The notes beneath the pieces are model-generated. The model was not told the origin of the DNA, ran no database searches, and saw only the letters and a program-made list of their open reading frames with translations. Positions 1-64,000 of a DNA stretch of 64,000 nt are shown piece after piece. Positions within the stretch are counted from its first letter, which is position 1. Each line of letters begins with the position of its first letter. Source of the DNA: Brevundimonas lenta (GTDB lineage Bacteria > Pseudomonadota > Alphaproteobacteria > Caulobacterales > Caulobacteraceae). Made by a program: the position numbers and the translations under genes. Where the stretch lies: NCBI RefSeq assembly GCF_014196335.1, contig NZ_JACIDM010000001.1:930001-994000 (forward strand), in the 5' to 3' direction.

Positions 1-1006
<1,006 letters not shown>

Positions 1007-1018
1007 GGTCGCCCGGAG

Positions 1019-1651
1019 TCAGCCCGCCGGATCGGCCCTGACCCCTCTCAGGAACACCTGAACCGCCGAAGCCACGGCCACTTTCGTCTCATCCTCCGAC
1101 GGGGGCGGCCGCAGGCCCAGCACGACCTGCAGATGCAGGTTGTCGCGCACCATGCCGACGAAATGCCCCGCCACGCGGGCGCAGTCGTCCGTCTGGATTT
1201 CGCCCCGGTCGCGGGCTTCCTCCAGCACCTCGGCGAGGCGCGCCGTCGCCCGGCCCGGACCTTGTTCGTAGAATGAGCGGACCAGACCGGGGAAGCGGTC
1301 GGCCTCGGTGACCACGGTCCGGTAGGCGCCGATCAGGGCCGGGGACATGTAGCCGTCCATCAGCCGCGTCCCGAACACCATCAGGGTCTCGCGCAGGTCG
1401 CGCCCCTCGATCTCGTCGATGCGCAGGGCCGACAGGATGCGTTCGGCGTTCTCGCTGACGATCGAGGCGAACAGCCCCTCCTTGTTGCCGAACTCGTTGT
1501 AGATGTTCCGCTTGGAGCCGCCCGCCCGGGCGATGATCGCGTCGATGCTCGTCGCTGCGTAGCCCTGCTCGAAAAACATCTCCGCGGCGGCCTTCACAAG
1601 CGCCTCCCGGCGGCCGCCCGGCCGGGCCGGATTCACTGCGTCCAAAATCAC
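1019..1651 (-). CDS. TetR/AcrR family repressor of the adjacent efflux operon
   Basis: This is a one-component repressor of about 210 residues. The N-terminal TetR helix-turn-helix is clear at about residues 15-60 (AAAEMFFEQGYAATSIDAII, then GGSKRNIYNEFGNKEGLF), followed by an all-helical ligand and dimerisation domain. The open frame runs far upstream against the next gene, but the family homology begins near VNPARPGGRRE. I use the GTG at 1651; a TTG at 1645 with a GGAG eight bases upstream is an equally good start. The gene is divergent from an HlyD-MFS-NodT operon. Two palindromes of type GGTAA-N6-TTACC lie between the two genes and are the obvious binding sites, so the repressor probably controls both itself and the pump. 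The inducing drug or metabolite cannot be told from the sequence. Confidence 0.9.
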   Translation of the reverse strand: MILDAVNPARPGGRREALVKAAAEMFFEQGYAATSIDAIIARAGGSKRNIYNEFGNKEGLFASIVSENAERILSALRIDEIEGRDLRETLMVFGTRLMDGYMSPALIGAYRTVVTEADRFPGLVRSFYEQGPGRATARLAEVLEEARDRGEIQTDDCARVAGHFVGMVRDNLHLQVVLGLRPPPSEDETKVAVASAVQVFLRGVRADPAG

Positions 1652-1682
1652 TTCTCCGGGTACACGCCACTCATCGCTTGAC

Positions 1683-1728
1683 TGGTAACGTCCATTACCA
1701 TATCTGTCAACGGTAACGGCAATTACCG
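1683..1728. promoter_or_regulatory. Paired palindromic operators for the TetR repressor
   Basis: Two 18-bp inverted repeats, TGGTAA-N6-TTACCA at 1683-1700 and CGGTAA-N6-TTACCG at 1711-1728, share the core GGTAA-N6-TTACC. They are offset by 28 bp. The second runs into the Shine-Dalgarno GGAG (1728-1731) of the HlyD gene that starts at 1739. Their place in the divergent tetR/efflux intergenic region makes them likely operators. No confident -35/-10 pair was assigned. Confidence 0.8.
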
Positions 1729-1738
1729 GAGCAAGGCC

Positions 1739-2770
1739 ATGGCTCGTCCAGGCAAGAAACTCATCGGCGGCGGCCTCGTCGTCCTCTCCGTCATGATTAT
1801 CGGCGCCGCCTGGTTCTGGGCGCGATCCGGCGGTCCGATCGAGACCGACAACGCCTATGTGCGGGGCGACGTGACCTCCATGGCCCCCAAGGTCGCGGGC
1901 TACGTCACCGTGGTCGAGGTGCGCGACAACCAGTCCGTCCGGGCGGGCGACGTGCTGTTCCGCATCGACGACGCCGACTACCGCGCGCGGCTGGCCCAGG
2001 CCGAGGCCAACGTCGAGGCGGCGACCGCCCGTCTGCGCAACATCGACGCCGAGGAGGCGCTGCAGCTCTCCCTGATCCGCCAGGCCGAGGCCCAGGGTCG
2101 TTCGAACTCGGCCGATCTCGTGCTCGCCGCCAGGGTTCATGATCGCCGGCGCGCCCTGGTCGAGGGCGGGGCCATCAGTCAGGCCGCCCTGGACGAAAGC
2201 CAGGCCGCCCGGTCCCGCGCCGAAGCCGGCGTCTCGGCGGCCGGCGCCAGCGTCGAGGCCCAGCGCCAGAGGATCGGCGTCCTCGCCGCCCAGCGCGAGG
2301 CCGCCATCGCCGCCATCGCCCAGGCGGAGGCCGCGCGCGATCTGGCCCGCATCGATCTGGAGAGCACCGTGGTCAAGGCGCCGGTCGCCGGCGTGGTCGG
2401 CAACCGCCAGGTCCGCGTCGGCCGTCTGGTCGCGCCGGGCACGCCGCTGCTCGACATCGTCCCCGCCCGCGGCGTCTGGGTCGTCGCCAACTTCAAGGAG
2501 ACCCAGCTCGATCGCATCCGTCCGGGACAGCGCGTCCGCATCCGCGTCGACGGCTATCGCGACGAGGTCTTCGAGGGCGTGGTCGACAGCTTCGCCCCAG
2601 GCAGCGGCGCCTCCTTCAGCCTGCTGCCGCCCGACAACGCCACGGGCAACTACGTCCGCGTCGTCCAGCGAGTGCCCGTGAAGATCCGCTTCACCGGCGC
2701 CCTGCCTCCGGCGCGCCTCGTCCCCGGCCTCTCCGCCCGCGTGGAGGTCGAGCCGGGACGCGCGTCATGA
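1739..2770 (+). CDS. HlyD/EmrA-type membrane fusion protein of an efflux pump
   Basis: A periplasmic adaptor of 343 residues that would link the inner-membrane MFS pump to the outer-membrane NodT channel. A single N-terminal membrane anchor (about residues 8-28, ending IIGAAWFW) is followed by the first half of a lipoyl/barrel-sandwich domain (VAGYVTVVEVRDNQSVRAG). Then come an Ala/Glu/Arg-rich coiled-coil hairpin (about 80-200), the second lipoyl half (APVAGVVGNRQVRVGRLVAP) and a beta-barrel. This matches EmrA in length and order. The start ATG has GGAG seven bases upstream. The stop overlaps the ATG of the MFS gene by 4 bp (ATGA), so the two are translationally coupled. Transcription is probably controlled by the divergent TetR protein. 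Confidence 0.93.
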   Translation: MARPGKKLIGGGLVVLSVMIIGAAWFWARSGGPIETDNAYVRGDVTSMAPKVAGYVTVVEVRDNQSVRAGDVLFRIDDADYRARLAQAEANVEAATARLRNIDAEEALQLSLIRQAEAQGRSNSADLVLAARVHDRRRALVEGGAISQAALDESQAARSRAEAGVSAAGASVEAQRQRIGVLAAQREAAIAAIAQAEAARDLARIDLESTVVKAPVAGVVGNRQVRVGRLVAPGTPLLDIVPARGVWVVANFKETQLDRIRPGQRVRIRVDGYRDEVFEGVVDSFAPGSGASFSLLPPDNATGNYVRVVQRVPVKIRFTGALPPARLVPGLSARVEVEPGRAS

Positions 2771-4374
2771 CCGCGACGACGGCGGAGTCCTCCACGGCGG
2801 CGGCGCGGGGCGGCGGCCTGCTGGTCGCCGGCATCATCCTCGCCGCCCTGACCGAGGCGATCGCCGGCACCGTCCTGTCGCTGGGCCGCATCGACATCAT
2901 CGGCGATGTCCATGCGACGCCGGACGAGTTCGCCTGGCTGGACATCGGCTACACGGCGATGAAGTTCACCGGCTTCCTGCTCGCGCCCTGGCTCCTCGGC
3001 CGTTTCAATCCGCGCGGCCTGATGATCGCCGCCCCACTGATCATGGCCGCCGCCTGCGCCCTGTCCGCCTTCACCGCCAGCCTCGACCTGCTCGTCGCCC
3101 TGCGGGTCGTGCAGGGCCTCTCCGGCGGCCTGCTTCTGATCGCCGGCCAGGTCATGCTGTTCCAGGCGTATCCGCGCGAACGCCAGCCCTTCATTCAGGC
3201 CCTGTTCGCCATGGGGTCGGTCGTCGCCCCCGCGACCCTCGCGCCCGCCCTCCAGGGCTGGCTGATCGACAGCCAGGACTGGACCTGGATCTTCCTCGCC
3301 GTCGTGCCCCTGGGCCTGGCCGCGGCCGGCCTGCTGTTGCTCGCCGACGGAAACGAACCGCTGGCGACCGATACCCGGCCCTTCGACCCGCTGGGCCTCT
3401 CTCTGATCAGCATCTCGCTCTTCTGCCTGACCTATGTCCTCGGCCAGGGCGCGCGGTGGGACTGGTTCGAGGCCCCGCGGATCGTGTGGCTGACCACTGT
3501 CGGCGTGGGCGCGTTGATCGCCTTCGTCGTTCAGCAGGTCCGGGCCGGTCGCAACGGTCTTCTCGATTACACGGCCTTCCGCACCGACGATTTCGCCTTC
3601 GCCTTCGTGGTCAGCTTCGTCGCCGGCGCCGCCCTGTTCGGCAGCGCTTTCCTGATCCCGTCCTTCGCGGTCAGCGTGCTGCAGATGACGCCCACGGAGG
3701 CCGGTCGTCTGCTGTTGCCGGGCGGCGGGGTCTTCATCCTCGCCCTGCTGCTGGCCGCCTTCCTGATGCAGACGCGCCGCCTGCCCCCGATCGCCACCGC
3801 CCCCTTCGGCATCCTGATGGTCATGATCGCCATGTGGATGCTTTCGCACTCGACCCATGAGAGCGGTCCCGCCGACATGATGTGGGCTCTCCTGCTGCGA
3901 GGTTGCGGGCTCGGCTTCCTGTTCCTCTCCATCACCCTGGTGGCCTTCGGGGCCCTGACCCGGCCCACGCTTCCCTCGGGCATCGCCCTGTTCAACACCG
4001 GCCGCCAGCTGGGCGGGCTGATGGGCGTCGCCGCGCTTCAGACCCTGATCAACCACCACATCGCCGCCAACCAGGCCGTGCTGGGCGCCCACCTGACGCC
4101 CGGCGTCCCCGCGGTCGCCGACCGGCTCGCGGCCACCACCCGCTTCCTCGTCGCCGGCGGCATGGACGCCGCCGCCGCCGGCCGGGCGGCCGCCGGTCTC
4201 CTCGGTCGGGCCGTGCTCGGCCAGTCCACCGTCATCGCCTTCGAAACCGCCTTCAACGCCGTCGCCCTGCTCTTCGTCTTCGCCGCCCCGGTCGTCGTCG
4301 CGATCAAGATCGTCCTGGCGAAGACGGCGAAGCGCCGCGCCCGTCGCCAACAGCATCAGGAAACCCCTGCATGA
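2767..4374 (+). CDS. DHA2-family MFS multidrug exporter (EmrB-like, 14 TM)
   Basis: A 535-residue inner-membrane transporter with about 14 hydrophobic helices, the size and layout of the DHA2 drug:H+ antiporters (EmrB/QacA type). The helix-4/5 region reads LRVVQGLSGGLLLIAGQVML followed by a motif-C-like GSVVAPATLAPALQGW stretch. The C-terminus is basic (KTAKRRARRQQ). The gene overlaps the HlyD gene upstream and the NodT gene downstream by 4 bp each, so adaptor, pump and outer-membrane channel form one coupled tripartite operon. The substrate is unknown; EmrB relatives export hydrophobic toxicants. Confidence 0.93.
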   Translation: MTATTAESSTAAARGGGLLVAGIILAALTEAIAGTVLSLGRIDIIGDVHATPDEFAWLDIGYTAMKFTGFLLAPWLLGRFNPRGLMIAAPLIMAAACALSAFTASLDLLVALRVVQGLSGGLLLIAGQVMLFQAYPRERQPFIQALFAMGSVVAPATLAPALQGWLIDSQDWTWIFLAVVPLGLAAAGLLLLADGNEPLATDTRPFDPLGLSLISISLFCLTYVLGQGARWDWFEAPRIVWLTTVGVGALIAFVVQQVRAGRNGLLDYTAFRTDDFAFAFVVSFVAGAALFGSAFLIPSFAVSVLQMTPTEAGRLLLPGGGVFILALLLAAFLMQTRRLPPIATAPFGILMVMIAMWMLSHSTHESGPADMMWALLLRGCGLGFLFLSITLVAFGALTRPTLPSGIALFNTGRQLGGLMGVAALQTLINHHIAANQAVLGAHLTPGVPAVADRLAATTRFLVAGGMDAAAAGRAAAGLLGRAVLGQSTVIAFETAFNAVALLFVFAAPVVVAIKIVLAKTAKRRARRQQHQETPA

Positions 4375-5813
4375 CCTTTTCCCTGCGGACTGCTCCGGTC
4401 TCCCTGGCCGCATTGGCTCTCGTTCTGGGCGGCTGCGCCGTCGGACCCGACTACGCCCGACCCGCGCCGACGCCCGCCGTCAGCGGCCCCTGGATCGCCG
4501 ACGTCAGCGTCGCCGGGGTCGGCGGCCTCTGGTGGCGCAAGCTGAATGATCCCGTGCTGACGGACCTGGTCGACGCGGCCATCGCCGGCAACATGGACAT
4601 TCAGGAGGCCGGGGCGCGCCTGCGCGAAGTCCGCGCCAATCGCGACGCCGTCGAGGGAAGAGGCCGTCCCCAGGCCGCCCTGTCGGCCGGTGCGACGGAG
4701 AACCGGCTCAGCGCCAACGGCGCACTGCCGGTCGCCAACATCCCCGGCTTCGACGCGGAGTTTCCGATTCACGACATCGGCTTCGACGCTTCGTGGGAGA
4801 TCGACCTCTGGGGAGCCACCCGGCGAGCGGTGGAGAGCGCCGACGCGCGGGCGGCCGCGGCCGAGGAGGCCCGGCGCGGCGTCATCCTGCAGATCACGGC
4901 CGAGGTGGTACGCGCCTATGTCGACCTGCGTGCGGCCCAGAGCCTGCGGCGAAGCGCGTTCGACGACGCGACCGCCCAGCTCGAAATCGCCGGCATCGTG
5001 GAGCAGCGCCACCAGGCCGGGATCGCCTCCCGCTTCGACGTCACGCGGGCGCGCGCCCAGGCCCGGACGACCGCGGCGGCAATTCCCGGTTTCGAAGCCG
5101 ATGCAACGGCGGCGGTCTACCGTCTCGCGCTCCTGACCGGCCAGCCGCCGGAAGCGCTCATGGCGCGACTGCGCGAGTTCCGGCCGCTGCCCGCCGCGAA
5201 CCTGGAGGTCTCCGTCGGCCTCCGGTCCGACCTGCTTCTCCGCCGCCCGGATATCCGGCAGGCGGAGCGCGACCTGGCGGCGGCGACGGCGGATGTCGGC
5301 GTGGCGACAGCCGACCTGTTCCCGCGCATCAGCCTTCTCGGCGGGGTCGGCCAGCAGGCCCGCGACACGGGCGACCTGTTCTCGAGCGACAGTCTGCGTT
5401 TCCAGGTCGGGCCGTCGCTGCGCTGGCCGATCTTCTCGGGCGGCCGCATCCGCGCGCAGATCCGGGCGGCGGACGCCCGGGCCGACGCCGCCGCCATCCG
5501 CTACGAACGGGCCGTGCTGACGGCATTGTCCGACAGCGAGACCGCGATCAATCGCTTCGCCTCGTCCACGCGCACCCGCAGCCAGCGCGACGGCGCCCGC
5601 GACGAGGCCGGCGACGCCGTTCGTCTCGCGCGTCAAAGGTACCTCGCCGGGGAAGACGACCTGACCGTCCTGCTGCAGGCCGAGTCCGCCTACAGCCTGG
5701 CGGAGCGCGGCAGCATCCAGGCGAGGACCGCGGAGCTCCAGCAACTGGCCGCGCTCTACAAGGCCCTCGGCGGCGGTTGGGAAGCGGCGGAGACGGCGAG
5801 CGGCCAGCCGTGA
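4371..5813 (+). CDS. NodT-family outer-membrane efflux lipoprotein
   Basis: The outer-membrane channel of the tripartite pump, about 480 residues. The ATG at 4371 overlaps the MFS stop (ATGA). It gives a lipoprotein signal whose lipobox ends LVLGGC, with the acylated Cys at residue 22, followed by the NodT signature AVGPDYARP. Two outer-membrane efflux (OEP) repeats follow: about residues 60-240, then from RSDLLLRRPDIRQAERDLAA to the end, including the typical RYLAGEDDLTVLLQAE segment. An open frame continues upstream of 4371, but that is only the shadow of the MFS gene. The C-terminal SseB-like gene starts 77 bp later with its own ribosome-binding site and is probably not functionally part of the pump. 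Confidence 0.94.
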   Translation: MTFSLRTAPVSLAALALVLGGCAVGPDYARPAPTPAVSGPWIADVSVAGVGGLWWRKLNDPVLTDLVDAAIAGNMDIQEAGARLREVRANRDAVEGRGRPQAALSAGATENRLSANGALPVANIPGFDAEFPIHDIGFDASWEIDLWGATRRAVESADARAAAAEEARRGVILQITAEVVRAYVDLRAAQSLRRSAFDDATAQLEIAGIVEQRHQAGIASRFDVTRARAQARTTAAAIPGFEADATAAVYRLALLTGQPPEALMARLREFRPLPAANLEVSVGLRSDLLLRRPDIRQAERDLAAATADVGVATADLFPRISLLGGVGQQARDTGDLFSSDSLRFQVGPSLRWPIFSGGRIRAQIRAADARADAAAIRYERAVLTALSDSETAINRFASSTRTRSQRDGARDEAGDAVRLARQRYLAGEDDLTVLLQAESAYSLAERGSIQARTAELQQLAALYKALGGGWEAAETASGQP

Positions 5814-5890
5814 CCCGCAGAGCGGGGGTTTGACATCCCCACCCGCCGCGCGCCTCATTCCTTCGCCGATCCGGCATGGGAGGGCGTGCA

Positions 5891-6724
5891 ATGACCGACC
5901 CCGTCTCCGCCGCAGCCGCCGCTGCCGCGTTCAGGCCCGTCAACGCGCTGGAGGAGCGGCTGGTGGCCGCCGCGCAGGGCGATCGGGCGCAGCAGTTCGC
6001 CTTCGAGCGCGAGCTGCCCAATGAGACTCTCTATGTCGCCACGCCCGACGCCATGCCCGAGGGGCGGCGCGAGCTGGATACCGATACGCCGGTCCGGTTG
6101 CTGTCGATCTCGCTGAAGGACGGGCGCCGCGCCACGGCGGTGTTCACCTCGCCCGGGCGCGTCATGGCGGCCTTCGGCGAGGGCACCGGCTGCCTCAGCA
6201 TGCCGGCCCGCACCCTGTTCGGCATGATCCGCGCCGATCCGGCGGTGCTCAATCCCGGCCAGATGTACGGCGTCGTGTGGGAGCCGGACGTCCTTCACGC
6301 CCTGGCCGGCATGCCGGTCGAGCGGGTGGTCGAGAAGGAGACCCAGGTCATGCTGGGCACGCCCAAGGAGATTCCGACCGAACTGCTCGCCGCCCTGAAG
6401 GCCGCGTTGGAGCCGGTGCCGGAGGTCCGCGCCGCGTGGCTGGGCCTGGCGTACTGGCCCGGCGCGACCAGCACCGTCTGGCATCTCGATGTCCGCGCCG
6501 GCGAGGGGCAGGACGCCATTCGCCGGGCGCTCGGAAGCCTGATGGACGGCCAGCTTAACGGCGACCGCAAGCTCGACATGGTCATCAACGCCCCGGGCGG
6601 CGACGAGGGGGTCGGCCTGGTGGTCGTCGCGCCGCGCGCCCGCGCCGTCCCTGCCGGAATGGTCAACGGCAAGCCGAAAAAGACGAACGGCAAGGGGCTG
6701 CTGGGTCGCCTGTTCGGCGGCTGA
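5891..6724 (+). CDS. SseB-family protein (first of two in the window)
   Basis: A cytoplasmic protein of 277 residues. The N-terminal SseB domain (about 20-135) includes LSISLKDGRRATAVFTSPGR, and a separate C-terminal SseB-type domain (about 145-250) holds AWLGLAYWPGATSTVWHLD. SseB was named for enhanced serine sensitivity in E. coli, but its biochemical role is not settled. I chose the ATG at 5891 because GGGAGG lies about seven bases upstream. The earlier in-frame ATG (5876) has that same element inside its coding frame. The C-terminus is Lys/Gly-rich. A second SseB-like gene lies at 9255, and the two share the layout but differ much in sequence. Confidence 0.85.
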   Translation: MTDPVSAAAAAAAFRPVNALEERLVAAAQGDRAQQFAFERELPNETLYVATPDAMPEGRRELDTDTPVRLLSISLKDGRRATAVFTSPGRVMAAFGEGTGCLSMPARTLFGMIRADPAVLNPGQMYGVVWEPDVLHALAGMPVERVVEKETQVMLGTPKEIPTELLAALKAALEPVPEVRAAWLGLAYWPGATSTVWHLDVRAGEGQDAIRRALGSLMDGQLNGDRKLDMVINAPGGDEGVGLVVVAPRARAVPAGMVNGKPKKTNGKGLLGRLFGG

Positions 6725-6730
6725 ACCCGT

Positions 6731-7330
6731 CTAGAACAGCGAGCGGGCGCAGAGCACGTCCGCCACGAACGAGCGTCCGCCCGTGGATTCGATCCCCTGG
6801 CTGCGCGCCATGATCCAGCCCATCGAGCGGCAGAACGAGTTCGCTTCCGACCGTGCGCAGCTCGATGACCCGCCGCGGCACTCGATCCTCTGGCCGTTGC
6901 GCAGCGGGGAGGGGAAGAACTCCGACGCCGCGCCGCGCAGCGACTGGCCCACGCCGGTGTCCCAGCCGCCCGTCGGACGCATCGAGGCGATAGAGCGGAA
7001 CTGGCTGCTCAGCGACGGCTGATCGCGGTCGATCGTGGTGCAGCGTCCGGTGTAGTTGCGGCCTGTGCAGATCTGCCATTCGCCGCTGCGCACCCGGATC
7101 GAGCGCGCGTCCCAGCCCAGGTTGAGGTCGGGACGGGCGTTGGTCACCGAGATGAACGGCCCGGCGAAGAAGGCGTCGCGGTGCACGATCGCCTCAAGAT
7201 TTCCCGCTCCGGGCGGCGGACGGAAGCGCTCTTCCTGCTGCTGCGACATCGCCGCGGGCTCTTCCTGCGCCATGCCGGGCAGGGGCAGCGCGATCAGCGC
7301 GGCGACCAGAACTGCAGAAATCGAGCGCAT
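6731..7330 (-). CDS. Exported beta/gamma-crystallin-like protein
   Basis: A 199-residue protein with a clear signal peptide (cleavage near GMA/QE, about residue 21). The middle (about 43-130) reads like two Greek-key motifs of the beta/gamma-crystallin family: NLEAIVHRDAFFAGP, then SGEWQICTGRNYTGRCTTID and a closing IASMRP. Cys residues in the second motif could pair after export. The C-terminal part (SLRGAASEFFPSP, CRGGSSSCARSEAN) is Cys-rich and not recognised. The ATG at 7330 is preceded by GGAGGG. Microbial crystallin domains often bind Ca2+, but I do not see enough of the D/N-D/N-x-x-S/T-S signature to claim that here. It converges on the SseB-like gene. Confidence 0.72.
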   Translation of the reverse strand: MRSISAVLVAALIALPLPGMAQEEPAAMSQQQEERFRPPPGAGNLEAIVHRDAFFAGPFISVTNARPDLNLGWDARSIRVRSGEWQICTGRNYTGRCTTIDRDQPSLSSQFRSIASMRPTGGWDTGVGQSLRGAASEFFPSPLRNGQRIECRGGSSSCARSEANSFCRSMGWIMARSQGIESTGGRSFVADVLCARSLF

Positions 7331-7439
7331 GCGACCCTCCGTCAGTTGACCCCCGGATCAGGCGGCGCTCGTACGCCGGCGGCCGTCGAAACGGCTCACG
7401 GACGCGAAACGGCACAGGCGCGCGCCGGTTCCGGTCGCG

Positions 7440-8252
7440 CTAGCGGGTCAGCAGATCGGTCCAGCGCCACTGGCTGGAGCCGAGCACCAGCCGGGGCGCG
7501 CCGGGCGCGTCGCTGAAGGTGATCAGAACCAGACCGCGCATGGTCTGGGCGCGGCACGCCTGGGGCGCGAAGGCGACTTCCAGGGCGATGGCCTGGCGCA
7601 CGCCGGCCAGACCCTTGCCGGACTGGCCGGGGGTCAGCACCCAGTCGCCGTCCCACACCAGAATCGCCCGTCCCGGCGCGACCGTGCGGTGCGCCCGGGC
7701 CATCGCCGCCTGCACGTCCGGATCGGTCCGCAGGGCTTCCTGCAGCGACCGCACCATGTCGCAGCCGCCGCCCGAGCCTCCGCCCCCGCCGCCGCCGGCC
7801 GATCCTGCGCCGGACCCCGTGCCCGATCCCGAGCCCGCGGTCAGGGCGCCGGCCAGTTGCGCCTCGCCCACCGTCGCCATGACGGGAACCGGGGCCGGCT
7901 GGGGCGCACCGCCGGCGACCACGGTCTCGACGTTTGCGGGGGGAGGGCGTCGCGCCGGACGCACCGGTCGCGGCGGAGCCGGCTTCGGCGCCGCCTGGGC
8001 TGCAGCGGGCGCTGCAGGCGCGGCCTCGGCGGCCGGTTCCGGCTTCGCCTGCTCAGGCCCGGGGGGAGGGCTGACGTCCGGCGCCCGGAAGGGGTCGACC
8101 AGGGTCACCTCGATCGCCGGCGGTTCGGGAAGCATCGGCGGAATCGGCGGGGCGGCGCGCAGGGCCAGCAGCGCCGCGATCGGCACATGCAGCGCCACGC
8201 TCAGCACGACCGCCAGCGCCCGCCGTCGGCTCGCTCTCCGCGCCGCGCTCAC
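7440..8252 (-). CDS. TonB-like membrane-anchored protein with a Gly/Ser linker, unknown function
   Basis: A 270-residue protein. A short basic N-terminus and one membrane helix (about residues 10-30, ALAVVLSVALHVPIAALLAL) resemble TonB/TolA-type energy transducers. Next come an acidic IEVTLVDP segment and a Pro/Ala/Lys-rich stretch (about 50-110). A Gly/Ser linker (about 140-165) then leads to a small soluble domain starting at a Cys (CDMVRSLQEALRTDPDV). That domain does not look like the usual TonB C-terminal fold; it has a segment AILVWDGDWVLTPGQ. The start is a GTG at 8252 with GGAAGGA eight bases upstream. The gene is divergent from the OmpA-type lipoprotein gene. Function is unknown; I infer a periplasm-spanning protein. 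Confidence 0.65.
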   Translation of the reverse strand: MSAARRASRRRALAVVLSVALHVPIAALLALRAAPPIPPMLPEPPAIEVTLVDPFRAPDVSPPPGPEQAKPEPAAEAAPAAPAAAQAAPKPAPPRPVRPARRPPPANVETVVAGGAPQPAPVPVMATVGEAQLAGALTAGSGSGTGSGAGSAGGGGGGGSGGGCDMVRSLQEALRTDPDVQAAMARAHRTVAPGRAILVWDGDWVLTPGQSGKGLAGVRQAIALEVAFAPQACRAQTMRGLVLITFSDAPGAPRLVLGSSQWRWTDLLTR

Positions 8253-8547
8253 GCGGCGGATCCTTCCGCTTTCCGTTTCCGACCGCTGTTATTCATGAGG
8301 TCCCCGACGCCGGAGCATTCATCCGGCTTGTCCCTGAAGAACATCATACAGAGTCAGGATCGTGGCGCCGATATCGGATCAATTCTCAAGATTACCGGGG
8401 GTTACGGCGCCGCTGAAGCTTGGCGGTTGTTATGGTTAAGGCTGTAAAGCCCAACGGTATGTGAAAACAGACGCAGCCTTTCCTCTCCGGGCACGTTCTT
8501 GCCGCGCGAATACCGGGAGCAGCGCCCCGGAAATAAGGAGACGCAAC

Positions 8548-9120
8548 TTGACCAGATCGACTTTCAAAAAGGCTGCCCTGACAGGCGTTGCGCTTGCTGC
8601 GGGGCTGGCCATGAGCGGCTGCGCCACCGAGAGCTACGTCAATGAGCAGGTGGCGATGGTCGACTCGCGGGTGAGTGCGGTCGACGCACGCGTCACTCAG
8701 GTGGAAGGCACCGCCGGACAGGCGTTGCAGCGGGCCAATGACGCCCACAAGCTGGCCGAAGGCAAATTCCTCTACGAGGTGGTTCTCTCGGACGACTCGG
8801 TGAAGTTCCCGAACGACGTCCACGCCCTCTCGCCGGAAGCCGAGGCCCGGCTCGCGGAGCTGGCCCAGCGCCTGCGCACCGAGAACCGGAACGTGTATCT
8901 CGAAATTCAGGGACACACGGACTCGGTCGGTTCGGCCGCCCACAACGAACAGTTGGGCGAGTCGCGCGCCGAAGCGGTGCGCCGCTCGCTCAGCCGTCAG
9001 GGCGTCGCCCTGAATCGGATGGCGACCATCTCCTACGGCGAGGATGCTCCGATCGCCCCGAACGAGACCGCTGAAGGCCGCGCGCAGAACCGTCGCGTCG
9101 CCATCATCGTGCTCACCTGA
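8548..9120 (+). CDS. OmpA-family peptidoglycan-binding lipoprotein
   Basis: A 190-residue lipoprotein with a TTG start at 8548, chosen because AAGGAG (8535-8540) lies seven bases upstream. The frame is open to 8461, but nothing there looks coding. The signal ends in a lipobox, AMSGC, with Cys25 as the acylation site. Residues about 29-68 form a heptad-like Val/Ala/Gln helix (VDSRVSAVDARVTQVEG), probably a trimeric or dimeric coiled coil. The C-terminal OmpA domain (about 80-190) has the peptidoglycan-binding segment EIQGHTDSVGS and the later RAQNRRVAI. It should sit in the outer membrane and bind the cell wall, like Pal but with an added coiled coil. About 295 bp separate it from the divergent TonB-like gene. 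Confidence 0.9.
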   Translation: MTRSTFKKAALTGVALAAGLAMSGCATESYVNEQVAMVDSRVSAVDARVTQVEGTAGQALQRANDAHKLAEGKFLYEVVLSDDSVKFPNDVHALSPEAEARLAELAQRLRTENRNVYLEIQGHTDSVGSAAHNEQLGESRAEAVRRSLSRQGVALNRMATISYGEDAPIAPNETAEGRAQNRRVAIIVLT

Positions 9121-9254
9121 TCCCCCGCGCGGCCGTCCCTGACCGGGCGGCCGCCGGCCCCGGCGCCACGAAGGCGCCTTGCGAAGCGTGCGGGCGATTG
9201 ACGCCGCGCCGCCGGTCCCCTCTTGTGTCGGCCCGTTTGTTTCGAGCCTGACCA

Positions 9255-10016
9255 ATGACCGACGCCAGCCCGCCGCCCGTCTTCACCGACAATCCGATGA
9301 ACCCGCTGGAGGTCTCGCTCTACGAGGGCATGGCCGACCACACGAAGATGGGCCTGTTCGAGCGTCTGATGCTCGAGAACGATCTCTTCGCCGTTCCGGA
9401 GCCCGGCAGCCCCGGCGCCACCCCCGGCGACGACGGCGCCAAGGTGCTGAATCCGGGCGAGCAGATGATCCTGCGCGGCCTGCTGCTGGAAGACGGCCGC
9501 AAGACCATCGCCGTGTTCACCGATCCCCGCCGCGCCGTCATGATGTTCGGCGACGACACCCGCGTCATCGCCATGAAGGGCCGCGCCCTGCTGGGCATGT
9601 TCAAGGGCGCCACCGTCCTGCTGAACCCGGCCGACGGTCGCGCCCTGATCATGGGCCCCGACCAGATCGCCGCGGTTCTCAGCCACGAGGCCGCGCCCGT
9701 GACCTACGCCCCCCGCCCGACCGGCTCGGTCGAGCTGACCGAACTGCCCGTCGCCCAGCACCCGATCGTCCTGATCAAGCGCCTGCTGGACGGACTCGCC
9801 GACGTCGACATCAAGGCCGCATGGCTGGCCAAGGCCCAATGGATGGAGGCTGCCCAGATCGGCTGGTACCTCGACATCCGCACCGACGCCGCCTCCGACG
9901 AGGTCCACGCCCTCGTGACCCGCGCGATCAGCGGCCTGTCGTTCGGCGGCGAGGTCTTCGACCTCTCGGTGACCAAACCGGGCGGTGAAGACGGCATCGG
10001 CATCAAGATCGTCTGA
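9255..10016 (+). CDS. SseB-family protein (second of two in the window)
   Basis: A cytoplasmic protein of 253 residues. The N-terminal SseB domain includes LLLEDGRKTIAVFTDPRRAV and MFKGATVLLNPADGRALIMG, and the C-terminal SseB-type domain (about 165-250) includes AAWLAKAQWMEAAQIGWYLDI. The central pattern of an inserted regulatory-looking loop (PEPGSPGATPGDDGAK) is not found in the 5891 paralogue. The gene is monocistronic. The spacing between domains is similar in both copies, which suggests an old duplication or two acquired paralogues. The cellular role is not established. Confidence 0.84.
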   Translation: MTDASPPPVFTDNPMNPLEVSLYEGMADHTKMGLFERLMLENDLFAVPEPGSPGATPGDDGAKVLNPGEQMILRGLLLEDGRKTIAVFTDPRRAVMMFGDDTRVIAMKGRALLGMFKGATVLLNPADGRALIMGPDQIAAVLSHEAAPVTYAPRPTGSVELTELPVAQHPIVLIKRLLDGLADVDIKAAWLAKAQWMEAAQIGWYLDIRTDAASDEVHALVTRAISGLSFGGEVFDLSVTKPGGEDGIGIKIV

Positions 10017-10111
10017 GGCAACGTGTCGGGGACAGTTTCTTCGTTCTCGACTTGTTCTCCTGGCTCAACCCTGGCAAGCTAGGGCACGCTTGAGAAGCGG
10101 AGGAATCACGC

Positions 10112-11308
10112 GTGTCGGAGTATGCGGGGATGATGGAGCAGGCAGGCCACGCGATGGCGGACGAGGCGGTGAGCCTTGGCTACATCGACGGCCCAACCGA
10201 GCCTGCGGCCAATTCCGCGCTCAAGCTGGTGGTTGGCGATAGGGAAGAACAGGGGGGGGAGTTCACCTTCATCGACCTGTTCGCCGGCATCGGCGGCCTG
10301 CGCCGCGGCTTCGAGTCGATCGGCGGCCGCTGTGTCTTCACGTCCGAATGGGACAAGTACAGTCAGAAGACCTACCGGGCGAACTTCCCGGACGATGATC
10401 ACGAGATCAACGGCGACATCCGATTGGTCGAAGCCGGAGATGTCCCGACGCATGACGTATTGCTGGCAGGCTTCCCTTGCCAGCCATTTTCGATCGCCGG
10501 CGTGTCCAAGAAGAATGCGCTCGGCCGTGCTCACGGCTTTGCCGACGAAACCCAAGGTACCCTGTTCTATGACGTGGCGCGCATCATCGCGCACCATCGC
10601 CCAACCGCCTTCCTGCTGGAGAACGTCCGCAACTTGGTTGGCCACGACAAGGGCGAAACATTCAAGACAATCAGGAAGGTCCTCGAGAAAGACCTTGGCT
10701 ACGTCGTCAAGTTCAAGGTGGTCGATGGCCGACACTGGACGCCACAGCATCGGGAGCGGATATTCATTGTCGGATTCCGAGAGGATCACGGGTTCAGTTT
10801 TGAGGACTTTAAGGTGCCGGACGCGAAGCCGAAACTGGCTGAGATCCTCCATCCCGGCGACGGCTCCGAGGCGCCCGACCAGCGCTTCACCGTCGGCAAC
10901 TCGGGCCGCGTATCGGACAAGTACACGCTGACCGACCACCTCTGGAACTACCTCCAGCGCTACAAGGAAAAGCACCAGGCCGCCGGCAACGGCTTCGGCT
11001 TCGGCCTGGTCGGTCCCGACGACGTCGCCCGCACCCTGTCGGCCCGCTACTACAAGGACGGCTCGGAAATCCTCGTGAAGCGGGAGGAGGGCAAGGCCCC
11101 CCGCCGACTGACCCCGCGCGAATGCGCCCGCCTGATGGGCTTCGACGAACCGCAGGGTAACGAGTTCATCATCCCGGTGTCCGACACCCAGGCTTATCGC
11201 CAGTTCGGCAACTCGGTCGTCGTCCCCGCCGTGAAGGCCGTCGCCGAACACATGAAGCCCCACTTGTTCGCGGCCCTGGCCAAGGCCCGCAGGATCGCCG
11301 TTGGCTGA
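10112..11308 (+). CDS. dcm: DNA (cytosine-5-)-methyltransferase, Dcm/M.EcoRII type
   Basis: A 398-residue C5-cytosine methyltransferase that uses S-adenosylmethionine. Visible motifs are I ([10 protein letters not shown], residues 53-62), IV (FPCQPFS, 121-127, catalytic Cys123), VI (ENV, 170-172), VIII (QHRER, 212-216) and X (QFGNSVVVP near the C-terminus). The target-recognition and following region ([34 protein letters not shown]) closely matches E. coli Dcm and M.EcoRII as I know them, so the predicted target is CCWGG methylated at the inner C. The GTG start has CGGAGG eight bases upstream. The stop overlaps the vsr start. Base use shifts midway: the first 740 bp are less host-like than the 3' part. 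It would protect the host DNA from the adjacent EcoRII-type nuclease. Confidence 0.95.
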
Positions 11309-11798
11309 CGTCGTCGACCCGGCGACGCGCAGCCGGATGATGTCGGGCATTCGCGGCAAGAACACCAAGCCCGAACTTCTGATCCGCAGGGCGTTGCACG
11401 CCCGCGGCTTCCGGTACCGACTTCACTGCGACCTGCCCGGCAAGCCGGACATCTGTCTGCCGAAGCACGGGGCGGTAATCTTCGTGCACGGCTGCTTCTG
11501 GCACGGCCACGACTGCCATCTATTTAAATGGCCGTCGACGCGATCGGAGTTCTGGCGGACGAAGATCGAGCGGAACCGGGTTGTTGATGGAGAAGCGAGA
11601 TCGCGGCTTGATGCTCAAGGGTGGCGACAGGCGGTTGTTTGGGAGTGTGCCATCAAAGGGCGACATCGCTTGTCTCTGCCGGTGGTTGTCGACAAGCTTT
11701 CTGTATGGCTGCGCTCGGACAGCCGAGAACTGAATATCAGGGGGGATGATGCCGGTGATCAGCTTGCCGGATTGGATCGGGGAATTCGCCCGGCCTGA
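11301..11798 (+). CDS. vsr: Very short patch repair (Vsr) mismatch endonuclease
   Basis: A 165-residue nuclease that nicks 5' of the T in T:G mismatches arising when 5-methylcytosine deaminates in the methyltransferase's target. The N-terminus ([20 protein letters not shown]) and catalytic core ([29 protein letters not shown]) are diagnostic. By comparison with E. coli Vsr, Asp50 is the metal ligand, and His63, Trp67 and His68 lie in the active site and mismatch-wedge region. The Cys/His set fits the structural zinc site. The TTG start at 11301 lies inside the last codons of dcm, so translation is coupled. The last 53 bp overlap the start of the restriction gene in another frame. Base composition drops sharply from about 11517. 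Confidence 0.94.
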
Positions 11799-12966
11799 CC
11801 ATCTTTGGTATCTCAAGCGCCTGTCTGCCAACGACACTTTGGCGAACCAATCCCATCAGGCGGGACCGTACTTTCCTAAGGACCTGCTCTTCCAAGCCTT
11901 GCCGGCGTTGCACGATCCCGGCGTCTCCAATCCTAGGGTCAAACTAGACGCGTTCGTGGATTCGCACCCCGAAGTGCGCCAAGTCACGGCCATTTGGTAC
12001 AACAATCGCTTTCAAGGCGGGACGCGCGATGAGACGCGACTTACCGGTTGGGGAGGCGGCGCTTCGGCGCTTCTGGACCCCGATAGCACCGGTGCCTTGG
12101 CGGCCTTTGTGTTTGAGAATGGTGCGCTTGCGACCGGTGCAAGCACCCTGCATGTCTGGGTGTGTGAAGGCTACCAGGACGAGGCTCTCGAAGACCTGGT
12201 TGGTCCCGTGGATCCTGGAAAGTCTGTGGTGTGGCGGCCTGGACAAGCAACCGGCCTATTTGCCCGAAAACTTCCCACGGCCAGTTGCCAGTTCAGTTTA
12301 GGTGAGATGCCTTCGGACTGGCTGGTGAGGTTTCCCGGAGCGAAGGAGATCGTCCGTAAGGCTGTCGAGTTGCGCCCCCTCCAAAGTCAGTCGCCTGATG
12401 ATCGTTTGATGCGTCGCCGCACTTGTGAGTTCGAGATTTTTCGGTCGGTCGAACAGGCCTTGGAGGGGCCTAAGGTGTCGGCAGGCTTTGCGTCGCTCGA
12501 CGACTTTCTTGTCTTAGCTCAGACCGTCCTGCAGCGGCGCAAGTCCCGCTCGGGAAGATCGCTGGAACTGCATGCTCGAGAGATATTCCTGGAGGAGGGT
12601 CTTGTTGAAGATCGAGACTTCGCTCACGGCGCAACGTCTGAGGGAGACAAGAAGCCTGATTTTCTTTTTCCCTCATCAGCAGCCTATCGCGACTCAGCGT
12701 TCCCGACTTCGCGGCTAAGAATGTTGGCTGCCAAGACTACGGCTCGTGATCGTTGGCGGCAGGTGTTGAATGAAGCTGACCGGCTCTCGACAAAGCACCT
12801 GCTGACTCTTCAAGAAGGTGTATCTGAAAATCAGTTCGCGGAGATGGCTGCTGCCAATCTTCAGTTGGTCGTGCCTGCCAATCTGATTGAGGCCTATCCG
12901 GCGGCGGTTCGCCCGAACCTCATGACCCTCGATCAGTTTATCGCAGAGGTTCGCACCATTCTCTGA
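11746..12966 (+). CDS. EcoRII-type type IIE restriction endonuclease
   Basis: A protein of about 406 residues, equal in length to EcoRII (about 404), which cuts before CCWGG and needs a second site as allosteric effector. The C-terminal catalytic domain is clear: SLELHAREIFLEEGL (272-286), KKPDFLFPS (302-310), AAKTTARDRWRQVLNEADR (328-346) and KHLLTLQEGVSENQF (350-364). Lys330 and Glu343 fit the PD...K...E layout of this nuclease family. Residues 1-200 correspond to the effector-binding N-terminal domain, so the enzyme looks intact. There are two adjacent ATG codons (11746 and 11749), and the GGGGGG next to them makes the exact start uncertain. Codon use (GTT, CTT, AGT, TTG) is unlike the flanks and suggests horizontal transfer. 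Confidence 0.93.
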   Translation: MMPVISLPDWIGEFARPDHLWYLKRLSANDTLANQSHQAGPYFPKDLLFQALPALHDPGVSNPRVKLDAFVDSHPEVRQVTAIWYNNRFQGGTRDETRLTGWGGGASALLDPDSTGALAAFVFENGALATGASTLHVWVCEGYQDEALEDLVGPVDPGKSVVWRPGQATGLFARKLPTASCQFSLGEMPSDWLVRFPGAKEIVRKAVELRPLQSQSPDDRLMRRRTCEFEIFRSVEQALEGPKVSAGFASLDDFLVLAQTVLQRRKSRSGRSLELHAREIFLEEGLVEDRDFAHGATSEGDKKPDFLFPSSAAYRDSAFPTSRLRMLAAKTTARDRWRQVLNEADRLSTKHLLTLQEGVSENQFAEMAAANLQLVVPANLIEAYPAAVRPNLMTLDQFIAEVRTIL

Positions 12967-12978
12967 CGGCCAGGGCCG

Positions 12979-13407
12979 CTACCGCTTCCTGAACCGCGTC
13001 GCTTCCGCCGCCAGGCTCGAGCCCCAGTTCGTCGTCGGAGCGTCCGGCTCGGCGTGGAAGGGCAGGGCGCCGGCGACGCCGCGCATGGCCAGGGCCAGCG
13101 GCAGGGCCCAGTGCGTCAGCATCCGAAGCGGCTTGCGCCGCGCGTCCCGCACGTCCCAGCCCTCGGCCTCGAAGGCGTCGACCTGTTCGTCGGCCGACAG
13201 GCGCTCGATCCCGTCCCAGTCGTCGGGCAGGGCGACGGCCTCCGCCTCGTCCAGGCCCAGGCCGAAGGCGGCGCGCGCCGTGGCGTCGATCTCCGGGAAT
13301 TCGTCGCGCATGTCGGGGTCGGCGTGGCGCGGCTTCATCAGCGCCTTCATCTCCAGATCGTCGATGCCGGGCAGGTCGATGAGGCGGCGCAGGGGAGCTT
13401 GGGTCAT
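12979..13407 (-). CDS. Conserved-looking cytoplasmic protein of unknown function
   Basis: A 142-residue protein that I do not recognise. It is acidic in the middle (DMRDEFPEIDATARAAFGLG, DEAEAVALPDDWDG) with a basic C-terminus (AAEATRFRKR). There is no signal peptide or membrane segment strong enough to call, although ALPLALAMRGVAGALP near residue 110 is hydrophobic. The ATG at 13407 fits normal host codon use, so the protein lies just outside the low-GC restriction island. It converges on the endonuclease gene with a 12-bp gap and diverges from the NYN gene. Coding is supported by strong G/C bias at third positions rather than by homology. Confidence 0.6.
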   Translation of the reverse strand: MTQAPLRRLIDLPGIDDLEMKALMKPRHADPDMRDEFPEIDATARAAFGLGLDEAEAVALPDDWDGIERLSADEQVDAFEAEGWDVRDARRKPLRMLTHWALPLALAMRGVAGALPFHAEPDAPTTNWGSSLAAEATRFRKR

Positions 13408-13512
13408 GGCGACGATCTAGACCATCGCACGCAACGGCGCACGCGGGCCGTTGACCCGACCGTCCCGGCGGCCGACCCTGCAACTCCCTCCGCGCCTGAA
13501 AGGCCGAGCTCC

Positions 13513-14262
13513 ATGCCTCCCATCTCCAGGCCGCCCCGTCTCGCCGTGCTCATCGACGCGGAGAACGCCTCGGCGCGTATCGCCGAGGCCCTGTTCACCG
13601 AAATCGCCACCCTGGGCGAGGCCTCGGCCCGGCGCATCTATGGCGACTTCTCCAGTCCGCAGCTGGCCGGCTGGACCCGGGTGCTGGCCCATTTCGCCAT
13701 CCAGCCGCAGCAGAATTTCGCCAACACCAAGGGCAAGAACTCGGGCGACATCGCCTTGGTCATCGACGGCATGGATCTGCTGCATTCGGGCCGGTTCGAC
13801 GGCTTCTGCCTGGTCTCTTCCGACGCCGACTTCACGCGCCTGGCCTCGCGCTTCCGCGAGGAGGGGGTCGACGTCTACGGCTTCGGCGAGCGCAAGACGC
13901 CCGAAAGCTTCCGCCAGGCCTGCACCCGCTTCATCTACACCGAGAACCTGACCGCCCCGGACGAGCGCGCCGAGCCGCGCAAGAGCGACGGCAAGGCGGT
14001 GGCCGCCTCGGCCCCGGCCGCGGGCAAGTCCAAACCGTCGGAGGCCGCGCGCCTCATCGCCTCGGTGCTGGCCGACATGGACGAGGACGGCGACGGCTGG
14101 GTCCCCGCGGGCGGCATCGCCAACCGGCTGCGCAACGCCTATCCCGACTTCGATCAGCGCACCTACGGCTACGCCAAGCTGTCGGACCTGATCCGGGCGA
14201 CCGGCCGGTTCGATGTGGAGACCGGCACGGGCGGGGCCATGCGCATCCGCGACAAGGCCTAG
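13513..14262 (+). CDS. NYN-domain ribonuclease-like protein with a C-terminal OST-HTH/LOTUS domain
   Basis: A protein of about 249 residues. The N-terminal NYN (PIN-like) domain shows LAVLIDAENAS (Asp15), the NTKGKNSGDIALVIDGMDLL block and the CLVSSDADFTRLASRFREEG block, which supply the clustered acidic residues of a metal-dependent RNase. After an Ala/Lys linker (about 155-175), the C-terminal domain (EAARLIASVLADMDEDGDGW to the end) has the winged-helix pattern of OST-HTH/LOTUS domains, which bind RNA. The open frame extends upstream, but homology begins at the ATG at 13513. The protein is cytoplasmic and its RNA target is unknown. The stop codon shares the bases CTAG with that of the convergent dehydrogenase gene. 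Confidence 0.87.
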   Translation: MPPISRPPRLAVLIDAENASARIAEALFTEIATLGEASARRIYGDFSSPQLAGWTRVLAHFAIQPQQNFANTKGKNSGDIALVIDGMDLLHSGRFDGFCLVSSDADFTRLASRFREEGVDVYGFGERKTPESFRQACTRFIYTENLTAPDERAEPRKSDGKAVAASAPAAGKSKPSEAARLIASVLADMDEDGDGWVPAGGIANRLRNAYPDFDQRTYGYAKLSDLIRATGRFDVETGTGGAMRIRDKA

Positions 14263-15398
14263 CCCGGGAAGCGGATCACCGTCCGCACCGCCTTGCCGTC
14301 GGCCAGCTGGTCGAAGGCGGCGTTGATCTCGTCCAGCCCGATCGTACCGGTCAGCAGCCGGTCCACCGGCAGCCGCCCCTCGCGGAACAGGGCGATGTAG
14401 CGGGGGATGTCCCGCGCGGGCACGCAGGTGCCGATATAGCTGCCCTTCAGGGTCCGCTCCTCGGCCACCAGTGAGACGATGTTCACCGCCAGCACGGCCT
14501 CGGGCGGCGGCAGGCCGGCGGTCACGGTGGTTCCGCCGCGCCGGGTCATCTTCCACGCCGCCTCCAGCGCCCGGGCCGAGCCCGCCATCTCGAACACGAA
14601 GTCGGCCCCGCCGCCGGTCAGCGCCCGCACCTGCTCCACGGCGTCCGCATCCGCCGCGTTGACGGTCAGCACGGGCCCCAGGCTGCGCGCCAGCGCCAGC
14701 TTGTCTTCACTCAGGTCCACCGCCACCACCGGACTGGCCCCCGACGCCAGCGCGCCCAGCACCGAGGCCAGACCGACCCCGCCCAGGCCGACCACGACCG
14801 CCGACTGTCCGGCCCGCACACCGGCCGTGTTCACCACCGCCCCCACGCCGGTCAGCACCGCACAGCCGAACAGGGCCGCATGTTCGAACGGCAGGTCGGC
14901 CGGGACCTTCACCAGCGACCGCCGCGACACCACGGCCCGCTCGGCGAAGGCCGAGCAGCCCAGGTGATGGTGCAGCTCGCCTGCCTCGGCGCGGATGCGC
15001 CGCCCGCCGGTCAGCAGTTCGCCCTTGCCGTTGGCGGCCGCGCCCGGCTCGCACAGGGCGGGGCGTCCGCCCGCGCACGGATTGCAGTGGCCGCAGCTCG
15101 GCATGAAGACCATCACCACGTGATCGCCGGCCTGCAGGTCGTCCACGCCCGGTCCGACCGCCTCGACCACGCCCGCCGCCTCATGCCCCAGCGCCATCGG
15201 CATGGGCCGCGGCCGGTCGCCGTTGATCACGCTCAGGTCCGAGTGGCACAGCCCCGCCGCGCGGATGGCGACCAGCACCTCGCCCGGCCCCGGCGCATCC
15301 AGGGTCACCGTCTCCACCGCCAGCGGACGGCTGTCGGCATAGGGGCGGGCGGCGCCCATGGCGTGAAGGACGGCGGCGCGTGTCTGGATCGTGCTCAT
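14259..15398 (-). CDS. Zinc-dependent alcohol dehydrogenase (class III-like MDR)
   Basis: A 379-residue medium-chain dehydrogenase/reductase. Residues GLCHSDLSV and GHEAAGVVEAVG carry the catalytic-zinc Cys and His-Glu. The structural-zinc lobe has four Cys in CGHCNPCAGG-RPALC, and the NAD(P)-binding fold has GLGGVGLASVLGALASG. The length and the C-terminal FREGRLPVDRLLTGTIGLDE match class III-like and related long-chain alcohol dehydrogenases. The ATG at 15398 (MSTIQTR) is preferred to an earlier in-frame ATG because family homology begins there. The enzyme is cytoplasmic and would oxidise an alcohol or reduce an aldehyde; the substrate is not evident. The last codons overlap the NYN gene by 4 bp tail to tail. 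Confidence 0.92.
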   Translation of the reverse strand: MSTIQTRAAVLHAMGAARPYADSRPLAVETVTLDAPGPGEVLVAIRAAGLCHSDLSVINGDRPRPMPMALGHEAAGVVEAVGPGVDDLQAGDHVVMVFMPSCGHCNPCAGGRPALCEPGAAANGKGELLTGGRRIRAEAGELHHHLGCSAFAERAVVSRRSLVKVPADLPFEHAALFGCAVLTGVGAVVNTAGVRAGQSAVVVGLGGVGLASVLGALASGASPVVAVDLSEDKLALARSLGPVLTVNAADADAVEQVRALTGGGADFVFEMAGSARALEAAWKMTRRGGTTVTAGLPPPEAVLAVNIVSLVAEERTLKGSYIGTCVPARDIPRYIALFREGRLPVDRLLTGTIGLDEINAAFDQLADGKAVRTVIRFPG

Positions 15399-15555
15399 GG
15401 ACCCGACGCTAGGCGCTTGACGCCGCGTCCGCCAAGCCCGAGCGTCGGTATCGGAAGTTCGCACAGACGGGCTCCGAGGGAAGAATCGACCACACCAGAC
15501 ACGCTCAGGCAGCGAGCGACCGCGTCGCGAGCGTTAGCGTACTCAAAATGGAGGG

Positions 15556-15996
15556 ATGATGACCGGCACCATCGAGCGGACGAAGCGCAGCGACTACCGC
15601 CGCTTCCAGGCCATTTCCACGCGCTGGATGGACAACGACGTCTACGGCCACGTGAACAACGTGGTCTATTATTCGTGGTTCGACACGGCGGTGAACCGGC
15701 TGCTGGTCGTCAACGGGGTGCTGGACATCCACGAGGGCAAGACCATCGGTCTGGTCGCCGAAACCGGCTGCCGCTACTTCTCGCCGACCGCCTTCCCGGA
15801 CGAGATCCAGGCCGGCGTCCGCGTCGCCCACGTCGGCACCAGCTCGGTCCGCTACGAGATCGGCCTGTTCCGCAACAACGAGGATGAAGCCGCCGCCGTC
15901 GGCTATTTCGTCCACGTCTACGTCGACCGCGACACCAAGCGGCCGATCTCCGTCGACGACAAGATGCGCGGCTTCCTGGAGAGCCTCAAAACCTGA
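15556..15996 (+). CDS. Acyl-CoA thioesterase (4HBT hotdog fold)
   Basis: A 146-residue hotdog-fold thioesterase. The helix signature WMDNDVYGHVNNVVYYSWFD holds the Asp and His-Val-Asn-Asn pattern of the 4-hydroxybenzoyl-CoA thioesterase/FadM group. The RYEIGLFRNN and GYFVHVYVDRDTKRP strands complete the fold. It would hydrolyse a cytoplasmic acyl-CoA, chain length unknown. GGAGGG sits just upstream of two successive ATG codons (15556 and 15559), and either could start. The gene is monocistronic and divergent from the alcohol dehydrogenase gene across about 157 bp. Confidence 0.9.
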   Translation: MMTGTIERTKRSDYRRFQAISTRWMDNDVYGHVNNVVYYSWFDTAVNRLLVVNGVLDIHEGKTIGLVAETGCRYFSPTAFPDEIQAGVRVAHVGTSSVRYEIGLFRNNEDEAAAVGYFVHVYVDRDTKRPISVDDKMRGFLESLKT

Positions 15997-16076
15997 GGGC
16001 CGTATTGCCAAAGCTTAACTGGAGCCCGGCCCGCCCCCGACCTAGCGTGCGTTTTCGGTAGCAGTCGGAGGCGGTG

Positions 16077-17369
16077 ATGCGGGCTTTGGTTTTCCTCGGC
16101 TTGCTGATGCTCCCGACCCCCGCCCTGGCCTCGGATCCCGAGACCTGGCTGATCGCCGTCGATCGCTGGGGCAACGCCGAGTACAGCGAGATGGTCATCG
16201 AGGATGACGGCGGCGTCCTCACCGGCCATCTGGGCGACGTCCCGCTGGCCGGGCGCCGCCAGGGCGATCTGATCACGGTGTCGGCGACGGACTCCGACCA
16301 CAACGTCTGGCGGTTCACCGCGACCCTGGACGGTGATCGTCTCAACGGTTCGGCGGACTATCCCGATCCCAACGACGACGATGTCCGCGCGACCCATGCC
16401 GTCACCGGACGCCGCCTCGAGCTTCCGGCCGGGCCCGCGCCGGCTCACCTGACCTTCGAGCCGCAAACCTTCTCCAACGAGTTCACCGCGCACCGCGAGC
16501 CGGTCCTGGTCATCCGCCCGGGCGACGTCGTCTCCACCACCACCCTCGATTCCGGCGGTGTGGACGAGCACGGCCGGACGCGGGCCCTGTACGGCAATCC
16601 GCAGACCGGCCCCTTCTATGTGGCGGGGGCGGGGCCCGGCGATGTGCTGGCCGTCCGCATTCATCGGCTGAAGCTGACCCGGGACTGGGCCGACAGTCTG
16701 GACGGCGTGGTCGGCAAGGCCATGACCACCGGCCTCGCTGCGCAGGCGACGGGACTGGGCAACCGGGTGCGCTGGCGCCTCGACCGCGAGGCCGGCACGG
16801 CCCGGCTGGAGAACCCGCCCGAACGGCTCCGGGACTACGTCGTGCCGGTCAGGCCCATGCTGGGCGGCCTCGGCGTCGCCCCCGACTTCGGCTTCGCGCC
16901 ATTCTCGACGGGCGACACCGGCCGGTTCGGCGGCAACATGGATTTCAACGGTCTGGTCGAGGGGGCGACGGTCTATCTCCCCGTGTTCCAGCCCGGCGCC
17001 CTGCTGTTCCTCGGCGACGGCCACGCCCTCCAGGGCGACGGCGAAACCACCCAGTGGGCGCTGGAGACCTCGCTCGCCGTCGAGTTCAGCGTCGAGGTCC
17101 TGCCCGGACGACCCATGTCGAGCCCGCGCATCGAGACCGCGGACCGCATCACCGTCATCGGTCAGGCCGGCTCGCTGGACGATGCGCTCAGGGCGGCGAC
17201 GGCCGGCATGATCCAGTGGCTCGCCCAGGACTACGGGATGAGCGTCTCGGAAAGCTCGCTGGTGCTCGGAACCGCGGCCCAGTACCGGGTCGTCACCCTG
17301 GCGGGCCGAAACGCGGGAATGGCGCTGAGCCTCGACAAGTCGGTGCTGGCGGCCCTGCCTCGCAAATAA
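16077..17369 (+). CDS. Exported acetamidase/formamidase-family protein
   Basis: A 430-residue protein. A signal peptide (cleavage near ALA/SDP, residue about 18) leads into an N-terminal beta-rich segment of about 100 residues (ETWLIAVDRWGNAEYSEMVI). An FmdA/AmdA-type amidase domain follows, with VLVIRPGDVVSTTTLDS, NPQTGPFYVAGAGPGDVLAV, FGGNMDFNGLVEGATVYLPV and LLFLGDGHALQGDGE. The motif GDGHALQGDGE and the surrounding Asp/His residues fit the family's metal site. Family members are usually cytoplasmic and lack the N-terminal segment, so an exported version with an extra domain is unusual; the substrate may not be a simple amide. The ATG at 16077 has GGAGG five bases upstream. It converges on the small membrane protein gene. 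Confidence 0.88.
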   Translation: MRALVFLGLLMLPTPALASDPETWLIAVDRWGNAEYSEMVIEDDGGVLTGHLGDVPLAGRRQGDLITVSATDSDHNVWRFTATLDGDRLNGSADYPDPNDDDVRATHAVTGRRLELPAGPAPAHLTFEPQTFSNEFTAHREPVLVIRPGDVVSTTTLDSGGVDEHGRTRALYGNPQTGPFYVAGAGPGDVLAVRIHRLKLTRDWADSLDGVVGKAMTTGLAAQATGLGNRVRWRLDREAGTARLENPPERLRDYVVPVRPMLGGLGVAPDFGFAPFSTGDTGRFGGNMDFNGLVEGATVYLPVFQPGALLFLGDGHALQGDGETTQWALETSLAVEFSVEVLPGRPMSSPRIETADRITVIGQAGSLDDALRAATAGMIQWLAQDYGMSVSESSLVLGTAAQYRVVTLAGRNAGMALSLDKSVLAALPRK

Positions 17370-17372
17370 GGT

Positions 17373-17573
17373 CTAGTCTTCCAGCCGGCCCATCAGCGCC
17401 AGCGCGCCGACGGCGGTCAGCACGCCCAGGGCGAAGGCGCCGATGACGGCGCCGGTGGCGACATAGGTCGAGACCGTCATGGGGCGGGCTTCGTACCACT
17501 CCACGATATCCGCCTCGTGCAGGTCCTCGTCCGCAAACCCTTCGGCGGCGTAGATGGCGTCTTCAGCGGTCAT
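17373..17573 (-). CDS. Small single-TM membrane protein, unknown
   Basis: A 66-residue protein. An acidic N-terminal half ([19 protein letters not shown]) precedes one long hydrophobic helix (about residues 35-62, [20 protein letters not shown]). The ATG at 17573 has GGAG eight bases upstream. An open frame extends to 17675, but the added residues look non-coding. I recognise no family. It could be an anchor or modulator of a membrane complex. The gene is divergent from yebC and convergent with the amidase-like gene, so it has its own transcript. Confidence 0.65.
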
Positions 17574-17767
17574 TTGCGGCGCTCCCGTTGCTGATTTCGA
17601 AATGCCCGCGAAGCTACGCCGGTTCCGGGGTTTCTTTGAGACAGATTCGCCGCCCGGTGACACTGTGCCCCGCATCGGCTAGATGCGCGGCTCGACCACT
17701 CCGCCCCGTGGCGCTCAACCAGCGAGCCGCCGCGCGGCGAGCGACAGCGCCCAGACAAGAGACTTTC

Positions 17768-18541
17768 ATGGCCGGCCATTCCAAGTTCAAGAACATCATG
17801 CACCGCAAGGGACGCGCCGATGCGCAGCGTTCCAAGCTGTTCTCCAAGCTCTCGCGCGACATCACCGTCGCCGCCAAGTCGGGGATGCCCGACCCGGCGA
17901 TGAACCCGCGCCTGCGCCTCGCGGTGAACAACGCCAAGGCCGAAAGCCTGCCCAAGGACGTCATCCAGCGCGCCATCAACAAGGCCTCGTCGGGCGACGT
18001 CGATACGATGGAAGAGATCCGCTACGAGGGCCGCGGCCCCGGCGGCGTCGGCATCATCGTCGAGGCCCTGACCGACAACCGCAACCGCGCCGGCTCCAAC
18101 ATCCGCGCCGCCTTCTCCAAGAACGGCGGGGCCCTGGGCGAGATCAACTCGGTCGCCTTCATGTGGGATCGCGTCGGCCAGATCATCTACAAGGCCGAGG
18201 CGGGCACCGAGGACGCCGTCATGGAAGCCGCCATCGAGGCCGGCGCCCAGGACGTCGAGAGCGATCTGGTGAAGCCGGACATCTACGAGGATGCGCCCGG
18301 CCACACCATCTGGACCAGCTTCGAGGACCTCAACGAGGTGGCCGAGGCCATGTCGAAGGTGCTGGGCGATCCCAAGTCCACCGCCCTGGTCTGGCGTCCG
18401 CAGTCGGACGTGGCCGTCACCGGCGAAACCGTCGGCACCCTGATGAAGCTGCTCGACGCCCTCGACGCCGAGGACGACGTCCAGAACGTCTATTCGAACG
18501 AGGACATCTCGGACGAAGACATGGCGAAATTCGCCGGCTGA
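17768..18541 (+). CDS. yebC: YebC/PmpR-family protein
   Basis: A 257-residue cytoplasmic protein that begins with the invariant [20 protein letters not shown] and continues with [19 protein letters not shown] and [20 protein letters not shown], the hallmarks of YebC. The family has been described both as transcription regulators (PmpR) and, in later work, as translation factors acting at polyproline stalls. Length and all three domains are normal. The ATG at 17768 starts the conserved sequence; an open frame upstream carries no homology. Its stop overlaps the ATG of the next gene (TGATG), a TonB-like protein, so both may be co-expressed. Confidence 0.96.
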
Positions 18542-19026
18542 TGGATCTGGGCGGAGATCAGCGCCGGCCTGTTCTGGTCGAGACGCCGCGCCGCTGGGTG
18601 TGGCCGCTGATCTTCGCGATCCTCATTGCAGGCGTGGCGGCGGGCTGGATCCTGCTCGCCATGCTCGGCCGCTGGGCGGACAGCCTGCCTGAACCGACGA
18701 TGCAGCCGGTCAAGGCGACGCCGGCCCAGGTCGCCGCGGCGGCCGAGGCTGCTGCGCGCAATCCCGGCGGTCCCCGGTGGGGGACCGTGCCTGTGCCGAC
18801 CTACCCCGTCGGGGTCGATCAATCTGTTGAAGCCCGGGTGATGATCAACTGCGTCATCCAGGGCGACCGCACCCTCGGCGACTGCCGGATCGTCGAAGAG
18901 GCGCCGCTCGACCGCGGCTTCGGCCAGAGCGCCCTCGACGCCGCGCGCAAGGCCCGCGTCATCGGCGACGACGCCGTCGGCGAACGGGTCCAGTTCACCA
19001 TCCGCTACCTGCCCCCCAGGGACTGA
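18541..19026 (+). CDS. TonB C-terminal-domain protein with one membrane anchor
   Basis: A 161-residue protein. Residues about 20-42 form a membrane helix (VWPLIFAILIAGVAAGWILL), with a short periplasmic linker after it. The C-terminal domain (about 80-160) reads like a TonB C-terminal/energy-transducer fold: VEARVMINCVIQGDRTLGDC followed by RGFGQSALDAARKARV and a final VQFTIRYLPP strand. The two Cys (INC, GDC) are typical of the alphaproteobacterial variant. It lacks the Pro-rich linker of true TonB, so it may serve a different partner. It starts one base inside the yebC stop codon and converges on the M20 peptidase gene. Confidence 0.78.
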   Translation: MDLGGDQRRPVLVETPRRWVWPLIFAILIAGVAAGWILLAMLGRWADSLPEPTMQPVKATPAQVAAAAEAAARNPGGPRWGTVPVPTYPVGVDQSVEARVMINCVIQGDRTLGDCRIVEEAPLDRGFGQSALDAARKARVIGDDAVGERVQFTIRYLPPRD

Positions 19027-19039
19027 GGCGCCGGTCGGC

Positions 19040-20464
19040 CTACTCCGCGTAGGCCTTCACCAGCTCGAACAGGAAGTCCCGGCCCTCGTACAGCGAGCGT
19101 ACGCGGATGCGTTCGTTCAGCCCGTGCACGCCGCCGCCGTCCGGATCGGCGAACATGCCGGTCACGCCATAGGTCGGCACGCCCGCCGCATTGGTGAAGC
19201 GCCCATCCGTGGCGCCCGTGCTCATGGACGGCACCACGGGCACGCCCGGCCACTGCTGTGCAGCCGCGGCCACGATCGGATCGAGGATCGCGGGCGTCAG
19301 CGGCGGCGGCGGCGAGGTCGGATCGATATTGCCGGGAATGGTCACCGCGATGCCCGGATCGGCCAGCACCCGGTCCAGCTCGGCCCGGACCTCCTGCGGA
19401 TCGTGCCCGGGCAGAATGCGGCAGTTCACATTGGCCACCGCGCTCTGGGGCAGGGCGTTCGGGGCGTGACCGGCATCGACCATGGTCGCCACGCAGGTCG
19501 TCCGCAGCACCGAGTTCCACGCCGCATCGGCCGCCGACAGCCGCCCGGCCGCCGCCTCGCGCGTCTCAGAGGGCGGCCCGGCGATCGCGCGCATGTCGTC
19601 CGCATGGACCGGCGTCACTCCGGCCAGCGCCGTGAAATAGGCCTGCACCGCTGCATTCGGCTCGGTCGGGAAGGCGTAGGCCCCCAGCCGCGAAAGCGCG
19701 TTCGACAGGCGATAGATGGCGTTGTCCGGCACCGGCCGCGACGAGTGCCCGCCCGGGTTGGTGATCTCCAGCCGGTAGTCCTGATACACCTTCTCGCCGG
19801 CCTGGATCTCCAGCGCCACGCGGTTCCCCTGGGCGTCCAGCCGCCCGCGCGCGCCTTCGTTCAGCGCGAACGCCGCCGCCAGCGCGTCGCGGTGGTTCTC
19901 CAGCAGCCACGACACGCCGTTGAAGGTGTCCGAGGTCTCCTCGCCGCAGGTCAGGGCGATCTTGATGTCCCGGCGGGGCGTGAAGCCCTGCTGCTTCAGC
20001 CGCACCAGCGTATCGACCCACACCGCCGCCTGGGCTTTGTCGTCCGCCGCGCCGCGGGCGTAGAAGTAGCCGTCCTCCTCGACGAGGGTGAACGGGTCGC
20101 GATCCCAGTCCTCCCGTTTCGCCTCGACCACGTCGATGTGAGCCAGCAGCAGGATCGGCTCGGCGGCCGGATCGGAGCCGCGCAGCACCGCCGCCAGATT
20201 GCCGTCCTTCGGCCGATCGTCAGGAACCAGCACGCGCACGTCGGCGGCGGGCAGGCCGGCCGCGATCAGGCGCGCGGCCATCCGCTCTGACGCCAGGGTG
20301 CAGCTGCCTTCCGACAGGGTCGTATTGGTCTCGACCAGCTCCTCGTACAGCGCCCGGAAGGCGGTCTGATCGGGACGCGGCGCCTGCGCCAGCGCCGCGC
20401 CGGCGCCGACAAGGCTAGCGCCCACGAGGGTCAGGGCGGCCAGGGCCCCGGCTGAATTCGACAT
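19040..20464 (-). CDS. Exported M20-family metallopeptidase
   Basis: A 474-residue M20/M28-type peptidase with a signal peptide (cleavage near ALA/QAP, residue about 27). Zinc-site motifs are in order: LLLAHIDVVEA (His-x-Asp), ARGAADDKAQAA (bridging Asp), TCGEETSD (catalytic Glu-Glu) and, near the end, GVHGLNER (His). The lid/dimerisation domain lies between about residues 220 and 330 (NPGGHSSRPVPDNAIYRL). It would cleave di- or oligopeptides or acylated amino acids in the periplasm. The ATG at 20464 has GGAG eight bases upstream. The gene is divergent from the first mgtC-like gene. Confidence 0.93.
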   Translation of the reverse strand: MSNSAGALAALTLVGASLVGAGAALAQAPRPDQTAFRALYEELVETNTTLSEGSCTLASERMAARLIAAGLPAADVRVLVPDDRPKDGNLAAVLRGSDPAAEPILLLAHIDVVEAKREDWDRDPFTLVEEDGYFYARGAADDKAQAAVWVDTLVRLKQQGFTPRRDIKIALTCGEETSDTFNGVSWLLENHRDALAAAFALNEGARGRLDAQGNRVALEIQAGEKVYQDYRLEITNPGGHSSRPVPDNAIYRLSNALSRLGAYAFPTEPNAAVQAYFTALAGVTPVHADDMRAIAGPPSETREAAAGRLSAADAAWNSVLRTTCVATMVDAGHAPNALPQSAVANVNCRILPGHDPQEVRAELDRVLADPGIAVTIPGNIDPTSPPPPLTPAILDPIVAAAAQQWPGVPVVPSMSTGATDGRFTNAAGVPTYGVTGMFADPDGGGVHGLNERIRVRSLYEGRDFLFELVKAYAE

Positions 20465-20563
20465 GAAAGGATCTCCCGTCCGGCGCGGACGCTAGCGCGC
20501 CCTGCAGCCGGTGTCTCGCCTCCCGCGCCGGAACCGCCACGCTTGGCCGCCGTTGCTCCGCTT

Positions 20564-21262
20564 ATGGACATGAACGACCTGCCCGGCTTCACCCTGCCGT
20601 TGCTCGCCGCCGTGCTGGCCGGCGGTCTCATCGGCTTCGAGCGCGAATGGCGCGGCCGCGCCGCGGGCTTCCGCACCCATATCCTCGTCTGCCTCGCCTC
20701 CGCCCTGCTGATGGAGGCGGCGGTGTCCCAGGCCGCCTGGCGCTTCGCCGGCGTCGAGGGGGCGAACATCGTCAGCGATCCGGCCCGCCTGGCTCACGGC
20801 GTCCTGACGGGCATCGGCTTCCTCTGCGCCGGCGTCATCTTCCGCTCCGGCTTCTCTATCCACGGCCTGACCACGGCGGCCTCATTGTGGATCACCGCGG
20901 CCATCGGCCTGCTGTTCGGCGCCGGCCTCTACGGCCTGGCCGGCGTCGGCACGATCCTGACCATGCTCATCCTCGTCGCCCTGCGGCTGGTCAGTCTGCA
21001 GTTGCCGCAGAAGGCGGTGGTCGATGTCGAGGTGAACTGGCGGCGCGACGCCGTCGGCGCCGAGGACCGTATCGAGGCCGCGCTGGGCGGTCTGGACCGC
21101 GCCCGCCGCGCGGATCGCTTCGAACTGGTCGACGGCGGGGAATCCCTCCGCCGCACCTTCCGGCTGAAGGTCGACGGCGAACCGGCCCTGAAGGCTCTGG
21201 CCGCCCGTTTCCGCAGCATCGACGGCGTCACCGGCTACACCCTCGACCCGCGCGACGACTGA
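20564..21262 (+). CDS. MgtC/SapB-family membrane protein (first of a tandem pair)
   Basis: About 232 residues with four to five membrane helices in the first 140 residues and a soluble C-terminal domain. The conserved MgtC core is present: GGLIGFEREWRGRAAGFRTH, ARLAHGVLTGIGFLCAGVIF and GLTTAASLWITAAIGLLFGA. MgtC proteins act in low-magnesium adaptation and modulate ATP synthase or K+ homeostasis in several bacteria. The ATG at 20564 or 20570 is plausible; a TTG at 20543 is also in frame, and no strong ribosome-binding site decides. A paralogue follows at 21332 with about 70 bp between them. Confidence 0.88.
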   Translation: MDMNDLPGFTLPLLAAVLAGGLIGFEREWRGRAAGFRTHILVCLASALLMEAAVSQAAWRFAGVEGANIVSDPARLAHGVLTGIGFLCAGVIFRSGFSIHGLTTAASLWITAAIGLLFGAGLYGLAGVGTILTMLILVALRLVSLQLPQKAVVDVEVNWRRDAVGAEDRIEAALGGLDRARRADRFELVDGGESLRRTFRLKVDGEPALKALAARFRSIDGVTGYTLDPRDD

Positions 21263-21331
21263 CGGCGGCTTGATCGTTTCGCCCGGAGCGGCCTAGGCTC
21301 CTCTTTTCGTCAGTCGGCGGAGCGAATTGGG

Positions 21332-22021
21332 TTGATGAACTGGGATCTGATCTGGCCGGTCGTCGCGGCCATGACGGCCGGGGGGCTGATCGGGATCGAG
21401 CGCACCTACCACGGGCATCCGGCGGGCTTCCGGACCCACATCCTCGTCTGCCTGACCAGTTGCGTTCTGATGCTCGCCGCCATGCACCAGGCGACCTGGG
21501 CCTTCACCGCCCTGCCGGGACAGAATGTGGTCATCGACCCCACCCGCATGTCGCACGGCCTGCTGACCGGGATCGGCTTCCTCTGCGCCGGCGTCATCTT
21601 CCGCGAAGGCTTCTCGGTCCACGGCCTGACCACGGCGGCGTCGCTCTGGGTGACCTCGGCCATCGGCGTCCTGTTCGGCGTCGGCATGCTGAACCTCGCC
21701 CTGCTCGCCGCCGGGTCGACCCTGGCCGTGCTCGCCGTCCTGCGCCTGCTGGACGCCAAGCTTCCCCACATCGGGGTCATCGACGTCGTGCTGCGCTGGA
21801 AGCGCGGCGCCGCCCCCGGTGAGCCGAAGGTGCGCGAGCTGCTGAACGGCTCCGGCATGAAGGCTGTCCGCCTCGGCCACGTCATCTGTCAGGACGGCGC
21901 GCTGCACGAGCACCACATGAAGGTGAAGGGCCCCATGCCGATGGATATCGACGGCCTGGTGACCCGCCTTTCGGCCGAAGCCGGCCTCGCCGGATTCTCG
22001 GTTCTGCCCCGCGACGAATGA
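21332..22021 (+). CDS. MgtC/SapB-family membrane protein (second of a tandem pair)
   Basis: About 229 residues, with the same helical core as its upstream neighbour: GGLIGIERTYHGHPAGFRTH, HGLLTGIGFLCAGVIFREGF and GLTTAASLWVTSAIGVLFGV. The C-terminal soluble domain (from about 150) is different (VLRWKRGAAPGEPKVRELLN, ICQDGALHEHHMKVKG). The cores are so alike that a tandem duplication followed by divergence of the regulatory domain is the simplest history. The start is a TTG at 21332 (CGGAG nine bases upstream) or the next codon ATG at 21335. It precedes the giant autotransporter gene by about 240 bp. Confidence 0.88.
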   Translation: MMNWDLIWPVVAAMTAGGLIGIERTYHGHPAGFRTHILVCLTSCVLMLAAMHQATWAFTALPGQNVVIDPTRMSHGLLTGIGFLCAGVIFREGFSVHGLTTAASLWVTSAIGVLFGVGMLNLALLAAGSTLAVLAVLRLLDAKLPHIGVIDVVLRWKRGAAPGEPKVRELLNGSGMKAVRLGHVICQDGALHEHHMKVKGPMPMDIDGLVTRLSAEAGLAGFSVLPRDE

Positions 22022-22263
22022 GGCGTTTCGCGCCCTCAAAACCACAGAACATCGTTCGTCCGTAGCCCGATAAAGTAGTGCCAAAACGGCACACTCCACA
22101 CGCCTGTCGCGATTCTTAACCTTGACCGTTTACGGTTCGCCGACCAATGGTTGCAGCCGCGTGGGCAGAGGCGGGTGGCGTGAATTCTGCTCTGGGGTGA
22201 AACGGCTGGCCGAAAGGGGACACTGATCCCCTCCATCGCGCGCGAGCCATTGGGGGCGATGAG
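22022..22263. promoter_or_regulatory. Upstream region of the giant autotransporter
   Basis: These 242 bp carry no gene. A small hairpin GTGCC-aaaac-GGCAC at 22078-22092 could end the mgtC transcript. At 22116-22130 there is TTAACCTTGACCGTT, which recurs with two changes upstream of the gene at 61390 (61325-61339). It overlaps a possible -35 (TTGACC, 22122-22127) without a convincing -10. GGGGG at 22252-22256 is the likely ribosome-binding site for the ATG at 22264. Confidence 0.4.
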
Positions 22264-25200
22264 ATGTCGAACACTACGCGCGAAGCGTCGAGGTTTGTGC
22301 GGGCTGCGGCCCTGGTTCATCAACTCGCGGCATCGACGGAGGCCTCTCGTCTCCCGAAGGCCCAGGCCGACGCGGTCTGCGAACAGATCGACGAACTGGT
22401 CACCCTGCTGGACCGCCGACGCGACAGCGACGCGCGCACCCTCGCCGACGCCCTGCTGACGCTGCGGGTCGCCCTGACCTCGGTCGGCAAGCGCGCGCGC
22501 GAACGCCGCGCCGACGTCGCCAACAACCGCAAGCTCGGTCGCACCCTGCGCCGCATCGCCATGATCATCGCCGCCGTCGGCGCGGTCGCCAGCCCCATGG
22601 CCGCCGCAGCCGCCGATCGCAGCGACGACTCCTCGTTCAACGACGCGCCCGTCACTTCGGCCTTCAAGTCGTCCCTTCTGTCGGGCACCGCCCTCAGCCC
22701 GCTGGCCTCGCCCACGGCCGGTCTGCCGGACGGCCCGCAGGCGATGCTCCCGGTGCCCGCCGTCGGCGGCACCATCTTCAACCCGGTCACCAACGCCAAC
22801 GAGACCGTGGTCGAGATCCTGAATCCGACCGCCGTCCGCACCAACCTGAACAACGTCATCCTGCTGGCCAACACCGTGGGCGACGTCATCCCCAATCCGG
22901 CCGGGGGCAATTTCACCGTCACCGCCGTGAACCTCGACGGCGACGGCCATGTCGTCAGCCTGAACGTCATCAATGCGGCCAGCGTCGCCTCGACCCTCGC
23001 GCGCGTCTCGGCCATCACCACGGCCCCGGGCGCGCCTGCGGGCGGCCCGCTGACCCTGCCGGCGGGAGCCGGTGATCTCGGCTATGTGCATGACATCCGT
23101 CGCGGCAACGGCGGCGGCGGCGGTCGTGACGGCGCGCTGTTCGTGTCCGCCAACTCCGGCGGCGACGGCCAGGCCGGGCCGACCTTCAACGTCAACGCGG
23201 GCTCCTCGGGCTCCGGCGTCACCACCGTCTCCAACGGCGTGGCCGGCGTCATGGGCGCCAGCATCGGCGGCAACGGCGGCAACGGCGGCGACGGCTATCT
23301 GGGCGCCTCGGGCGCCTCGGGCGGCAACGGCGGCGCCGGCGGCAATGTCACCGTCACCTCCAATTTCAGCACCATCTCGACCACCGGCGTCGCCTCGCAC
23401 GGCGTCGTGGCCCAGAGCCGCGCCGGCATCGGCGGCGAAGGCGGCTCGGGCTTCGTCTTCTCCAGCGGCGGTTCGGGCGGCTCGGGCAGCACCGGCGGCA
23501 CGGCCACGGCGATCAACTACAGCACCATCTCCACCACGGGCGCGGGCTCCCACGGCGTGTTCGCCCAAAGCCTGGGCGGCGGCGCCGGATCGGGCGGCGG
23601 CAGCTACGGCCTGTTCGGCGATGGCGGCGCGGGCAACCGCGGCGGCCAGGGCGGCCATGCCGAGGCGATCAACTACGCGCGTGTGACCACGACCGGCGAC
23701 GCCTCGTTCGGCGTCACGGCCCAGAGCGTGGGCGGCATCGGCGGCGACGCCGGCAACGCCGTCGGCCTCGTCACCTTCTCCGACGACGGCGCCCCGGGCG
23801 GCGACGGCGGCACGGCCATTGTCCGGGCCCGCACCGGATCCGAGGTCTACACCAGCGGCAATGCGGCCCACGCCCTGTTCGCCCAGTCGATCGGCGGCGG
23901 CGGCGGAAACGGCGGCCTCAGCCTCGGTCTCGCCTCGCTCGGCTCGGGCGGCGGCACCGGCGGCGCCGGCGGCTCGGCGCAGATCGACGCCTGGGATTCG
24001 ACCATCGTCTCGACGACCGGCGTCTCGTCCCACGGCCTGTTCGCCCAGTCGATCGGCGGCGGCGGCGGCAACGGCGGCATCAGCGGCGGCCTGGTCGTCG
24101 CCATCGGCTCCGAAGGCGCCAGCGGCGGTCTCGGCGGCGCGGTGACGGTCAGTTCCGGGGCGACGATCACGACCACCGGTCTCGGCTCGCGCGGCCTGTT
24201 CGCCCAGTCCATCGGCGGCGGCGGCGGCAACGCCCTCGGCTCCGGCGGCCTGGTGTCGCTCGGCGGATCGGGCGGCGGCGCGGGCGGCGCGGGGACGGTC
24301 AACGTCACCACCAGCGGGGCGAGCGTGATCTCGACCCAGGGCGTCGGCGCGGACGGCATCTTCGCCCAGTCGGTCGGCGGCGGCGGCGGCTCCGGCTCGG
24401 CCAGCGGCGGCGTCGTCGCCCTCGGCGGCACGGGCGGCGTGGGCGGCAACGGCAATACGGTCACCGTCGACAACGGCGGCTCGGTCTCGACCACCGGCGA
24501 CTTCGCGCGCGGCGTCTTCGCCCAGTCGGTCGGCGGCGGCGGCGGCGCCGGCGGCGACAGCGGCGGCCTGGTCACCCTCGGCGGCAACGGCTCGGGCCTG
24601 AGCACCGGCGGCGACGTCACCGTCACCAACCGCGGCGCGGTCAGCACCGCCGGCGACATCGCCAGCGCCCTGCAGGTCCAGTCGATCGGCGGCGGCGGCG
24701 GCGACGGCGGCTCCTCCGGCGGCGTCTTCCTGACCATCGGCGGCGCCGGCGGCGGCGGCGGCCGCTCCGGACTGGTGACGGTCAACAACCACCACGACCT
24801 TTCGACCGGCGGCAACGACTCGCACGGCATCTTCGCCCAGTCGGTCGGCGGCGGCGGCGGCAACGGCGGCTCGACCGTCTCGATCAGCGCCTTCGCGGGC
24901 GCCGCGGTCGGCGGCTCCGGCGGCGCTGGCGGCGACGGCGGCCTGGTCGACGTCAACCTGTTCGATCGCACCCTGGCCGTCGGCGGCGGCAGCCAGACCT
25001 TCTCGCCCCTGATCATGACGACCGGCGACCGGTCGCGCGGCATCTTCGCCCAGAGCGTGGGCGGCGGCGGCGGCAACGGCGGCTTCGCGGCCCAGGTCTC
25101 GGCCGGCTACGGCATCAGCGCCAGCGTCGCCGTCGGCGGCTCGGGCGGCGGCGGCGGCATCGGCAACACCGTCACCCTGGACGGCGACGCCACGATTCTG

Positions 25201-28200
25201 ACGTCCGGCGACTATTCCGAAGGCATCTTCGCCCAGTCGGTGGGCGGCGGCGGCGGCAACGGCGGCTTCGCCATGTCCTTCTCGTTCGCGGCCGGCGAGA
25301 CCGCCGCGGCGGCCTTCGGCGTGGCCGTCGGCGGTTCGGGCGGCACAGGCGGCGCCGGGGGCGCGGTCACCGTCAACTCGGGCGGCTCGATCCAGACCAC
25401 CGGCGACTTCTCGACCGGCTTCCTGACCCAGTCGGTCGGCGGCGGCGGCGGCAACGGCGGCTTCGCCGTGGCCTTCAGCGGCTCCGGCGCGGGCGTGGCC
25501 TCGGCCGCGGCCTCGGTCGGCGTCGGCGGTTCGGGTGGTGACGGCGGCATCGGCGGCACAGTCATCTCCCACTTCGACGGGACGATTCTGACCGGCGGCG
25601 ACGACTCCCGGGCGGCCCTGATCCAGTCGGTCGGCGGCGGCGGCGGCAACGGCGGCTTCAGCGTCGCGGGCGCGGTCTCGGTCTCCGGCACGGCCGGCGT
25701 GGCCGGCGCGGTCGGCGTCGGCGGCTACGGCGGCGGCGGCGGCGCGGGCGGAAACGTCACCGGCAGCGTCGGCGGGGCGGTCCAGACCACGGGCGACCGG
25801 TCGGCGGGCGTCACCATCCAGAGCGTGGGCGGCGGCGGCGGCTCGGGCGGCTTCAACATCTCCGGCAGCATCGGCGGCGGCGGCACCTTCGGCGGCGGCG
25901 TGTCCGTCGGCGTGGGCGGCTCCGGCGGCGGCGGCGGCGCGTCGGGCGTCGTCAACGGCACGGCCGGCGGAACCATCCTGACCACGGGCGACCAGTCCGG
26001 CGGCCTGATCGTCCAGAGCGTGGGCGGCGGCGGCGGTTCGGGCGGCTTCAACATTTCCGGCAGCATCGGCGGCGGCGGCACGGTCGGCGGCGCGCTGTCC
26101 GTCGGCGTCGGCGGCGCGGGCGGCGGCGGCGGTTCGGCCGGCGCTGTCACGGGCGCGGCCCTCGGCGCGGTCGAGACGCGCGGGGCCCAGTCGGCGGGCG
26201 TCACCATCCAGTCGATCGGCGGCGGCGGCGGCTCGGGCGCCTTCAACGTCTCGGGCGGCATCGGCGGCGGCGGCACGGTCGGCGGCGCGATCTCGGTCGG
26301 CGTCGGCGGCTCCGGCGGCGGCGGCGGGACCGGCGGAGACGTCACCGCCTCCTCGGTCGGGATCCTGACCTCCGGCGACCAGTCGGCCGGCTTCCTGGCG
26401 CAGAGCGTCGGCGGCGGCGGCGGCAACGGCGGCTTCAACGTCGCCGGCAGCATCGGCGGCGGCCAGACCGCGGGCCTCGGCCTCACGGTCGGCGTCGGCG
26501 GCTCGGGCGGCACGGGCGGAAGCAGCGGCACGGTCACCGCCACGGTCACCGGCAACGTCTCCACCACGGGCGCCCAGTCCGACGCCATCACCGCCCAGAG
26601 CGTGGGCGGCGGCGGCGGCAACGGCGGCTTCAACGTCGCCGGCAGCATCACCGGCGCCCAGACCGGCGCGGCCTCGATGTCGGCCGGCGTCGGCGGCTCG
26701 GGCGGCGGCGGCGGCTCGGCCGGCGCGGTCAGTCTGACCCACACCGGCGCGACCTCGACCACCGGCGCGGACAGCGACGGCGTCATCGCCCAGTCGGTCG
26801 GCGGCGGCGGCGGCAACGGCGGCTTCAACGTCACCGGCAACATCGCCTTCGCCCAGAGCGGCGCGGGCACGCTGGGCATCGGCGTCGGCGGCATGGGCGG
26901 CGACGGCGGCGACGGCGGCGCGGTCACCCTGAACCTCAACACGGGCGTCGCGGACCCCTCCAACACCCTGATCGCGGCCTGGACCACCGGCGCCAATGCG
27001 CGCGGCGTGCTGGCCCAGTCGGTCGGCGGCGGCGGCGGCAACGGCGGCTTCACCGTCACCGGCGGCCTGTCCGGCGCCCAGACGGCCGCGGGCAACGTCG
27101 GCTTCGGCATCGGCGGCGGCGGCGGCGACGGCGGCGACTCGGCCGCGGTGATCGGCAACATCAACGGCGACGTCCGCACCGACGGCCTGGAGTCGGCCGC
27201 CATCCTCGTCCAGAGCGTGGGCGGCGGCGGCGGCAACGGCGGCTTCAACATCTCGGGCGGCATCGCCGGCTCGCAGACGACCGCCGGCAATCTGATGGTC
27301 GGCGTCGGCGGCTTCGGCGGCGCGGGCGGCGACTCCGGCGCGGTCAGCGGGACCGTCACCAGCCACATCGCCACCCTCAGCGACCGCTCGTCCGGCCTGA
27401 CCTACCAGAGCCTCGGCGGCGGCGGCGGCAACGGCGCCTTCAACGTCACCGGCGGTATCGCCCTGGCCGGCAGCGGCGGCGGCACCGGCAATATCGGCGT
27501 CGGCATCGGCGGCTTCGGCGGCGACGGCGGCGACGCCTCGACGGTCACTCTCACCTACACCGGCGGCATCTCGACCCGCGGCGACGATTCCTGGGGCGCG
27601 CTCGCCCAGTCGGTCGGCGGCGGCGGCGGCAACGGCGGCTTCAACATCACCGGCGGCCTCAGCGCCTCCAGCAGCATGAGCGGCACGCTCGGCTTCGGCC
27701 TCGGCGGCTTCGGCGGCGGCGGCGGCAATGCCGGCGCGGTCACCGCCTCGCTGACCGGCGACGTCGGCACGCTCGGCAACGGCTCCTACGGCGCCATGCT
27801 GCAGAGCCTCGGCGGCGCGGGCGGCAACGGCGGCTTCAACGTCACCGGCTCGGTGGCCCTGTCGGTCACCAGCAGCCCGGCGGTCACCGTCGGCATCGGC
27901 ATCGGCGGCTTCGGCGGCGGCGGCGGCGACGCCGGCGCGGTCACCGGCACCGTCATCGGCGACTACGTCACCCGCGGCGACAACGCCGACGGCGTCACGG
28001 CCCAGTCGGTCGGCGGCGGCGGCGGCAACGGCGGCCTCAACGTCACCGGCAACATCTCGCTCAGCTCGGGCACGGCCGGCACGGTCGGCATCGGCATCGG
28101 CGGCTTCGGCGGGGCCGGCGGCGACTCCGGCGTGGTCACCTTCAGCTACACCGGCGACATCGACACCGACGGCGCGAACTCGGACGGCCTGATCGTCCAG

Positions 28201-31200
28201 AGCCTGGCGGGCGGCGGCGGCAACGGCGCCATCAACGTCACGGGCGGCATCGCGGCCAGCACCAGCGGCACGGCCGGCGGCCTCGCCTTCGGTCTGGGCG
28301 GCTTCGGCGGCGACGGCGGCAACGCCTCCGATGTGACCGCCTCGATCACCGGCAACGTCTGGGCCCGCGGCCTGTCGAACGACGAGCTGATCCCGGCCGA
28401 GACCACCATCGGCATCCTGCCGGGCTCATGGGACGACACCTATATCCCGCCGCACCGCATCCGCGAGAACGGCTCCAACGGCATCGTCGTGCAGAGCATC
28501 GGCGGCGGCGGCGGCAACGGCGGCCTGAACGTCTCCGGCCAGATCTCCCTGACGCCTCCGGGCGGCAGCCAGGCGGCCCGCTCGGTCACCCTCGGCGTCG
28601 GCGGCTTCGGCGGCGGCGGCGGCGACGCCGGCAACGTCACCATGACCTTCGGCTCGCCGGACGCGACCCGCGTCCAGGCCAGCGCCATCGGCGACAACCG
28701 CTCGGCGGTCATCGTCCAGTCGGTCGGCGGCGGCGGCGGCGCGGGCGGCATAAACATCTCCGGCGGCATCGCCATGGACGGCGTCCTGACCGCCGGCATC
28801 GGCGGCTTCGGCGGCTCGGGCGGCATCGGCCGCGACGTGCTGGCGAACATCGACGCCGACATCTTCGCCTCGGGCAACCTGTCGCGCGGCCTGATGATCC
28901 AGTCGATCGGCGGCGGCGGCGGCGCGGGCGCCATCAACATCTCGGGCGGGCTCAGCGCCGATCCGAACGGCACCGAGCCCTCGCTGACCTTCGGCCTCGG
29001 CGGCTTCGGCGGCGCGGGCAACATCAGCGGCGACGTCACCGCCACCCAGCACGGCCAGGTCGTGGTCGAGGGCGCGGGCGCCATCGGCGTGCTGGTCCAG
29101 AGCGTCGCCGGCGGCGGCGGCTCGGGCGGCCTCAACGTCACGGCCGACATCCACCTCGGCGAGGGCGGCTCCAACGCCCGCACCGAGGGCGTGGCCATCG
29201 GCGTCGGCGTCGGCGGCACGGGCGGCGACGGCGCGGACGCGGGCGACGTCTCGCTGCACAGCGTCGGCAACATCTTCATGAACGCGCGTCCGGTGGTCAG
29301 CCCGCCGGTGGGCGGCCAGCCCTTCGAAGGCATTGATTTCGCAGCCGATGCGCCCGGCGTCCTGGTCCAGTCGATCGGCGGCGGCGGCGGCGTGGGCGGC
29401 GTCAACGTCACCGGCGTGGTCGCGCCCTTCGGCCAGCCGGCCGCCATCGGCGTCGGCGGTTCGGGCGGCTCCGGCGGCAACGCCGGCACGGTCGACGTGG
29501 TCCGCGGCTATGTCGGCTCCGGCCCGGCCGAGACCGAACAGCGCCGGCTGATCCGCACCTTCGGCGATCACTCGGACGGCCTCGTCGCCCAGTCGATCGG
29601 CGGCGGCGGCGGCCGCGCGGGCGTCAATGCGGTCTTCGCCCTGACCACGCACTCGCCGGGCAACAACCCGATGGCGGCCCTGATCGCCGTCGGCGGCTCG
29701 GGCGCGGGCGCCGGCAGCGGCGAGGACGTCACCGTCCGCCACGCCGGCGACATCATGACCTCCGGCGTCGATTCCGACGGCATCTTCGCCCAGTCGGTCG
29801 GCGGCGGCGGCGGCGACGCCAACTACAACATCGGCTTCGGCGTGCTGCGCAACGCCACCGCCCTGAACCTCGCCGTCGGCGGGGCCACCGGCGCGGGCGG
29901 CACCGGCGCCGACGTCTCTGTCGAGCACCACGGCGTCATCGTCACCGAGGGCCGCTCCTCGGCCGGCATCCACGCCCAGTCGCTGGGCGGCGGCGGCGGC
30001 GACACCGTGCTGGATCTGGCGCTGGGCATCCTCGCCAACCATTCGGTCGGCATCACCGTCGGCCGCCACGGCGGCACCGGCGGATCGTCGGGCGATGTCT
30101 CGGTCGTCGCCGACGGCACCATCCAGACCTCGGGCGAGACCGCGGACGGCATTCTGGCCCAGTCCATCGGCGGCGGCGGCGGCGACAGCAGCGCCACCAC
30201 CGTTTCGGCCTCGACCACCAGCGGCGCCAACACGCCCCAGGCCGAGTCCTACAGCGCGGGCGTGTCCGTCGGCCTCGACGGCGGTGTCGGCGCCTTCTCC
30301 GGCGACGTCAGCGTCGATGTCGCGGGTCACATCACCACCTCGGGCTATGAGGCGCGCGGCGTCTTCGCCCAGTCCATCGGCGGCGGCGGCGGTCGCGGCG
30401 GTTCGGCCGCCAACGCCATCGTCCGTGCGGCGGGCGCAGCCACGGTCACCGTCGGCGGCACCGGCGGCACGGGAGCCATCTCCGGCGACGTCACCGTCGA
30501 CAGCGACGCGACCATCGTCACCACCGGCCACCGGTCGGACGGCATCCTCGCCCAGGCCATCGGCGGCGGCGGCGGCACCGGCGGCGTGGCCCGCACCCTG
30601 GCCTTCCAGGTCGGCGGTCCGCCGCCCACGACTACGACCCGCACCCTGTCGGTCAACGTCGGCGGCTCCGGCGGCACCGGCGCGGTCGGCGGCGGCGTCG
30701 ACGTCACCAACACCGGCGTCATCGCCACCGAAGGCGAATACTCGCACGGCATCCGCGCCCAGTCGGTCGGCGGCGGCGGCGGCATCGGCGGCATGGTCCT
30801 GAACGCGGCCCTGCAGTACCGCGGCAGCGACGACATCGACTTCAACCTCGGCGGCTCGGGCGGAACCGGCGGCGCCGGCGGCGCGGTCAGCGTCCTGAAC
30901 GAAGGCCTGATCTTCACCGAAGGCCGCTTCGCCACCGGCATCAGCGCCAACAGCATCGGCGGCGGGGGCGGCGACGCCGGCCTCGTGCTCGACGTCCAGC
31001 TCGGCTACGCCGGCATGGACAACCAGACCCATCGCCTCGTCGTCAACATCGGCGGCTCGGGCGGCGACGGCGGCGTCGGCGGCGCGGTTTCGGTCATCAA
31101 CCGTCCGGTCACGGGCGAAGACCACACGGGCGAGATCGTCACCCGGGGCGAGGGCGCCTACGGCATCTTCGCCCAGAGCCTGGGCGGCGGCGGCGGCAAC

Positions 31201-34200
31201 GGCTCCAGCGTCCTGTCGCTGACCGGCATGATCACCGGCCGCGACAGCGCCCTGGTCGGCCTCAACGTCGGCGGCGTCGGCGGCACCGGCAACACCGGCG
31301 GCACGGTCACCGTCCTCAATGAGGGCCTGATCGACACCACCGGCGCGGGCGCCCACGGCATCCTCGCCCAGTCGATCGGCGGCGGCGGCGGCAACGGCGG
31401 CATCGCCTTCGCGGCCAACCTGCTGATTTCGCCCACGACCCAGATCCTCAACCACGCGCCCCTCGTCACCCTCGGCGGCTTCGGCGGCGACGGCGGCGAC
31501 GGCGGCTCGGTCACGGTCACCAACTCGGGCGACATCGTCACCCGCGGCGCGGGCGCCCACGGCATCCTCGCCCAGTCGATCGGCGGCGGCGGCGGCAACG
31601 CCCAGATGGGCTTCGGCCTGACCTCCGACATCGGCAGCATGGTCCTGTCGCACGCCGTCTCGGCCCTGATCGGCAACCTCGGCGGCGGAACCGGCGGAAC
31701 CGGCGGCTCGGTCACCGTCAACCACTCCGGCGACATCACCGTCCTCGGCGAAGGCTCGCAGGCCATCATCGCCCAGAGCGTGAACGGCGGCGGCGGTCAC
31801 CTGACCTTCGACTTCAGCGGCATCACCGGCCTGACCGGCTCGCCCTTCATCGACCTGCACGGCGCAACCGTGACTCCGGACCCCATGGTCCTGGGCCGCG
31901 CGGGCGCCGCGGGCGCGGTGAACATGAGCTCGGGCCTGGTCCACACCAACACCACCGGCACCTTCCAGGTCGGCGGAAACAACGGCGTCGCCAGCCTGAC
32001 CCAGGCCATCGGCGGCGGCGGCGGCTCGCTGATCATGCGCGCTGTCATTGCGCCGCTGACGGTTTCGCCGTCCCCGGCGCCCCTGGTCTCGCCGCTTGAG
32101 GCCGCTGACAAGGACACCGGCCCCGAGGTCTCGCCGCTGGCGGTTCCGATGGCCGATCCGTTCGCGGCGCCGGGTGATCCGGTCGCCATTCCGTTCGAGC
32201 TCGTTCTCGGCGGCGTCAACGGCGTCAACAACAACGGCGGCGGCATCAACAGCGTCCACTCCGGCGCCATGCTCACCACCGGCCTTAACTCGCCGGCGGT
32301 GCTGGTGCAGTCGGTCGGCGGCGGCGGCGGCATCGGCCTGCTCGACCTCACGGTCACGGCCGGCGGCCTCGTCGGTCCGCTCGACGTCACCCTCGGCGGT
32401 TCGGGCGGCCTCAACGAATCCGGCGGCGCGGTCTCGCGCACCAACGCCGGCGGCATCGTCACCACCGGCGACCTGTCGCCCGCGGCCGTGATCCAGAGCA
32501 TCGGCGGCGGCGGCGGCTCGGCCAGCGTGGTCCTGCAGGGCCCCGGGGCGACCAACGTCGCGCTCACCGGCGTGCTCGGCGCCGACGGCGGATCCAACCT
32601 CAACGGCGGCGCGGTCACCGGCCTCTTCACCGGCGGCGTCCAGACCTTCGGCGACTACGCCCTGGGCCTCTTCGCCCAGTCGGTCGGCGGCGGCGGCGGC
32701 GAGCTCCGCCTGTCCGGCGTCTCGACCCTGGCGGCGACGCTGGGCGGCTCGGCGGGCGCGCAAGGCGACGGCGGCTCGGTCTCGCTGACCAACACCGGCC
32801 AGATCGGCACCGTCGGCGACCACGCCCACGCGGTCATGCTGCAGTCCATCGGCGGCGGCGGCGGCGCGGTGTTCGGCGCCTTCGCCCCGACCGTCGCGCT
32901 CAGCAGCGACAACACCGGCGACGGCGGGGCGATCAGCTTCACCCAGGTCGGCAACGTCATCACCGAGGGCGACAACGCCTACGGCGTCATCGCCCAGAGC
33001 CTGGGCGGCGGCGGCGGCTGGATCGAGGGCGGCTTCCGCGGCACGGCCGGCGGCGCCGGCGCGGGCGGCGCAATCGACCTCGACCTCTCGGGCGCGGTCT
33101 TCTCGGCCGGGACCAACTCGGTGGCGATCTTCGCCCAGAGCCTCGGCGGCCTCGGCGGCGGCGACATCTCCATCGCCTCGAACGGCTTCGTCCGCGGCGG
33201 CACGGGAACCGGCGCCGGCGTGCGGATCGACGGCGGGGCGAACAACGTCGTCACGACCTCCGGTTCGATCTCGGCCGTCTCCGGCCTGGCGATCGACGCC
33301 ACCACCGGCCAGGACACCGTCAACAACGACGGTCTGGTCGTCGGCAACATCGACCTCGGCCTCGGCGACAACGCCTTCAACAACCGCCTCGGCTCGACCT
33401 TCGTCGCCTTCAACACCATCGACCTGCGCGATGCGGCCGGCGACAGCGGCGTCTACACCAACTCGGGCGACTTCCTGATGGGGCTCAGCGCCTCGCGGGT
33501 GCCGATCGACCTGTCGGCGGGCGAGACCTTCGCCAACCTCGACCTCGAGGGCGATCCGTCGGTCAACATCATGTACGGCTCGCGCGTCATCAACACGGTC
33601 GCCCTCGACGGCGACTATGTGCAGACCAACAGCGGCCACCTGGCCTTCGACATCGCCTTCGGTCCCTATGCTTCGGATCGGGTGAACGTCACCGGCGACG
33701 CCACCGTCGACGGGACCGGCGAGGTCATCCTGACCTGGCTGGAGAACGACGACCGCCGCACCCTGTTCGCCACGGGCGGCAACGGCTTCGACAACGGTCT
33801 GGAGATCGCCGACACCCTGGCGATGGACTACAGCGTCAGCGCCGACACCGACGGGGTCCACCTGTCGTTCGTCAGCAACTTCGGCCAGCCGTTCCTGAAC
33901 CGGAACGAGCGCAACCTCGGCCGCCACATGGACTTCGCCATCCAGGCCGGCGGTTCGTCGGGCATCGGCCAGCTGATGGCCCTGCTCGGCAACATGCAGG
34001 CCGGCGACGAAGACGCCTACGCGGCCGTATTCCACGAACTGAACCCCGAACCCCTGATGGCGCCGCTGGTCACCCAGCTGAACGCCGCCGAAGGCTTCGC
34101 CGGCCAGCTGTTCAGCTGCGTCTCGCCGGTCTTCGAGGTCACGGAACAGTGCGTCTGGGCCCGCGTCGAAGGCTCGAACTTCGAGCGTCAGGGCGATTTC

Positions 34201-34977
34201 GAGCACTTCGGGATCCGCAGCCAGGAAATGCGCCTGCGCACGGGCTTCGAAACCCCGCTGTCCGACGGCTGGTCGTTCGCGGCCGCCCTCGGCTACGACA
34301 AGCTCGACCCGATCACCATCGAGGACCGCGCCCGCACCGACGGCAAGGGCTTCCACGGCAGCTTCGGCGTCCAGCATCGCGACTATGAAGGCCTGCAGGC
34401 CGGAACGTCGCTGTCGGGCGGCTACCAGTGGGCGGACGCGGTTCGCGGCGTGAACGTGTTCGAACCGCTGGTCGGCACGTCGCGGTCGGAGAGCGGCTAC
34501 CTCCAGGCCAACGCCTATGCGGCCTGGCTGATGCGCAGCGGAAACGTCTTCCTGCGCCCGGCCATCAACCTCTCGGCCACGGCCCTGCGCCAGAACAGCT
34601 TCTCGGAAGAGGGGTTGGAGGGGCTCGGCGTCCAGGCGCTGTCCAACACCCAGGTGTTCGGCACGGCGGCCCCGGAGGTCTCGCTCGGCTTCGTCCTGCG
34701 CGACGACACCGCGGCCCAGTCGACGCTGGTCTTCACCGCCGGCGGCGTGTTCCGCTCCGAGGACGAGGTGCGCATGCCGTACCGCCTGCTCGGTTCCAAC
34801 CCCGACGCCTTCCCGGCCATGATCGGCAGCGCCCTGGAACAGGAGGCCTGGCGCGTCGGCGCTGACCTCCGTCTCGCCACCGGCAACGGCGTCGAGCTCA
34901 GCGCCACCGCCAGCGCCGAGTTCGGCGATCGCAGCGACAGCCAGCAGGCCGGCGTGAACCTGCGGATCCGCTTCTAG
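22264..34977 (+). CDS. Giant Gly-rich repeat autotransporter (type V secretion), 4237 residues
   Basis: One uninterrupted frame. Residues 1-75 are a helical, charged N-terminal extension. Residues about 76-97 are strongly basic (KRARERRADVANNRKLGRTL), and 98-117 are the hydrophobic core and AAAA signal cleavage site. A Gly/Ser/Thr-rich passenger follows, with about 51 copies of a motif centred on QS(V/I/L)GGGGGNGG spaced about 65 residues apart. From about residue 3700 a non-repetitive stalk (NNVVTTSGSISAVSGLAIDA, LDGDYVQTNSGHLAFDIAFG) leads to a C-terminal beta-barrel of about 280 residues (from CVWARVEGSNF) that ends RIRF with the terminal Phe expected for BAM-dependent insertion. Two Cys (LFSC, EQC) flank the barrel entry. 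The passenger should be displayed on the cell surface; its role (adhesion, biofilm or surface layer) is inferred. No protease or release motif was recognised. Confidence 0.93.
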   Translation: MSNTTREASRFVRAAALVHQLAASTEASRLPKAQADAVCEQIDELVTLLDRRRDSDARTLADALLTLRVALTSVGKRARERRADVANNRKLGRTLRRIAMIIAAVGAVASPMAAAAADRSDDSSFNDAPVTSAFKSSLLSGTALSPLASPTAGLPDGPQAMLPVPAVGGTIFNPVTNANETVVEILNPTAVRTNLNNVILLANTVGDVIPNPAGGNFTVTAVNLDGDGHVVSLNVINAASVASTLARVSAITTAPGAPAGGPLTLPAGAGDLGYVHDIRRGNGGGGGRDGALFVSANSGGDGQAGPTFNVNAGSSGSGVTTVSNGVAGVMGASIGGNGGNGGDGYLGASGASGGNGGAGGNVTVTSNFSTISTTGVASHGVVAQSRAGIGGEGGSGFVFSSGGSGGSGSTGGTATAINYSTISTTGAGSHGVFAQSLGGGAGSGGGSYGLFGDGGAGNRGGQGGHAEAINYARVTTTGDASFGVTAQSVGGIGGDAGNAVGLVTFSDDGAPGGDGGTAIVRARTGSEVYTSGNAAHALFAQSIGGGGGNGGLSLGLASLGSGGGTGGAGGSAQIDAWDSTIVSTTGVSSHGLFAQSIGGGGGNGGISGGLVVAIGSEGASGGLGGAVTVSSGATITTTGLGSRGLFAQSIGGGGGNALGSGGLVSLGGSGGGAGGAGTVNVTTSGASVISTQGVGADGIFAQSVGGGGGSGSASGGVVALGGTGGVGGNGNTVTVDNGGSVSTTGDFARGVFAQSVGGGGGAGGDSGGLVTLGGNGSGLSTGGDVTVTNRGAVSTAGDIASALQVQSIGGGGGDGGSSGGVFLTIGGAGGGGGRSGLVTVNNHHDLSTGGNDSHGIFAQSVGGGGGNGGSTVSISAFAGAAVGGSGGAGGDGGLVDVNLFDRTLAVGGGSQTFSPLIMTTGDRSRGIFAQSVGGGGGNGGFAAQVSAGYGISASVAVGGSGGGGGIGNTVTLDGDATILTSGDYSEGIFAQSVGGGGGNGGFAMSFSFAAGETAAAAFGVAVGGSGGTGGAGGAVTVNSGGSIQTTGDFSTGFLTQSVGGGGGNGGFAVAFSGSGAGVASAAASVGVGGSGGDGGIGGTVISHFDGTILTGGDDSRAALIQSVGGGGGNGGFSVAGAVSVSGTAGVAGAVGVGGYGGGGGAGGNVTGSVGGAVQTTGDRSAGVTIQSVGGGGGSGGFNISGSIGGGGTFGGGVSVGVGGSGGGGGASGVVNGTAGGTILTTGDQSGGLIVQSVGGGGGSGGFNISGSIGGGGTVGGALSVGVGGAGGGGGSAGAVTGAALGAVETRGAQSAGVTIQSIGGGGGSGAFNVSGGIGGGGTVGGAISVGVGGSGGGGGTGGDVTASSVGILTSGDQSAGFLAQSVGGGGGNGGFNVAGSIGGGQTAGLGLTVGVGGSGGTGGSSGTVTATVTGNVSTTGAQSDAITAQSVGGGGGNGGFNVAGSITGAQTGAASMSAGVGGSGGGGGSAGAVSLTHTGATSTTGADSDGVIAQSVGGGGGNGGFNVTGNIAFAQSGAGTLGIGVGGMGGDGGDGGAVTLNLNTGVADPSNTLIAAWTTGANARGVLAQSVGGGGGNGGFTVTGGLSGAQTAAGNVGFGIGGGGGDGGDSAAVIGNINGDVRTDGLESAAILVQSVGGGGGNGGFNISGGIAGSQTTAGNLMVGVGGFGGAGGDSGAVSGTVTSHIATLSDRSSGLTYQSLGGGGGNGAFNVTGGIALAGSGGGTGNIGVGIGGFGGDGGDASTVTLTYTGGISTRGDDSWGALAQSVGGGGGNGGFNITGGLSASSSMSGTLGFGLGGFGGGGGNAGAVTASLTGDVGTLGNGSYGAMLQSLGGAGGNGGFNVTGSVALSVTSSPAVTVGIGIGGFGGGGGDAGAVTGTVIGDYVTRGDNADGVTAQSVGGGGGNGGLNVTGNISLSSGTAGTVGIGIGGFGGAGGDSGVVTFSYTGDIDTDGANSDGLIVQSLAGGGGNGAINVTGGIAASTSGTAGGLAFGLGGFGGDGGNASDVTASITGNVWARGLSNDELIPAETTIGILPGSWDDTYIPPHRIRENGSNGIVVQSIGGGGGNGGLNVSGQISLTPPGGSQAARSVTLGVGGFGGGGGDAGNVTMTFGSPDATRVQASAIGDNRSAVIVQSVGGGGGAGGINISGGIAMDGVLTAGIGGFGGSGGIGRDVLANIDADIFASGNLSRGLMIQSIGGGGGAGAINISGGLSADPNGTEPSLTFGLGGFGGAGNISGDVTATQHGQVVVEGAGAIGVLVQSVAGGGGSGGLNVTADIHLGEGGSNARTEGVAIGVGVGGTGGDGADAGDVSLHSVGNIFMNARPVVSPPVGGQPFEGIDFAADAPGVLVQSIGGGGGVGGVNVTGVVAPFGQPAAIGVGGSGGSGGNAGTVDVVRGYVGSGPAETEQRRLIRTFGDHSDGLVAQSIGGGGGRAGVNAVFALTTHSPGNNPMAALIAVGGSGAGAGSGEDVTVRHAGDIMTSGVDSDGIFAQSVGGGGGDANYNIGFGVLRNATALNLAVGGATGAGGTGADVSVEHHGVIVTEGRSSAGIHAQSLGGGGGDTVLDLALGILANHSVGITVGRHGGTGGSSGDVSVVADGTIQTSGETADGILAQSIGGGGGDSSATTVSASTTSGANTPQAESYSAGVSVGLDGGVGAFSGDVSVDVAGHITTSGYEARGVFAQSIGGGGGRGGSAANAIVRAAGAATVTVGGTGGTGAISGDVTVDSDATIVTTGHRSDGILAQAIGGGGGTGGVARTLAFQVGGPPPTTTTRTLSVNVGGSGGTGAVGGGVDVTNTGVIATEGEYSHGIRAQSVGGGGGIGGMVLNAALQYRGSDDIDFNLGGSGGTGGAGGAVSVLNEGLIFTEGRFATGISANSIGGGGGDAGLVLDVQLGYAGMDNQTHRLVVNIGGSGGDGGVGGAVSVINRPVTGEDHTGEIVTRGEGAYGIFAQSLGGGGGNGSSVLSLTGMITGRDSALVGLNVGGVGGTGNTGGTVTVLNEGLIDTTGAGAHGILAQSIGGGGGNGGIAFAANLLISPTTQILNHAPLVTLGGFGGDGGDGGSVTVTNSGDIVTRGAGAHGILAQSIGGGGGNAQMGFGLTSDIGSMVLSHAVSALIGNLGGGTGGTGGSVTVNHSGDITVLGEGSQAIIAQSVNGGGGHLTFDFSGITGLTGSPFIDLHGATVTPDPMVLGRAGAAGAVNMSSGLVHTNTTGTFQVGGNNGVASLTQAIGGGGGSLIMRAVIAPLTVSPSPAPLVSPLEAADKDTGPEVSPLAVPMADPFAAPGDPVAIPFELVLGGVNGVNNNGGGINSVHSGAMLTTGLNSPAVLVQSVGGGGGIGLLDLTVTAGGLVGPLDVTLGGSGGLNESGGAVSRTNAGGIVTTGDLSPAAVIQSIGGGGGSASVVLQGPGATNVALTGVLGADGGSNLNGGAVTGLFTGGVQTFGDYALGLFAQSVGGGGGELRLSGVSTLAATLGGSAGAQGDGGSVSLTNTGQIGTVGDHAHAVMLQSIGGGGGAVFGAFAPTVALSSDNTGDGGAISFTQVGNVITEGDNAYGVIAQSLGGGGGWIEGGFRGTAGGAGAGGAIDLDLSGAVFSAGTNSVAIFAQSLGGLGGGDISIASNGFVRGGTGTGAGVRIDGGANNVVTTSGSISAVSGLAIDATTGQDTVNNDGLVVGNIDLGLGDNAFNNRLGSTFVAFNTIDLRDAAGDSGVYTNSGDFLMGLSASRVPIDLSAGETFANLDLEGDPSVNIMYGSRVINTVALDGDYVQTNSGHLAFDIAFGPYASDRVNVTGDATVDGTGEVILTWLENDDRRTLFATGGNGFDNGLEIADTLAMDYSVSADTDGVHLSFVSNFGQPFLNRNERNLGRHMDFAIQAGGSSGIGQLMALLGNMQAGDEDAYAAVFHELNPEPLMAPLVTQLNAAEGFAGQLFSCVSPVFEVTEQCVWARVEGSNFERQGDFEHFGIRSQEMRLRTGFETPLSDGWSFAAALGYDKLDPITIEDRARTDGKGFHGSFGVQHRDYEGLQAGTSLSGGYQWADAVRGVNVFEPLVGTSRSESGYLQANAYAAWLMRSGNVFLRPAINLSATALRQNSFSEEGLEGLGVQALSNTQVFGTAAPEVSLGFVLRDDTAAQSTLVFTAGGVFRSEDEVRMPYRLLGSNPDAFPAMIGSALEQEAWRVGADLRLATGNGVELSATASAEFGDRSDSQQAGVNLRIRF
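23413..33147 (+). repeat. About 51 in-frame Gly-rich repeats of ~195 bp in the autotransporter passenger
   Basis: I counted about 51 copies of a core resembling QS(V/I/L)GGGGG between 23413 and about 33147, with an average spacing near 195 bp (65 residues). Each unit also carries a GVGGSGG-like stretch and a closing I.TTGD.S.G segment. At DNA level the cores are runs of GGC codons. Units from about 25.8 to 28.3 kb are most alike (GGFN(I/V)(S/T)G after the core); those after 29.6 kb are more diverged. The last units (QSVNGGGG, TQAIGGGGG, QSLGGLGG) are degenerate. Confidence 0.92.
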
Positions 34978-34984
34978 AACCGGC

Positions 34985-35017
34985 CCCGGCCGTCGTCCCT
35001 CGCGGGCGGCGGCCGGG
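34985..35017 (+). terminator. Hairpin after the autotransporter gene
   Basis: CCCGGCCG at 34985-34992 pairs with CGGCCGGG at 35010-35017, eight bases after the autotransporter stop. No U-rich tract follows, so it is a weak candidate for intrinsic termination or an mRNA 3' stabiliser before ruvC. Confidence 0.42.
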
Positions 35018-35083
35018 CGCTGGTTTCAGGGCTCTCGACGCCGGTCATTGTCCGTTAGGCCTCTATCGGCAATAACGGAACGG

Positions 35084-35596
35084 ATGGCGAACGAACCGAC
35101 TCGCATTCTGGGACTGGATCCCGGCCTCAGGCGCACCGGATGGGGCGTCGTCGTGGCCGAAGGCTCGCGCCTGCGCTGGATCGCGCACGGCGTCGTCACC
35201 CCGCCCGAGACCGCCCCGCTCAGCGAACGCCTGCTGCATCTGCTCGACGCGCTCGGCGCCGTCTGCGCCGACTACGCTTGCGACGAGGCGGCGGTCGAGG
35301 AGGTGTTCGTCAACGTCAATCCGTCCTCGACGCTCAAGCTGGGCCACGCCCGCGCCGCCGTCATGCTGGCCCCGGCCCGCTGCGGCCTCAGCGTCGCCGA
35401 ATACTCGCCCAACCTCATCAAGAAGGCCGTCGTCGGCGCCGGCCATGCCGACAAGAGCCAGATCGCCTTCATGGTCAAACGCCTGCTGCCCGCCGCCGGA
35501 GACGTGAAGGCCGACGCCGCCGACGCCCTCGCCGTCGCCATCACCCACGCCCAGCTGCGCAGGATGAACCACCTCGCGATCCGGGGCACCGCATGA
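35084..35596 (+). CDS. ruvC: Crossover junction endodeoxyribonuclease RuvC
   Basis: A 170-residue Holliday-junction resolvase. The RNase H-like fold shows GLDPG (catalytic Asp12), [10 protein letters not shown] (Glu72) and [14 protein letters not shown] (Asp144, Asp147), the four acidic residues expected by alignment with E. coli RuvC. The ATG at 35084 starts the conserved sequence; an earlier in-frame GTG/TTG region (from 35048) lacks homology. It nicks junctions migrated by RuvAB. Its stop overlaps the ruvA ATG by 4 bp (ATGA), so ruvC and ruvA are coupled. The autotransporter gene ends about 107 bp upstream. Confidence 0.97.
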
Positions 35597-36210
35597 TCGG
35601 CCGTCTTCGCGGCGTCCTCGCCGAGGTCGAGCAGGACCACTGCCTGATCGACTGCGCCGGCGTCGGCTATGTCGTCGCCTGCGGGGCGCGCACCCTCCAG
35701 CGCCTGCCTGCGCCCGGCGACGAGGCGACCCTGCATATCGAACACCTCTGGAACGCCGAGAACGGCCCGCGCCTGTACGGCTTCCTGACCCGCGACGACC
35801 GCCGCGCCTTCACCACCCTGACCGGCATCCAGGGCGTCGGCCCCAAGGCGGCGCTCAGCGTGCTGGACGTCCTGCCGCCGGCCGAGTTGACCGCCGCCGT
35901 GGCGCGGGAGGACAAGGCCGCCGTCGCCCGCGCCAACGGCGTCGGCCCCAAACTGGCCCTCCGCATCGTCACCGAGCTGAAGGGCAAGTCGCTGGGCGAC
36001 ACCTCCTTCACCCCCTCAGCGCCCGGCGTCCACGCCGAGCTCGCCCCGCCGCCGCCCAGCATCACGGGCGAGGCCGTCTCGGCCCTGCTGGGTCTCGGTG
36101 TGGCCGAGGTCAACGCCCGCCGCGCCGTCGATCAGGCCCTGATCCGCCTCGGCGAGGACGCCGACCTCTCCGCCGTCATCCGCGCCGCCCTGCAGGAGCT
36201 GGGCCGGTGA
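35593..36210 (+). CDS. ruvA: Holliday junction branch migration subunit RuvA
   Basis: A 205-residue junction-binding protein. Domain I begins [14 protein letters not shown]. Domain II carries two helix-hairpin-helix motifs ([19 protein letters not shown] and [19 protein letters not shown]). A Pro-rich linker ([17 protein letters not shown]) leads to domain III ([19 protein letters not shown]), which contacts RuvB. It forms tetramers on four-way junctions. It is translationally coupled to ruvC through ATGA. Downstream, 145 bp rich in inverted GGGTCGA repeats separate it from ruvB, although ruvAB are often adjacent. Confidence 0.97.
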
Positions 36211-36349
36211 GGGTCGAGGGTCGAGGGTCGAGGGTCGAGGGGGTAGCGTCCTGCCGCACGGACGGCGCTCGCCTTGTCGCGCCTGATCAGCACCCGGCGC
36301 TCGCCCGCTTCGCCCCTCGACCCTCGCCTCTCGACCCTCGCCCGGGGAG
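36211..36349. repeat. Inverted clusters of GGGTCGA heptads between ruvA and ruvB
   Basis: Directly after the ruvA stop, 36211-36240 is four tandem copies of GGGTCGA. At about 36313-36340 the complementary form CCTCGACCCTCG...CTCGACCCTCG appears. The arms can pair into a hairpin with a roughly 75-nt loop that contains no ORF. This could be a terminator-like or attenuating structure, or simply a slipped low-complexity repeat. No ruvB promoter was assigned within it. Confidence 0.75.
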
Positions 36350-36355
36350 GGCGGC

Positions 36356-37390
36356 ATGACCGACGACCGCATCGTCTCCGGCCACCCCGCGCCCGGCGAG
36401 CCCTACGACCGCGCCCTGCGGCCCCAGACCCTGTCCGAGTTCGTCGGCCAGGAGCAGGCCAAGGGCAATCTGAAGATCTTCATCGACGCCGCCCGCGCCC
36501 GTCAGGAGGCGCTGGATCACGTCCTGCTGTTCGGTCCGCCCGGCCTCGGCAAGACCACCCTGGCCCAGATCGTCGCCCGCGAGCTGGGCGTCGGCTTCCG
36601 CGCCACCTCCGGCCCCATCCTCGCCAAGGCCGGCGACCTGGCCGCCATCCTGACCAATCTCGAACCGCGCGACGTGCTGTTCATCGACGAGATCCACCGC
36701 CTCGCCCCGGCGGTCGAGGAGATCCTGTACCCGGCCATGGAAGACCATGTGCTGGACCTGATCATCGGGGAGGGGCCCTCCGCCCGCTCGGTCCGCATCG
36801 ACCTCGCCCCCTTCACCCTCGTCGGCGCCACCACCCGCGCCGGCCTGCTGGCCACGCCGCTGCGCGACCGCTTCGGCATTCCGCTGCGGCTGGAGTTCTA
36901 CACCCCGGCCGAACTCACCCGCGTGGTCATGGGCGCGGCCCGCAAGATGGGCGCGGTCCTGACCGAGGATGGGGCCATGGAGATCGCCTCGCGCGCCCGC
37001 GGCACGCCGCGTGTCGCCGGCCGTCTGCTGCGCCGCGTCCGGGATTTCGCCACCGCCGAGGGCGCGGCCTCCATCGACAAACTGGTCGCCGCCCGCGCGC
37101 TGGCCCGGCTCGAGATCGACGAGGTCGGCCTCGACGCCAACGACCGCCGCTTCCTCAAGGCCCTGATCGAGAACTACGGCGGCGGCCCCGTCGGCATGGA
37201 CACCCTCGCCGCCGCCATCGCCGAGGCCCGCGACGCCGTCGAGGACGTCATCGAGCCCTATCTGCTGCAGCAGGGCTTCATCCAGCGCACCCCCCGCGGC
37301 CGCATGGCCTGCGCCCGCGCCTACAGCCACCTCGGCCTGACCGAGCCGCCCAAGGCTCCCCAGGCCGGCGACCTGTTCGGCGGCAAGTAG
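36356..37390 (+). CDS. ruvB: Holliday junction branch migration helicase RuvB
   Basis: A 344-residue AAA+ motor. Walker A is GPPGLGKT (residues 60-67), Walker B FIDEIH (Asp111-Glu112), sensor 1 lies in [12 protein letters not shown], and the Arg-finger region follows ([14 protein letters not shown]). A C-terminal winged helix comes last ([17 protein letters not shown]). It forms hexamers on either side of RuvA and drives branch migration. The N-terminus [15 protein letters not shown] is typical. The ATG at 36356 follows a GGGGAGG ribosome-binding site. The next gene starts 50 bp on. Confidence 0.97.
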
Positions 37391-37440
37391 ACCTTCACCT
37401 CGCCGCCGAACCCCGGCATGGTCCCGCTTGAGGAGGCCGC

Positions 37441-37806
37441 ATGGCGCAACGCTCGATCCGCACTGACCGTCTGATCCCCATCCTCGGGGTGGCCGTCATC
37501 GTGCTCGGCGCCCTGATCCTGTGGCTGGTCACCCGCGGCGGCTTCGGCACGGACGAGCCCTCGCCCGAAGCCCGCGCCCGCGTGCAGGTCCGCGAACATC
37601 TCGGCCGGCAGGCCCGCATCAGCTACACCGAGGAGGGCCGTCGCCTCGCCGTCTGCGGCTACATCACCGACGGCGACGAGGTCATCGCCTTCATCTCGCG
37701 GCCCAACCGTCTGATGCTCGAGACCGATCCGCTGAAGCAGGAGTTCCGCCAGATCCAGCGCGACCTCTGCCCCGGCTTCCTGACCCGTCCGCCGGCTATC
37801 CCATGA
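37441..37806 (+). CDS. Single-TM periplasmic protein of unknown function
   Basis: A 121-residue protein with one membrane helix (residues about 12-30, IPILGVAVIVLGALILWL), short cytoplasmic and periplasmic parts, and a Cys pair in the soluble region (LAVCGYITDG, RDLCPGFL). I do not recognise the domain, but the position just before ybgC and the tol genes is suggestive. Its stop overlaps the ybgC ATG (ATGA), so it is co-translated with ybgC. It could be an envelope protein linked to Tol-Pal function; that is inference only. Confidence 0.72.
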   Translation: MAQRSIRTDRLIPILGVAVIVLGALILWLVTRGGFGTDEPSPEARARVQVREHLGRQARISYTEEGRRLAVCGYITDGDEVIAFISRPNRLMLETDPLKQEFRQIQRDLCPGFLTRPPAIP

Positions 37807-38258
37807 CTGACCGTCCCACCCCCGGCCGCTTCGAGGGCCGCGAGCATCGCCTGCCGGTCCGCGTCTATTACGAGGACACCGACTTCACCGGCCTGGTCTA
37901 CCACGCCAACTACGTCCGCTATTTCGAGCGCGGCCGCTCCGACTGCCTGCGCCTGATGGGGATCGGCCACGCCGAACTGCTGGACGGCGACCAGCCCATG
38001 GCCTTCGTCGTCTCGAAGATGGATCTGCGCTTCCTCAAGCCCGCCCGCATCGACGACGAACTGGTGGTCCGCACCCATTACGACGCCGCCAAAGGGCCGC
38101 GCCTGCTGATCTCCCAGACCATCTCCCGCGGCGAAGACGACCTCTGCCAGGCGGATGTCGAGGTCGTCTGCATCCACATGGACGGCCGTCCGCGCCGTCC
38201 GACGAAGGCGCTGCTTGAAAAGATCGGGCCCTGGCTGGCCCCCGGGACGACCGGTTGA
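37803..38258 (+). CDS. ybgC: Tol-Pal-associated acyl-CoA thioesterase YbgC
   Basis: A 151-residue hotdog-fold thioesterase with the YbgC signature YYEDTDFTGLVYHANYVRYF, in which Asp27 is the likely catalytic residue, and RYFERGRSDCLRLMG following. YbgC enzymes act on acyl-CoA or acyl-ACP and are encoded next to tolQRAB in most proteobacteria, where they are thought to link phospholipid metabolism to envelope work. Overlap with the upstream gene by 4 bp indicates coupling. A small unknown gene lies between it and tolQ. Confidence 0.95.
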   Translation: MTDRPTPGRFEGREHRLPVRVYYEDTDFTGLVYHANYVRYFERGRSDCLRLMGIGHAELLDGDQPMAFVVSKMDLRFLKPARIDDELVVRTHYDAAKGPRLLISQTISRGEDDLCQADVEVVCIHMDGRPRRPTKALLEKIGPWLAPGTTG

Positions 38259-38292
38259 ACGGCCGCCTGCACATTCATCGAGGGGATTTCCA

Positions 38293-38718
38293 ATGCATAG
38301 CAACGGCATGAGCGTCGGCGCGCTCGTCACCATCGTCCTGCTGCTGATCATCCTGGGCGGCGGCGCCCTGGTCGGCTGCCCGCACTACCGCGTGTGGGAG
38401 CGCAAGATGGCCGGTCAGGCCGAGCTCCAGTACCAGCAGGGCGCGCGTCAGGCCCTGGTCGCCCAGGCCGCGGCCGAGGACGAGGCCGCCATCAAGCGCG
38501 CCGAGGCCGCCACCCGCCGCGTCCGCGGCTGGGCCGACGCCGCCCGTCGCGGTTGCGCCGATCTGGGCCGCGCCAACGACCGCGCCTGCGAGGATCAGCT
38601 GCTGCGCGACGCCGCCACCTATTCCATCGCCAAGGAAGGGCACGAGGGCGTCATCATCAGCGTCGGCGCCCCTGTCTCCGTCGCGGTTCAGCCCCGCACG
38701 GATCGCGCTTCCGAATAG
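38293..38718 (+). CDS. Membrane-anchored protein with a helical periplasmic domain, unknown
   Basis: A 141-residue protein. An N-terminal membrane helix (about 8-27, ALVTIVLLLIILGGGALVGC) is followed by CPHYRVWERKMAGQAELQYQ and a long Ala/Glu/Arg-rich helix (to about 80). A Cys-containing segment (ADLGRANDRACEDQLLRDAA) and a final beta-like part (VIISVGAPVSVAVQP) complete it. The GC pair at the end of the helix (LVGC) resembles a lipobox, so a lipoprotein is possible. The ATG at 38293 has AGGGGA upstream. It lies between ybgC and tolQ, so a Tol-linked envelope role is possible but unproven. Confidence 0.7.
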   Translation: MHSNGMSVGALVTIVLLLIILGGGALVGCPHYRVWERKMAGQAELQYQQGARQALVAQAAAEDEAAIKRAEAATRRVRGWADAARRGCADLGRANDRACEDQLLRDAATYSIAKEGHEGVIISVGAPVSVAVQPRTDRASE

Positions 38719-38749
38719 TCGATCGGGCGAAACCGGCCGGACATTGCGA

Positions 38750-38770
38750 ACCTGTCACGTGCAGACAGGT
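38750..38770. promoter_or_regulatory. Palindrome upstream of tolQ
   Basis: ACCTGTC at 38750-38756 and GACAGGT at 38764-38770 form a perfect 7-bp inverted repeat with a 7-base spacer, about 100 bp before tolQ and 32 bp after the previous stop. It could be an operator or a short mRNA hairpin. No U-tract follows, which argues against an intrinsic terminator. Confidence 0.5.
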
Positions 38771-38867
38771 GACCGTCCCGCTACACCCCGATAATCCTCG
38801 CCAGAATCGCCACACAACCGCCACGCCCGTCCGATGGACAAGGACGGACAGACGGAAGGACGCCTGA

Positions 38868-39569
<702 letters not shown>

Positions 39570-39572
39570 GCC

Positions 39573-40028
<456 letters not shown>

Positions 40029-40032
40029 CGGT

Positions 40033-40833
40033 TTGGAACGTCCCGGCGCAGCACTGGTCGGATCCGTCGTCGTTCACGGCGTGGTCATCGGCGTCGCCTG
40101 CCTGGCGATGCTGATCACCGGCGCGCGTCCTCCGCTGCCGACCGTCACCTCGGTGCCGGTCCAGATCGTCTCCGACCAGCTCGAACTGGGCGGGGCCGAG
40201 GAAGTCGTCGTCGAAACCCCGACCGAGGATGAAGCCGCCGGCGCCGAGGTCGAGAACATCCCTGAGCCGACCCCGCCCGAACCGACGCCGCCGAAGCCCA
40301 CGCCGACGCCGCCACCGCCGCGTCCTGAACCGCCGCGACCGGCGCCGCGACCCACGCCCCGTCCGCCGGAGCCGGCGCGTCCCGCGCCGCGCCCCCAGCC
40401 GCCCCGTCCGCAGCCGCCGCGCCCCTCGCCGGGCCTGAATCTGGATGAACTCGCGGGTCCGACGCGCCCGAACACGCGTCCCAATCCCGGCCGCCCCAAC
40501 CCTCCGGGGACCCCGGGACCGGCCGAGCAAACCCGTGGACCGGTGGTCACGGCCATGTTCGAGCAGGTCTATCAAAACTGGAGCATCCGGGCGACGTGCG
40601 ACATGCCCGGCGGCGACGCCCTGCGCATCCAGATGGACGTGACCCTCTCGCCCACCGGCCGCATCACTTCCGGCCCGACGCTGATCGGGGCCCAGAACTC
40701 GGACGTCTATCGGGCGGCCGCGGCCGAAGCGATGCGCGCCATCCGCGCCACCGCCCCCTTCGACGTTCCGGCGGGCTTCACCGGCGGGAGCTACCGCCCG
40801 ACCTTCTTCACAGATCGGGCCTGCAACCGCTAG
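40033..40833 (+). CDS. tolA: TolA, short form with a Pro-rich spanning domain
   Basis: A 266-residue protein. A membrane helix (about 9-33, GSVVVHGVVIGVACLAMLIT) is followed by a periplasmic linker (about 65-150) made of Pro repeats with Arg, Glu and Thr, not the long Lys/Ala helix of E. coli TolA. The C-terminal domain (about 180-266) resembles the TolA/TonB C-terminal fold (QVYQNWSIRATCDMPGG, VTLSPTGRITSGPTLIGAQN) with two Cys. The start is a TTG at 40033, with GGAGAG upstream. Family placement rests on the tolQR-tolB context plus the domain order. It should connect the TolQR motor to Pal and TolB. Confidence 0.93.
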   Translation: MERPGAALVGSVVVHGVVIGVACLAMLITGARPPLPTVTSVPVQIVSDQLELGGAEEVVVETPTEDEAAGAEVENIPEPTPPEPTPPKPTPTPPPPRPEPPRPAPRPTPRPPEPARPAPRPQPPRPQPPRPSPGLNLDELAGPTRPNTRPNPGRPNPPGTPGPAEQTRGPVVTAMFEQVYQNWSIRATCDMPGGDALRIQMDVTLSPTGRITSGPTLIGAQNSDVYRAAAAEAMRAIRATAPFDVPAGFTGGSYRPTFFTDRACNR

Positions 40834-40962
40834 GAACCGGCGCCGTTCAGGCTGATCAAGCCTGACAGTGCCTGAAAGTCGCCCCATTCGCCGCCATGCT
40901 GGCCTTATGCGACTGGTTCGGCGACAAGAACCGGCGGACGTCTGAACTCGCGGGAGCCCCTG

Positions 40963-42336
40963 ATGCGACTGAACCGACTACTGGCGAGCGCCGCCATCCT
41001 TGCGATGACGGCCGGCGCGGTCACCGCCCAGACGCCGCCCGCCGGTCAGCCCCAGTCGCAGGAGCCGGTCGAGGTCGTCATCGACCAGGGCGTGCTGCGG
41101 CCGTTCCAGATCGCCGTGGCCAATTTCGACGGCCAGAACGGCTCCGATCTCGGCAACGTCATCCGCGCCGACCTGCGCCGCTCGGGCTATTTCGAGCCGC
41201 TGGACCCCAACAGCTTCGTCGAGACCGGCCTCAGCCTGTCGAACGCGCCGAACTTCCCGCAGTGGACCTCCATCGGCGCCCAGGCCGTGCTGTACGGCTC
41301 GGTGACGGCGCGCCCGGACGGTCGCAACGACTTCGGCTTCCGCCTGTACGACCCCTACCGCCAGTGCCAGCTGGTCGCCTACCAGTTCACCGCCACGCCC
41401 GAGCAATGGCGCCGCATCGGCCACAAGATCGCCGACCTGGTCTATCAGCGCATGACCGGTGAAAGCGGCCTGTTCGACAGCCGCGTCGTCTTCGTCTCGG
41501 AAAGCGGCACCCAGCTGAACCGCCTGTCGCGCCTGGCGATCTCGGACCAGGACGGCTACAACCCCGTCTACCTGACCCAGGGCGACGAGATCATCATGTC
41601 GCCGCGCTTCTCGCTCAGCGACCCCAACGAGATCACCTACGTCGCGCTGGGCAAGGATTACAGCCGCATCTACCTGTTCAACCTGTCGACCGGCCGCCGC
41701 GAAAGCATCGGCGAGTTCGACGGTCAGGTGCTGGCCCCGCGCTTCTCCAACGACGGCACCAAACTGGCCTTCTCGATCATCCGCGGCGGCAACACCGACG
41801 TCTACGTCATGGAGCTGTCCAGCCGGCAGCTGCGCCGCCTGACCACCGATCCCGGCATCGACACCTCGCCGTCGTTCAGCCCCGACAACAGCCAGCTGGT
41901 CTTCACCTCGGACCGCTCGGGCTCGCCGCGCCTCTACACCATGCGCGCCGACGGCTCGGGCCAGCGCCCGATCTCGCGTGGCGGCGGCCTGTACACCGCC
42001 CCCAGCTGGAGCCCGCGCGGCGACCTGATCGCCTTCACCAAACAGGGCGGCGGCCGCTTCTCGACCGGCGTCATGGCCACCGACGGCTCGGGCGAGCGCA
42101 TCCTGTCGTCCAGCTATTTCGAGGAAGGCCCGACCTGGGCCCCCAACGGCCGCTACATCATGTTCGCGCGTCAGAGCCCCGGCGGCGACACCCGCCTCTG
42201 GACCGTCGACCTGTCCGGCCGCGTCGTCAGCCAGGCCGGATACGGCGGCCGCGGCTCCGATCCGGCCTGGTCGCCGCTGCTGGACGCCCAGCCGTCACGT
42301 TTGGGCGGTAGCGGCCCGGACGCCTGTCCGGCCTGA
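40963..42336 (+). CDS. tolB: Tol-Pal periplasmic beta-propeller TolB
   Basis: A 457-residue protein with a signal peptide (cleavage near VTA/QTP, residue about 23). The N-terminal domain (VLRPFQIAVANFDGQNGSDL, NVIRADLRRSGYFEPLD) is TolB-specific. The C-terminal six-bladed propeller shows repeated SPDN/SPRG-type blades (DTSPSFSPDNSQLVFTSDRS, APSWSPRGDLIAFTKQGGG, PTWAPNGRYIMFARQSPGGD). TolB binds Pal and is displaced by TolA. The gene is separated from tolA by about 130 bp with a small hairpin (TCAGGCT/AGCCTGA, 40847-40865), so it may have its own promoter. GGAG precedes the ATG. Confidence 0.97.
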   Translation: MRLNRLLASAAILAMTAGAVTAQTPPAGQPQSQEPVEVVIDQGVLRPFQIAVANFDGQNGSDLGNVIRADLRRSGYFEPLDPNSFVETGLSLSNAPNFPQWTSIGAQAVLYGSVTARPDGRNDFGFRLYDPYRQCQLVAYQFTATPEQWRRIGHKIADLVYQRMTGESGLFDSRVVFVSESGTQLNRLSRLAISDQDGYNPVYLTQGDEIIMSPRFSLSDPNEITYVALGKDYSRIYLFNLSTGRRESIGEFDGQVLAPRFSNDGTKLAFSIIRGGNTDVYVMELSSRQLRRLTTDPGIDTSPSFSPDNSQLVFTSDRSGSPRLYTMRADGSGQRPISRGGGLYTAPSWSPRGDLIAFTKQGGGRFSTGVMATDGSGERILSSSYFEEGPTWAPNGRYIMFARQSPGGDTRLWTVDLSGRVVSQAGYGGRGSDPAWSPLLDAQPSRLGGSGPDACPA

Positions 42337-42460
42337 TCACAAGCGGAGCCTTTGCGCTCACTCCCGCGTTATCGTGACTGGTGAAAGTGCTGGCGCGACA
42401 GTATCGACCTTTTATAGCAAAGCTTGAGGCCCCGGACGGGGCGACCACAGGAGACCTTTC

Positions 42461-43018
42461 ATGCTGAAGCCCGCTACCATCGCCCGTCTGGCCGCCGTGA
42501 GCGTCGCCGTCGCCGCGATCGCCGCCTGCACCCCGCGCCCGGCCGCCGACACCGGCGCCGGCAACACCGTGCCGCCCCCGAGCGGCCCGCAGTATCCGAC
42601 CGCGCCCTCGGGTCCGGTGGACGGCGGCAACCTCGGCGCCGCGACGCCGGGTTCGGAGCAGGACTTCGTCGTCAACGTCGGCGACCGCGTCTATTTCGAC
42701 CTCGACAGCTATTCGATCCGCTCGGAAGCCTTCCCGCGCCTGGACGCCCAGGTCGCCTGGCTGCAGCGCTATCCGAACGTGACCATCCGCATCGAAGGCA
42801 ACGCCGACGAACGCGGCACGCGCGAGTACAACCTGGCCCTGGGCGCCCGCCGCGCCGAGTCGGTCCGCACCTATCTGGTCGAGCGCGGCGTCAACGCCGG
42901 CCGCATCGACACGATCAGCTTCGGCAAGGAGCGTCCGATCGCCGCCGGCTCGAACGAGGAAGCCTGGGCCCGCAACCGCAACGCCCACACCGCCATCGTC
43001 TCGGGCGCCACGCGCTAA
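42461..43018 (+). CDS. pal: Peptidoglycan-associated lipoprotein Pal
   Basis: A 185-residue lipoprotein. The lipobox ends IAAC with Cys23, then a Pro/Gly-rich tether (about 24-65) leads to the OmpA-type peptidoglycan-binding domain (about 70-185). That domain contains VYFDLDSYSIRSEA, TIRIEGNADERGTREYNLAL and the terminal ARNRNAHTAI. Pal anchors the outer membrane to the wall and is recruited to the division site by TolB and TolQRA. GGAGACC lies before the ATG. A hairpin follows the stop at 43040-43063. Confidence 0.97.
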   Translation: MLKPATIARLAAVSVAVAAIAACTPRPAADTGAGNTVPPPSGPQYPTAPSGPVDGGNLGAATPGSEQDFVVNVGDRVYFDLDSYSIRSEAFPRLDAQVAWLQRYPNVTIRIEGNADERGTREYNLALGARRAESVRTYLVERGVNAGRIDTISFGKERPIAAGSNEEAWARNRNAHTAIVSGATR

Positions 43019-43039
43019 TCCCCGACGTGAGTTAGCGAA

Positions 43040-43063
43040 GGGGGCCGGCGCATGTCGGCCCCC
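43040..43063 (+). terminator. Hairpin after pal
   Basis: GGGGGCCG at 43040-43047 pairs with CGGCCCCC at 43056-43063, an 8-bp GC stem with an 8-base loop, 21 bp after the pal stop. It may end or protect the pal transcript. The nearest T run (43071-43074) comes 7 bases later, so Rho-independent termination is only possible. Confidence 0.55.
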
Positions 43064-43067
43064 ACGA

Positions 43068-43110
43068 CCATTTTCGCTTCAGCTCGGCTCGAGCTGAATC
43101 CAGAAAATGG
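43068..43110. repeat. Long palindrome in the pal-cpoB spacer (unit 1)
   Basis: Nested inverted arms: CCATTTTC (43068-43075) pairs with GAAAATGG (43103-43110), and inside it TTCAGCTC (43078-43085) pairs with GAGCTGAA (43091-43098). The structure is stable and non-coding. It may be a dispersed palindromic element or a site that affects cpoB expression. Confidence 0.72.
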
Positions 43111-43124
43111 TCCAGCATCAAACG

Positions 43125-43176
43125 GAGCGAAATCTGGATCTTGATAGACTTCGTCCATCAAGAGCGATTTCGCTCT
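43125..43176. repeat. Long palindrome in the pal-cpoB spacer (unit 2)
   Basis: GAGCGAAATC (43125-43134) pairs with GATTTCGCTC (43166-43175), and CTTGAT (43140-43145) pairs with ATCAAG (43157-43162). An alternative local hairpin is AGAGCGA/TCGCTCT at 43161-43176. The two possible folds of the same bases are mutually exclusive. The element ends about 40 bp before the cpoB ATG. Confidence 0.72.
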
Positions 43177-43214
43177 GTCTTGAACCGGCCTCAAATCGGT
43201 GGGACCACAACGAC

Positions 43215-44117
43215 ATGCTCAAGCTCCCTTCCGCCATGCGCTCCCGCAACGCCCTCGTCACGGTGCTGGGCGTCGTCCTGATCGCCGGCACGACCACCGT
43301 GGTGGCCCAGACCACGCCTATGGAGCCGGTGCAGTGGGACAAGAAGCGTCTCGACCAGCTTGATCGCAACGTCCGTCGCCTCGAACGCGCCCTGACCCAG
43401 CGCAACGCCGCCGGTCAGCCGGTCATCGTCGAGCCCGATCCCGAGGTCATCGCCCTGCAAGGCCGCGTCGCCGGCATGGACCGCCGCCTGCAGGACATGG
43501 AGGCCACCCTCCAGCGCGTGAACGGCGACCTCGAGCGCCTGACCTTCGCCCTGGACGAGTCCGCCCGCGACAACGAAAGCCTCGCCACCCGCGTCCGCGA
43601 CGCCGAAGGCCGCGTCCGCACCATCGAACAGGCCGCCGCCCGCGAGGCCGAGCTGAACTCGCCCATTTCCGAGACCTCGCCGACCGGCGACGCCGGCCGC
43701 GACCTCGCCGCCGCCGTCCGCCTGGCCGCCACCGATCCGCAGCGCGGCGATCGCGCCCTGCAGACCGTCATCCTCGCCTGGCCCGACACCCCCCAGGCCC
43801 GCGAAGCCAACGCGCGCCTCGGTGACCTGCGCGTCTCCGGCCGCGACTACGACAACGCCGTCCGCGCCTACGCCTCGGCCCTGCGCGGCTGGCCGACGGC
43901 CACCTGGGCTCCGTCCACCACCCTCGCCCTCGCCGAGGCCCTGTTCGCCCAGGACAAGAAGACCGAGGCCTGTGGCGCCCTGACCGAGTTCACCAACCGC
44001 TACGCCCAGGCGGCCACCGCTCCCTTGCGCACCCGTGCGACCGAGATGCGCACCCGCTTCGCCTGTCCCGCCCCGGCCGCGCCGGCGCCGGCCCGTCCGC
44101 CGCGGAGAGCGGGCTGA
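43215..44117 (+). CDS. cpoB: Tol-Pal-associated cell-division coordinator CpoB (YbgF)
   Basis: A 300-residue exported protein. The signal peptide ends near VVA/QTT (residue about 33); an N-terminal coiled-coil region (about 60-140, LQGRVAGMDRRLQDMEATLQ) mediates trimerisation. The C-terminal TPR region (about 165-280) contains WPDTPQAREANARLGDLRVS and related repeats. CpoB couples Tol action to peptidoglycan synthesis at the septum. I chose the ATG at 43215; a second ATG lies eight codons later. Its stop overlaps the CTG that appears to start tilS. Confidence 0.93.
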   Translation: MLKLPSAMRSRNALVTVLGVVLIAGTTTVVAQTTPMEPVQWDKKRLDQLDRNVRRLERALTQRNAAGQPVIVEPDPEVIALQGRVAGMDRRLQDMEATLQRVNGDLERLTFALDESARDNESLATRVRDAEGRVRTIEQAAAREAELNSPISETSPTGDAGRDLAAAVRLAATDPQRGDRALQTVILAWPDTPQAREANARLGDLRVSGRDYDNAVRAYASALRGWPTATWAPSTTLALAEALFAQDKKTEACGALTEFTNRYAQAATAPLRTRATEMRTRFACPAPAAPAPARPPRRAG

Positions 44118-45403
44118 TCCAGGCCCCGCCCGGCTGGCTCCGGGCGGTCGACGACCGCCTGACCGCCCGGCTGGAGACCGCCGTCGACCGACCCCTGGCC
44201 GTCGCCCTGTCCGGCGGCGGCGACTCCGTCGCCCTGCTGCATCTCGCCGCCGACTGGGCCAGCCGTAACGGCCGCCGCCTGCTGGCCCTGACCGTCGACC
44301 ACGGCCTCAACCCCGACAGCCCGCGCTGGAACGACCTCGCCGCCCGCGCCGCCGCCGGCGCCGGGGCCGACTGGCGCCTTCTCCACTGGACCGGCCCGCA
44401 TCCCGCCACAGGCCTGCCCGCCGCCGCCCGCGCCGCCCGCCACCGCCTGATCGCCGACGCCGCCCGCGCCGCCGGGGCCCGCGTCGTCCTGTTCGCCCAC
44501 ACCGCCGACGACGTGGCCGAGGGTGAGCTCATGCGTGCCGACGGCTCCTCCCTCGGCCGCCTGCGCGCCTGGTCGCCGTCGCCGGTCTGGCCGGAGGGGA
44601 GGGGGCTGATGCTCCTGCGCCCCCTGCTGGACGTTCGCCGTCAGGACCTGCGAGACTGGCTCCGCGCCCGCGACGCCGCCTGGATCGACGATCCCGCCAA
44701 CGACGACCCCCGCTTCGCCCGCAGCCGCGCCCGCCGGGCCCTCGCCGGAACAAGCCCCCCGCCGACCGCCCTCGCGGCCCCCGCAACCGCCCGCGGCCTC
44801 CTCGCCGTCGAGGACGACGTCATCCGCCTGTCCCGCCACGCCGACGCCCGCACCCTCGCCGCCGCCCTGGTCTGCGCCGGCGGCGGCGAGCGGCCCCCGC
44901 GCGGCGACCGTCTGGCCCACGCCCTGACCCGCCTCCGCTCCGGCGAGGATTTCACCGCCGCCCTCTCTGGCGCCCGGCTGGAGGCCGCCGGCGACCGCGT
45001 CCTCGTCCTGCGCGAGCCCGGCGAGTACCGCCGCCACGCCACCCCGCCCGTCCCGCTCCCGCAAGGCCTCGAAACCGTCTGGGACGGCCGCTGGGCCCTG
45101 ACCGCGCCGCAGTCCGGCTGGGTCGCCGTCCCCGCCGCCGGCCGCCTCAACCAGCTGTCCGACGCCGACCGCGCCGTCCTCTCCGCCCTGCCGCCCGCCG
45201 CCCGCGCCGCCCGCCCTGTGCTGATCCGGAACGACGCGACTGCCCCGGTTCTTGCAGGGGACGCGCACAAGGCGCAGGCGCTGGTCGCACAGAGACTGGC
45301 TTCGGCGCTGGACGGAATGACGCACGAAACCGACCTAGGCGCGTTCACGCATGGCGCGACGCCTTGGAAGCACCTATTTTCGAGCGCTGACATCAGAGAG
45401 TGA
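44114..45403 (+). CDS. tilS: tRNA(Ile)-lysidine synthetase TilS with an apparent CTG start
   Basis: About 429 residues if started at the CTG at 44114. The frame is open back to a stop at 43823-43825, and between that stop and 44513 there is no ATG, GTG or TTG. The PP-loop ATP motif LSGGGDS (residues 32-38) lies in this part, so a start at 44513 (GTG) would delete the nucleotide-binding site. The CTG overlaps the cpoB stop as CTGA, and GGAG sits six bases upstream. Further TilS features are [39 protein letters not shown] and a C-terminal domain. TilS converts C34 of tRNA-Ile2 to lysidine and is essential in most bacteria. The CTG start is inference from the missing alternatives. Confidence 0.88.
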
Positions 45404-45437
45404 CGGGGCGTCCGGCGTCCCGAAGGATCGAACCAGA

Positions 45438-47372
<1,935 letters not shown>

Positions 47373-47394
47373 GGTCACAGGTCAAAATGGATCA

Positions 47395-47423
47395 GGGCGG
47401 CGCTTCCGGGCGCCGCCCTTTTT
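47395..47423 (+). terminator. Rho-independent terminator of ftsH
   Basis: GGGCGGCG (47395-47402) pairs with CGCCGCCC (47411-47418), followed at once by TTTTT (47419-47423). It lies 22 bp past the ftsH stop, a classic intrinsic terminator and the best one in the window. Confidence 0.88.
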
Positions 47424-47441
47424 CCTGCGCGCCTTCTCTTC

Positions 47442-47580
47442 CTTCCCCTATTTCGGGGGAAGGTGGCCCGAAGGGCCGGATGGGGGCTGTCGCCGGCGAC
47501 AAGATTCCAGCCGGCTTGATCGCGGAACCAGCCCCCATCCGTCTCGCTCCGCGAGCCACCTTCCCCCGAAATGGGGGAAG
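47442..47580. repeat. 139-bp long inverted repeat after ftsH
   Basis: Arm A (47442-47489) and arm B (47529-47580) are near-perfect complements: both contain the CTTCCCC..ATTTCGGGGGAAGG motif at the outer end and GGATGGGGGCTG at the inner end. The arms differ only in a short segment that carries its own small hairpin in each. No ORF, no known insertion sequence and no transposase is present. It resembles a dispersed intergenic hairpin or MITE. Confidence 0.82.
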
Positions 47581-47595
47581 GGCGAACGCCGCCGC

Positions 47596-47632
47596 TCACC
47601 TCCCCATCGCCTCGGGGGCGATGGCGAGGTGA
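47596..47632. repeat. Hairpin between the two long inverted repeats
   Basis: TCACCTC-CCCATCGCC at the left pairs with GGCGATGG-CGAGGTGA at the right, centred near 47614, with one unpaired C in the right arm. It lies 16 bp after the first element and may belong to the same composite. Confidence 0.65.
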
Positions 47633-47684
47633 ATCTCGACCGCTCCACTTCCTTTCGTCGTACCGGCGGCGCCCACTCCCTCCT

Positions 47685-47857
47685 GCTATCGTCATCCTCC
47701 GGCGAGCCTCGCGCATGCGAGGGGAGACCGGGGGACCCAGCGGCGCGCGTGAGCGCGAACCGGTCGGGAGCGCTGGCGGCCAGGTTTCGCCTTCGCTGGC
47801 GCTTCGGCGCCGCTGGGTCCCCCGGTCGCCCTGCGGGCGCCGGAGGATGACGATAGC
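47685..47857. mobile_element. 173-bp MITE-like element with nested perfect inverted repeats
   Basis: The ends are perfect 20-bp inverted repeats, beginning GCTATCGTCATCC at 47685-47704 with the complement at 47838-47857. Inside, a perfect 21-bp pair starting GACCGGGGGACCC lies at 47726-47746 and 47807-47827. Small local hairpins (CCTCGC/GCGAGG, 47707-47722) sit between the two layers. No coding capacity and no obvious target-site duplication. This is the structure of a MITE or a large REP-type element. Confidence 0.75.
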
Positions 47858-48390
47858 GGGAAAAGGTGTCGGCTATTTTCCGATTGTTTTCGCCAACCCG
47901 CTGACTTCCCCCGACTAAATTCCCTCTACGCAGCGAGGTATCCGCCGCGCCCATAATCCCCTCATCCCGTCGATGGGGAAGGCGTCGGATCCAGCGCCTC
48001 GACGACGGCGGGGTGTGGTCGAGCGATGAAGCCCGGGCGAAGGGTAGTCCGGGGGGCCTCGTCGGGCAGCGATGGATGCTGCCTGCTTGCTCGCCGCGCA
48101 TCGAAGGTGCGGACCGCTGGCTCAGCCGATGTCCCACCCACGTCGCTTCCGGCAACGGCGGCGGCGGAGATCCGTCAAGGCTCTAACAGGGCCGCCAGCC
48201 GGAGGGCGCGCGAAACCAACGACCACGCGGGGCGGCCTGTCTCGTCGAAACGGTAAAACACAAAGCATTCCGGGCGAGGCCCGGACGCCCCGCGCCTTCC
48301 CCGTTCCCTTCGACAATCTCCTTCATGCAAACAAGTTTGCAATTCAAACAAGTCTGGCGTACACGCGTTCCATCAAGAGGGAGGACTGTC
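47858..48390. other. Gene-free stretch before the acyltransferase gene
   Basis: No gene is supported here. Short open frames (for example 48026-48256) have no family features. The segment from about 47990 to 48260 is GC-rich and strongly self-complementary, including GGCAGC/GCTGCC around 48065-48083, so it might encode a structured RNA or be another palindromic element. I compared it by eye with RNase P RNA, tmRNA and SRP RNA signatures and found no match. The last 70 bp (48320-48390) are AT-richer and look like the promoter region of the acyltransferase gene. Confidence 0.5.
48327..48353. promoter_or_regulatory. Palindrome and direct repeats before the acyltransferase gene
   Basis: GCAAAC-aa-GTTTGC (48327-48340) is a perfect palindrome. 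CAAACAAGT occurs at 48328-48336 and again at 48345-48353, a 17-bp offset. This AT-rich block about 40 bp before the start codon could bind a dimeric regulator. No regulator gene lies next to it. Confidence 0.5.
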
Positions 48391-49611
48391 ATGTCGTCAT
48401 CCGATTTCCACCAACCCGACCGCCTGCACGGGCTCGATGCCCTGCGCGGCGGCGCCCTGCTGCTCGGCGTCGTGCTGCACGCGTCTCTCAGCTATCTGCC
48501 GACCCAAATCTGGCTGTTCCCGGACGAGCAGACCTCGCCCGCGGCCTCGATCATCTTCTTCGTCATCCACCTGTTCCGGATGACGGCCTTCTTCCTCATC
48601 GCCGGCCTGTTCGCCCACATGATGCTGGCGCGGAAGGGTACGTGGGGCTTCATCCGCAACCGTCTCGGCCGCATCGCCAACCCGCTGTTCGGCATGTGGT
48701 GGGTGGTCTTCCCCGCCGTCATCGGCGTCATCGTCTGGAAGGCCGCCATGGACAACGGCGGCGCCATCCCCACCGACGGTCCCCCGCCGCCGCCCCTGAC
48801 GCTCGAGACCTTCCCCCTGCTGCACCTCTGGTTCCTGTGGGTGCTGCTGCTCTTCTACGCCGCCTGGCTGATCCTGCGCGCGCCCTTCGCCGCCCTCGAC
48901 CGCAACGGCGCCTTCGGTCGCCTCGTCGATCGCCTGACCGGCGCCCTGATCGGTCCCTGGACGCCCCTCCTCATGGCCGCGCCGTTGGCGGTCGCCCTGT
49001 GGCTGACGCCCGACTGGATCGCCTTCTTCGGCATCCCCACCCCGGACAAGGGCTTCGTGCCCAATCCCGCGGCCGTCACCGCCTTCGGCATGGCTTTCGG
49101 CCTCGGCGTCCTGTTGGACCGCCGCCGTGACCTGCTGGATCGCATCGAGCGCCTGTGGCCGATGTTCACCATCGTCGCCCTCGGCACCGGCGCCGGCGCC
49201 TTCGTCCTGTCGGGCGGCGCGGACTTCTCGCTCGAACCGGTGACCGACCCCTCGCTCAAGGCGTTCACGGCCGCCGTCTACGCCTTCGCCGTCTTCACCT
49301 CCTCCTTCGCCGTCACGGCGCTCTCGCTCCGCTTCATGTCGGGCTACAGCGCCGTGCGCCGCTACCTCGCCGACGCCTCCTACTGGATCTACATCGTCCA
49401 CCTGCCGCTGGTCATGGCCGGCCAGGTGCTGATGCTGGACGCGCCCCTGCCGTGGTGGGGCAAGATGGCCGCGGTCGTCGCCGGCGTCATGGCGGTCTCG
49501 CTGCTCAGCTATGAACTGCTCGTCCGCCACACCTTCGTGGGCAAGGCCCTGAACGGCCGCCGCATCCCCTGGCGGCGCTCGCGGAACCCTCTGGCGGTCC
49601 CCGCCGAATAG
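48391..49611 (+). CDS. Acyltransferase-3 family membrane protein
   Basis: A 406-residue inner-membrane protein with about ten helices. The N-terminus RLHGLDALRGGALLLGVVLHAS carries the conserved Arg-rich first helix and the His of the acyltransferase-3 family (OafA/OpgC type). Later helices include ASYWIYIVHLPLVMAGQVLM, typical of the last helices of this family. These enzymes transfer acyl groups (often acetyl or succinyl) to surface glycans or other extracytoplasmic targets. The ATG at 48391 has GAGGGAGG upstream; an earlier in-frame ATG at 48325 is disfavoured. The target glycan is unknown. A palindromic hairpin follows. Confidence 0.88.
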   Translation: MSSSDFHQPDRLHGLDALRGGALLLGVVLHASLSYLPTQIWLFPDEQTSPAASIIFFVIHLFRMTAFFLIAGLFAHMMLARKGTWGFIRNRLGRIANPLFGMWWVVFPAVIGVIVWKAAMDNGGAIPTDGPPPPPLTLETFPLLHLWFLWVLLLFYAAWLILRAPFAALDRNGAFGRLVDRLTGALIGPWTPLLMAAPLAVALWLTPDWIAFFGIPTPDKGFVPNPAAVTAFGMAFGLGVLLDRRRDLLDRIERLWPMFTIVALGTGAGAFVLSGGADFSLEPVTDPSLKAFTAAVYAFAVFTSSFAVTALSLRFMSGYSAVRRYLADASYWIYIVHLPLVMAGQVLMLDAPLPWWGKMAAVVAGVMAVSLLSYELLVRHTFVGKALNGRRIPWRRSRNPLAVPAE

Positions 49612-49625
49612 CTTGCCAATACCAG

Positions 49626-49656
49626 CCGGCTCGTCCACCCCAAGCGGACGAGCCGG
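49626..49656 (+). terminator. Hairpin after the acyltransferase gene
   Basis: CCGGCTCGTCC (49626-49636) pairs perfectly with GGACGAGCCGG (49646-49656). Only TT follows, so termination may be inefficient. The Shine-Dalgarno GGAG of the next gene starts 5 bp later, so the hairpin could also affect initiation there. Confidence 0.6.
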
Positions 49657-49672
49657 TTCCGGAGAATCGCAT

Positions 49673-50317
49673 ATGCCTGCCAATCCCCGCGTCCAGTCCG
49701 CCGAGGCCGACCTGGCCTTCATGCGCTCTATCGTCGAGGGCGGAGGCAGGCCGCCGCTGACCCTGGCGATCTGCTATCTGGCCGGCGGTCTGTTGTACGG
49801 CCTGCAGTGCCTGTTCCACGTCGGTCAGGTCATCGGCCTGATCCGCTGGCCGGACCTGGCCAACCTGATCTTCGTCGTCATGATCACCGTCACCTTCCTG
49901 GCGATCCTGACCTGGGCCATCCTGCGCGATCGGAAGGACGGCGTCGCCAACCGCGGCGCGCTCGCCACCCGCACCCTCAGCGCGGCCTTCAGCGCCACCG
50001 GCATGGCCAACGGCGCCGTCATCATCATCTTCGGCGTCGGCGCCATCCGCGACCAGGACTTCGCGATCTGGCTTTACTACGCCTCCATCGTCTTCGCCCT
50101 CCAGGCCGCCGCCTGGTACATGGCCTGGACGCTCAAGCGGAAGGGCTGGATGCTGGCCACGGCGCTCGGCGGCTGGGCCACGGCCGTGGCGCTCGGCGTA
50201 CTCGTGCGCGAACCCGTGCTGTACCTCGGCGTCTGCACGGTCGCCCTGTTCCTGCTGTTCGCCCTGCCGGGCTGGGTCATGTTCCGCGAAGCCCGGGCCC
50301 CGGCGAAGGCGGGCTGA
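49673..50317 (+). CDS. Membrane protein of about six helices, unknown
   Basis: A 214-residue integral membrane protein with hydrophobic segments starting near residues 30, 58, 90, 120, 147 and 172 (for example LIFVVMITVTFLAILTWAIL and AVALGVLVREPVLYLGVCTV). I recognise no family by name. The N-terminus (RVQSAEADLAFMRSIVEGGG) resembles the cytoplasmic start of small regulator-coupled membrane proteins. It is followed four bases later by a small winged-helix regulator, a pairing often seen where the membrane protein is an effector or sensor of that regulator. GGAG precedes the ATG at 49673. Confidence 0.78.
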   Translation: MPANPRVQSAEADLAFMRSIVEGGGRPPLTLAICYLAGGLLYGLQCLFHVGQVIGLIRWPDLANLIFVVMITVTFLAILTWAILRDRKDGVANRGALATRTLSAAFSATGMANGAVIIIFGVGAIRDQDFAIWLYYASIVFALQAAAWYMAWTLKRKGWMLATALGGWATAVALGVLVREPVLYLGVCTVALFLLFALPGWVMFREARAPAKAG

Positions 50318-50320
50318 CCC

Positions 50321-50623
50321 ATGGGGCTGGCCGATCTCGGCAAGATCGACGACGTCATCCACGGCCGCATGCGGCTGGGGATCATGGTCTATCTCGCCGA
50401 CGTCGACGCCGCCGAATTCACCGAGCTGAAGACCGTCCTCGAGGCCACCCAGGGCAACCTCTCCGTCCACCTCAAGAAGCTGGAGGAGGCGGGTTACGTC
50501 GCCATCGACAAGAGCTTCCGGGACAACAAGCCGCTGACCCGCGTCTCGATCACCAACGAGGGCCGCCGCGCCTTCGCCGGCTACCTCGAGGCCATCAGCC
50601 GCCTGATCGGGAGCAAGGACTGA
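50321..50623 (+). CDS. Small winged-helix transcriptional regulator
   Basis: A 100-residue cytoplasmic regulator. The winged helix shows RMRLGIMVYLADVDAAEFTE, then LEATQGNLSVHLKKLEEAGY (recognition helix) and a wing (KSFRDNKPLTRVSITNEGRR). This matches the one-domain MarR/ArsR-like winged-helix family (HTH_34-type). It lies three bases after the membrane protein and overlaps the next start (TGATG). The regulated genes are probably the operon itself; the signal is unknown. Confidence 0.88.
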   Translation: MGLADLGKIDDVIHGRMRLGIMVYLADVDAAEFTELKTVLEATQGNLSVHLKKLEEAGYVAIDKSFRDNKPLTRVSITNEGRRAFAGYLEAISRLIGSKD

Positions 50624-51222
50624 TGGCCCCCGTGGTCATCGACCCGGCCCGCGTCCATCCGTTCGAGGACGCCGACGCCTTCCACGCCTGGCTGGCCCGC
50701 AATCACGACCGCGAGCCGGAAGTCTGGATCAAGGTCCACAAGAAGGCCTCCGGCCTGACGTCGATCACCCCGACCGAAGCCATCGACGTCGTCCTGTGCT
50801 GGGGCTGGATCGACGGCATCCGCAAATCCCTGGACGAAAAGAGCTTCCTCCAGCGCTACTCGCCCCGCGGCCGCAAGAGCGTCTGGAGCCAGATCAACGT
50901 CGACAACGTCGCCCGCCTGATCGCCGAAGGCCGCATGACCGCACACGGCCTGGCTCAGGTCGAGGCCGCAAAGGCCGACGGCCGCTGGGACGCCGCCTAC
51001 CGCGTCAAGGGGGCGACCGTGCCCGATGACCTCCAGGCGGCCATCGACGCCGACCCGGCCGCGAAGGCCATGTTCGCGACCCTGTCGGCCCAGAACCGCT
51101 TCGCCCTCATCTTCCGCACCGAAGCGATGAAAACCGACGCCGGTCGCGCCAGAAAGGTCGCCGGTTTCGTCGACATGCTCCGCCGCGGCGAGACCATCCA
51201 TCCGCAGGGGAAGGCCTCGTGA
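50623..51222 (+). CDS. YdeI/OmpD-associated-like protein
   Basis: A 199-residue cytoplasmic protein. The N-terminal half (DADAFHAWLARNHDREPEVW, IKVHKKASGLTSITPTEAID, VVLCWGWIDGIRKSLDEKSF) is characteristic of the YdeI family. The C-terminal part (DADPAAKAMFATLSAQNRFA) matches the family's DUF-type helical domain. YdeI has been linked to antimicrobial-peptide tolerance in enterobacteria, but the biochemistry is unclear. It is translationally coupled to the regulator upstream (TGATG) and to folP downstream (GTGA). Confidence 0.87.
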   Translation: MAPVVIDPARVHPFEDADAFHAWLARNHDREPEVWIKVHKKASGLTSITPTEAIDVVLCWGWIDGIRKSLDEKSFLQRYSPRGRKSVWSQINVDNVARLIAEGRMTAHGLAQVEAAKADGRWDAAYRVKGATVPDDLQAAIDADPAAKAMFATLSAQNRFALIFRTEAMKTDAGRARKVAGFVDMLRRGETIHPQGKAS

Positions 51223-52049
51223 CCCCCCGCGTCATGGGCATCGTCAACGTCACGCCGGACAGCTTCTCCGACGGCGGCCGCCTGGCCTCGGTCGAGGCCG
51301 CCGTGGCCCACGGCCTGGCGCTGGCGGGGCAGGGGGCCGACATCCTCGACATCGGCGGCGAAAGCACCCGCCCCGGCGCCGATCCCGTCGACGCGGCGGA
51401 AGAGATCGCCCGCACCGCCCCCGTGATCGCCGGCCTCCGCGCCGCCTGGGACGGCCCCATCAGCATCGACACCATGAAGCCCGCTGTCGCCCGCGCCGCC
51501 GTCGCCGCCGGCGCGACCATGTGGAACGACGTCGCCGCCCTGACCTGGTCCCCGGACGCGCTGGAGACCGCCGCCGACCTCGGTTGCGACGTCGTCCTCA
51601 TGCACATGAAGGGCGAGCCCCGCACCATGCAGGACGCCCCCCACTACGACGACGTGTTGTCCGAAGTGTCCGACTGGCTGGCCGCCCGCGCCGACGCCGC
51701 CATGGCCGCCGGCGTGTCGCGCGACCGCATCTGGCTCGACCCCGGCATCGGCTTCGGCAAGACCGTCGACCACAACCTGGTCCTGACCGCCCGCCTCGAC
51801 GCCCTGCTCGGCGCCGGCTTCCCGGTGCTCTACGGCGCCAGCCGCAAGCGCATGATCCAGTCCATCGATCCAGCCGCGACCGACCCCGCCGACCGCCTCG
51901 GCGGCTCGCTGGCCCTGGCGCTGCAGGCTGCCCGAAACGGTGCCGCCATCATCCGCGTCCACGATGTCCGCGAAACCGTCCAGGCCCTCGCCGTCCAGGC
52001 CGCGCTTACGGAAGCCGGGCCAGCAGCCGCGCGCCCCGGCCCTGGGTGA
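51219..52049 (+). CDS. folP: Dihydropteroate synthase FolP
   Basis: A 276-residue TIM-barrel enzyme that joins p-aminobenzoate to the pterin diphosphate in folate synthesis and is the sulfonamide target. The signatures MGIVNVTPDSFSDGG and DILDIGGESTRPGA are present, with the late pABA-site segment LYGASRKRMIQ. The start is a GTG at 51219 that overlaps the YdeI-like stop (GTGA). The last 44 bp overlap the 3' end of the convergent NDH-2-like gene, so the C-terminus (AAARPGPG) may be a lineage-specific tail. Confidence 0.95.
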   Translation: MTPRVMGIVNVTPDSFSDGGRLASVEAAVAHGLALAGQGADILDIGGESTRPGADPVDAAEEIARTAPVIAGLRAAWDGPISIDTMKPAVARAAVAAGATMWNDVAALTWSPDALETAADLGCDVVLMHMKGEPRTMQDAPHYDDVLSEVSDWLAARADAAMAAGVSRDRIWLDPGIGFGKTVDHNLVLTARLDALLGAGFPVLYGASRKRMIQSIDPAATDPADRLGGSLALALQAARNGAAIIRVHDVRETVQALAVQAALTEAGPAAARPGPG

Positions 52050-53253
52050 ACCACGCCCACGTCCAGTTGACGTACACCGTCAGCCGGCTCCGGAAATCAA
52101 TCAGCAGCATCAGGTGGACCATCGACCAGGCCAGCCAGGCCAGCAGCCCCGTCATCCTCAGTCCGCCCAGCATGGCCACCGCCCGCGACCGCCCGATCAC
52201 CGCCATCGTGCCCCAGTCGCGATACCGGAACGGCGCCGGCTCCGGCCGCCCCTCCAGCCGCGCCCGGATCAGCTTGCCCAGCCACATGCCCTGCTGCTTC
52301 GCCACCGGCGCCAGCCCCGGCAACGGCTTCCCGTCCATCGCGTAACTGGCCACGTCGCCGATGGCGAACACCCCCTCGAACCCATCCACGGAGCAGTCCG
52401 GCCGAACCACCACCGCCCCGTTCCGCGCCGCCGCAGCGCCCAGCCACTGCGCCGCCGGCCGCGCCGCCACACCGGCGCTCCACAGCACCACCCCAGCCTC
52501 GATGTCCTCGCCGTTCGCCCGCACCACGCCGTCCGAGATCGCCTCGACCATCGTGTCGGTCCGCACCTCGACGCCCAGCTCCTCCAGCGCCCGCTCGGCA
52601 TAGGCCGACAGCGGCTCCGTGAACGCCGTCAGCACCCGCGGCCCGGCCTCGAACAGGATCACCCGCGCCTTCGTCGGATCGATGCGGCGAAAGTCCCGGC
52701 GCAACGTCTGGCGCGACATTTCCGCGATCGTGCCGGCCGTCTCCACGCCCGTCGGCCCGGCGCCGACCACCACGAAGGTCGTCAGCCGCCGCACCTCGTC
52801 CGGATCGTCACCCGCCAGCTCCGCCCGCTCGAATGCGCCCAGCAGCCGCCGACGGATGTCCAGCGCATCCTCCATCGACTTCAGCACCTGCGCGTCCTCG
52901 GCCCACTCCGGATGGCCGAAGAAACTGTAGGCCGCGCCAGTCGCCAGGATCAGCCAGTCCCAGGCGATCGTCGTCCCGTCCGCCAGGCTCACAGTTTTCG
53001 CCTCGGCGTCTACGCCCGTCACCTCGCCCATCAGCGTCGTGGCGTTCGGCTGGCGGCGCAGCAAGGTCCGCGTCGCCGTCGCGATGTCGGCTGGCGACAG
53101 CGCGGCGGTGGCGACCTGGTAGAGCAGGGGCTGGAAGAGGTGGTGATTGGTCCGGTCGATCAGGATCACATCGACGTCGGCGCCCTTCAGGGCCTTCGCC
53201 GCCGCCAGGCCGCCGAAGCCGGCCCCCACGATCACCACGGTCTTTCGCGCCAT
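52006..53253 (-). CDS. Type II NADH dehydrogenase-like FAD oxidoreductase
   Basis: A 415-residue flavoprotein of the NDH-2 family. The FAD-binding motif is VVIVGAGFGGLAAAKALKG (N-terminus) and the NAD-binding motif VVVGAGPTGVETAGTIAEMS (about residue 160). FAIGDVASYAMDGKPLPGLA closes the FAD site. A hydrophobic helix near the C-terminus (LAWLAWSMVHLMLLI) would anchor it to the inner membrane. It would pass electrons from NADH to quinone without pumping protons. The ATG at 53253 has AGGAG upstream; an earlier in-frame ATG is less likely. Its tail overlaps folP by 44 bp on the other strand. Confidence 0.93.
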   Translation of the reverse strand: MARKTVVIVGAGFGGLAAAKALKGADVDVILIDRTNHHLFQPLLYQVATAALSPADIATATRTLLRRQPNATTLMGEVTGVDAEAKTVSLADGTTIAWDWLILATGAAYSFFGHPEWAEDAQVLKSMEDALDIRRRLLGAFERAELAGDDPDEVRRLTTFVVVGAGPTGVETAGTIAEMSRQTLRRDFRRIDPTKARVILFEAGPRVLTAFTEPLSAYAERALEELGVEVRTDTMVEAISDGVVRANGEDIEAGVVLWSAGVAARPAAQWLGAAAARNGAVVVRPDCSVDGFEGVFAIGDVASYAMDGKPLPGLAPVAKQQGMWLGKLIRARLEGRPEPAPFRYRDWGTMAVIGRSRAVAMLGGLRMTGLLAWLAWSMVHLMLLIDFRSRLTVYVNWTWAWFTQGRGARLLARLP

Positions 53254-53328
53254 TCGGAGCTCCTGCCTGCCACGCTCCAATGTAGGCACGATCGGTCACG
53301 AACGCCTCCCTTCAGGTCCGATCCAGGA

Positions 53329-53823
53329 TCATCCGGCCGCGCCCTTGCGGCGATAGCGGGTGACCATGAACTCCGTCCACGTCCCGTCGTCGGCCTGCAT
53401 GGTGCCGCGCAGGTAGCGTTCGTCGGGCGAGACGACCTCGATCAGGTCCTCGTAGTCGGCCTCGCCCGGCTTGCCGTCGAAGCGCGGCCCGCGGGCCTTC
53501 AGCCGCAGGATGCGGCCATCCGGGTCCAGCGTCCCCTCATAGGCCCAGAAGCTGGCCATCATGGTGGAGATGAAGGAGCCGACGAACTTCGCCTTGTCGG
53601 GATCGTACCCGAGGGTGATGCGCAGACTCGACGCGTCCGTTCCCTCCGGCGTCTGCGCCTTGCCTTCGAACACCGTCCATAGATCGCCGTAGCGGCTGAC
53701 CGTCTCGGCGCCGCTCCAGCGGCATTTGGGGTCTTCCGGAATGCTCCAGCTTTCCCAGGTCCAGTCACCCTCCAGCGCCTGCAGCCAACGATGCTGTTCG
53801 GTCGGTTCCGTCGCTTCGCCCAT
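53329..53823 (-). CDS. DUF1579-family protein
   Basis: A 164-residue cytoplasmic protein with the family's lipocalin-like beta pattern: EGDWTWESWSIPEDPKCRWS, LRITLGYDPDKAKFVGSFIS and WAYEGTLDPDGRILRLKARG. DUF1579 proteins are often encoded with SRPBCC and ArsR genes, as here. The function is unknown; a ligand-binding barrel is inferred. It is the last gene of the arsR operon, 15 bp after the AHSA1-type gene. Confidence 0.9.
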   Translation of the reverse strand: MGEATEPTEQHRWLQALEGDWTWESWSIPEDPKCRWSGAETVSRYGDLWTVFEGKAQTPEGTDASSLRITLGYDPDKAKFVGSFISTMMASFWAYEGTLDPDGRILRLKARGPRFDGKPGEADYEDLIEVVSPDERYLRGTMQADDGTWTEFMVTRYRRKGAAG

Positions 53824-53838
53824 GTCGCTCTCCTTCCC

Positions 53839-54276
53839 TCAGGTCCGCTCCACCACGTCTTCCAGACTGGTCAGGATCATCATCCAGCCTGCCGCGCTGC
53901 GTTCCGCGAAGTCTGCCCACGCCGGCGCGAGATCGTGGGTGAGGACGACGAGGCAACCCTCGTCCTCGACGGCGAAAGTCACCGTCACCCGCGTCGGTTC
54001 CTCCGGCGCTTCATCGACCCAGAAGTCGAACACGATCCGGTCGGGATATTCGACGGCGACGAACCGCCCGAAATGCCGCGCCAGGCCCGTCGCTCGCCGC
54101 TCGAAGATGGCGAAGGCTCCGCCGGGGTGGGGCTCGTAGTCGGTCTTCTCCATCACCCCTTCGGGCGTGTGGAACAGCCAGTCGCCGACGTGCGCCGGAT
54201 CGATGAAAGCGTCGAACACCCGCTCTCGCGGATGCCGGAACCGTTTCTCCACCCGAACCTCGACCGGCTCGCTCAT
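53839..54276 (-). CDS. SRPBCC/AHSA1-family protein (third in the operon)
   Basis: A 145-residue START-like protein of the AHSA1 subgroup. The pattern is VEKRFRHPRERVFDAFIDPA, the middle HPGGAFAIFERRATGLARHF, and a C-terminal helix AWADFAERSAAGWMMILTSL. Such proteins bind small hydrophobic ligands, but the substrate cannot be told. It overlaps the previous gene by 4 bp (ATGA), so it is translationally coupled. Confidence 0.9.
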   Translation of the reverse strand: MSEPVEVRVEKRFRHPRERVFDAFIDPAHVGDWLFHTPEGVMEKTDYEPHPGGAFAIFERRATGLARHFGRFVAVEYPDRIVFDFWVDEAPEEPTRVTVTFAVEDEGCLVVLTHDLAPAWADFAERSAAGWMMILTSLEDVVERT

Positions 54277-54749
54277 GCATCGTCCTTCCAGCCAGGGGCG
54301 TGGTGGTCGGGATGGCGATCGGGCACGAAGCGCGGATTGATCCCGTGTTCCAGCCAGACCTTGGCTCCCGCCAGCACCAGGGCGAAACCGCCCGTGGAAT
54401 CGAGCGCCTTCGCTGTCTGCTTCTCCAACGTGCCGCTGAAGCCGCGGTTCTCGATCGTCACCCAGGTGTGGTCGCCGCGGGCTTCGAAGCGCCAGTCGAC
54501 CTCGGTCGGATCCGACCGGTTGTCCCAGACCATCAGGATGCGGCGGCCGGGCTCGACCTCACGAACCGCCACGTCGGTGCCGACGCCGTACATATCCCAG
54601 TCCCACCGCACCTCGGCTCCGGGCTTCAGTCGGCCGGAGCCGCGGCTGAACCAGAAGCGAGAGGTCACGGCGGGGTCGGCGAAGGCTTCGAACACCTCGC
54701 CGACCGGTCGTCGGATCAACATGCCGGCGGCGGCGACCGGCCCGCTCAC
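54273..54749 (-). CDS. SRPBCC/AHSA1-family protein (second in the operon)
   Basis: A 158-residue SRPBCC protein: IRRPVGEVFEAFADPAVTSR, FWFSRGSGRLKPGAEVRWDW and a C-terminal helix ALVLAGAKVWLEHGINPRFV. The start is a GTG overlapping the upstream gene by 4 bp. It is distinct in sequence from its two SRPBCC neighbours, so the three are not a recent triplication. No catalytic residue can be named. Confidence 0.9.
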   Translation of the reverse strand: MSGPVAAAGMLIRRPVGEVFEAFADPAVTSRFWFSRGSGRLKPGAEVRWDWDMYGVGTDVAVREVEPGRRILMVWDNRSDPTEVDWRFEARGDHTWVTIENRGFSGTLEKQTAKALDSTGGFALVLAGAKVWLEHGINPRFVPDRHPDHHAPGWKDDA

Positions 54750-55309
54750 CCGCGGTCTTCCTGCTCCGTCCGCGCGGCGTAGGCGTCACGCAGGGCGAAC
54801 CACTGATCCCAATCCCACGGGTGGCGAACGCCCTGGATCGCGTCTTCCAGGCCCTCCATGTGGTAGTGCCAGCCGCTGAGCACGCTGTTGCGCGACCCGG
54901 CCCACGATTCCGGGACGCGATGCCTCAGGGTCAGATGCGTGCCGTCGCCGTCCGGCTCCAGCCGCCACGACACCACTGAGTCCGGATTGCTGCCGAAGGT
55001 GTGTTCGAACAGGGTGAAGGGGCGAACCGTCAGCACCTCGTTCGACTGCCGCCGCTTCTCGGGCGTGTCCGGCATGAACTCATGGTCGGGCTGGTGGAAG
55101 TTCAGCTCCATCTTCCCGCCGGGCTCCAGCTCGATGTCGGCCTCGGCCAGCCAGCAGGCCAGGCCGTCGCCGGTGGTCAGAGCCTTCCAGACCCGCTCGG
55201 GCGAATGGCGCAGGCGGCGCTCGTAGCGCAGCTCCCAGCCGCCCTCGATGCGATTCAGGGTCCCGGCGTCTGATCCCAGACGAACCTGGGGTGCGAGGGT
55301 GTCGGTCAT
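54746..55309 (-). CDS. SRPBCC/AHSA1-family protein (first in the operon)
   Basis: A 187-residue SRPBCC protein, the longest of the three: YERRLRHSPERVWKALTTGD, CWLAEADIELEPGGKMELNF, and a Trp-rich end (WHYHMEGLEDAIQGVRHPWD). The start overlaps the arsR stop by 4 bp. AHSA1-type proteins next to an ArsR repressor are common in alphaproteobacteria; the ligand is unknown. Confidence 0.9.
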   Translation of the reverse strand: MTDTLAPQVRLGSDAGTLNRIEGGWELRYERRLRHSPERVWKALTTGDGLACWLAEADIELEPGGKMELNFHQPDHEFMPDTPEKRRQSNEVLTVRPFTLFEHTFGSNPDSVVSWRLEPDGDGTHLTLRHRVPESWAGSRNSVLSGWHYHMEGLEDAIQGVRHPWDWDQWFALRDAYAARTEQEDRG

Positions 55310-55617
55310 TGGGGGAACTCCTTGTCCAGATGCGCCTCCAGCGCGTCCAGCCGGTCCGTCCAGAAGCGACGATAACGGGCCAGCCAGGCGTCCAGTTCGG
55401 CGAGCGGTGCGGGATTGAGGCTGTAGAGACGCCGCTGGGCGTCCTTGCGCACCGTCACCAGACCAGCCTCACGCAGCACCGACAGGTGCTTCGACACCGT
55501 CGGCTGGGCGATCGGCAGGGCGTCGACGAAGTCGCCCGCGGGGCGTTCGCCATCGGCCAGCATGGAGACGATGGCCATACGGTGCGGGTCGGACAGGGCC
55601 TGGAGAGCAGTGTGCAT
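55306..55617 (-). CDS. ArsR-family repressor of the SRPBCC operon
   Basis: A 103-residue winged-helix regulator: LQALSDPHRMAIVSMLADGE, QPTVSKHLSVLREAGLVTVR (recognition helix) and a basic wing (KDAQRRLYSLNPAPLAELDA). No metal-binding Cys pair (ELCVCDL type) is visible, so it is probably a metal-independent member that senses a small molecule. It leads an operon of three SRPBCC genes and DUF1579 and is divergent from thiD. The adjacent ATAT-rich palindrome (55636-55655) is the likely operator. Confidence 0.94.
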   Translation of the reverse strand: MHTALQALSDPHRMAIVSMLADGERPAGDFVDALPIAQPTVSKHLSVLREAGLVTVRKDAQRRLYSLNPAPLAELDAWLARYRRFWTDRLDALEAHLDKEFPQ

Positions 55618-55635
55618 GTAAATCGTATATCAGCA

Positions 55636-55655
55636 ATATAGCCATATGGCAATAT
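55636..55655. promoter_or_regulatory. Probable ArsR operator
   Basis: A near-perfect 20-bp palindrome, left half ATATAGCCAT and right half ATGGCAATAT, with one mismatched pair. It is AT-rich in a very GC-rich region and lies 18 bp upstream of the arsR start in the arsR-thiD divergent spacer. A second half-site-like TATATCAGCAATAT lies next to it. Confidence 0.78.
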
Positions 55656-55701
55656 CAAGAGAGCGCTTGCGGCCGCGTCCGGGATTCGTCATCCACCGGC
55701 G

Positions 55702-56499
55702 ATGACCAGCCCCCTCGGACGCGTCCTGATCATCGCCGGCTCGGACTCGGGCGGCGGCGCGGGCATCCAGGCCGATATCAAGGCCGTGACCATGCTGGGC
55801 GGCTATGCGGCCACGGCCATCACCGCCATCACCGTCCAGAACACGCTCGGCGTTCATGGCGTGCATCCGCTGCCGCTGGACCTCATCGAGGCCCAAGCCC
55901 GCGCCGTGCTGGATGACATCGGCGCCGACGCCATCAAGACCGGCATGCTGGGCTCCATCGAGGTGGTCGAGCGGGTCGCCGCTATCCTGGACAGCACCTC
56001 GGCCCCGGCGGTCGTGGACCCCGTGATGGTGGCCAAGGGCGGTCACCCCCTGCTGCTGGACGAGGCCGTCGCCGCCGTGCGTTCGCTGATGATCCCGCGC
56101 GCGGCCCTGCTGACCCCCAACGCGCCGGAGGCCGAGGCGCTGACCGGTCTGCCGGTCGTCGATCTCGACGGCCAGCGCCGCGCCGGAGAGGCCTTGCTGC
56201 ATCTCGGGGCCGGGGCGGTGTTGATGAAGGGCGGCCACGTCCCGGGCGACACCCTTATCGATCTGCTGCTCACCCCCACCGGCGAGACCGTGCTGGAGAG
56301 CGAACGCATCGACACCCGCCACACTCACGGCACCGGCTGCACGCTCGCCAGCGCCTGCGCCGCCGGCATCGCCAAAGGCCTGCCGCTGGAAGTCGCCGTC
56401 GCTGAAGCCTGGGCCTATGTCGCCGAGGCGCTGCGTCGCGCGCCGGGCCTGGGGCAGGGGCATGGCCCGCTCGATCACGGCTGGCCGATCAGGAACTGA
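55702..56499 (+). CDS. thiD: Bifunctional hydroxymethylpyrimidine (phosphate) kinase ThiD
   Basis: A 265-residue ribokinase-fold enzyme of thiamine synthesis that phosphorylates HMP and HMP-P. The N-terminal SDSGGGAGIQADIKAVTMLG, AVVDPVMVAKGGHPLL and the anion-hole THGTGCTLASACAAGIAKG are diagnostic. The size is normal. The ATG at 55702 starts 46 bp after the ArsR palindrome, so it could be affected by the same repressor. No TPP riboswitch is visible. Confidence 0.95.
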   Translation: MTSPLGRVLIIAGSDSGGGAGIQADIKAVTMLGGYAATAITAITVQNTLGVHGVHPLPLDLIEAQARAVLDDIGADAIKTGMLGSIEVVERVAAILDSTSAPAVVDPVMVAKGGHPLLLDEAVAAVRSLMIPRAALLTPNAPEAEALTGLPVVDLDGQRRAGEALLHLGAGAVLMKGGHVPGDTLIDLLLTPTGETVLESERIDTRHTHGTGCTLASACAAGIAKGLPLEVAVAEAWAYVAEALRRAPGLGQGHGPLDHGWPIRN

Positions 56500-56502
56500 C
56501 GA

Positions 56503-57078
56503 ATGAGCGATCTCGAAGCCCGGCTCGCCGACATCGTTCGCGCGGACTCCGGCCTGATGCATGTGATGACGACGATCCGGTCGCTGGACATTCCTGACTG
56601 GCGCGTTTTTTCGGGCGCGGTCTACCAGAGCATCTGGAACGCGCAGACCGGACGCCCGGCCGGCTACGGCATCCGCGATTACGACCTCGGTTACTTCGAT
56701 CCCGACACCAGTTGGGACGCCGAGGATGTCGTGATCAAGCGCGTCGCCGCCGCCTTCGAGCCGCCCTTCCGCGACATGGTCGAGGTCCGCAACCAGGCCC
56801 GCGTTCACCTGTGGTTCGAGGGCAAGTTCGGTGAGCCCTACGATGCCTTGCGCAACACCGACGAAGCTCCCGCCCGTTTCGTCGCGCCCGCCTTCGCCGT
56901 GGGCGTGCGGCTGGAACACGACGACTCGATCAGCGTCGTCGCCCCGTTCGGCCTGGAAGACGTCTTCAACCTGACCCTCCGCCCCAATCCGGATCGCCCG
57001 CTGGCGAGGGGATGGACGAAGGCCGTGACGAACGCGCTGGGACGCTGGCCGGAGCTGACGGTCATCGAACCGGCCTAG
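56503..57078 (+). CDS. Nucleotidyltransferase-like protein (DUF925 family)
   Basis: A 191-residue cytoplasmic protein. SGAVYQSIWNAQTGRPAGYG, GIRDYDLGYFDPDTSWDAED and WFEGKFGEPYDALRNTDEAP match the DUF925 nucleotidyltransferase-like family. The DYDLGYFD segment supplies the acidic residues. The substrate is unknown. It starts 3 bp after thiD, so the two are probably one operon. Confidence 0.88.
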   Translation: MSDLEARLADIVRADSGLMHVMTTIRSLDIPDWRVFSGAVYQSIWNAQTGRPAGYGIRDYDLGYFDPDTSWDAEDVVIKRVAAAFEPPFRDMVEVRNQARVHLWFEGKFGEPYDALRNTDEAPARFVAPAFAVGVRLEHDDSISVVAPFGLEDVFNLTLRPNPDRPLARGWTKAVTNALGRWPELTVIEPA

Positions 57079-57330
57079 GTCGCTACGGACCGCCGGACTC
57101 CGGATCAGCCGGAAGACACTGGATATCGACGTAGAGTCCGAATTCAAAAAACAGCGGACTTTCCGGACATAGCGGACTCTGTGGTTCATCTGCTCCCCCA
57201 ACGGCGGGCATCATGACAGCGCGCTGCGTCAGAAGCGGACGTAGGCCGTCGAGTTCGACTTATTGCGGGGCTGGACGAGGCGGCGCGGGAGCGCCAGGTC
57301 TGGAGCGTCAGATCAGTCGGGAGCAGACCC

Positions 57331-58146
57331 ATGCGCCAATGGACCGTCGACGCCTTCGCCGCCGCGCCCCTTCGGGGCAATCCCGCCTGTGTTGTTGAGC
57401 CGTTCGAGCAATGGCCCGGCGACGACTGGATGCAGGCGCTCGCGAAGGAGAATAATCAGGCTGAAACCGCCTTCCTGCGTCGCACCGTCGATCCCGCCCG
57501 TTTCGACCTGCGCTGGTTCACCCCGGGCATGGAAGTGGACCTGTGTGGCCACGCGACCCTCGCGGCTGCGCATGTCCTGCTCGTCGAACTCGATCTTCGC
57601 AGCGAAGCCGTCGTCTTCGACACCCGCTCCGGTCCGTTGATCGTGAAGGCGCATGCCGACTGCTACGAGATGGACTTCCCGGCCGATCCGCCTCGCCGCA
57701 CACGGGCCGTCGCCGGACTGGCCGAAGCCCTCGGGGGCGAACCGCTCGAAGTCTGGGCCGGCCGCTATCTCGTGGCCGTACTCTCCGACGCGGCGGCGGT
57801 GCGCGCCGTTTCGCCGGATCTCCGCGCGCTTGTCGCGATCCAGGGCGAGGCGGGCGAACCGGGACAGGTCATTGTCTGCGCCGCCGCCGATGCCGCCGAT
57901 GATGTCGATGTCGTCGACCGCTTCTTCGGCCCGGGATGCGGCATTGACGAGGATCCGGCCACGGGCTCGGCGCACTGCATTCTCGGCCCGCTGTATGCGG
58001 ACAAGCTCAGGCAGTCGGTGGTTCGTTTCCGCCAGATATTCCCCGGCCGGGGCGGCGATATCGTCACCGAAACGCGAGGCGATCGCGTCCTGCTCCGCGG
58101 ACAGGGGTTCACCGTGATTGAAAGCCGGCTCAGGCTCCGCCCATAA
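57331..58146 (+). CDS. PhzF-family isomerase/epimerase
   Basis: A 271-residue protein with the two-domain diaminopimelate-epimerase-like fold of the PhzF family. [15 protein letters not shown] is the N-terminal motif, [11 protein letters not shown] holds the probable general acid/base Glu45, and [17 protein letters not shown] is the C-terminal signature. In Pseudomonas PhzF makes a phenazine precursor, but no other phenazine gene is here, so the role in this organism is open. The upstream 252 bp contain no gene and no clear structure. A bidirectional terminator follows. Confidence 0.93.
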
Positions 58147-58150
58147 GGAA

Positions 58151-58180
58151 AGGGGCGCGACCCTTTCGGATCGCGCCCCT
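58151..58180. terminator. Bidirectional hairpin between convergent genes
   Basis: AGGGGCGCGA (58151-58160) pairs perfectly with TCGCGCCCCT (58171-58180), 10-base loop, between the PhzF-family gene and the convergent small exported protein gene. Short A and T runs flank it on the two sides. Confidence 0.75.
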
Positions 58181-58209
58181 CGGACCTTTCGGGGAGGAAG
58201 GGTCAGGCC

Positions 58210-58599
58210 TTAGTAGCGACGGCCGTCACGGTCGCGGCGCTCTTCACGCACCTGGTTCGACAGGCGATCGTAGCGACGGTCCAGCTCCTGACGTTCGCGT
58301 ATCGTCAGGCCGTTGCGCTGGTAGCTGTACTCGAGACGGACGAGCTGGTTCAGCTCGGCCTTCAGGCGGGTCGCCTCGCGGCGGCTCAGCTGGCCGTTGC
58401 GCAGGCCGACGTCGATGCGACGGTCGAGATTGTATTTGCGCTGCGAGATCGGCTGCCAGTTGCGGTAGTTCTGCTCGTAGCGGCCGCCGCGGTTGTCGCG
58501 ACCATCGCGGTCGTGGCCGCCGTACGATTGGGCTGCTGCCGGGACCGCGACGGAAGCCGCGGCCAGGACGAGGGCGGGGATGAGGGCTTTCTTGAACAT
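58210..58599 (-). CDS. Small exported Arg/Asp-rich protein, unknown
   Basis: A 129-residue protein with a signal peptide (cleavage near AAA/QSY, residue about 24). The mature part is highly charged: an Arg/Gly/Asp-rich stretch (GGHDRDGRDNRGGRYEQNYR) and a helical region (RRIDVGLRNGQLSRREATRL, ELNQLVRLEYSYQRNGLTIR). This fits the small periplasmic heat-resistant or EF-hand-like proteins found in alphaproteobacteria, but I cannot name a function. The ATG at 58599 has GGAGAG upstream; an open frame to 58689 has no support. Confidence 0.75.
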   Translation of the reverse strand: MFKKALIPALVLAAASVAVPAAAQSYGGHDRDGRDNRGGRYEQNYRNWQPISQRKYNLDRRIDVGLRNGQLSRREATRLKAELNQLVRLEYSYQRNGLTIRERQELDRRYDRLSNQVREERRDRDGRRY

Positions 58600-58861
58600 C
58601 GGGTCTCTCCTTGGCGTTTGGCGCAACCGATCCGGCTGCGTTGACCCCAAAAGACCACCCCACGGCTGAGCCTGATCTGAACAGCGCAAGTCAGTTAACG
58701 TTCATCTGCGTGAATTCTGCGTCACGCACCCGCGCCGGTTATCCAGGCTCCGGAACAGCACGCGCGCATATGCGCGAGGGTTCGGGGCGCCGCAGCCGGT
58801 GAAATATGTCTAGACTGCTCGTTCAGCCGCTGTTCAGAGCCGCAGGATTACACCGCTCTCC

Positions 58862-59161
58862 ATGATCCGGATGTCCGCCATCATCGCCGCCGCCCTGCTG
58901 GCCGTCAGTCCCCTGACGGTGAATGCGCAGGAACGCGGCCCGCGCCCGGTCAATCCCGACCGCGATCAGCCGCGGGAACAGCTCCGCCCCAGCGTCAGCG
59001 TGGGCGAGGCTGTGCAACGCGCCTCATCGGGTCGTCCGGGCCGTTTCCTGGGCGCCAGCGAGCGCGGTGGAACCATTGTAGTGCGTTGGGAATATCCCGG
59101 CGGCCGCATCGCGGACATCATGGTGGATGGCCGCTCGGGCCGGGTTATCGGAGAACGCTGA
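58862..59161 (+). CDS. Small exported PepSY-like protein
   Basis: A 99-residue protein. A signal peptide (cleavage near VNA/QER, about 23) leads to a Pro/Arg-rich linker and a PepSY-like domain (VGEAVQRASSGRPGRFLGAS, IVVRWEYPGGRIADIMVDGR, SGRVIGE). PepSY proteins upstream of response regulators are common and may regulate the sensor or a protease. It is immediately followed by the response regulator at 59162. A second ATG at 58871 is possible. Confidence 0.82.
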   Translation: MIRMSAIIAAALLAVSPLTVNAQERGPRPVNPDRDQPREQLRPSVSVGEAVQRASSGRPGRFLGASERGGTIVVRWEYPGGRIADIMVDGRSGRVIGER

Positions 59162-59842
59162 ATGCGCGTACTGCTTGTCGAGGACGACGCTGACCTTTCG
59201 CGTCAGCTGAAGATGGCGCTTGGCGACGCCGGCTATGCGGTGGATCACGCCGCCGACGGCGAGGAAGCCCACTACCTCGGCGATACCGAGCCGTACGACG
59301 TCATCGTCCTGGACCTCGGCCTGCCCAAGATCGACGGCGTCTCGGTGCTGGAGCGCTGGCGTCGCGAGGGCAAGACGACGCCTGTTCTCATCCTCACCGC
59401 GCGCGGCGCCTGGTCCGACAAGGTGTCGGGCTTCGACGCCGGCGCCGACGACTATCTGACCAAGCCTTTCCACACCGAGGAGCTGCTGGCCCGCCTGCGC
59501 GCCCTGCTGCGCCGCTCGGCCGGCATCGCCTCTGCGACCCTGTCCTGCGGCGGCCTGCGCCTCGACCCGCGCGCGGCCCGCGCCAGCGTCAACGGCGAAC
59601 CGCTGCGTCTGACCTCGCTGGAGTACCGCCTGCTGCACTACATGATGATGCACCAGGGCCGGGTCATCAGCCGTACCGAGCTGGTCGAGCACCTGTACGA
59701 TCAGGACTTCGACCGCGACTCCAACACCATCGAGGTGTTCGTCGGCCGCCTGCGCAAGAAAATCGGGTCTGACCGGATCGAGACCGTGCGCGGCCTCGGC
59801 TACCGTCTGACGCCGCTGACCGGGGAGTCCGAGGCGGCGTGA
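59162..59842 (+). CDS. OmpR-family response regulator
   Basis: A 226-residue two-domain regulator. The receiver has EDD (7-9), phospho-acceptor Asp51 (VLDLGLPKIDG) and a conserved Lys region (DDYLTKPFHTEELLARLRAL). The C-terminal winged helix (LRLTSLEYRLLHYMMMHQGR, EVFVGRLRKKIGSDRIETVR) binds DNA. It resembles PhoP/QseB. Its stop overlaps the start of the histidine kinase (GTGA), so the pair is coupled. The targets are unknown; the preceding PepSY-like gene suggests an envelope signal. Confidence 0.95.
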   Translation: MRVLLVEDDADLSRQLKMALGDAGYAVDHAADGEEAHYLGDTEPYDVIVLDLGLPKIDGVSVLERWRREGKTTPVLILTARGAWSDKVSGFDAGADDYLTKPFHTEELLARLRALLRRSAGIASATLSCGGLRLDPRAARASVNGEPLRLTSLEYRLLHYMMMHQGRVISRTELVEHLYDQDFDRDSNTIEVFVGRLRKKIGSDRIETVRGLGYRLTPLTGESEAA

Positions 59843-61314
59843 CCGAAACGACGGGGGCGGGGTCCGTGAACGAGCCGGCCGCGGCCGAGCCGAAAACCTG
59901 GGGGCGCTGGTTCGGCCGCCCGGGCCGCAGCCTGACGCGGCGCCTCATCTGGCTGGCCTCCGCCTGGATCATCGTCGCCCTGGTCGTGACCGGCTGGGCG
60001 CTGACCACGCAGTACCAGGAAACCGCCCTGCGCCGGCTCGGCAATGTGCTGGCCGACACCATCGACGAGGTGGTGATCGCCACCGACGCGGGGGCACCTG
60101 GCGGCGTGACCGTGGCCGAGATCAAGGACGCCCGCACCCTGCGCCCGCTGTCGGGAAAATACTGGGCGGTGGCCGAGCCGAGCGCCGACGGATCGCTCCG
60201 GGTGCTGGTCCGCTCGCCGTCGTTGGCGGGCGAGAGCCTGACCATCCCCCACGACCTGCCCGAACGCCTGAACGAAGCCTTCGGTGAGACCATCAGCTAC
60301 AACGACCTCGATGGCCTGCGCCCCAACGGCGAGGGGCCGCTGGGCCGTCCGCTCCGTGTCGCCGCCAGCATGAAGCACCTTCCGGGACGGACCGAGCCGC
60401 TGGTCTTCCTGGCCGGTCTGGATCGCTCGAACATCGACGCCGACACGCGCCAGTTCGCCACCTTCACCTGGACAGCCCTGCTGGTCCTCGGCGTCGGCCT
60501 GGTCATCGCCGTCTTCCTGCAGGTGCAGATTGGCCTGCGCCCGCTGTACAGCCTGCGCAACGAGATCGCCGACGTCCGCAAGGGCCGCGCCGCCCGGATC
60601 GCGCACATCTATCCGGTCGAGATCCAGCCCCTGGCCGAGCAGGTGAACCGCCTGCTGGATCACAACCAGGAAACCGTCGAACGCCAGCGCACCCACGTCG
60701 GCAACCTCGCCCATGCGCTCAAGACGCCCCTGTCGGTCATGCTGGCCGAGGCGGGGACCCAGAAGGGCGTGCTGCCCGACATGGTGCGCAAGCAGACCGA
60801 GGTCATGAAGGCCCAGGTCGATCACCACCTGCGCCGCGCCCGCGCCGCCGCCCGCGCCCAGCTGCTGGGCGAGCGCACCCCCATCGCCGAGGTGCTCGAC
60901 GAGATGGCGGTCATGCTGGAGCGGGTGTTCGAGACCAAGGGCGTCGAGATCGACTGGCGCGCGCCCGACGAGCTCGGCTTCCGCGGCGAGCGGCAGGACC
61001 TGCAGGAGATTCTCGGCAACCTGATGGAGAACGCCTGCAAATGGGCCAAGCGCCGGGTGCGCATCTCCGCCGGCGCCACCGGTCTCGGACAGATGGTCGT
61101 GGTCGTCGAGGATGACGGCCCGGGCCTGCCCGAGGAGCAGCGCGAGGCGGCCCTGCAACGCGGCATGCGCATGGATGAGACAACGCCGGGCTCCGGCCTG
61201 GGTCTATCCATCGTCGTCGAGCTGGTCCGCGCCTACGGCGGCAAAATCACCTTGGCGGACAGCGACATGGGCGGGCTGCGCGTCCTGCTGGAATTGCCGA
61301 CCGCCGAAATCTGA
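59839..61314 (+). CDS. Sensor histidine kinase
   Basis: A 491-residue membrane sensor. Two helices (about 35-57 and 205-228) flank a periplasmic domain of about 150 residues. A HAMP-like segment (YSLRNEIADVRKGRAARIAH) follows. The H-box is VGNLAHALKTPLSVML (His292), the N-box NLMENACKWAKRRV, and the G-boxes VEDDGPGLPEEQ and GSGLGLSIVVELV. It is PhoQ/QseC-like and starts at a GTG overlapping the regulator stop. A TTAACC-type motif lies 10 bp after its stop. Confidence 0.94.
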   Translation: MTETTGAGSVNEPAAAEPKTWGRWFGRPGRSLTRRLIWLASAWIIVALVVTGWALTTQYQETALRRLGNVLADTIDEVVIATDAGAPGGVTVAEIKDARTLRPLSGKYWAVAEPSADGSLRVLVRSPSLAGESLTIPHDLPERLNEAFGETISYNDLDGLRPNGEGPLGRPLRVAASMKHLPGRTEPLVFLAGLDRSNIDADTRQFATFTWTALLVLGVGLVIAVFLQVQIGLRPLYSLRNEIADVRKGRAARIAHIYPVEIQPLAEQVNRLLDHNQETVERQRTHVGNLAHALKTPLSVMLAEAGTQKGVLPDMVRKQTEVMKAQVDHHLRRARAAARAQLLGERTPIAEVLDEMAVMLERVFETKGVEIDWRAPDELGFRGERQDLQEILGNLMENACKWAKRRVRISAGATGLGQMVVVVEDDGPGLPEEQREAALQRGMRMDETTPGSGLGLSIVVELVRAYGGKITLADSDMGGLRVLLELPTAEI

Positions 61315-61389
61315 GTACGCGTTGTTAACCCTGACTGTTCCATTCTGACCCGTGGTCCGGGCGTCCAGCCCCGGTCTTGAGGTGTCTTC

Positions 61390-62751
61390 ATGGCGGGCCT
61401 GTCCGTCGCCCATCGCGCCGCGCTCGCCGCCCTTCTCGGGCGATGCTCCGAGACTGTCGTCAGGACGGTGGCGACGACGATCGCCTCGATGCCGGGCGGA
61501 CGGGCCGCCGAACTGCGCATGATCCTGGCCGACGAGATGCGCGACCGCGCCCGCCGCGCCATGGTGCTGGCCCCTGTCGTGCCGATGTTCCGGCCCCGGA
61601 CGGACGGCATTGCGGCCCTGACCTTCCCGGCCCCCGTGCTGGCGCGTCTGTGGAAGGCCGCCATCGAGCGCGAGCCGCATCTGCTGCCCCGTCTCGACAA
61701 GGACGGGCCTGACGTGGTGGCCGTCGCCAATCGCATCTGCCACGCCGCCGCCGCGGCCGTCCGGGATCGCCCGGAAGTGGTCTGGCCGCCCGATCTGGCC
61801 CCTGGTCAGCGGGAGCAGGGTCTGTCGGATCTCGCCGCCTGTCTGGACCTCGCCCACCTCGCCCGCAGCGGCCTTCCGTCGATCGAGATCTGGCTGAAAC
61901 GCCCCGACGGCGATCAGCTGGCCGAGCTGCGCCTGCTGGTGAAGGACTGCGCCGCCATCCACTCCGACGGCGCCCGCCGCGTACTTGAGATGTTGTTCGC
62001 GCATCTGCAGGACGCCGTCCTGGTGCTGCGCATCATCACCCGCACATCCGGCGTCGCCGAGCGTGAAGGCTTCCTCAGCGCCTCCGAGCTGGCGGACTTC
62101 GTCGACCGCCTGCTGGCGGGGGTGGACGAACGCGCCGCCCGTCTGGCCGCCTACAAGCCGGGCGCGGAACCGGGCGGGGTGCAGGCCGTCGTCGCCGATC
62201 TCGACTGGTGCTGCAGCGTCCTGGCCGAGCTGGACGTCACCCTGACGCTCGATCCCAACTCCCACTGGGGCAAGTCCGTGCGCGACGCCCGCGTCAGCGT
62301 CGCGGCCTGGCTGTCCGGCCTGCTGCGCGCCGCCGACAAGGCGGTCGACAAGGCGCTGCCGCTGACCCGCGTCCAGACCGCCGGCCGCATGAGCCGCAAG
62401 GCCCCCCTGATGTCGGCTCCGGCCCGCGGCGAGCTGGCCGAGGCGGCCTTCAGCCTGCTTCAGCTGGTCGGCGCGGCGCGCGGCATGAGCGGCACTTTCG
62501 GTTGCGAGGCCGAACGCAAGACCCTGGTCGACGGGCTGACCGAGCGCCTGTCCGAGTACGCCGACCAGGTGCTGGTGATGATCAACGACGGCGAGGTCGA
62601 CGATGAGGACCACGCCCTGAAGCTGGTTTCGGTCGCGGCGCGCTATCTCGAACTGCTCGACGCCCGCGACGCCGCCCGCACCGTGCGTCGCCGCGCCGCA
62701 GTCGCCGGAGGGCCTGCGGCAGCGGACGGGGCCTCGTCGCGGGCGGCCTGA
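61390..62751 (+). CDS. Large helical protein of unknown function
   Basis: A 453-residue cytoplasmic protein that I do not recognise. It is almost all alpha-helical by composition, rich in Ala, Arg, Leu and Asp, without signal or membrane segments. Recurrent features are LARLWKAAIEREPHLLPRLD, AAIHSDGARRVLEMLFAHLQ and SEYADQVLVMINDGEVDDED. Helical repeats of about 40 residues are possible, as in TPR- or HEAT-like proteins. G/C third-codon bias strongly supports coding. It lies between the histidine kinase and ccmI. The upstream spacer has the TTAACC-type motif at 61325-61339 shared with the autotransporter spacer. Confidence 0.72.
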   Translation: MAGLSVAHRAALAALLGRCSETVVRTVATTIASMPGGRAAELRMILADEMRDRARRAMVLAPVVPMFRPRTDGIAALTFPAPVLARLWKAAIEREPHLLPRLDKDGPDVVAVANRICHAAAAAVRDRPEVVWPPDLAPGQREQGLSDLAACLDLAHLARSGLPSIEIWLKRPDGDQLAELRLLVKDCAAIHSDGARRVLEMLFAHLQDAVLVLRIITRTSGVAEREGFLSASELADFVDRLLAGVDERAARLAAYKPGAEPGGVQAVVADLDWCCSVLAELDVTLTLDPNSHWGKSVRDARVSVAAWLSGLLRAADKAVDKALPLTRVQTAGRMSRKAPLMSAPARGELAEAAFSLLQLVGAARGMSGTFGCEAERKTLVDGLTERLSEYADQVLVMINDGEVDDEDHALKLVSVAARYLELLDARDAARTVRRRAAVAGGPAAADGASSRAA

Positions 62752-62770
62752 TCGGCTACATCGCGCGGCG

Positions 62771-63589
62771 ATGACAATCTTCTGGATCATGACGGCCTTG
62801 CTGGCGGCTCTCGCCGGGCTGCTGGTGCTCGCCGGCGCCCGTCGCGGCGCCGACGCCGGCGAGGCTCTCGAGACCGCGACCGCCGCCGCTGAACTGGCCG
62901 AGCTGGACCGGCTGAAGGCCCGCGGCCTGCTGGACGAGGCCGGCTGGGCCGCCGCGCGCGCCGAGGCCGGCCGCCGCATCCTGACCTCGGAGCGCCATGC
63001 CGCGCCGGTTCGTGCCGGATCGAAGGACCGCTTCTGGGTGCTGGGCGGCCTGGCCGTCGCCGGCTTCGGCGCGCTGGGCCTCTACGCCGCCTTCGGCGCG
63101 CCCGGCTTCGAGGATCAGGGCTTCGAACGTCGCGTCGACGCCTGGTCGACCGGCGATGAGCCGCTGCAGCCGATCCAGGCCGCCGCCGTCATCGCCCGTG
63201 TGGTTGAAGAACAGCCCGACAACTACCGCGCCCTGACCATGCTGGGCGCCGCCCGCTTCGAGGCCGGGGACGCCATCGGCGCCGCCTCCGCCTTCCGTCG
63301 CGCCCTCGTTCTGCAGCCCGACGACGCCCAGAGCTGGGCCCGGCTGGGCGAGAGCCTCGTCCGCGCCTCGAACGGCGCGGTCGGCGCCGACGCCGAAGCC
63401 GCCTTCACCGAGGCCCTGCGCCGGGACCCTGATCAACTCGGCGCCCGCTACTTCCTCGGCGAGGCCGCCCTGGCGCGGGGCGACACGGCCCAGGTGCGCG
63501 CCATGTGGCTGCCGTTGATCGCAGCGCTCGACCCCGCCGATCCCCGCCGCGCCGATCTCGAGCGCCGCCTGCCCGGAGGCGCGTCGTGA
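62771..63589 (+). CDS. ccmI: Cytochrome c maturation protein CcmI
   Basis: A 272-residue protein of the c-type cytochrome maturation system. Two N-terminal membrane helices (about 1-20 and 77-98) enclose a helical cytoplasmic loop. The C-terminal TPR region (VVEEQPDNYRALTMLGAARF, ALVLQPDDAQSWARLGESLV, ALRRDPDQLGARYFLGEAAL) binds the apocytochrome C-terminus. The ATG at 62771 lies 19 bp after the previous stop. The stop overlaps the ccmE GTG (GTGA). Confidence 0.92.
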   Translation: MTIFWIMTALLAALAGLLVLAGARRGADAGEALETATAAAELAELDRLKARGLLDEAGWAAARAEAGRRILTSERHAAPVRAGSKDRFWVLGGLAVAGFGALGLYAAFGAPGFEDQGFERRVDAWSTGDEPLQPIQAAAVIARVVEEQPDNYRALTMLGAARFEAGDAIGAASAFRRALVLQPDDAQSWARLGESLVRASNGAVGADAEAAFTEALRRDPDQLGARYFLGEAALARGDTAQVRAMWLPLIAALDPADPRRADLERRLPGGAS

Positions 63590-64000
63590 GCTGGCTGCCC
63601 AAATCGCCCAAGGCGCGCCGCCGCCTCTGGATCGTCGTCGCCGTCGCCCCGGTGCTGGCGTTGGCCGTCGGCCTGTCCCTGTTCGCCATGCGCGACAGCG
63701 TGACCTTCTTCTTCTCGCCGTCCGAAGCGACACCTGAAAAAGCCCCCGCAGGCCGCGTGGTCCGTCTCGGCGGCCTGGTCGAGAACGGCAGCGTGGTCCG
63801 AGACCCCACAACCGGCGACGTGGCCTTCTCGGTCACCGACAACGCCGCCAGCACGCGTGTCGTCTACCGCGGCGACCTGCCCGACCTGTTCCGGGAAGGG
63901 CAGGGGATCGTCGCACAGGGGAGCTTCCAGCCGGACCGCTCGTTCCGCGCCACCCAGGTGCTGGCCAAGCACGACGAAAACTACATGCCGCGCGAAGTCG
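63586..64000 (+). CDS. ccmE: Cytochrome c maturation heme chaperone CcmE (cut by window edge)
   Basis: The first 138 residues of CcmE. The N-terminal membrane helix (about 14-33) is followed by the OB-fold domain (VVRLGGLVENGSVVRDPTTG, ATQVLAKHDENYMPRE). The heme-binding His129 sits in HDENY, the H-x-x-x-Y motif of CcmE, so all key residues are inside the window; only the short C-terminal tail is missing. The GTG start overlaps the ccmI stop (GTGA). It carries covalent heme to the CcmF/H ligase, and downstream ccm genes are expected beyond the edge. Confidence 0.95.
   Translation, partial: MSWLPKSPKARRRLWIVVAVAPVLALAVGLSLFAMRDSVTFFFSPSEATPEKAPAGRVVRLGGLVENGSVVRDPTTGDVAFSVTDNAASTRVVYRGDLPDLFREGQGIVAQGSFQPDRSFRATQVLAKHDENYMPREV

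Follow-up and report, generated by a model that had tools for sequence, protein, structure and literature searches.

The window, a 64,000-nucleotide stretch of the Brevundimonas lenta genome, carries a giant autotransporter gene, an uninterrupted plus-strand open reading frame whose ATG start comes after GGGGGCGATGAG (Table 1). Three congeneric homologues are open over comparable lengths. The two of them that were compared with the gene differ from it more often at third codon positions (0.45) than at the other two (0.29 and 0.22), and this excess indicates that the gene behaves as one encoding a protein under selection. Its composition is 74% GC, with a GC3 of 95%. Mirrored open frames occur on the minus strand (22036-27366 and 28426-34377), and an antisense reading of these was rejected because the GC3 explains their openness.

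The gene stands alone between a pair of mgtC genes and ruvC (22022-35047). At 18 of the 29 congeneric ruvC loci examined, a gene of this size would not fit, since mgtC lies no more than 1.5 kb from ruvC, and one homologue (in genome G060) is sited elsewhere, beside LacI and MFS genes. This looks like the gain of a single gene here: gene order in the compared genomes suggests an insertion between mgtC and ruvC, with other carriers having the gene at other sites.

Table 1. Coordinates of the autotransporter gene, its parts and its neighbours in the window
Feature	Position	Strand	Basis
Two MgtC-family genes (20543-21262 and 21332-22021)	20543..22021	+	PF02308, 3.8e-36 and 5e-35
Whole autotransporter gene, 4237 aa	22264..34977	+	open frame; congeneric homologues of 4239, 4057 and 4479 aa
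Long charged N-region ahead of the signal, aa 1-97	22264..22554	+	hydropathy scan, side-by-side sequences
Presumed Sec signal, a hydrophobic stretch with MAAAAA at its end, aa 98-117	22555..22614	+	sequence; hydropathy maximum at aa 98
Non-repeat N-terminal domain, aa 118-285, starting FNPVTNANETVVEIL	22615..23118	+	no Pfam or NCBIfam match; recognisable in genome G028
Degenerate glycine-rich repeats, aa 286-383	23119..23412	+	sequence
Array of 51 glycine-rich units, aa 384-3672	23413..33279	+	core motif
Nine short units (51-54 aa) without most arm-A strands, aa 384-858	23413..24837	+	unit spacing
15 central units, mostly 65 aa, number variable among homologues, aa 991-1978	25234..28197	+	unit spacing, homologue comparison
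Five modelled units, aa 1121-1444	25624..26595	+	AF2
Unit 27 (98 aa), zone B inserted loop at conserved position	28198..28491	+	94-98 aa at the equivalent place in homologues
Unit 31 (90 aa), zone B inserted loop at conserved position	29098..29367	+	83-90 aa at the equivalent place in homologues
Tapering terminal units (61-55-51-47), aa 3411-3672	32494..33279	+	unit spacing, AF2 C-terminal model
Non-glycine-rich beta stretch, autochaperone-like by position, aa 3673-3879	33280..33900	+	AF2 C-terminal model
Four helices ahead of the barrel, aa 3880-3946	33901..34101	+	AF2 C-terminal model
Cys3952/Cys3963 pair at the barrel junction	34117..34152	+	conserved in homologues
Translocator barrel, aa 3963-4237, C-terminal RIRF	34150..34974	+	PF03797; Foldseek
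ruvC (35048-35596), ruvA (from about 35593), ruvB (36356-37390)	35048..37390	+	Pfam/NCBIfam scans

By sequence and hydropathy scan, the candidate Sec signal consists of hydrophobic residues 98-112 followed by MAAAAA, with the N-region ahead of it. At about 97 residues, this region is longer than any extended signal known to us. A similar stretch is present in congeneric, Caulobacter and Sphingomonas homologues and is not evident in the Rhizobiales and Rhodobacterales homologues looked at.

The carrier is an ordinary autotransporter barrel, as the reading of the sequence alone (hereafter, the sequence-only reading) had claimed. A whole-protein hmmscan against Pfam and NCBIfam returned nothing, and the barrel was recovered only when pieces were scanned, with PF03797 matching at 1.8e-16 (61 bits against a cut-off of 26). 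The AF2 model of the C-terminal part (pLDDT 92.3, pTM 0.80) places an alpha-helical segment leading into the barrel, and Foldseek relates the model to EstA (3kvn, 2e-12), NalP (1uyo, TMt 0.87), AaaA, Hbp, EspP and BrkA. With the classical type Va autotransporters NalP, EspP, EstA and AaaA the protein shares the barrel family, the helical segment ahead of it, a large passenger and a terminal aromatic residue; it differs from them in its predicted repeat fold, its proposed rung of about 65 residues, its 51 units and its long region before the signal. The two cysteines at the barrel junction are invariant in six homologous sequences, show a conservation of 90% or more in a set of 29, and possibly form a disulfide at the barrel mouth.

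Glycine-rich units of the passenger

A loose motif scan of the protein finds 51 cores of the form QS(V/I/L)GGGGG between residues 384 and 3625, spaced 47-102 residues apart and most commonly 65. Glycine makes up 30% of the array. The sequence-only reading had described a 4237-residue autotransporter with about 51 glycine-rich repeats, each with a QS(V/I) core and GGX triplets, and this description is borne out by the open frame, the number of cores, the PF03797 barrel and the phase of the glycines. With unit numbering begun at the Q of QSVGGGGG, glycine occupies positions 33-40 at 98/98/x/89/74/x/87/85%, which is a GGX triplet phase. The unit length of about 65 residues given there holds as the modal spacing but not throughout, since the first nine units measure 51-54 residues, distal units measure 61-102, and the end tapers through 61, 55, 51 and 47. 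Its statement that the passenger is without cysteine is correct for the repeats: there is none from residue 281 to 3800, and the only cysteines in the protein are Cys39, which precedes the signal, and the pair at the barrel junction.

Units are 38% identical to one another on average and 71% at most, and the longest exact DNA repeat in the array is 56 bp. The array is therefore old and diverged, and tandem slippage as an artefact was rejected. Within the unit, a segment designated zone B is near-constant at 22 residues, with a Val/Ile core and a polar outside, and zone A ranges from about 5 to 29 residues. The zone B insertions of the long units would be natural candidates for ligand-binding loops.

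No Pfam or NCBIfam family matched the passenger repeats when the protein was scanned in pieces with HMMER, the filters of which penalise low complexity. The models covered include the PE family, and assignment of the repeats to a known adhesin family, one of the outcomes that would have contradicted the sequence-only reading, did not occur. Among PDB sequences, phmmer likewise gave nothing for the whole protein, and the repeats had no significant match.

Distribution and conserved order of the units

The C-terminal 611 residues are matched in 6 of 101 relatives (own genome included), all congeneric and three of them full-length. A C-terminal alignment of six sequences was too diverged to serve as a search query, and a profile of a three-unit alignment was used instead. 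This profile found 5 of 399 genomes in a sample of the phylum and 5 of 385 in a sample of the class, the own genome being counted in each, and at least 78 loci in a named genome collection. The listed carriers are Caulobacter, Sphingomonas, Novosphingobium, Paracoccus, Ruegeria, Mesorhizobium, Maricaulis and some beta- and gammaproteobacteria; single MAG contigs bearing labels of other phyla, taken here as given, also match. The phage collection yielded no match to the protein. Among the matches listed, full-length homologues span 3.2-6 kaa and some exceed 6000 aa. The family is sparse across Alphaproteobacteria, with some other contigs, and the protein is neither unique nor the largest, so that the earlier description of it as one of the largest type V passengers is right about its giant size but has to be set beside these longer relatives.

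Reciprocal best matching pairs single units with their orthologues in other genera, in the same order along the array. Colinear reciprocal best matches number 42 in the homologue of G060, 44 in that of G028, 40 in a Caulobacter locus (L026) and 32 in a Caulobacteraceae MAG (L031); the 20 found in a gammaproteobacterial MAG (L034) are colinear too. Most of these cross-protein matches outscore the best paralogue within the studied protein. Unit order is looser in the G024 and Ruegeria homologues. The spacing of the cores also recurs as a series at many loci: six or more spacings of 51-54, then 71, 61 and a run of 65s; then 95-98, 75, 61, 66, 83-90, 70-74, 67, 62 and 61; and, at the end, 61, 55 and 52. 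What varies most among homologues is the count of central 65-mers. Single units thus occupy the same places in different genera, which shows that a long repeat array need not evolve fast.

Three Novosphingobium loci (L056, L072 and L098) have 67-77 very regular units of 61-62 residues, apparently a recently expanded variant. A contig of Synechococcus sp. UW140 (L075) carries an open reading frame that is truncated at both ends and still exceeds 4600 aa; its cores are similar but less glycine-rich, and are mostly spaced 51-65 residues apart.

Probable stacking of the units

The AF2 model of five consecutive units, built with 67 alignment rows, is all beta, with five strands per unit (pLDDT 96.0, pTM 0.87). 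AF2 can be overconfident on repeats. Strand makes up more than half of each unit, and both GGX stretches lie outside the strands. Foldseek found no PDB match to this model at E<=0.001, and all TM scores were about 0.05-0.1. The top match, a springtail polyproline-II bundle (7jjv, E 8.5e-3, probability 0.06), is a hint only, and beta-helices are among the other weak matches. The viral library gave no real match, its one match below 0.001 having a TM score of 0.08.

Most autotransporter passengers are beta-helical, and an ordinary right-handed parallel beta-helix of the pertactin type, with about three rungs of ~22 residues per unit and glycine-rich loops, would also account for the VTVTNSGDIVTTGAGAHGILAQ part of each unit, which resembles one such rung, and for the beta-helices among the weak matches. 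However, an ordinary beta-helix modelled at pLDDT 96 is expected to match many solved beta-helices strongly. A confident model with no such match thus disfavours this fold, and the couplings between positions, described below, run at constant sum rather than constant separation. We consider the multi-rung helix quite improbable and rejected it. In this respect the sequence-only reading, which had set the passenger apart from a classic pertactin-type helix, is upheld by the missing beta-helix match, by the missing constant-separation coupling and by the shift-0 coupling between units. The model of five consecutive units is confident and gives no ordinary beta-helix, so that the result which this reading had named as contrary to its proposal, a confident prediction of such a helix, did not occur.

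Coupling was analysed by a mean-field method, independently of AF2, on 540 distinct 65-residue units (Meff 429). Seven of the ten top within-unit couplings fall on two antiparallel ladders (i+j=44 or ~112), against 0.67 expected. The pairs 10-34, 13-31, 17-27 and 19-25 sum to 44 (arm A), and 47-65, 49-63, 45-65 and 53-63 sum to 110-116, about 112 (arm B). Constant separations of 18-27, as a multi-rung helix needs, show no clear enrichment in the 540 units. Because the ladders were picked after looking, in the very data used for testing, the proteins were split by similarity group for a retest; the half-splits and the 61-residue units mitigate this circularity. In each of the 40 halves so obtained, the sum of 44 was the best of 22 antidiagonals, and in 37 of the 40 the arm B peak fell within 110-116. 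Maxima from column shuffles stayed below the arm A value and approached the arm B value. In the independent set of 61-residue units, the ladder lies at a sum of 40, as predicted, and in 66-residue units at 47, which is compatible with sum-46 pairs moved by one. The predicted shifts were not clearly recovered in 52-, 54-, 62- and 64-residue units, where depth is lower.

Between adjacent units, coupling occurs at shift 0 (2.75 sd) and at the same ladder pairs. The shift-0 coupling declines to 1.64 for second neighbours and then to 0.94 and, for fourth neighbours, 0.82, with distant or random partners at -0.08. Tandem duplication accounts for part of this as a confounder of the coupling between neighbours. 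First and second neighbours are near-equal in identity (0.572 vs 0.567) despite the drop from 2.75 to 1.64. Together, the antiparallel ladders and the shift-0 coupling indicate that one unit is one rung, in two layers that stack in register. We hold a solenoid of one rung per unit to be quite likely, counting together the two ways in which its halves might be arranged.

In one of these arrangements, zone B (strands 45-56 and 61-68) supplies a single short rung of each unit to a beta-helix spine, and the glycine-rich half forms a stacked side wing. This arrangement fits a zone B of near-constant length with a Val/Ile core next to a zone A of variable length, and it differs from a flat slab solely in how the halves join. 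The coupling 10-34/10-36, however, carries the arm-A ladder on through the GGX stretches, and we regard the spine with a wing as unlikely, though these data do not firmly separate it from the slab.

A further alternative is that the sequence is of low complexity, GC-rich and mostly disordered, the model confidence being artefactual. The glycine, GC and GC3 values given above are what such a sequence would have, but position-specific coevolution with controls, unit orthology colinear over 40 units, and the lower rate of change at codon positions 1 and 2 than at position 3 make this reading very improbable.

Along the arm-A strands (unit positions 13-32; 25660-25719 in the first modelled unit), Ser/Ala/Gly predominate on one face and Val/Ile/Leu/Gly on the other. 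It is on the small-residue face that the coupled arm-A pairs sit, which suggests that the hydrophobic face may point outward.

A candidate surface plate and its counterparts

The AF2 model and the coevolution signal together favour, with moderate confidence, a passenger that is a giant flat two-layer solenoid on a type Va autotransporter, each unit of about 65 residues forming one rung. Layer 1 would comprise a strand (61-65 and 1-3), a GGX stretch (4-11), a strand (13-21) and a turn (22-23), and layer 2 a strand (24-32), a GGX stretch (33-44), a strand (45-56) and a turn (57-60) into the following unit. Adjacent units would be stacked residue on residue, with the two GGX stretches opposed mid-slab, probably in polyglycine-II conformation. 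The GGX triplets are in phase and outside the strands, and are thus compatible with what polyglycine II requires; from this phase we infer that true polyglycine II within the solenoid is likely. The first and last units are short and lack the outer arm-A strands, so the slab would be narrow at both ends. If about 50 rungs follow one another at the customary step of ~4.8 A, the plate would measure ~25 nm in length and some 9-10 nm across, whereas a chain of equal length wound into a normal helix of 22 residues per rung would form a needle of ~70 nm.

The comparison with the polyglycine-II-like repeats of mycobacterial PE_PGRS proteins, drawn in the sequence-only reading, therefore stands for the triplet phase of GGX and its place outside the strands, but not for the rest of the unit or for kinship. 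The two systems share GGX triplets and, as supposed here, a flat sail-like shape and surface display, and AlphaFold predicts flat PGII sandwiches for PGRS too (PMC9436101). In contrast, no PE domain turned up when the whole protein and its N-terminal piece were scanned with Pfam, strand occupies over half of each unit in the AF2 model, and stacking is parallel and in register. PE_PGRS proteins have neither barrel nor beta layers, their PGII helices are antiparallel, and their export is different. Unit positions here are fixed across genera, with 40-44 colinear orthologues in congeneric and Caulobacter homologues, whereas PGRS domains are described, in the same source (PMC9436101) and in other abstracts, as polymorphic and tolerant of large indels. 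That the passenger is a member or a convergent copy of these sandwiches is scarcely credible, and membership was rejected for the missing PE domain, the strand-rich units and the fixed array. Of the earlier suggestion of a different surface fold on a standard barrel, the barrel is confirmed, and the fold survives as a predicted composite beta/GGX solenoid that is not related to PE_PGRS.

Other counterparts are more distant or more partial. The springtail antifreeze polyproline/polyglycine-II bundle shares Gly-Gly-X packing with the units; it is a small all-PPII bundle without beta strands, has no homology to the studied protein, and carries disulfides. Pertactin and Hbp share a beta-rich solenoid, a cysteine-free passenger and presumed vectorial folding from the C-terminus. 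Unlike theirs, of about 20-25 residues, the rung proposed here has about 65 and contains GGX every time, and Foldseek gave no match. It would also have the largest perimeter of any solenoid rung that we can name.

After Sec export and barrel insertion, the unfolded, cysteine-free and glycine-rich chain would be translocated from C- to N-terminus. Folding would proceed outside the cell one rung at a time, the conserved tapering terminal units first and each later unit docking on the rung before it. This would yield a stiff plate, anchored at the cell surface and showing a few loops at conserved positions, and a role as adhesin or shield is somewhat probable. If this is correct, it adds a protein fold and a natural lattice with polyglycine II and beta sheet in one register, and it opens to testing how a chain of more than 4000 residues, free of cysteine and rich in glycine, folds without ATP after crossing the outer membrane. 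The chances are about even that it represents a new solenoid class, with two antiparallel layers, each of beta strand, polyglycine II and beta strand, some 50 in-register rungs and an ordinary barrel, sparse but widespread in Proteobacteria and without a counterpart among solved structures.

Literature on the motif, on glycine-rich passengers and on PGII in autotransporters yielded no description of the family; Rhizobium leguminosarum AutA-C was considered and rejected, as the paper concerns smaller proteins. Homologues on plasmid records, with the same repeat unit and barrel, occur in Sinorhizobium meliloti pSymB (WQP25485.1, 2288 aa) and Loktanella salsilacus (WP_254253140.1, 4984 aa). These are named 'autotransporter outer membrane beta-barrel domain-containing protein' or 'hypothetical protein', and their function is undescribed in the papers found. 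With annotations of only this kind, the surface-structure family is effectively undescribed. In S. meliloti (L020:1687-3608), the homologue has genes for a LytTR regulator and a histidine kinase beside it, which are possibly its dedicated control pair.
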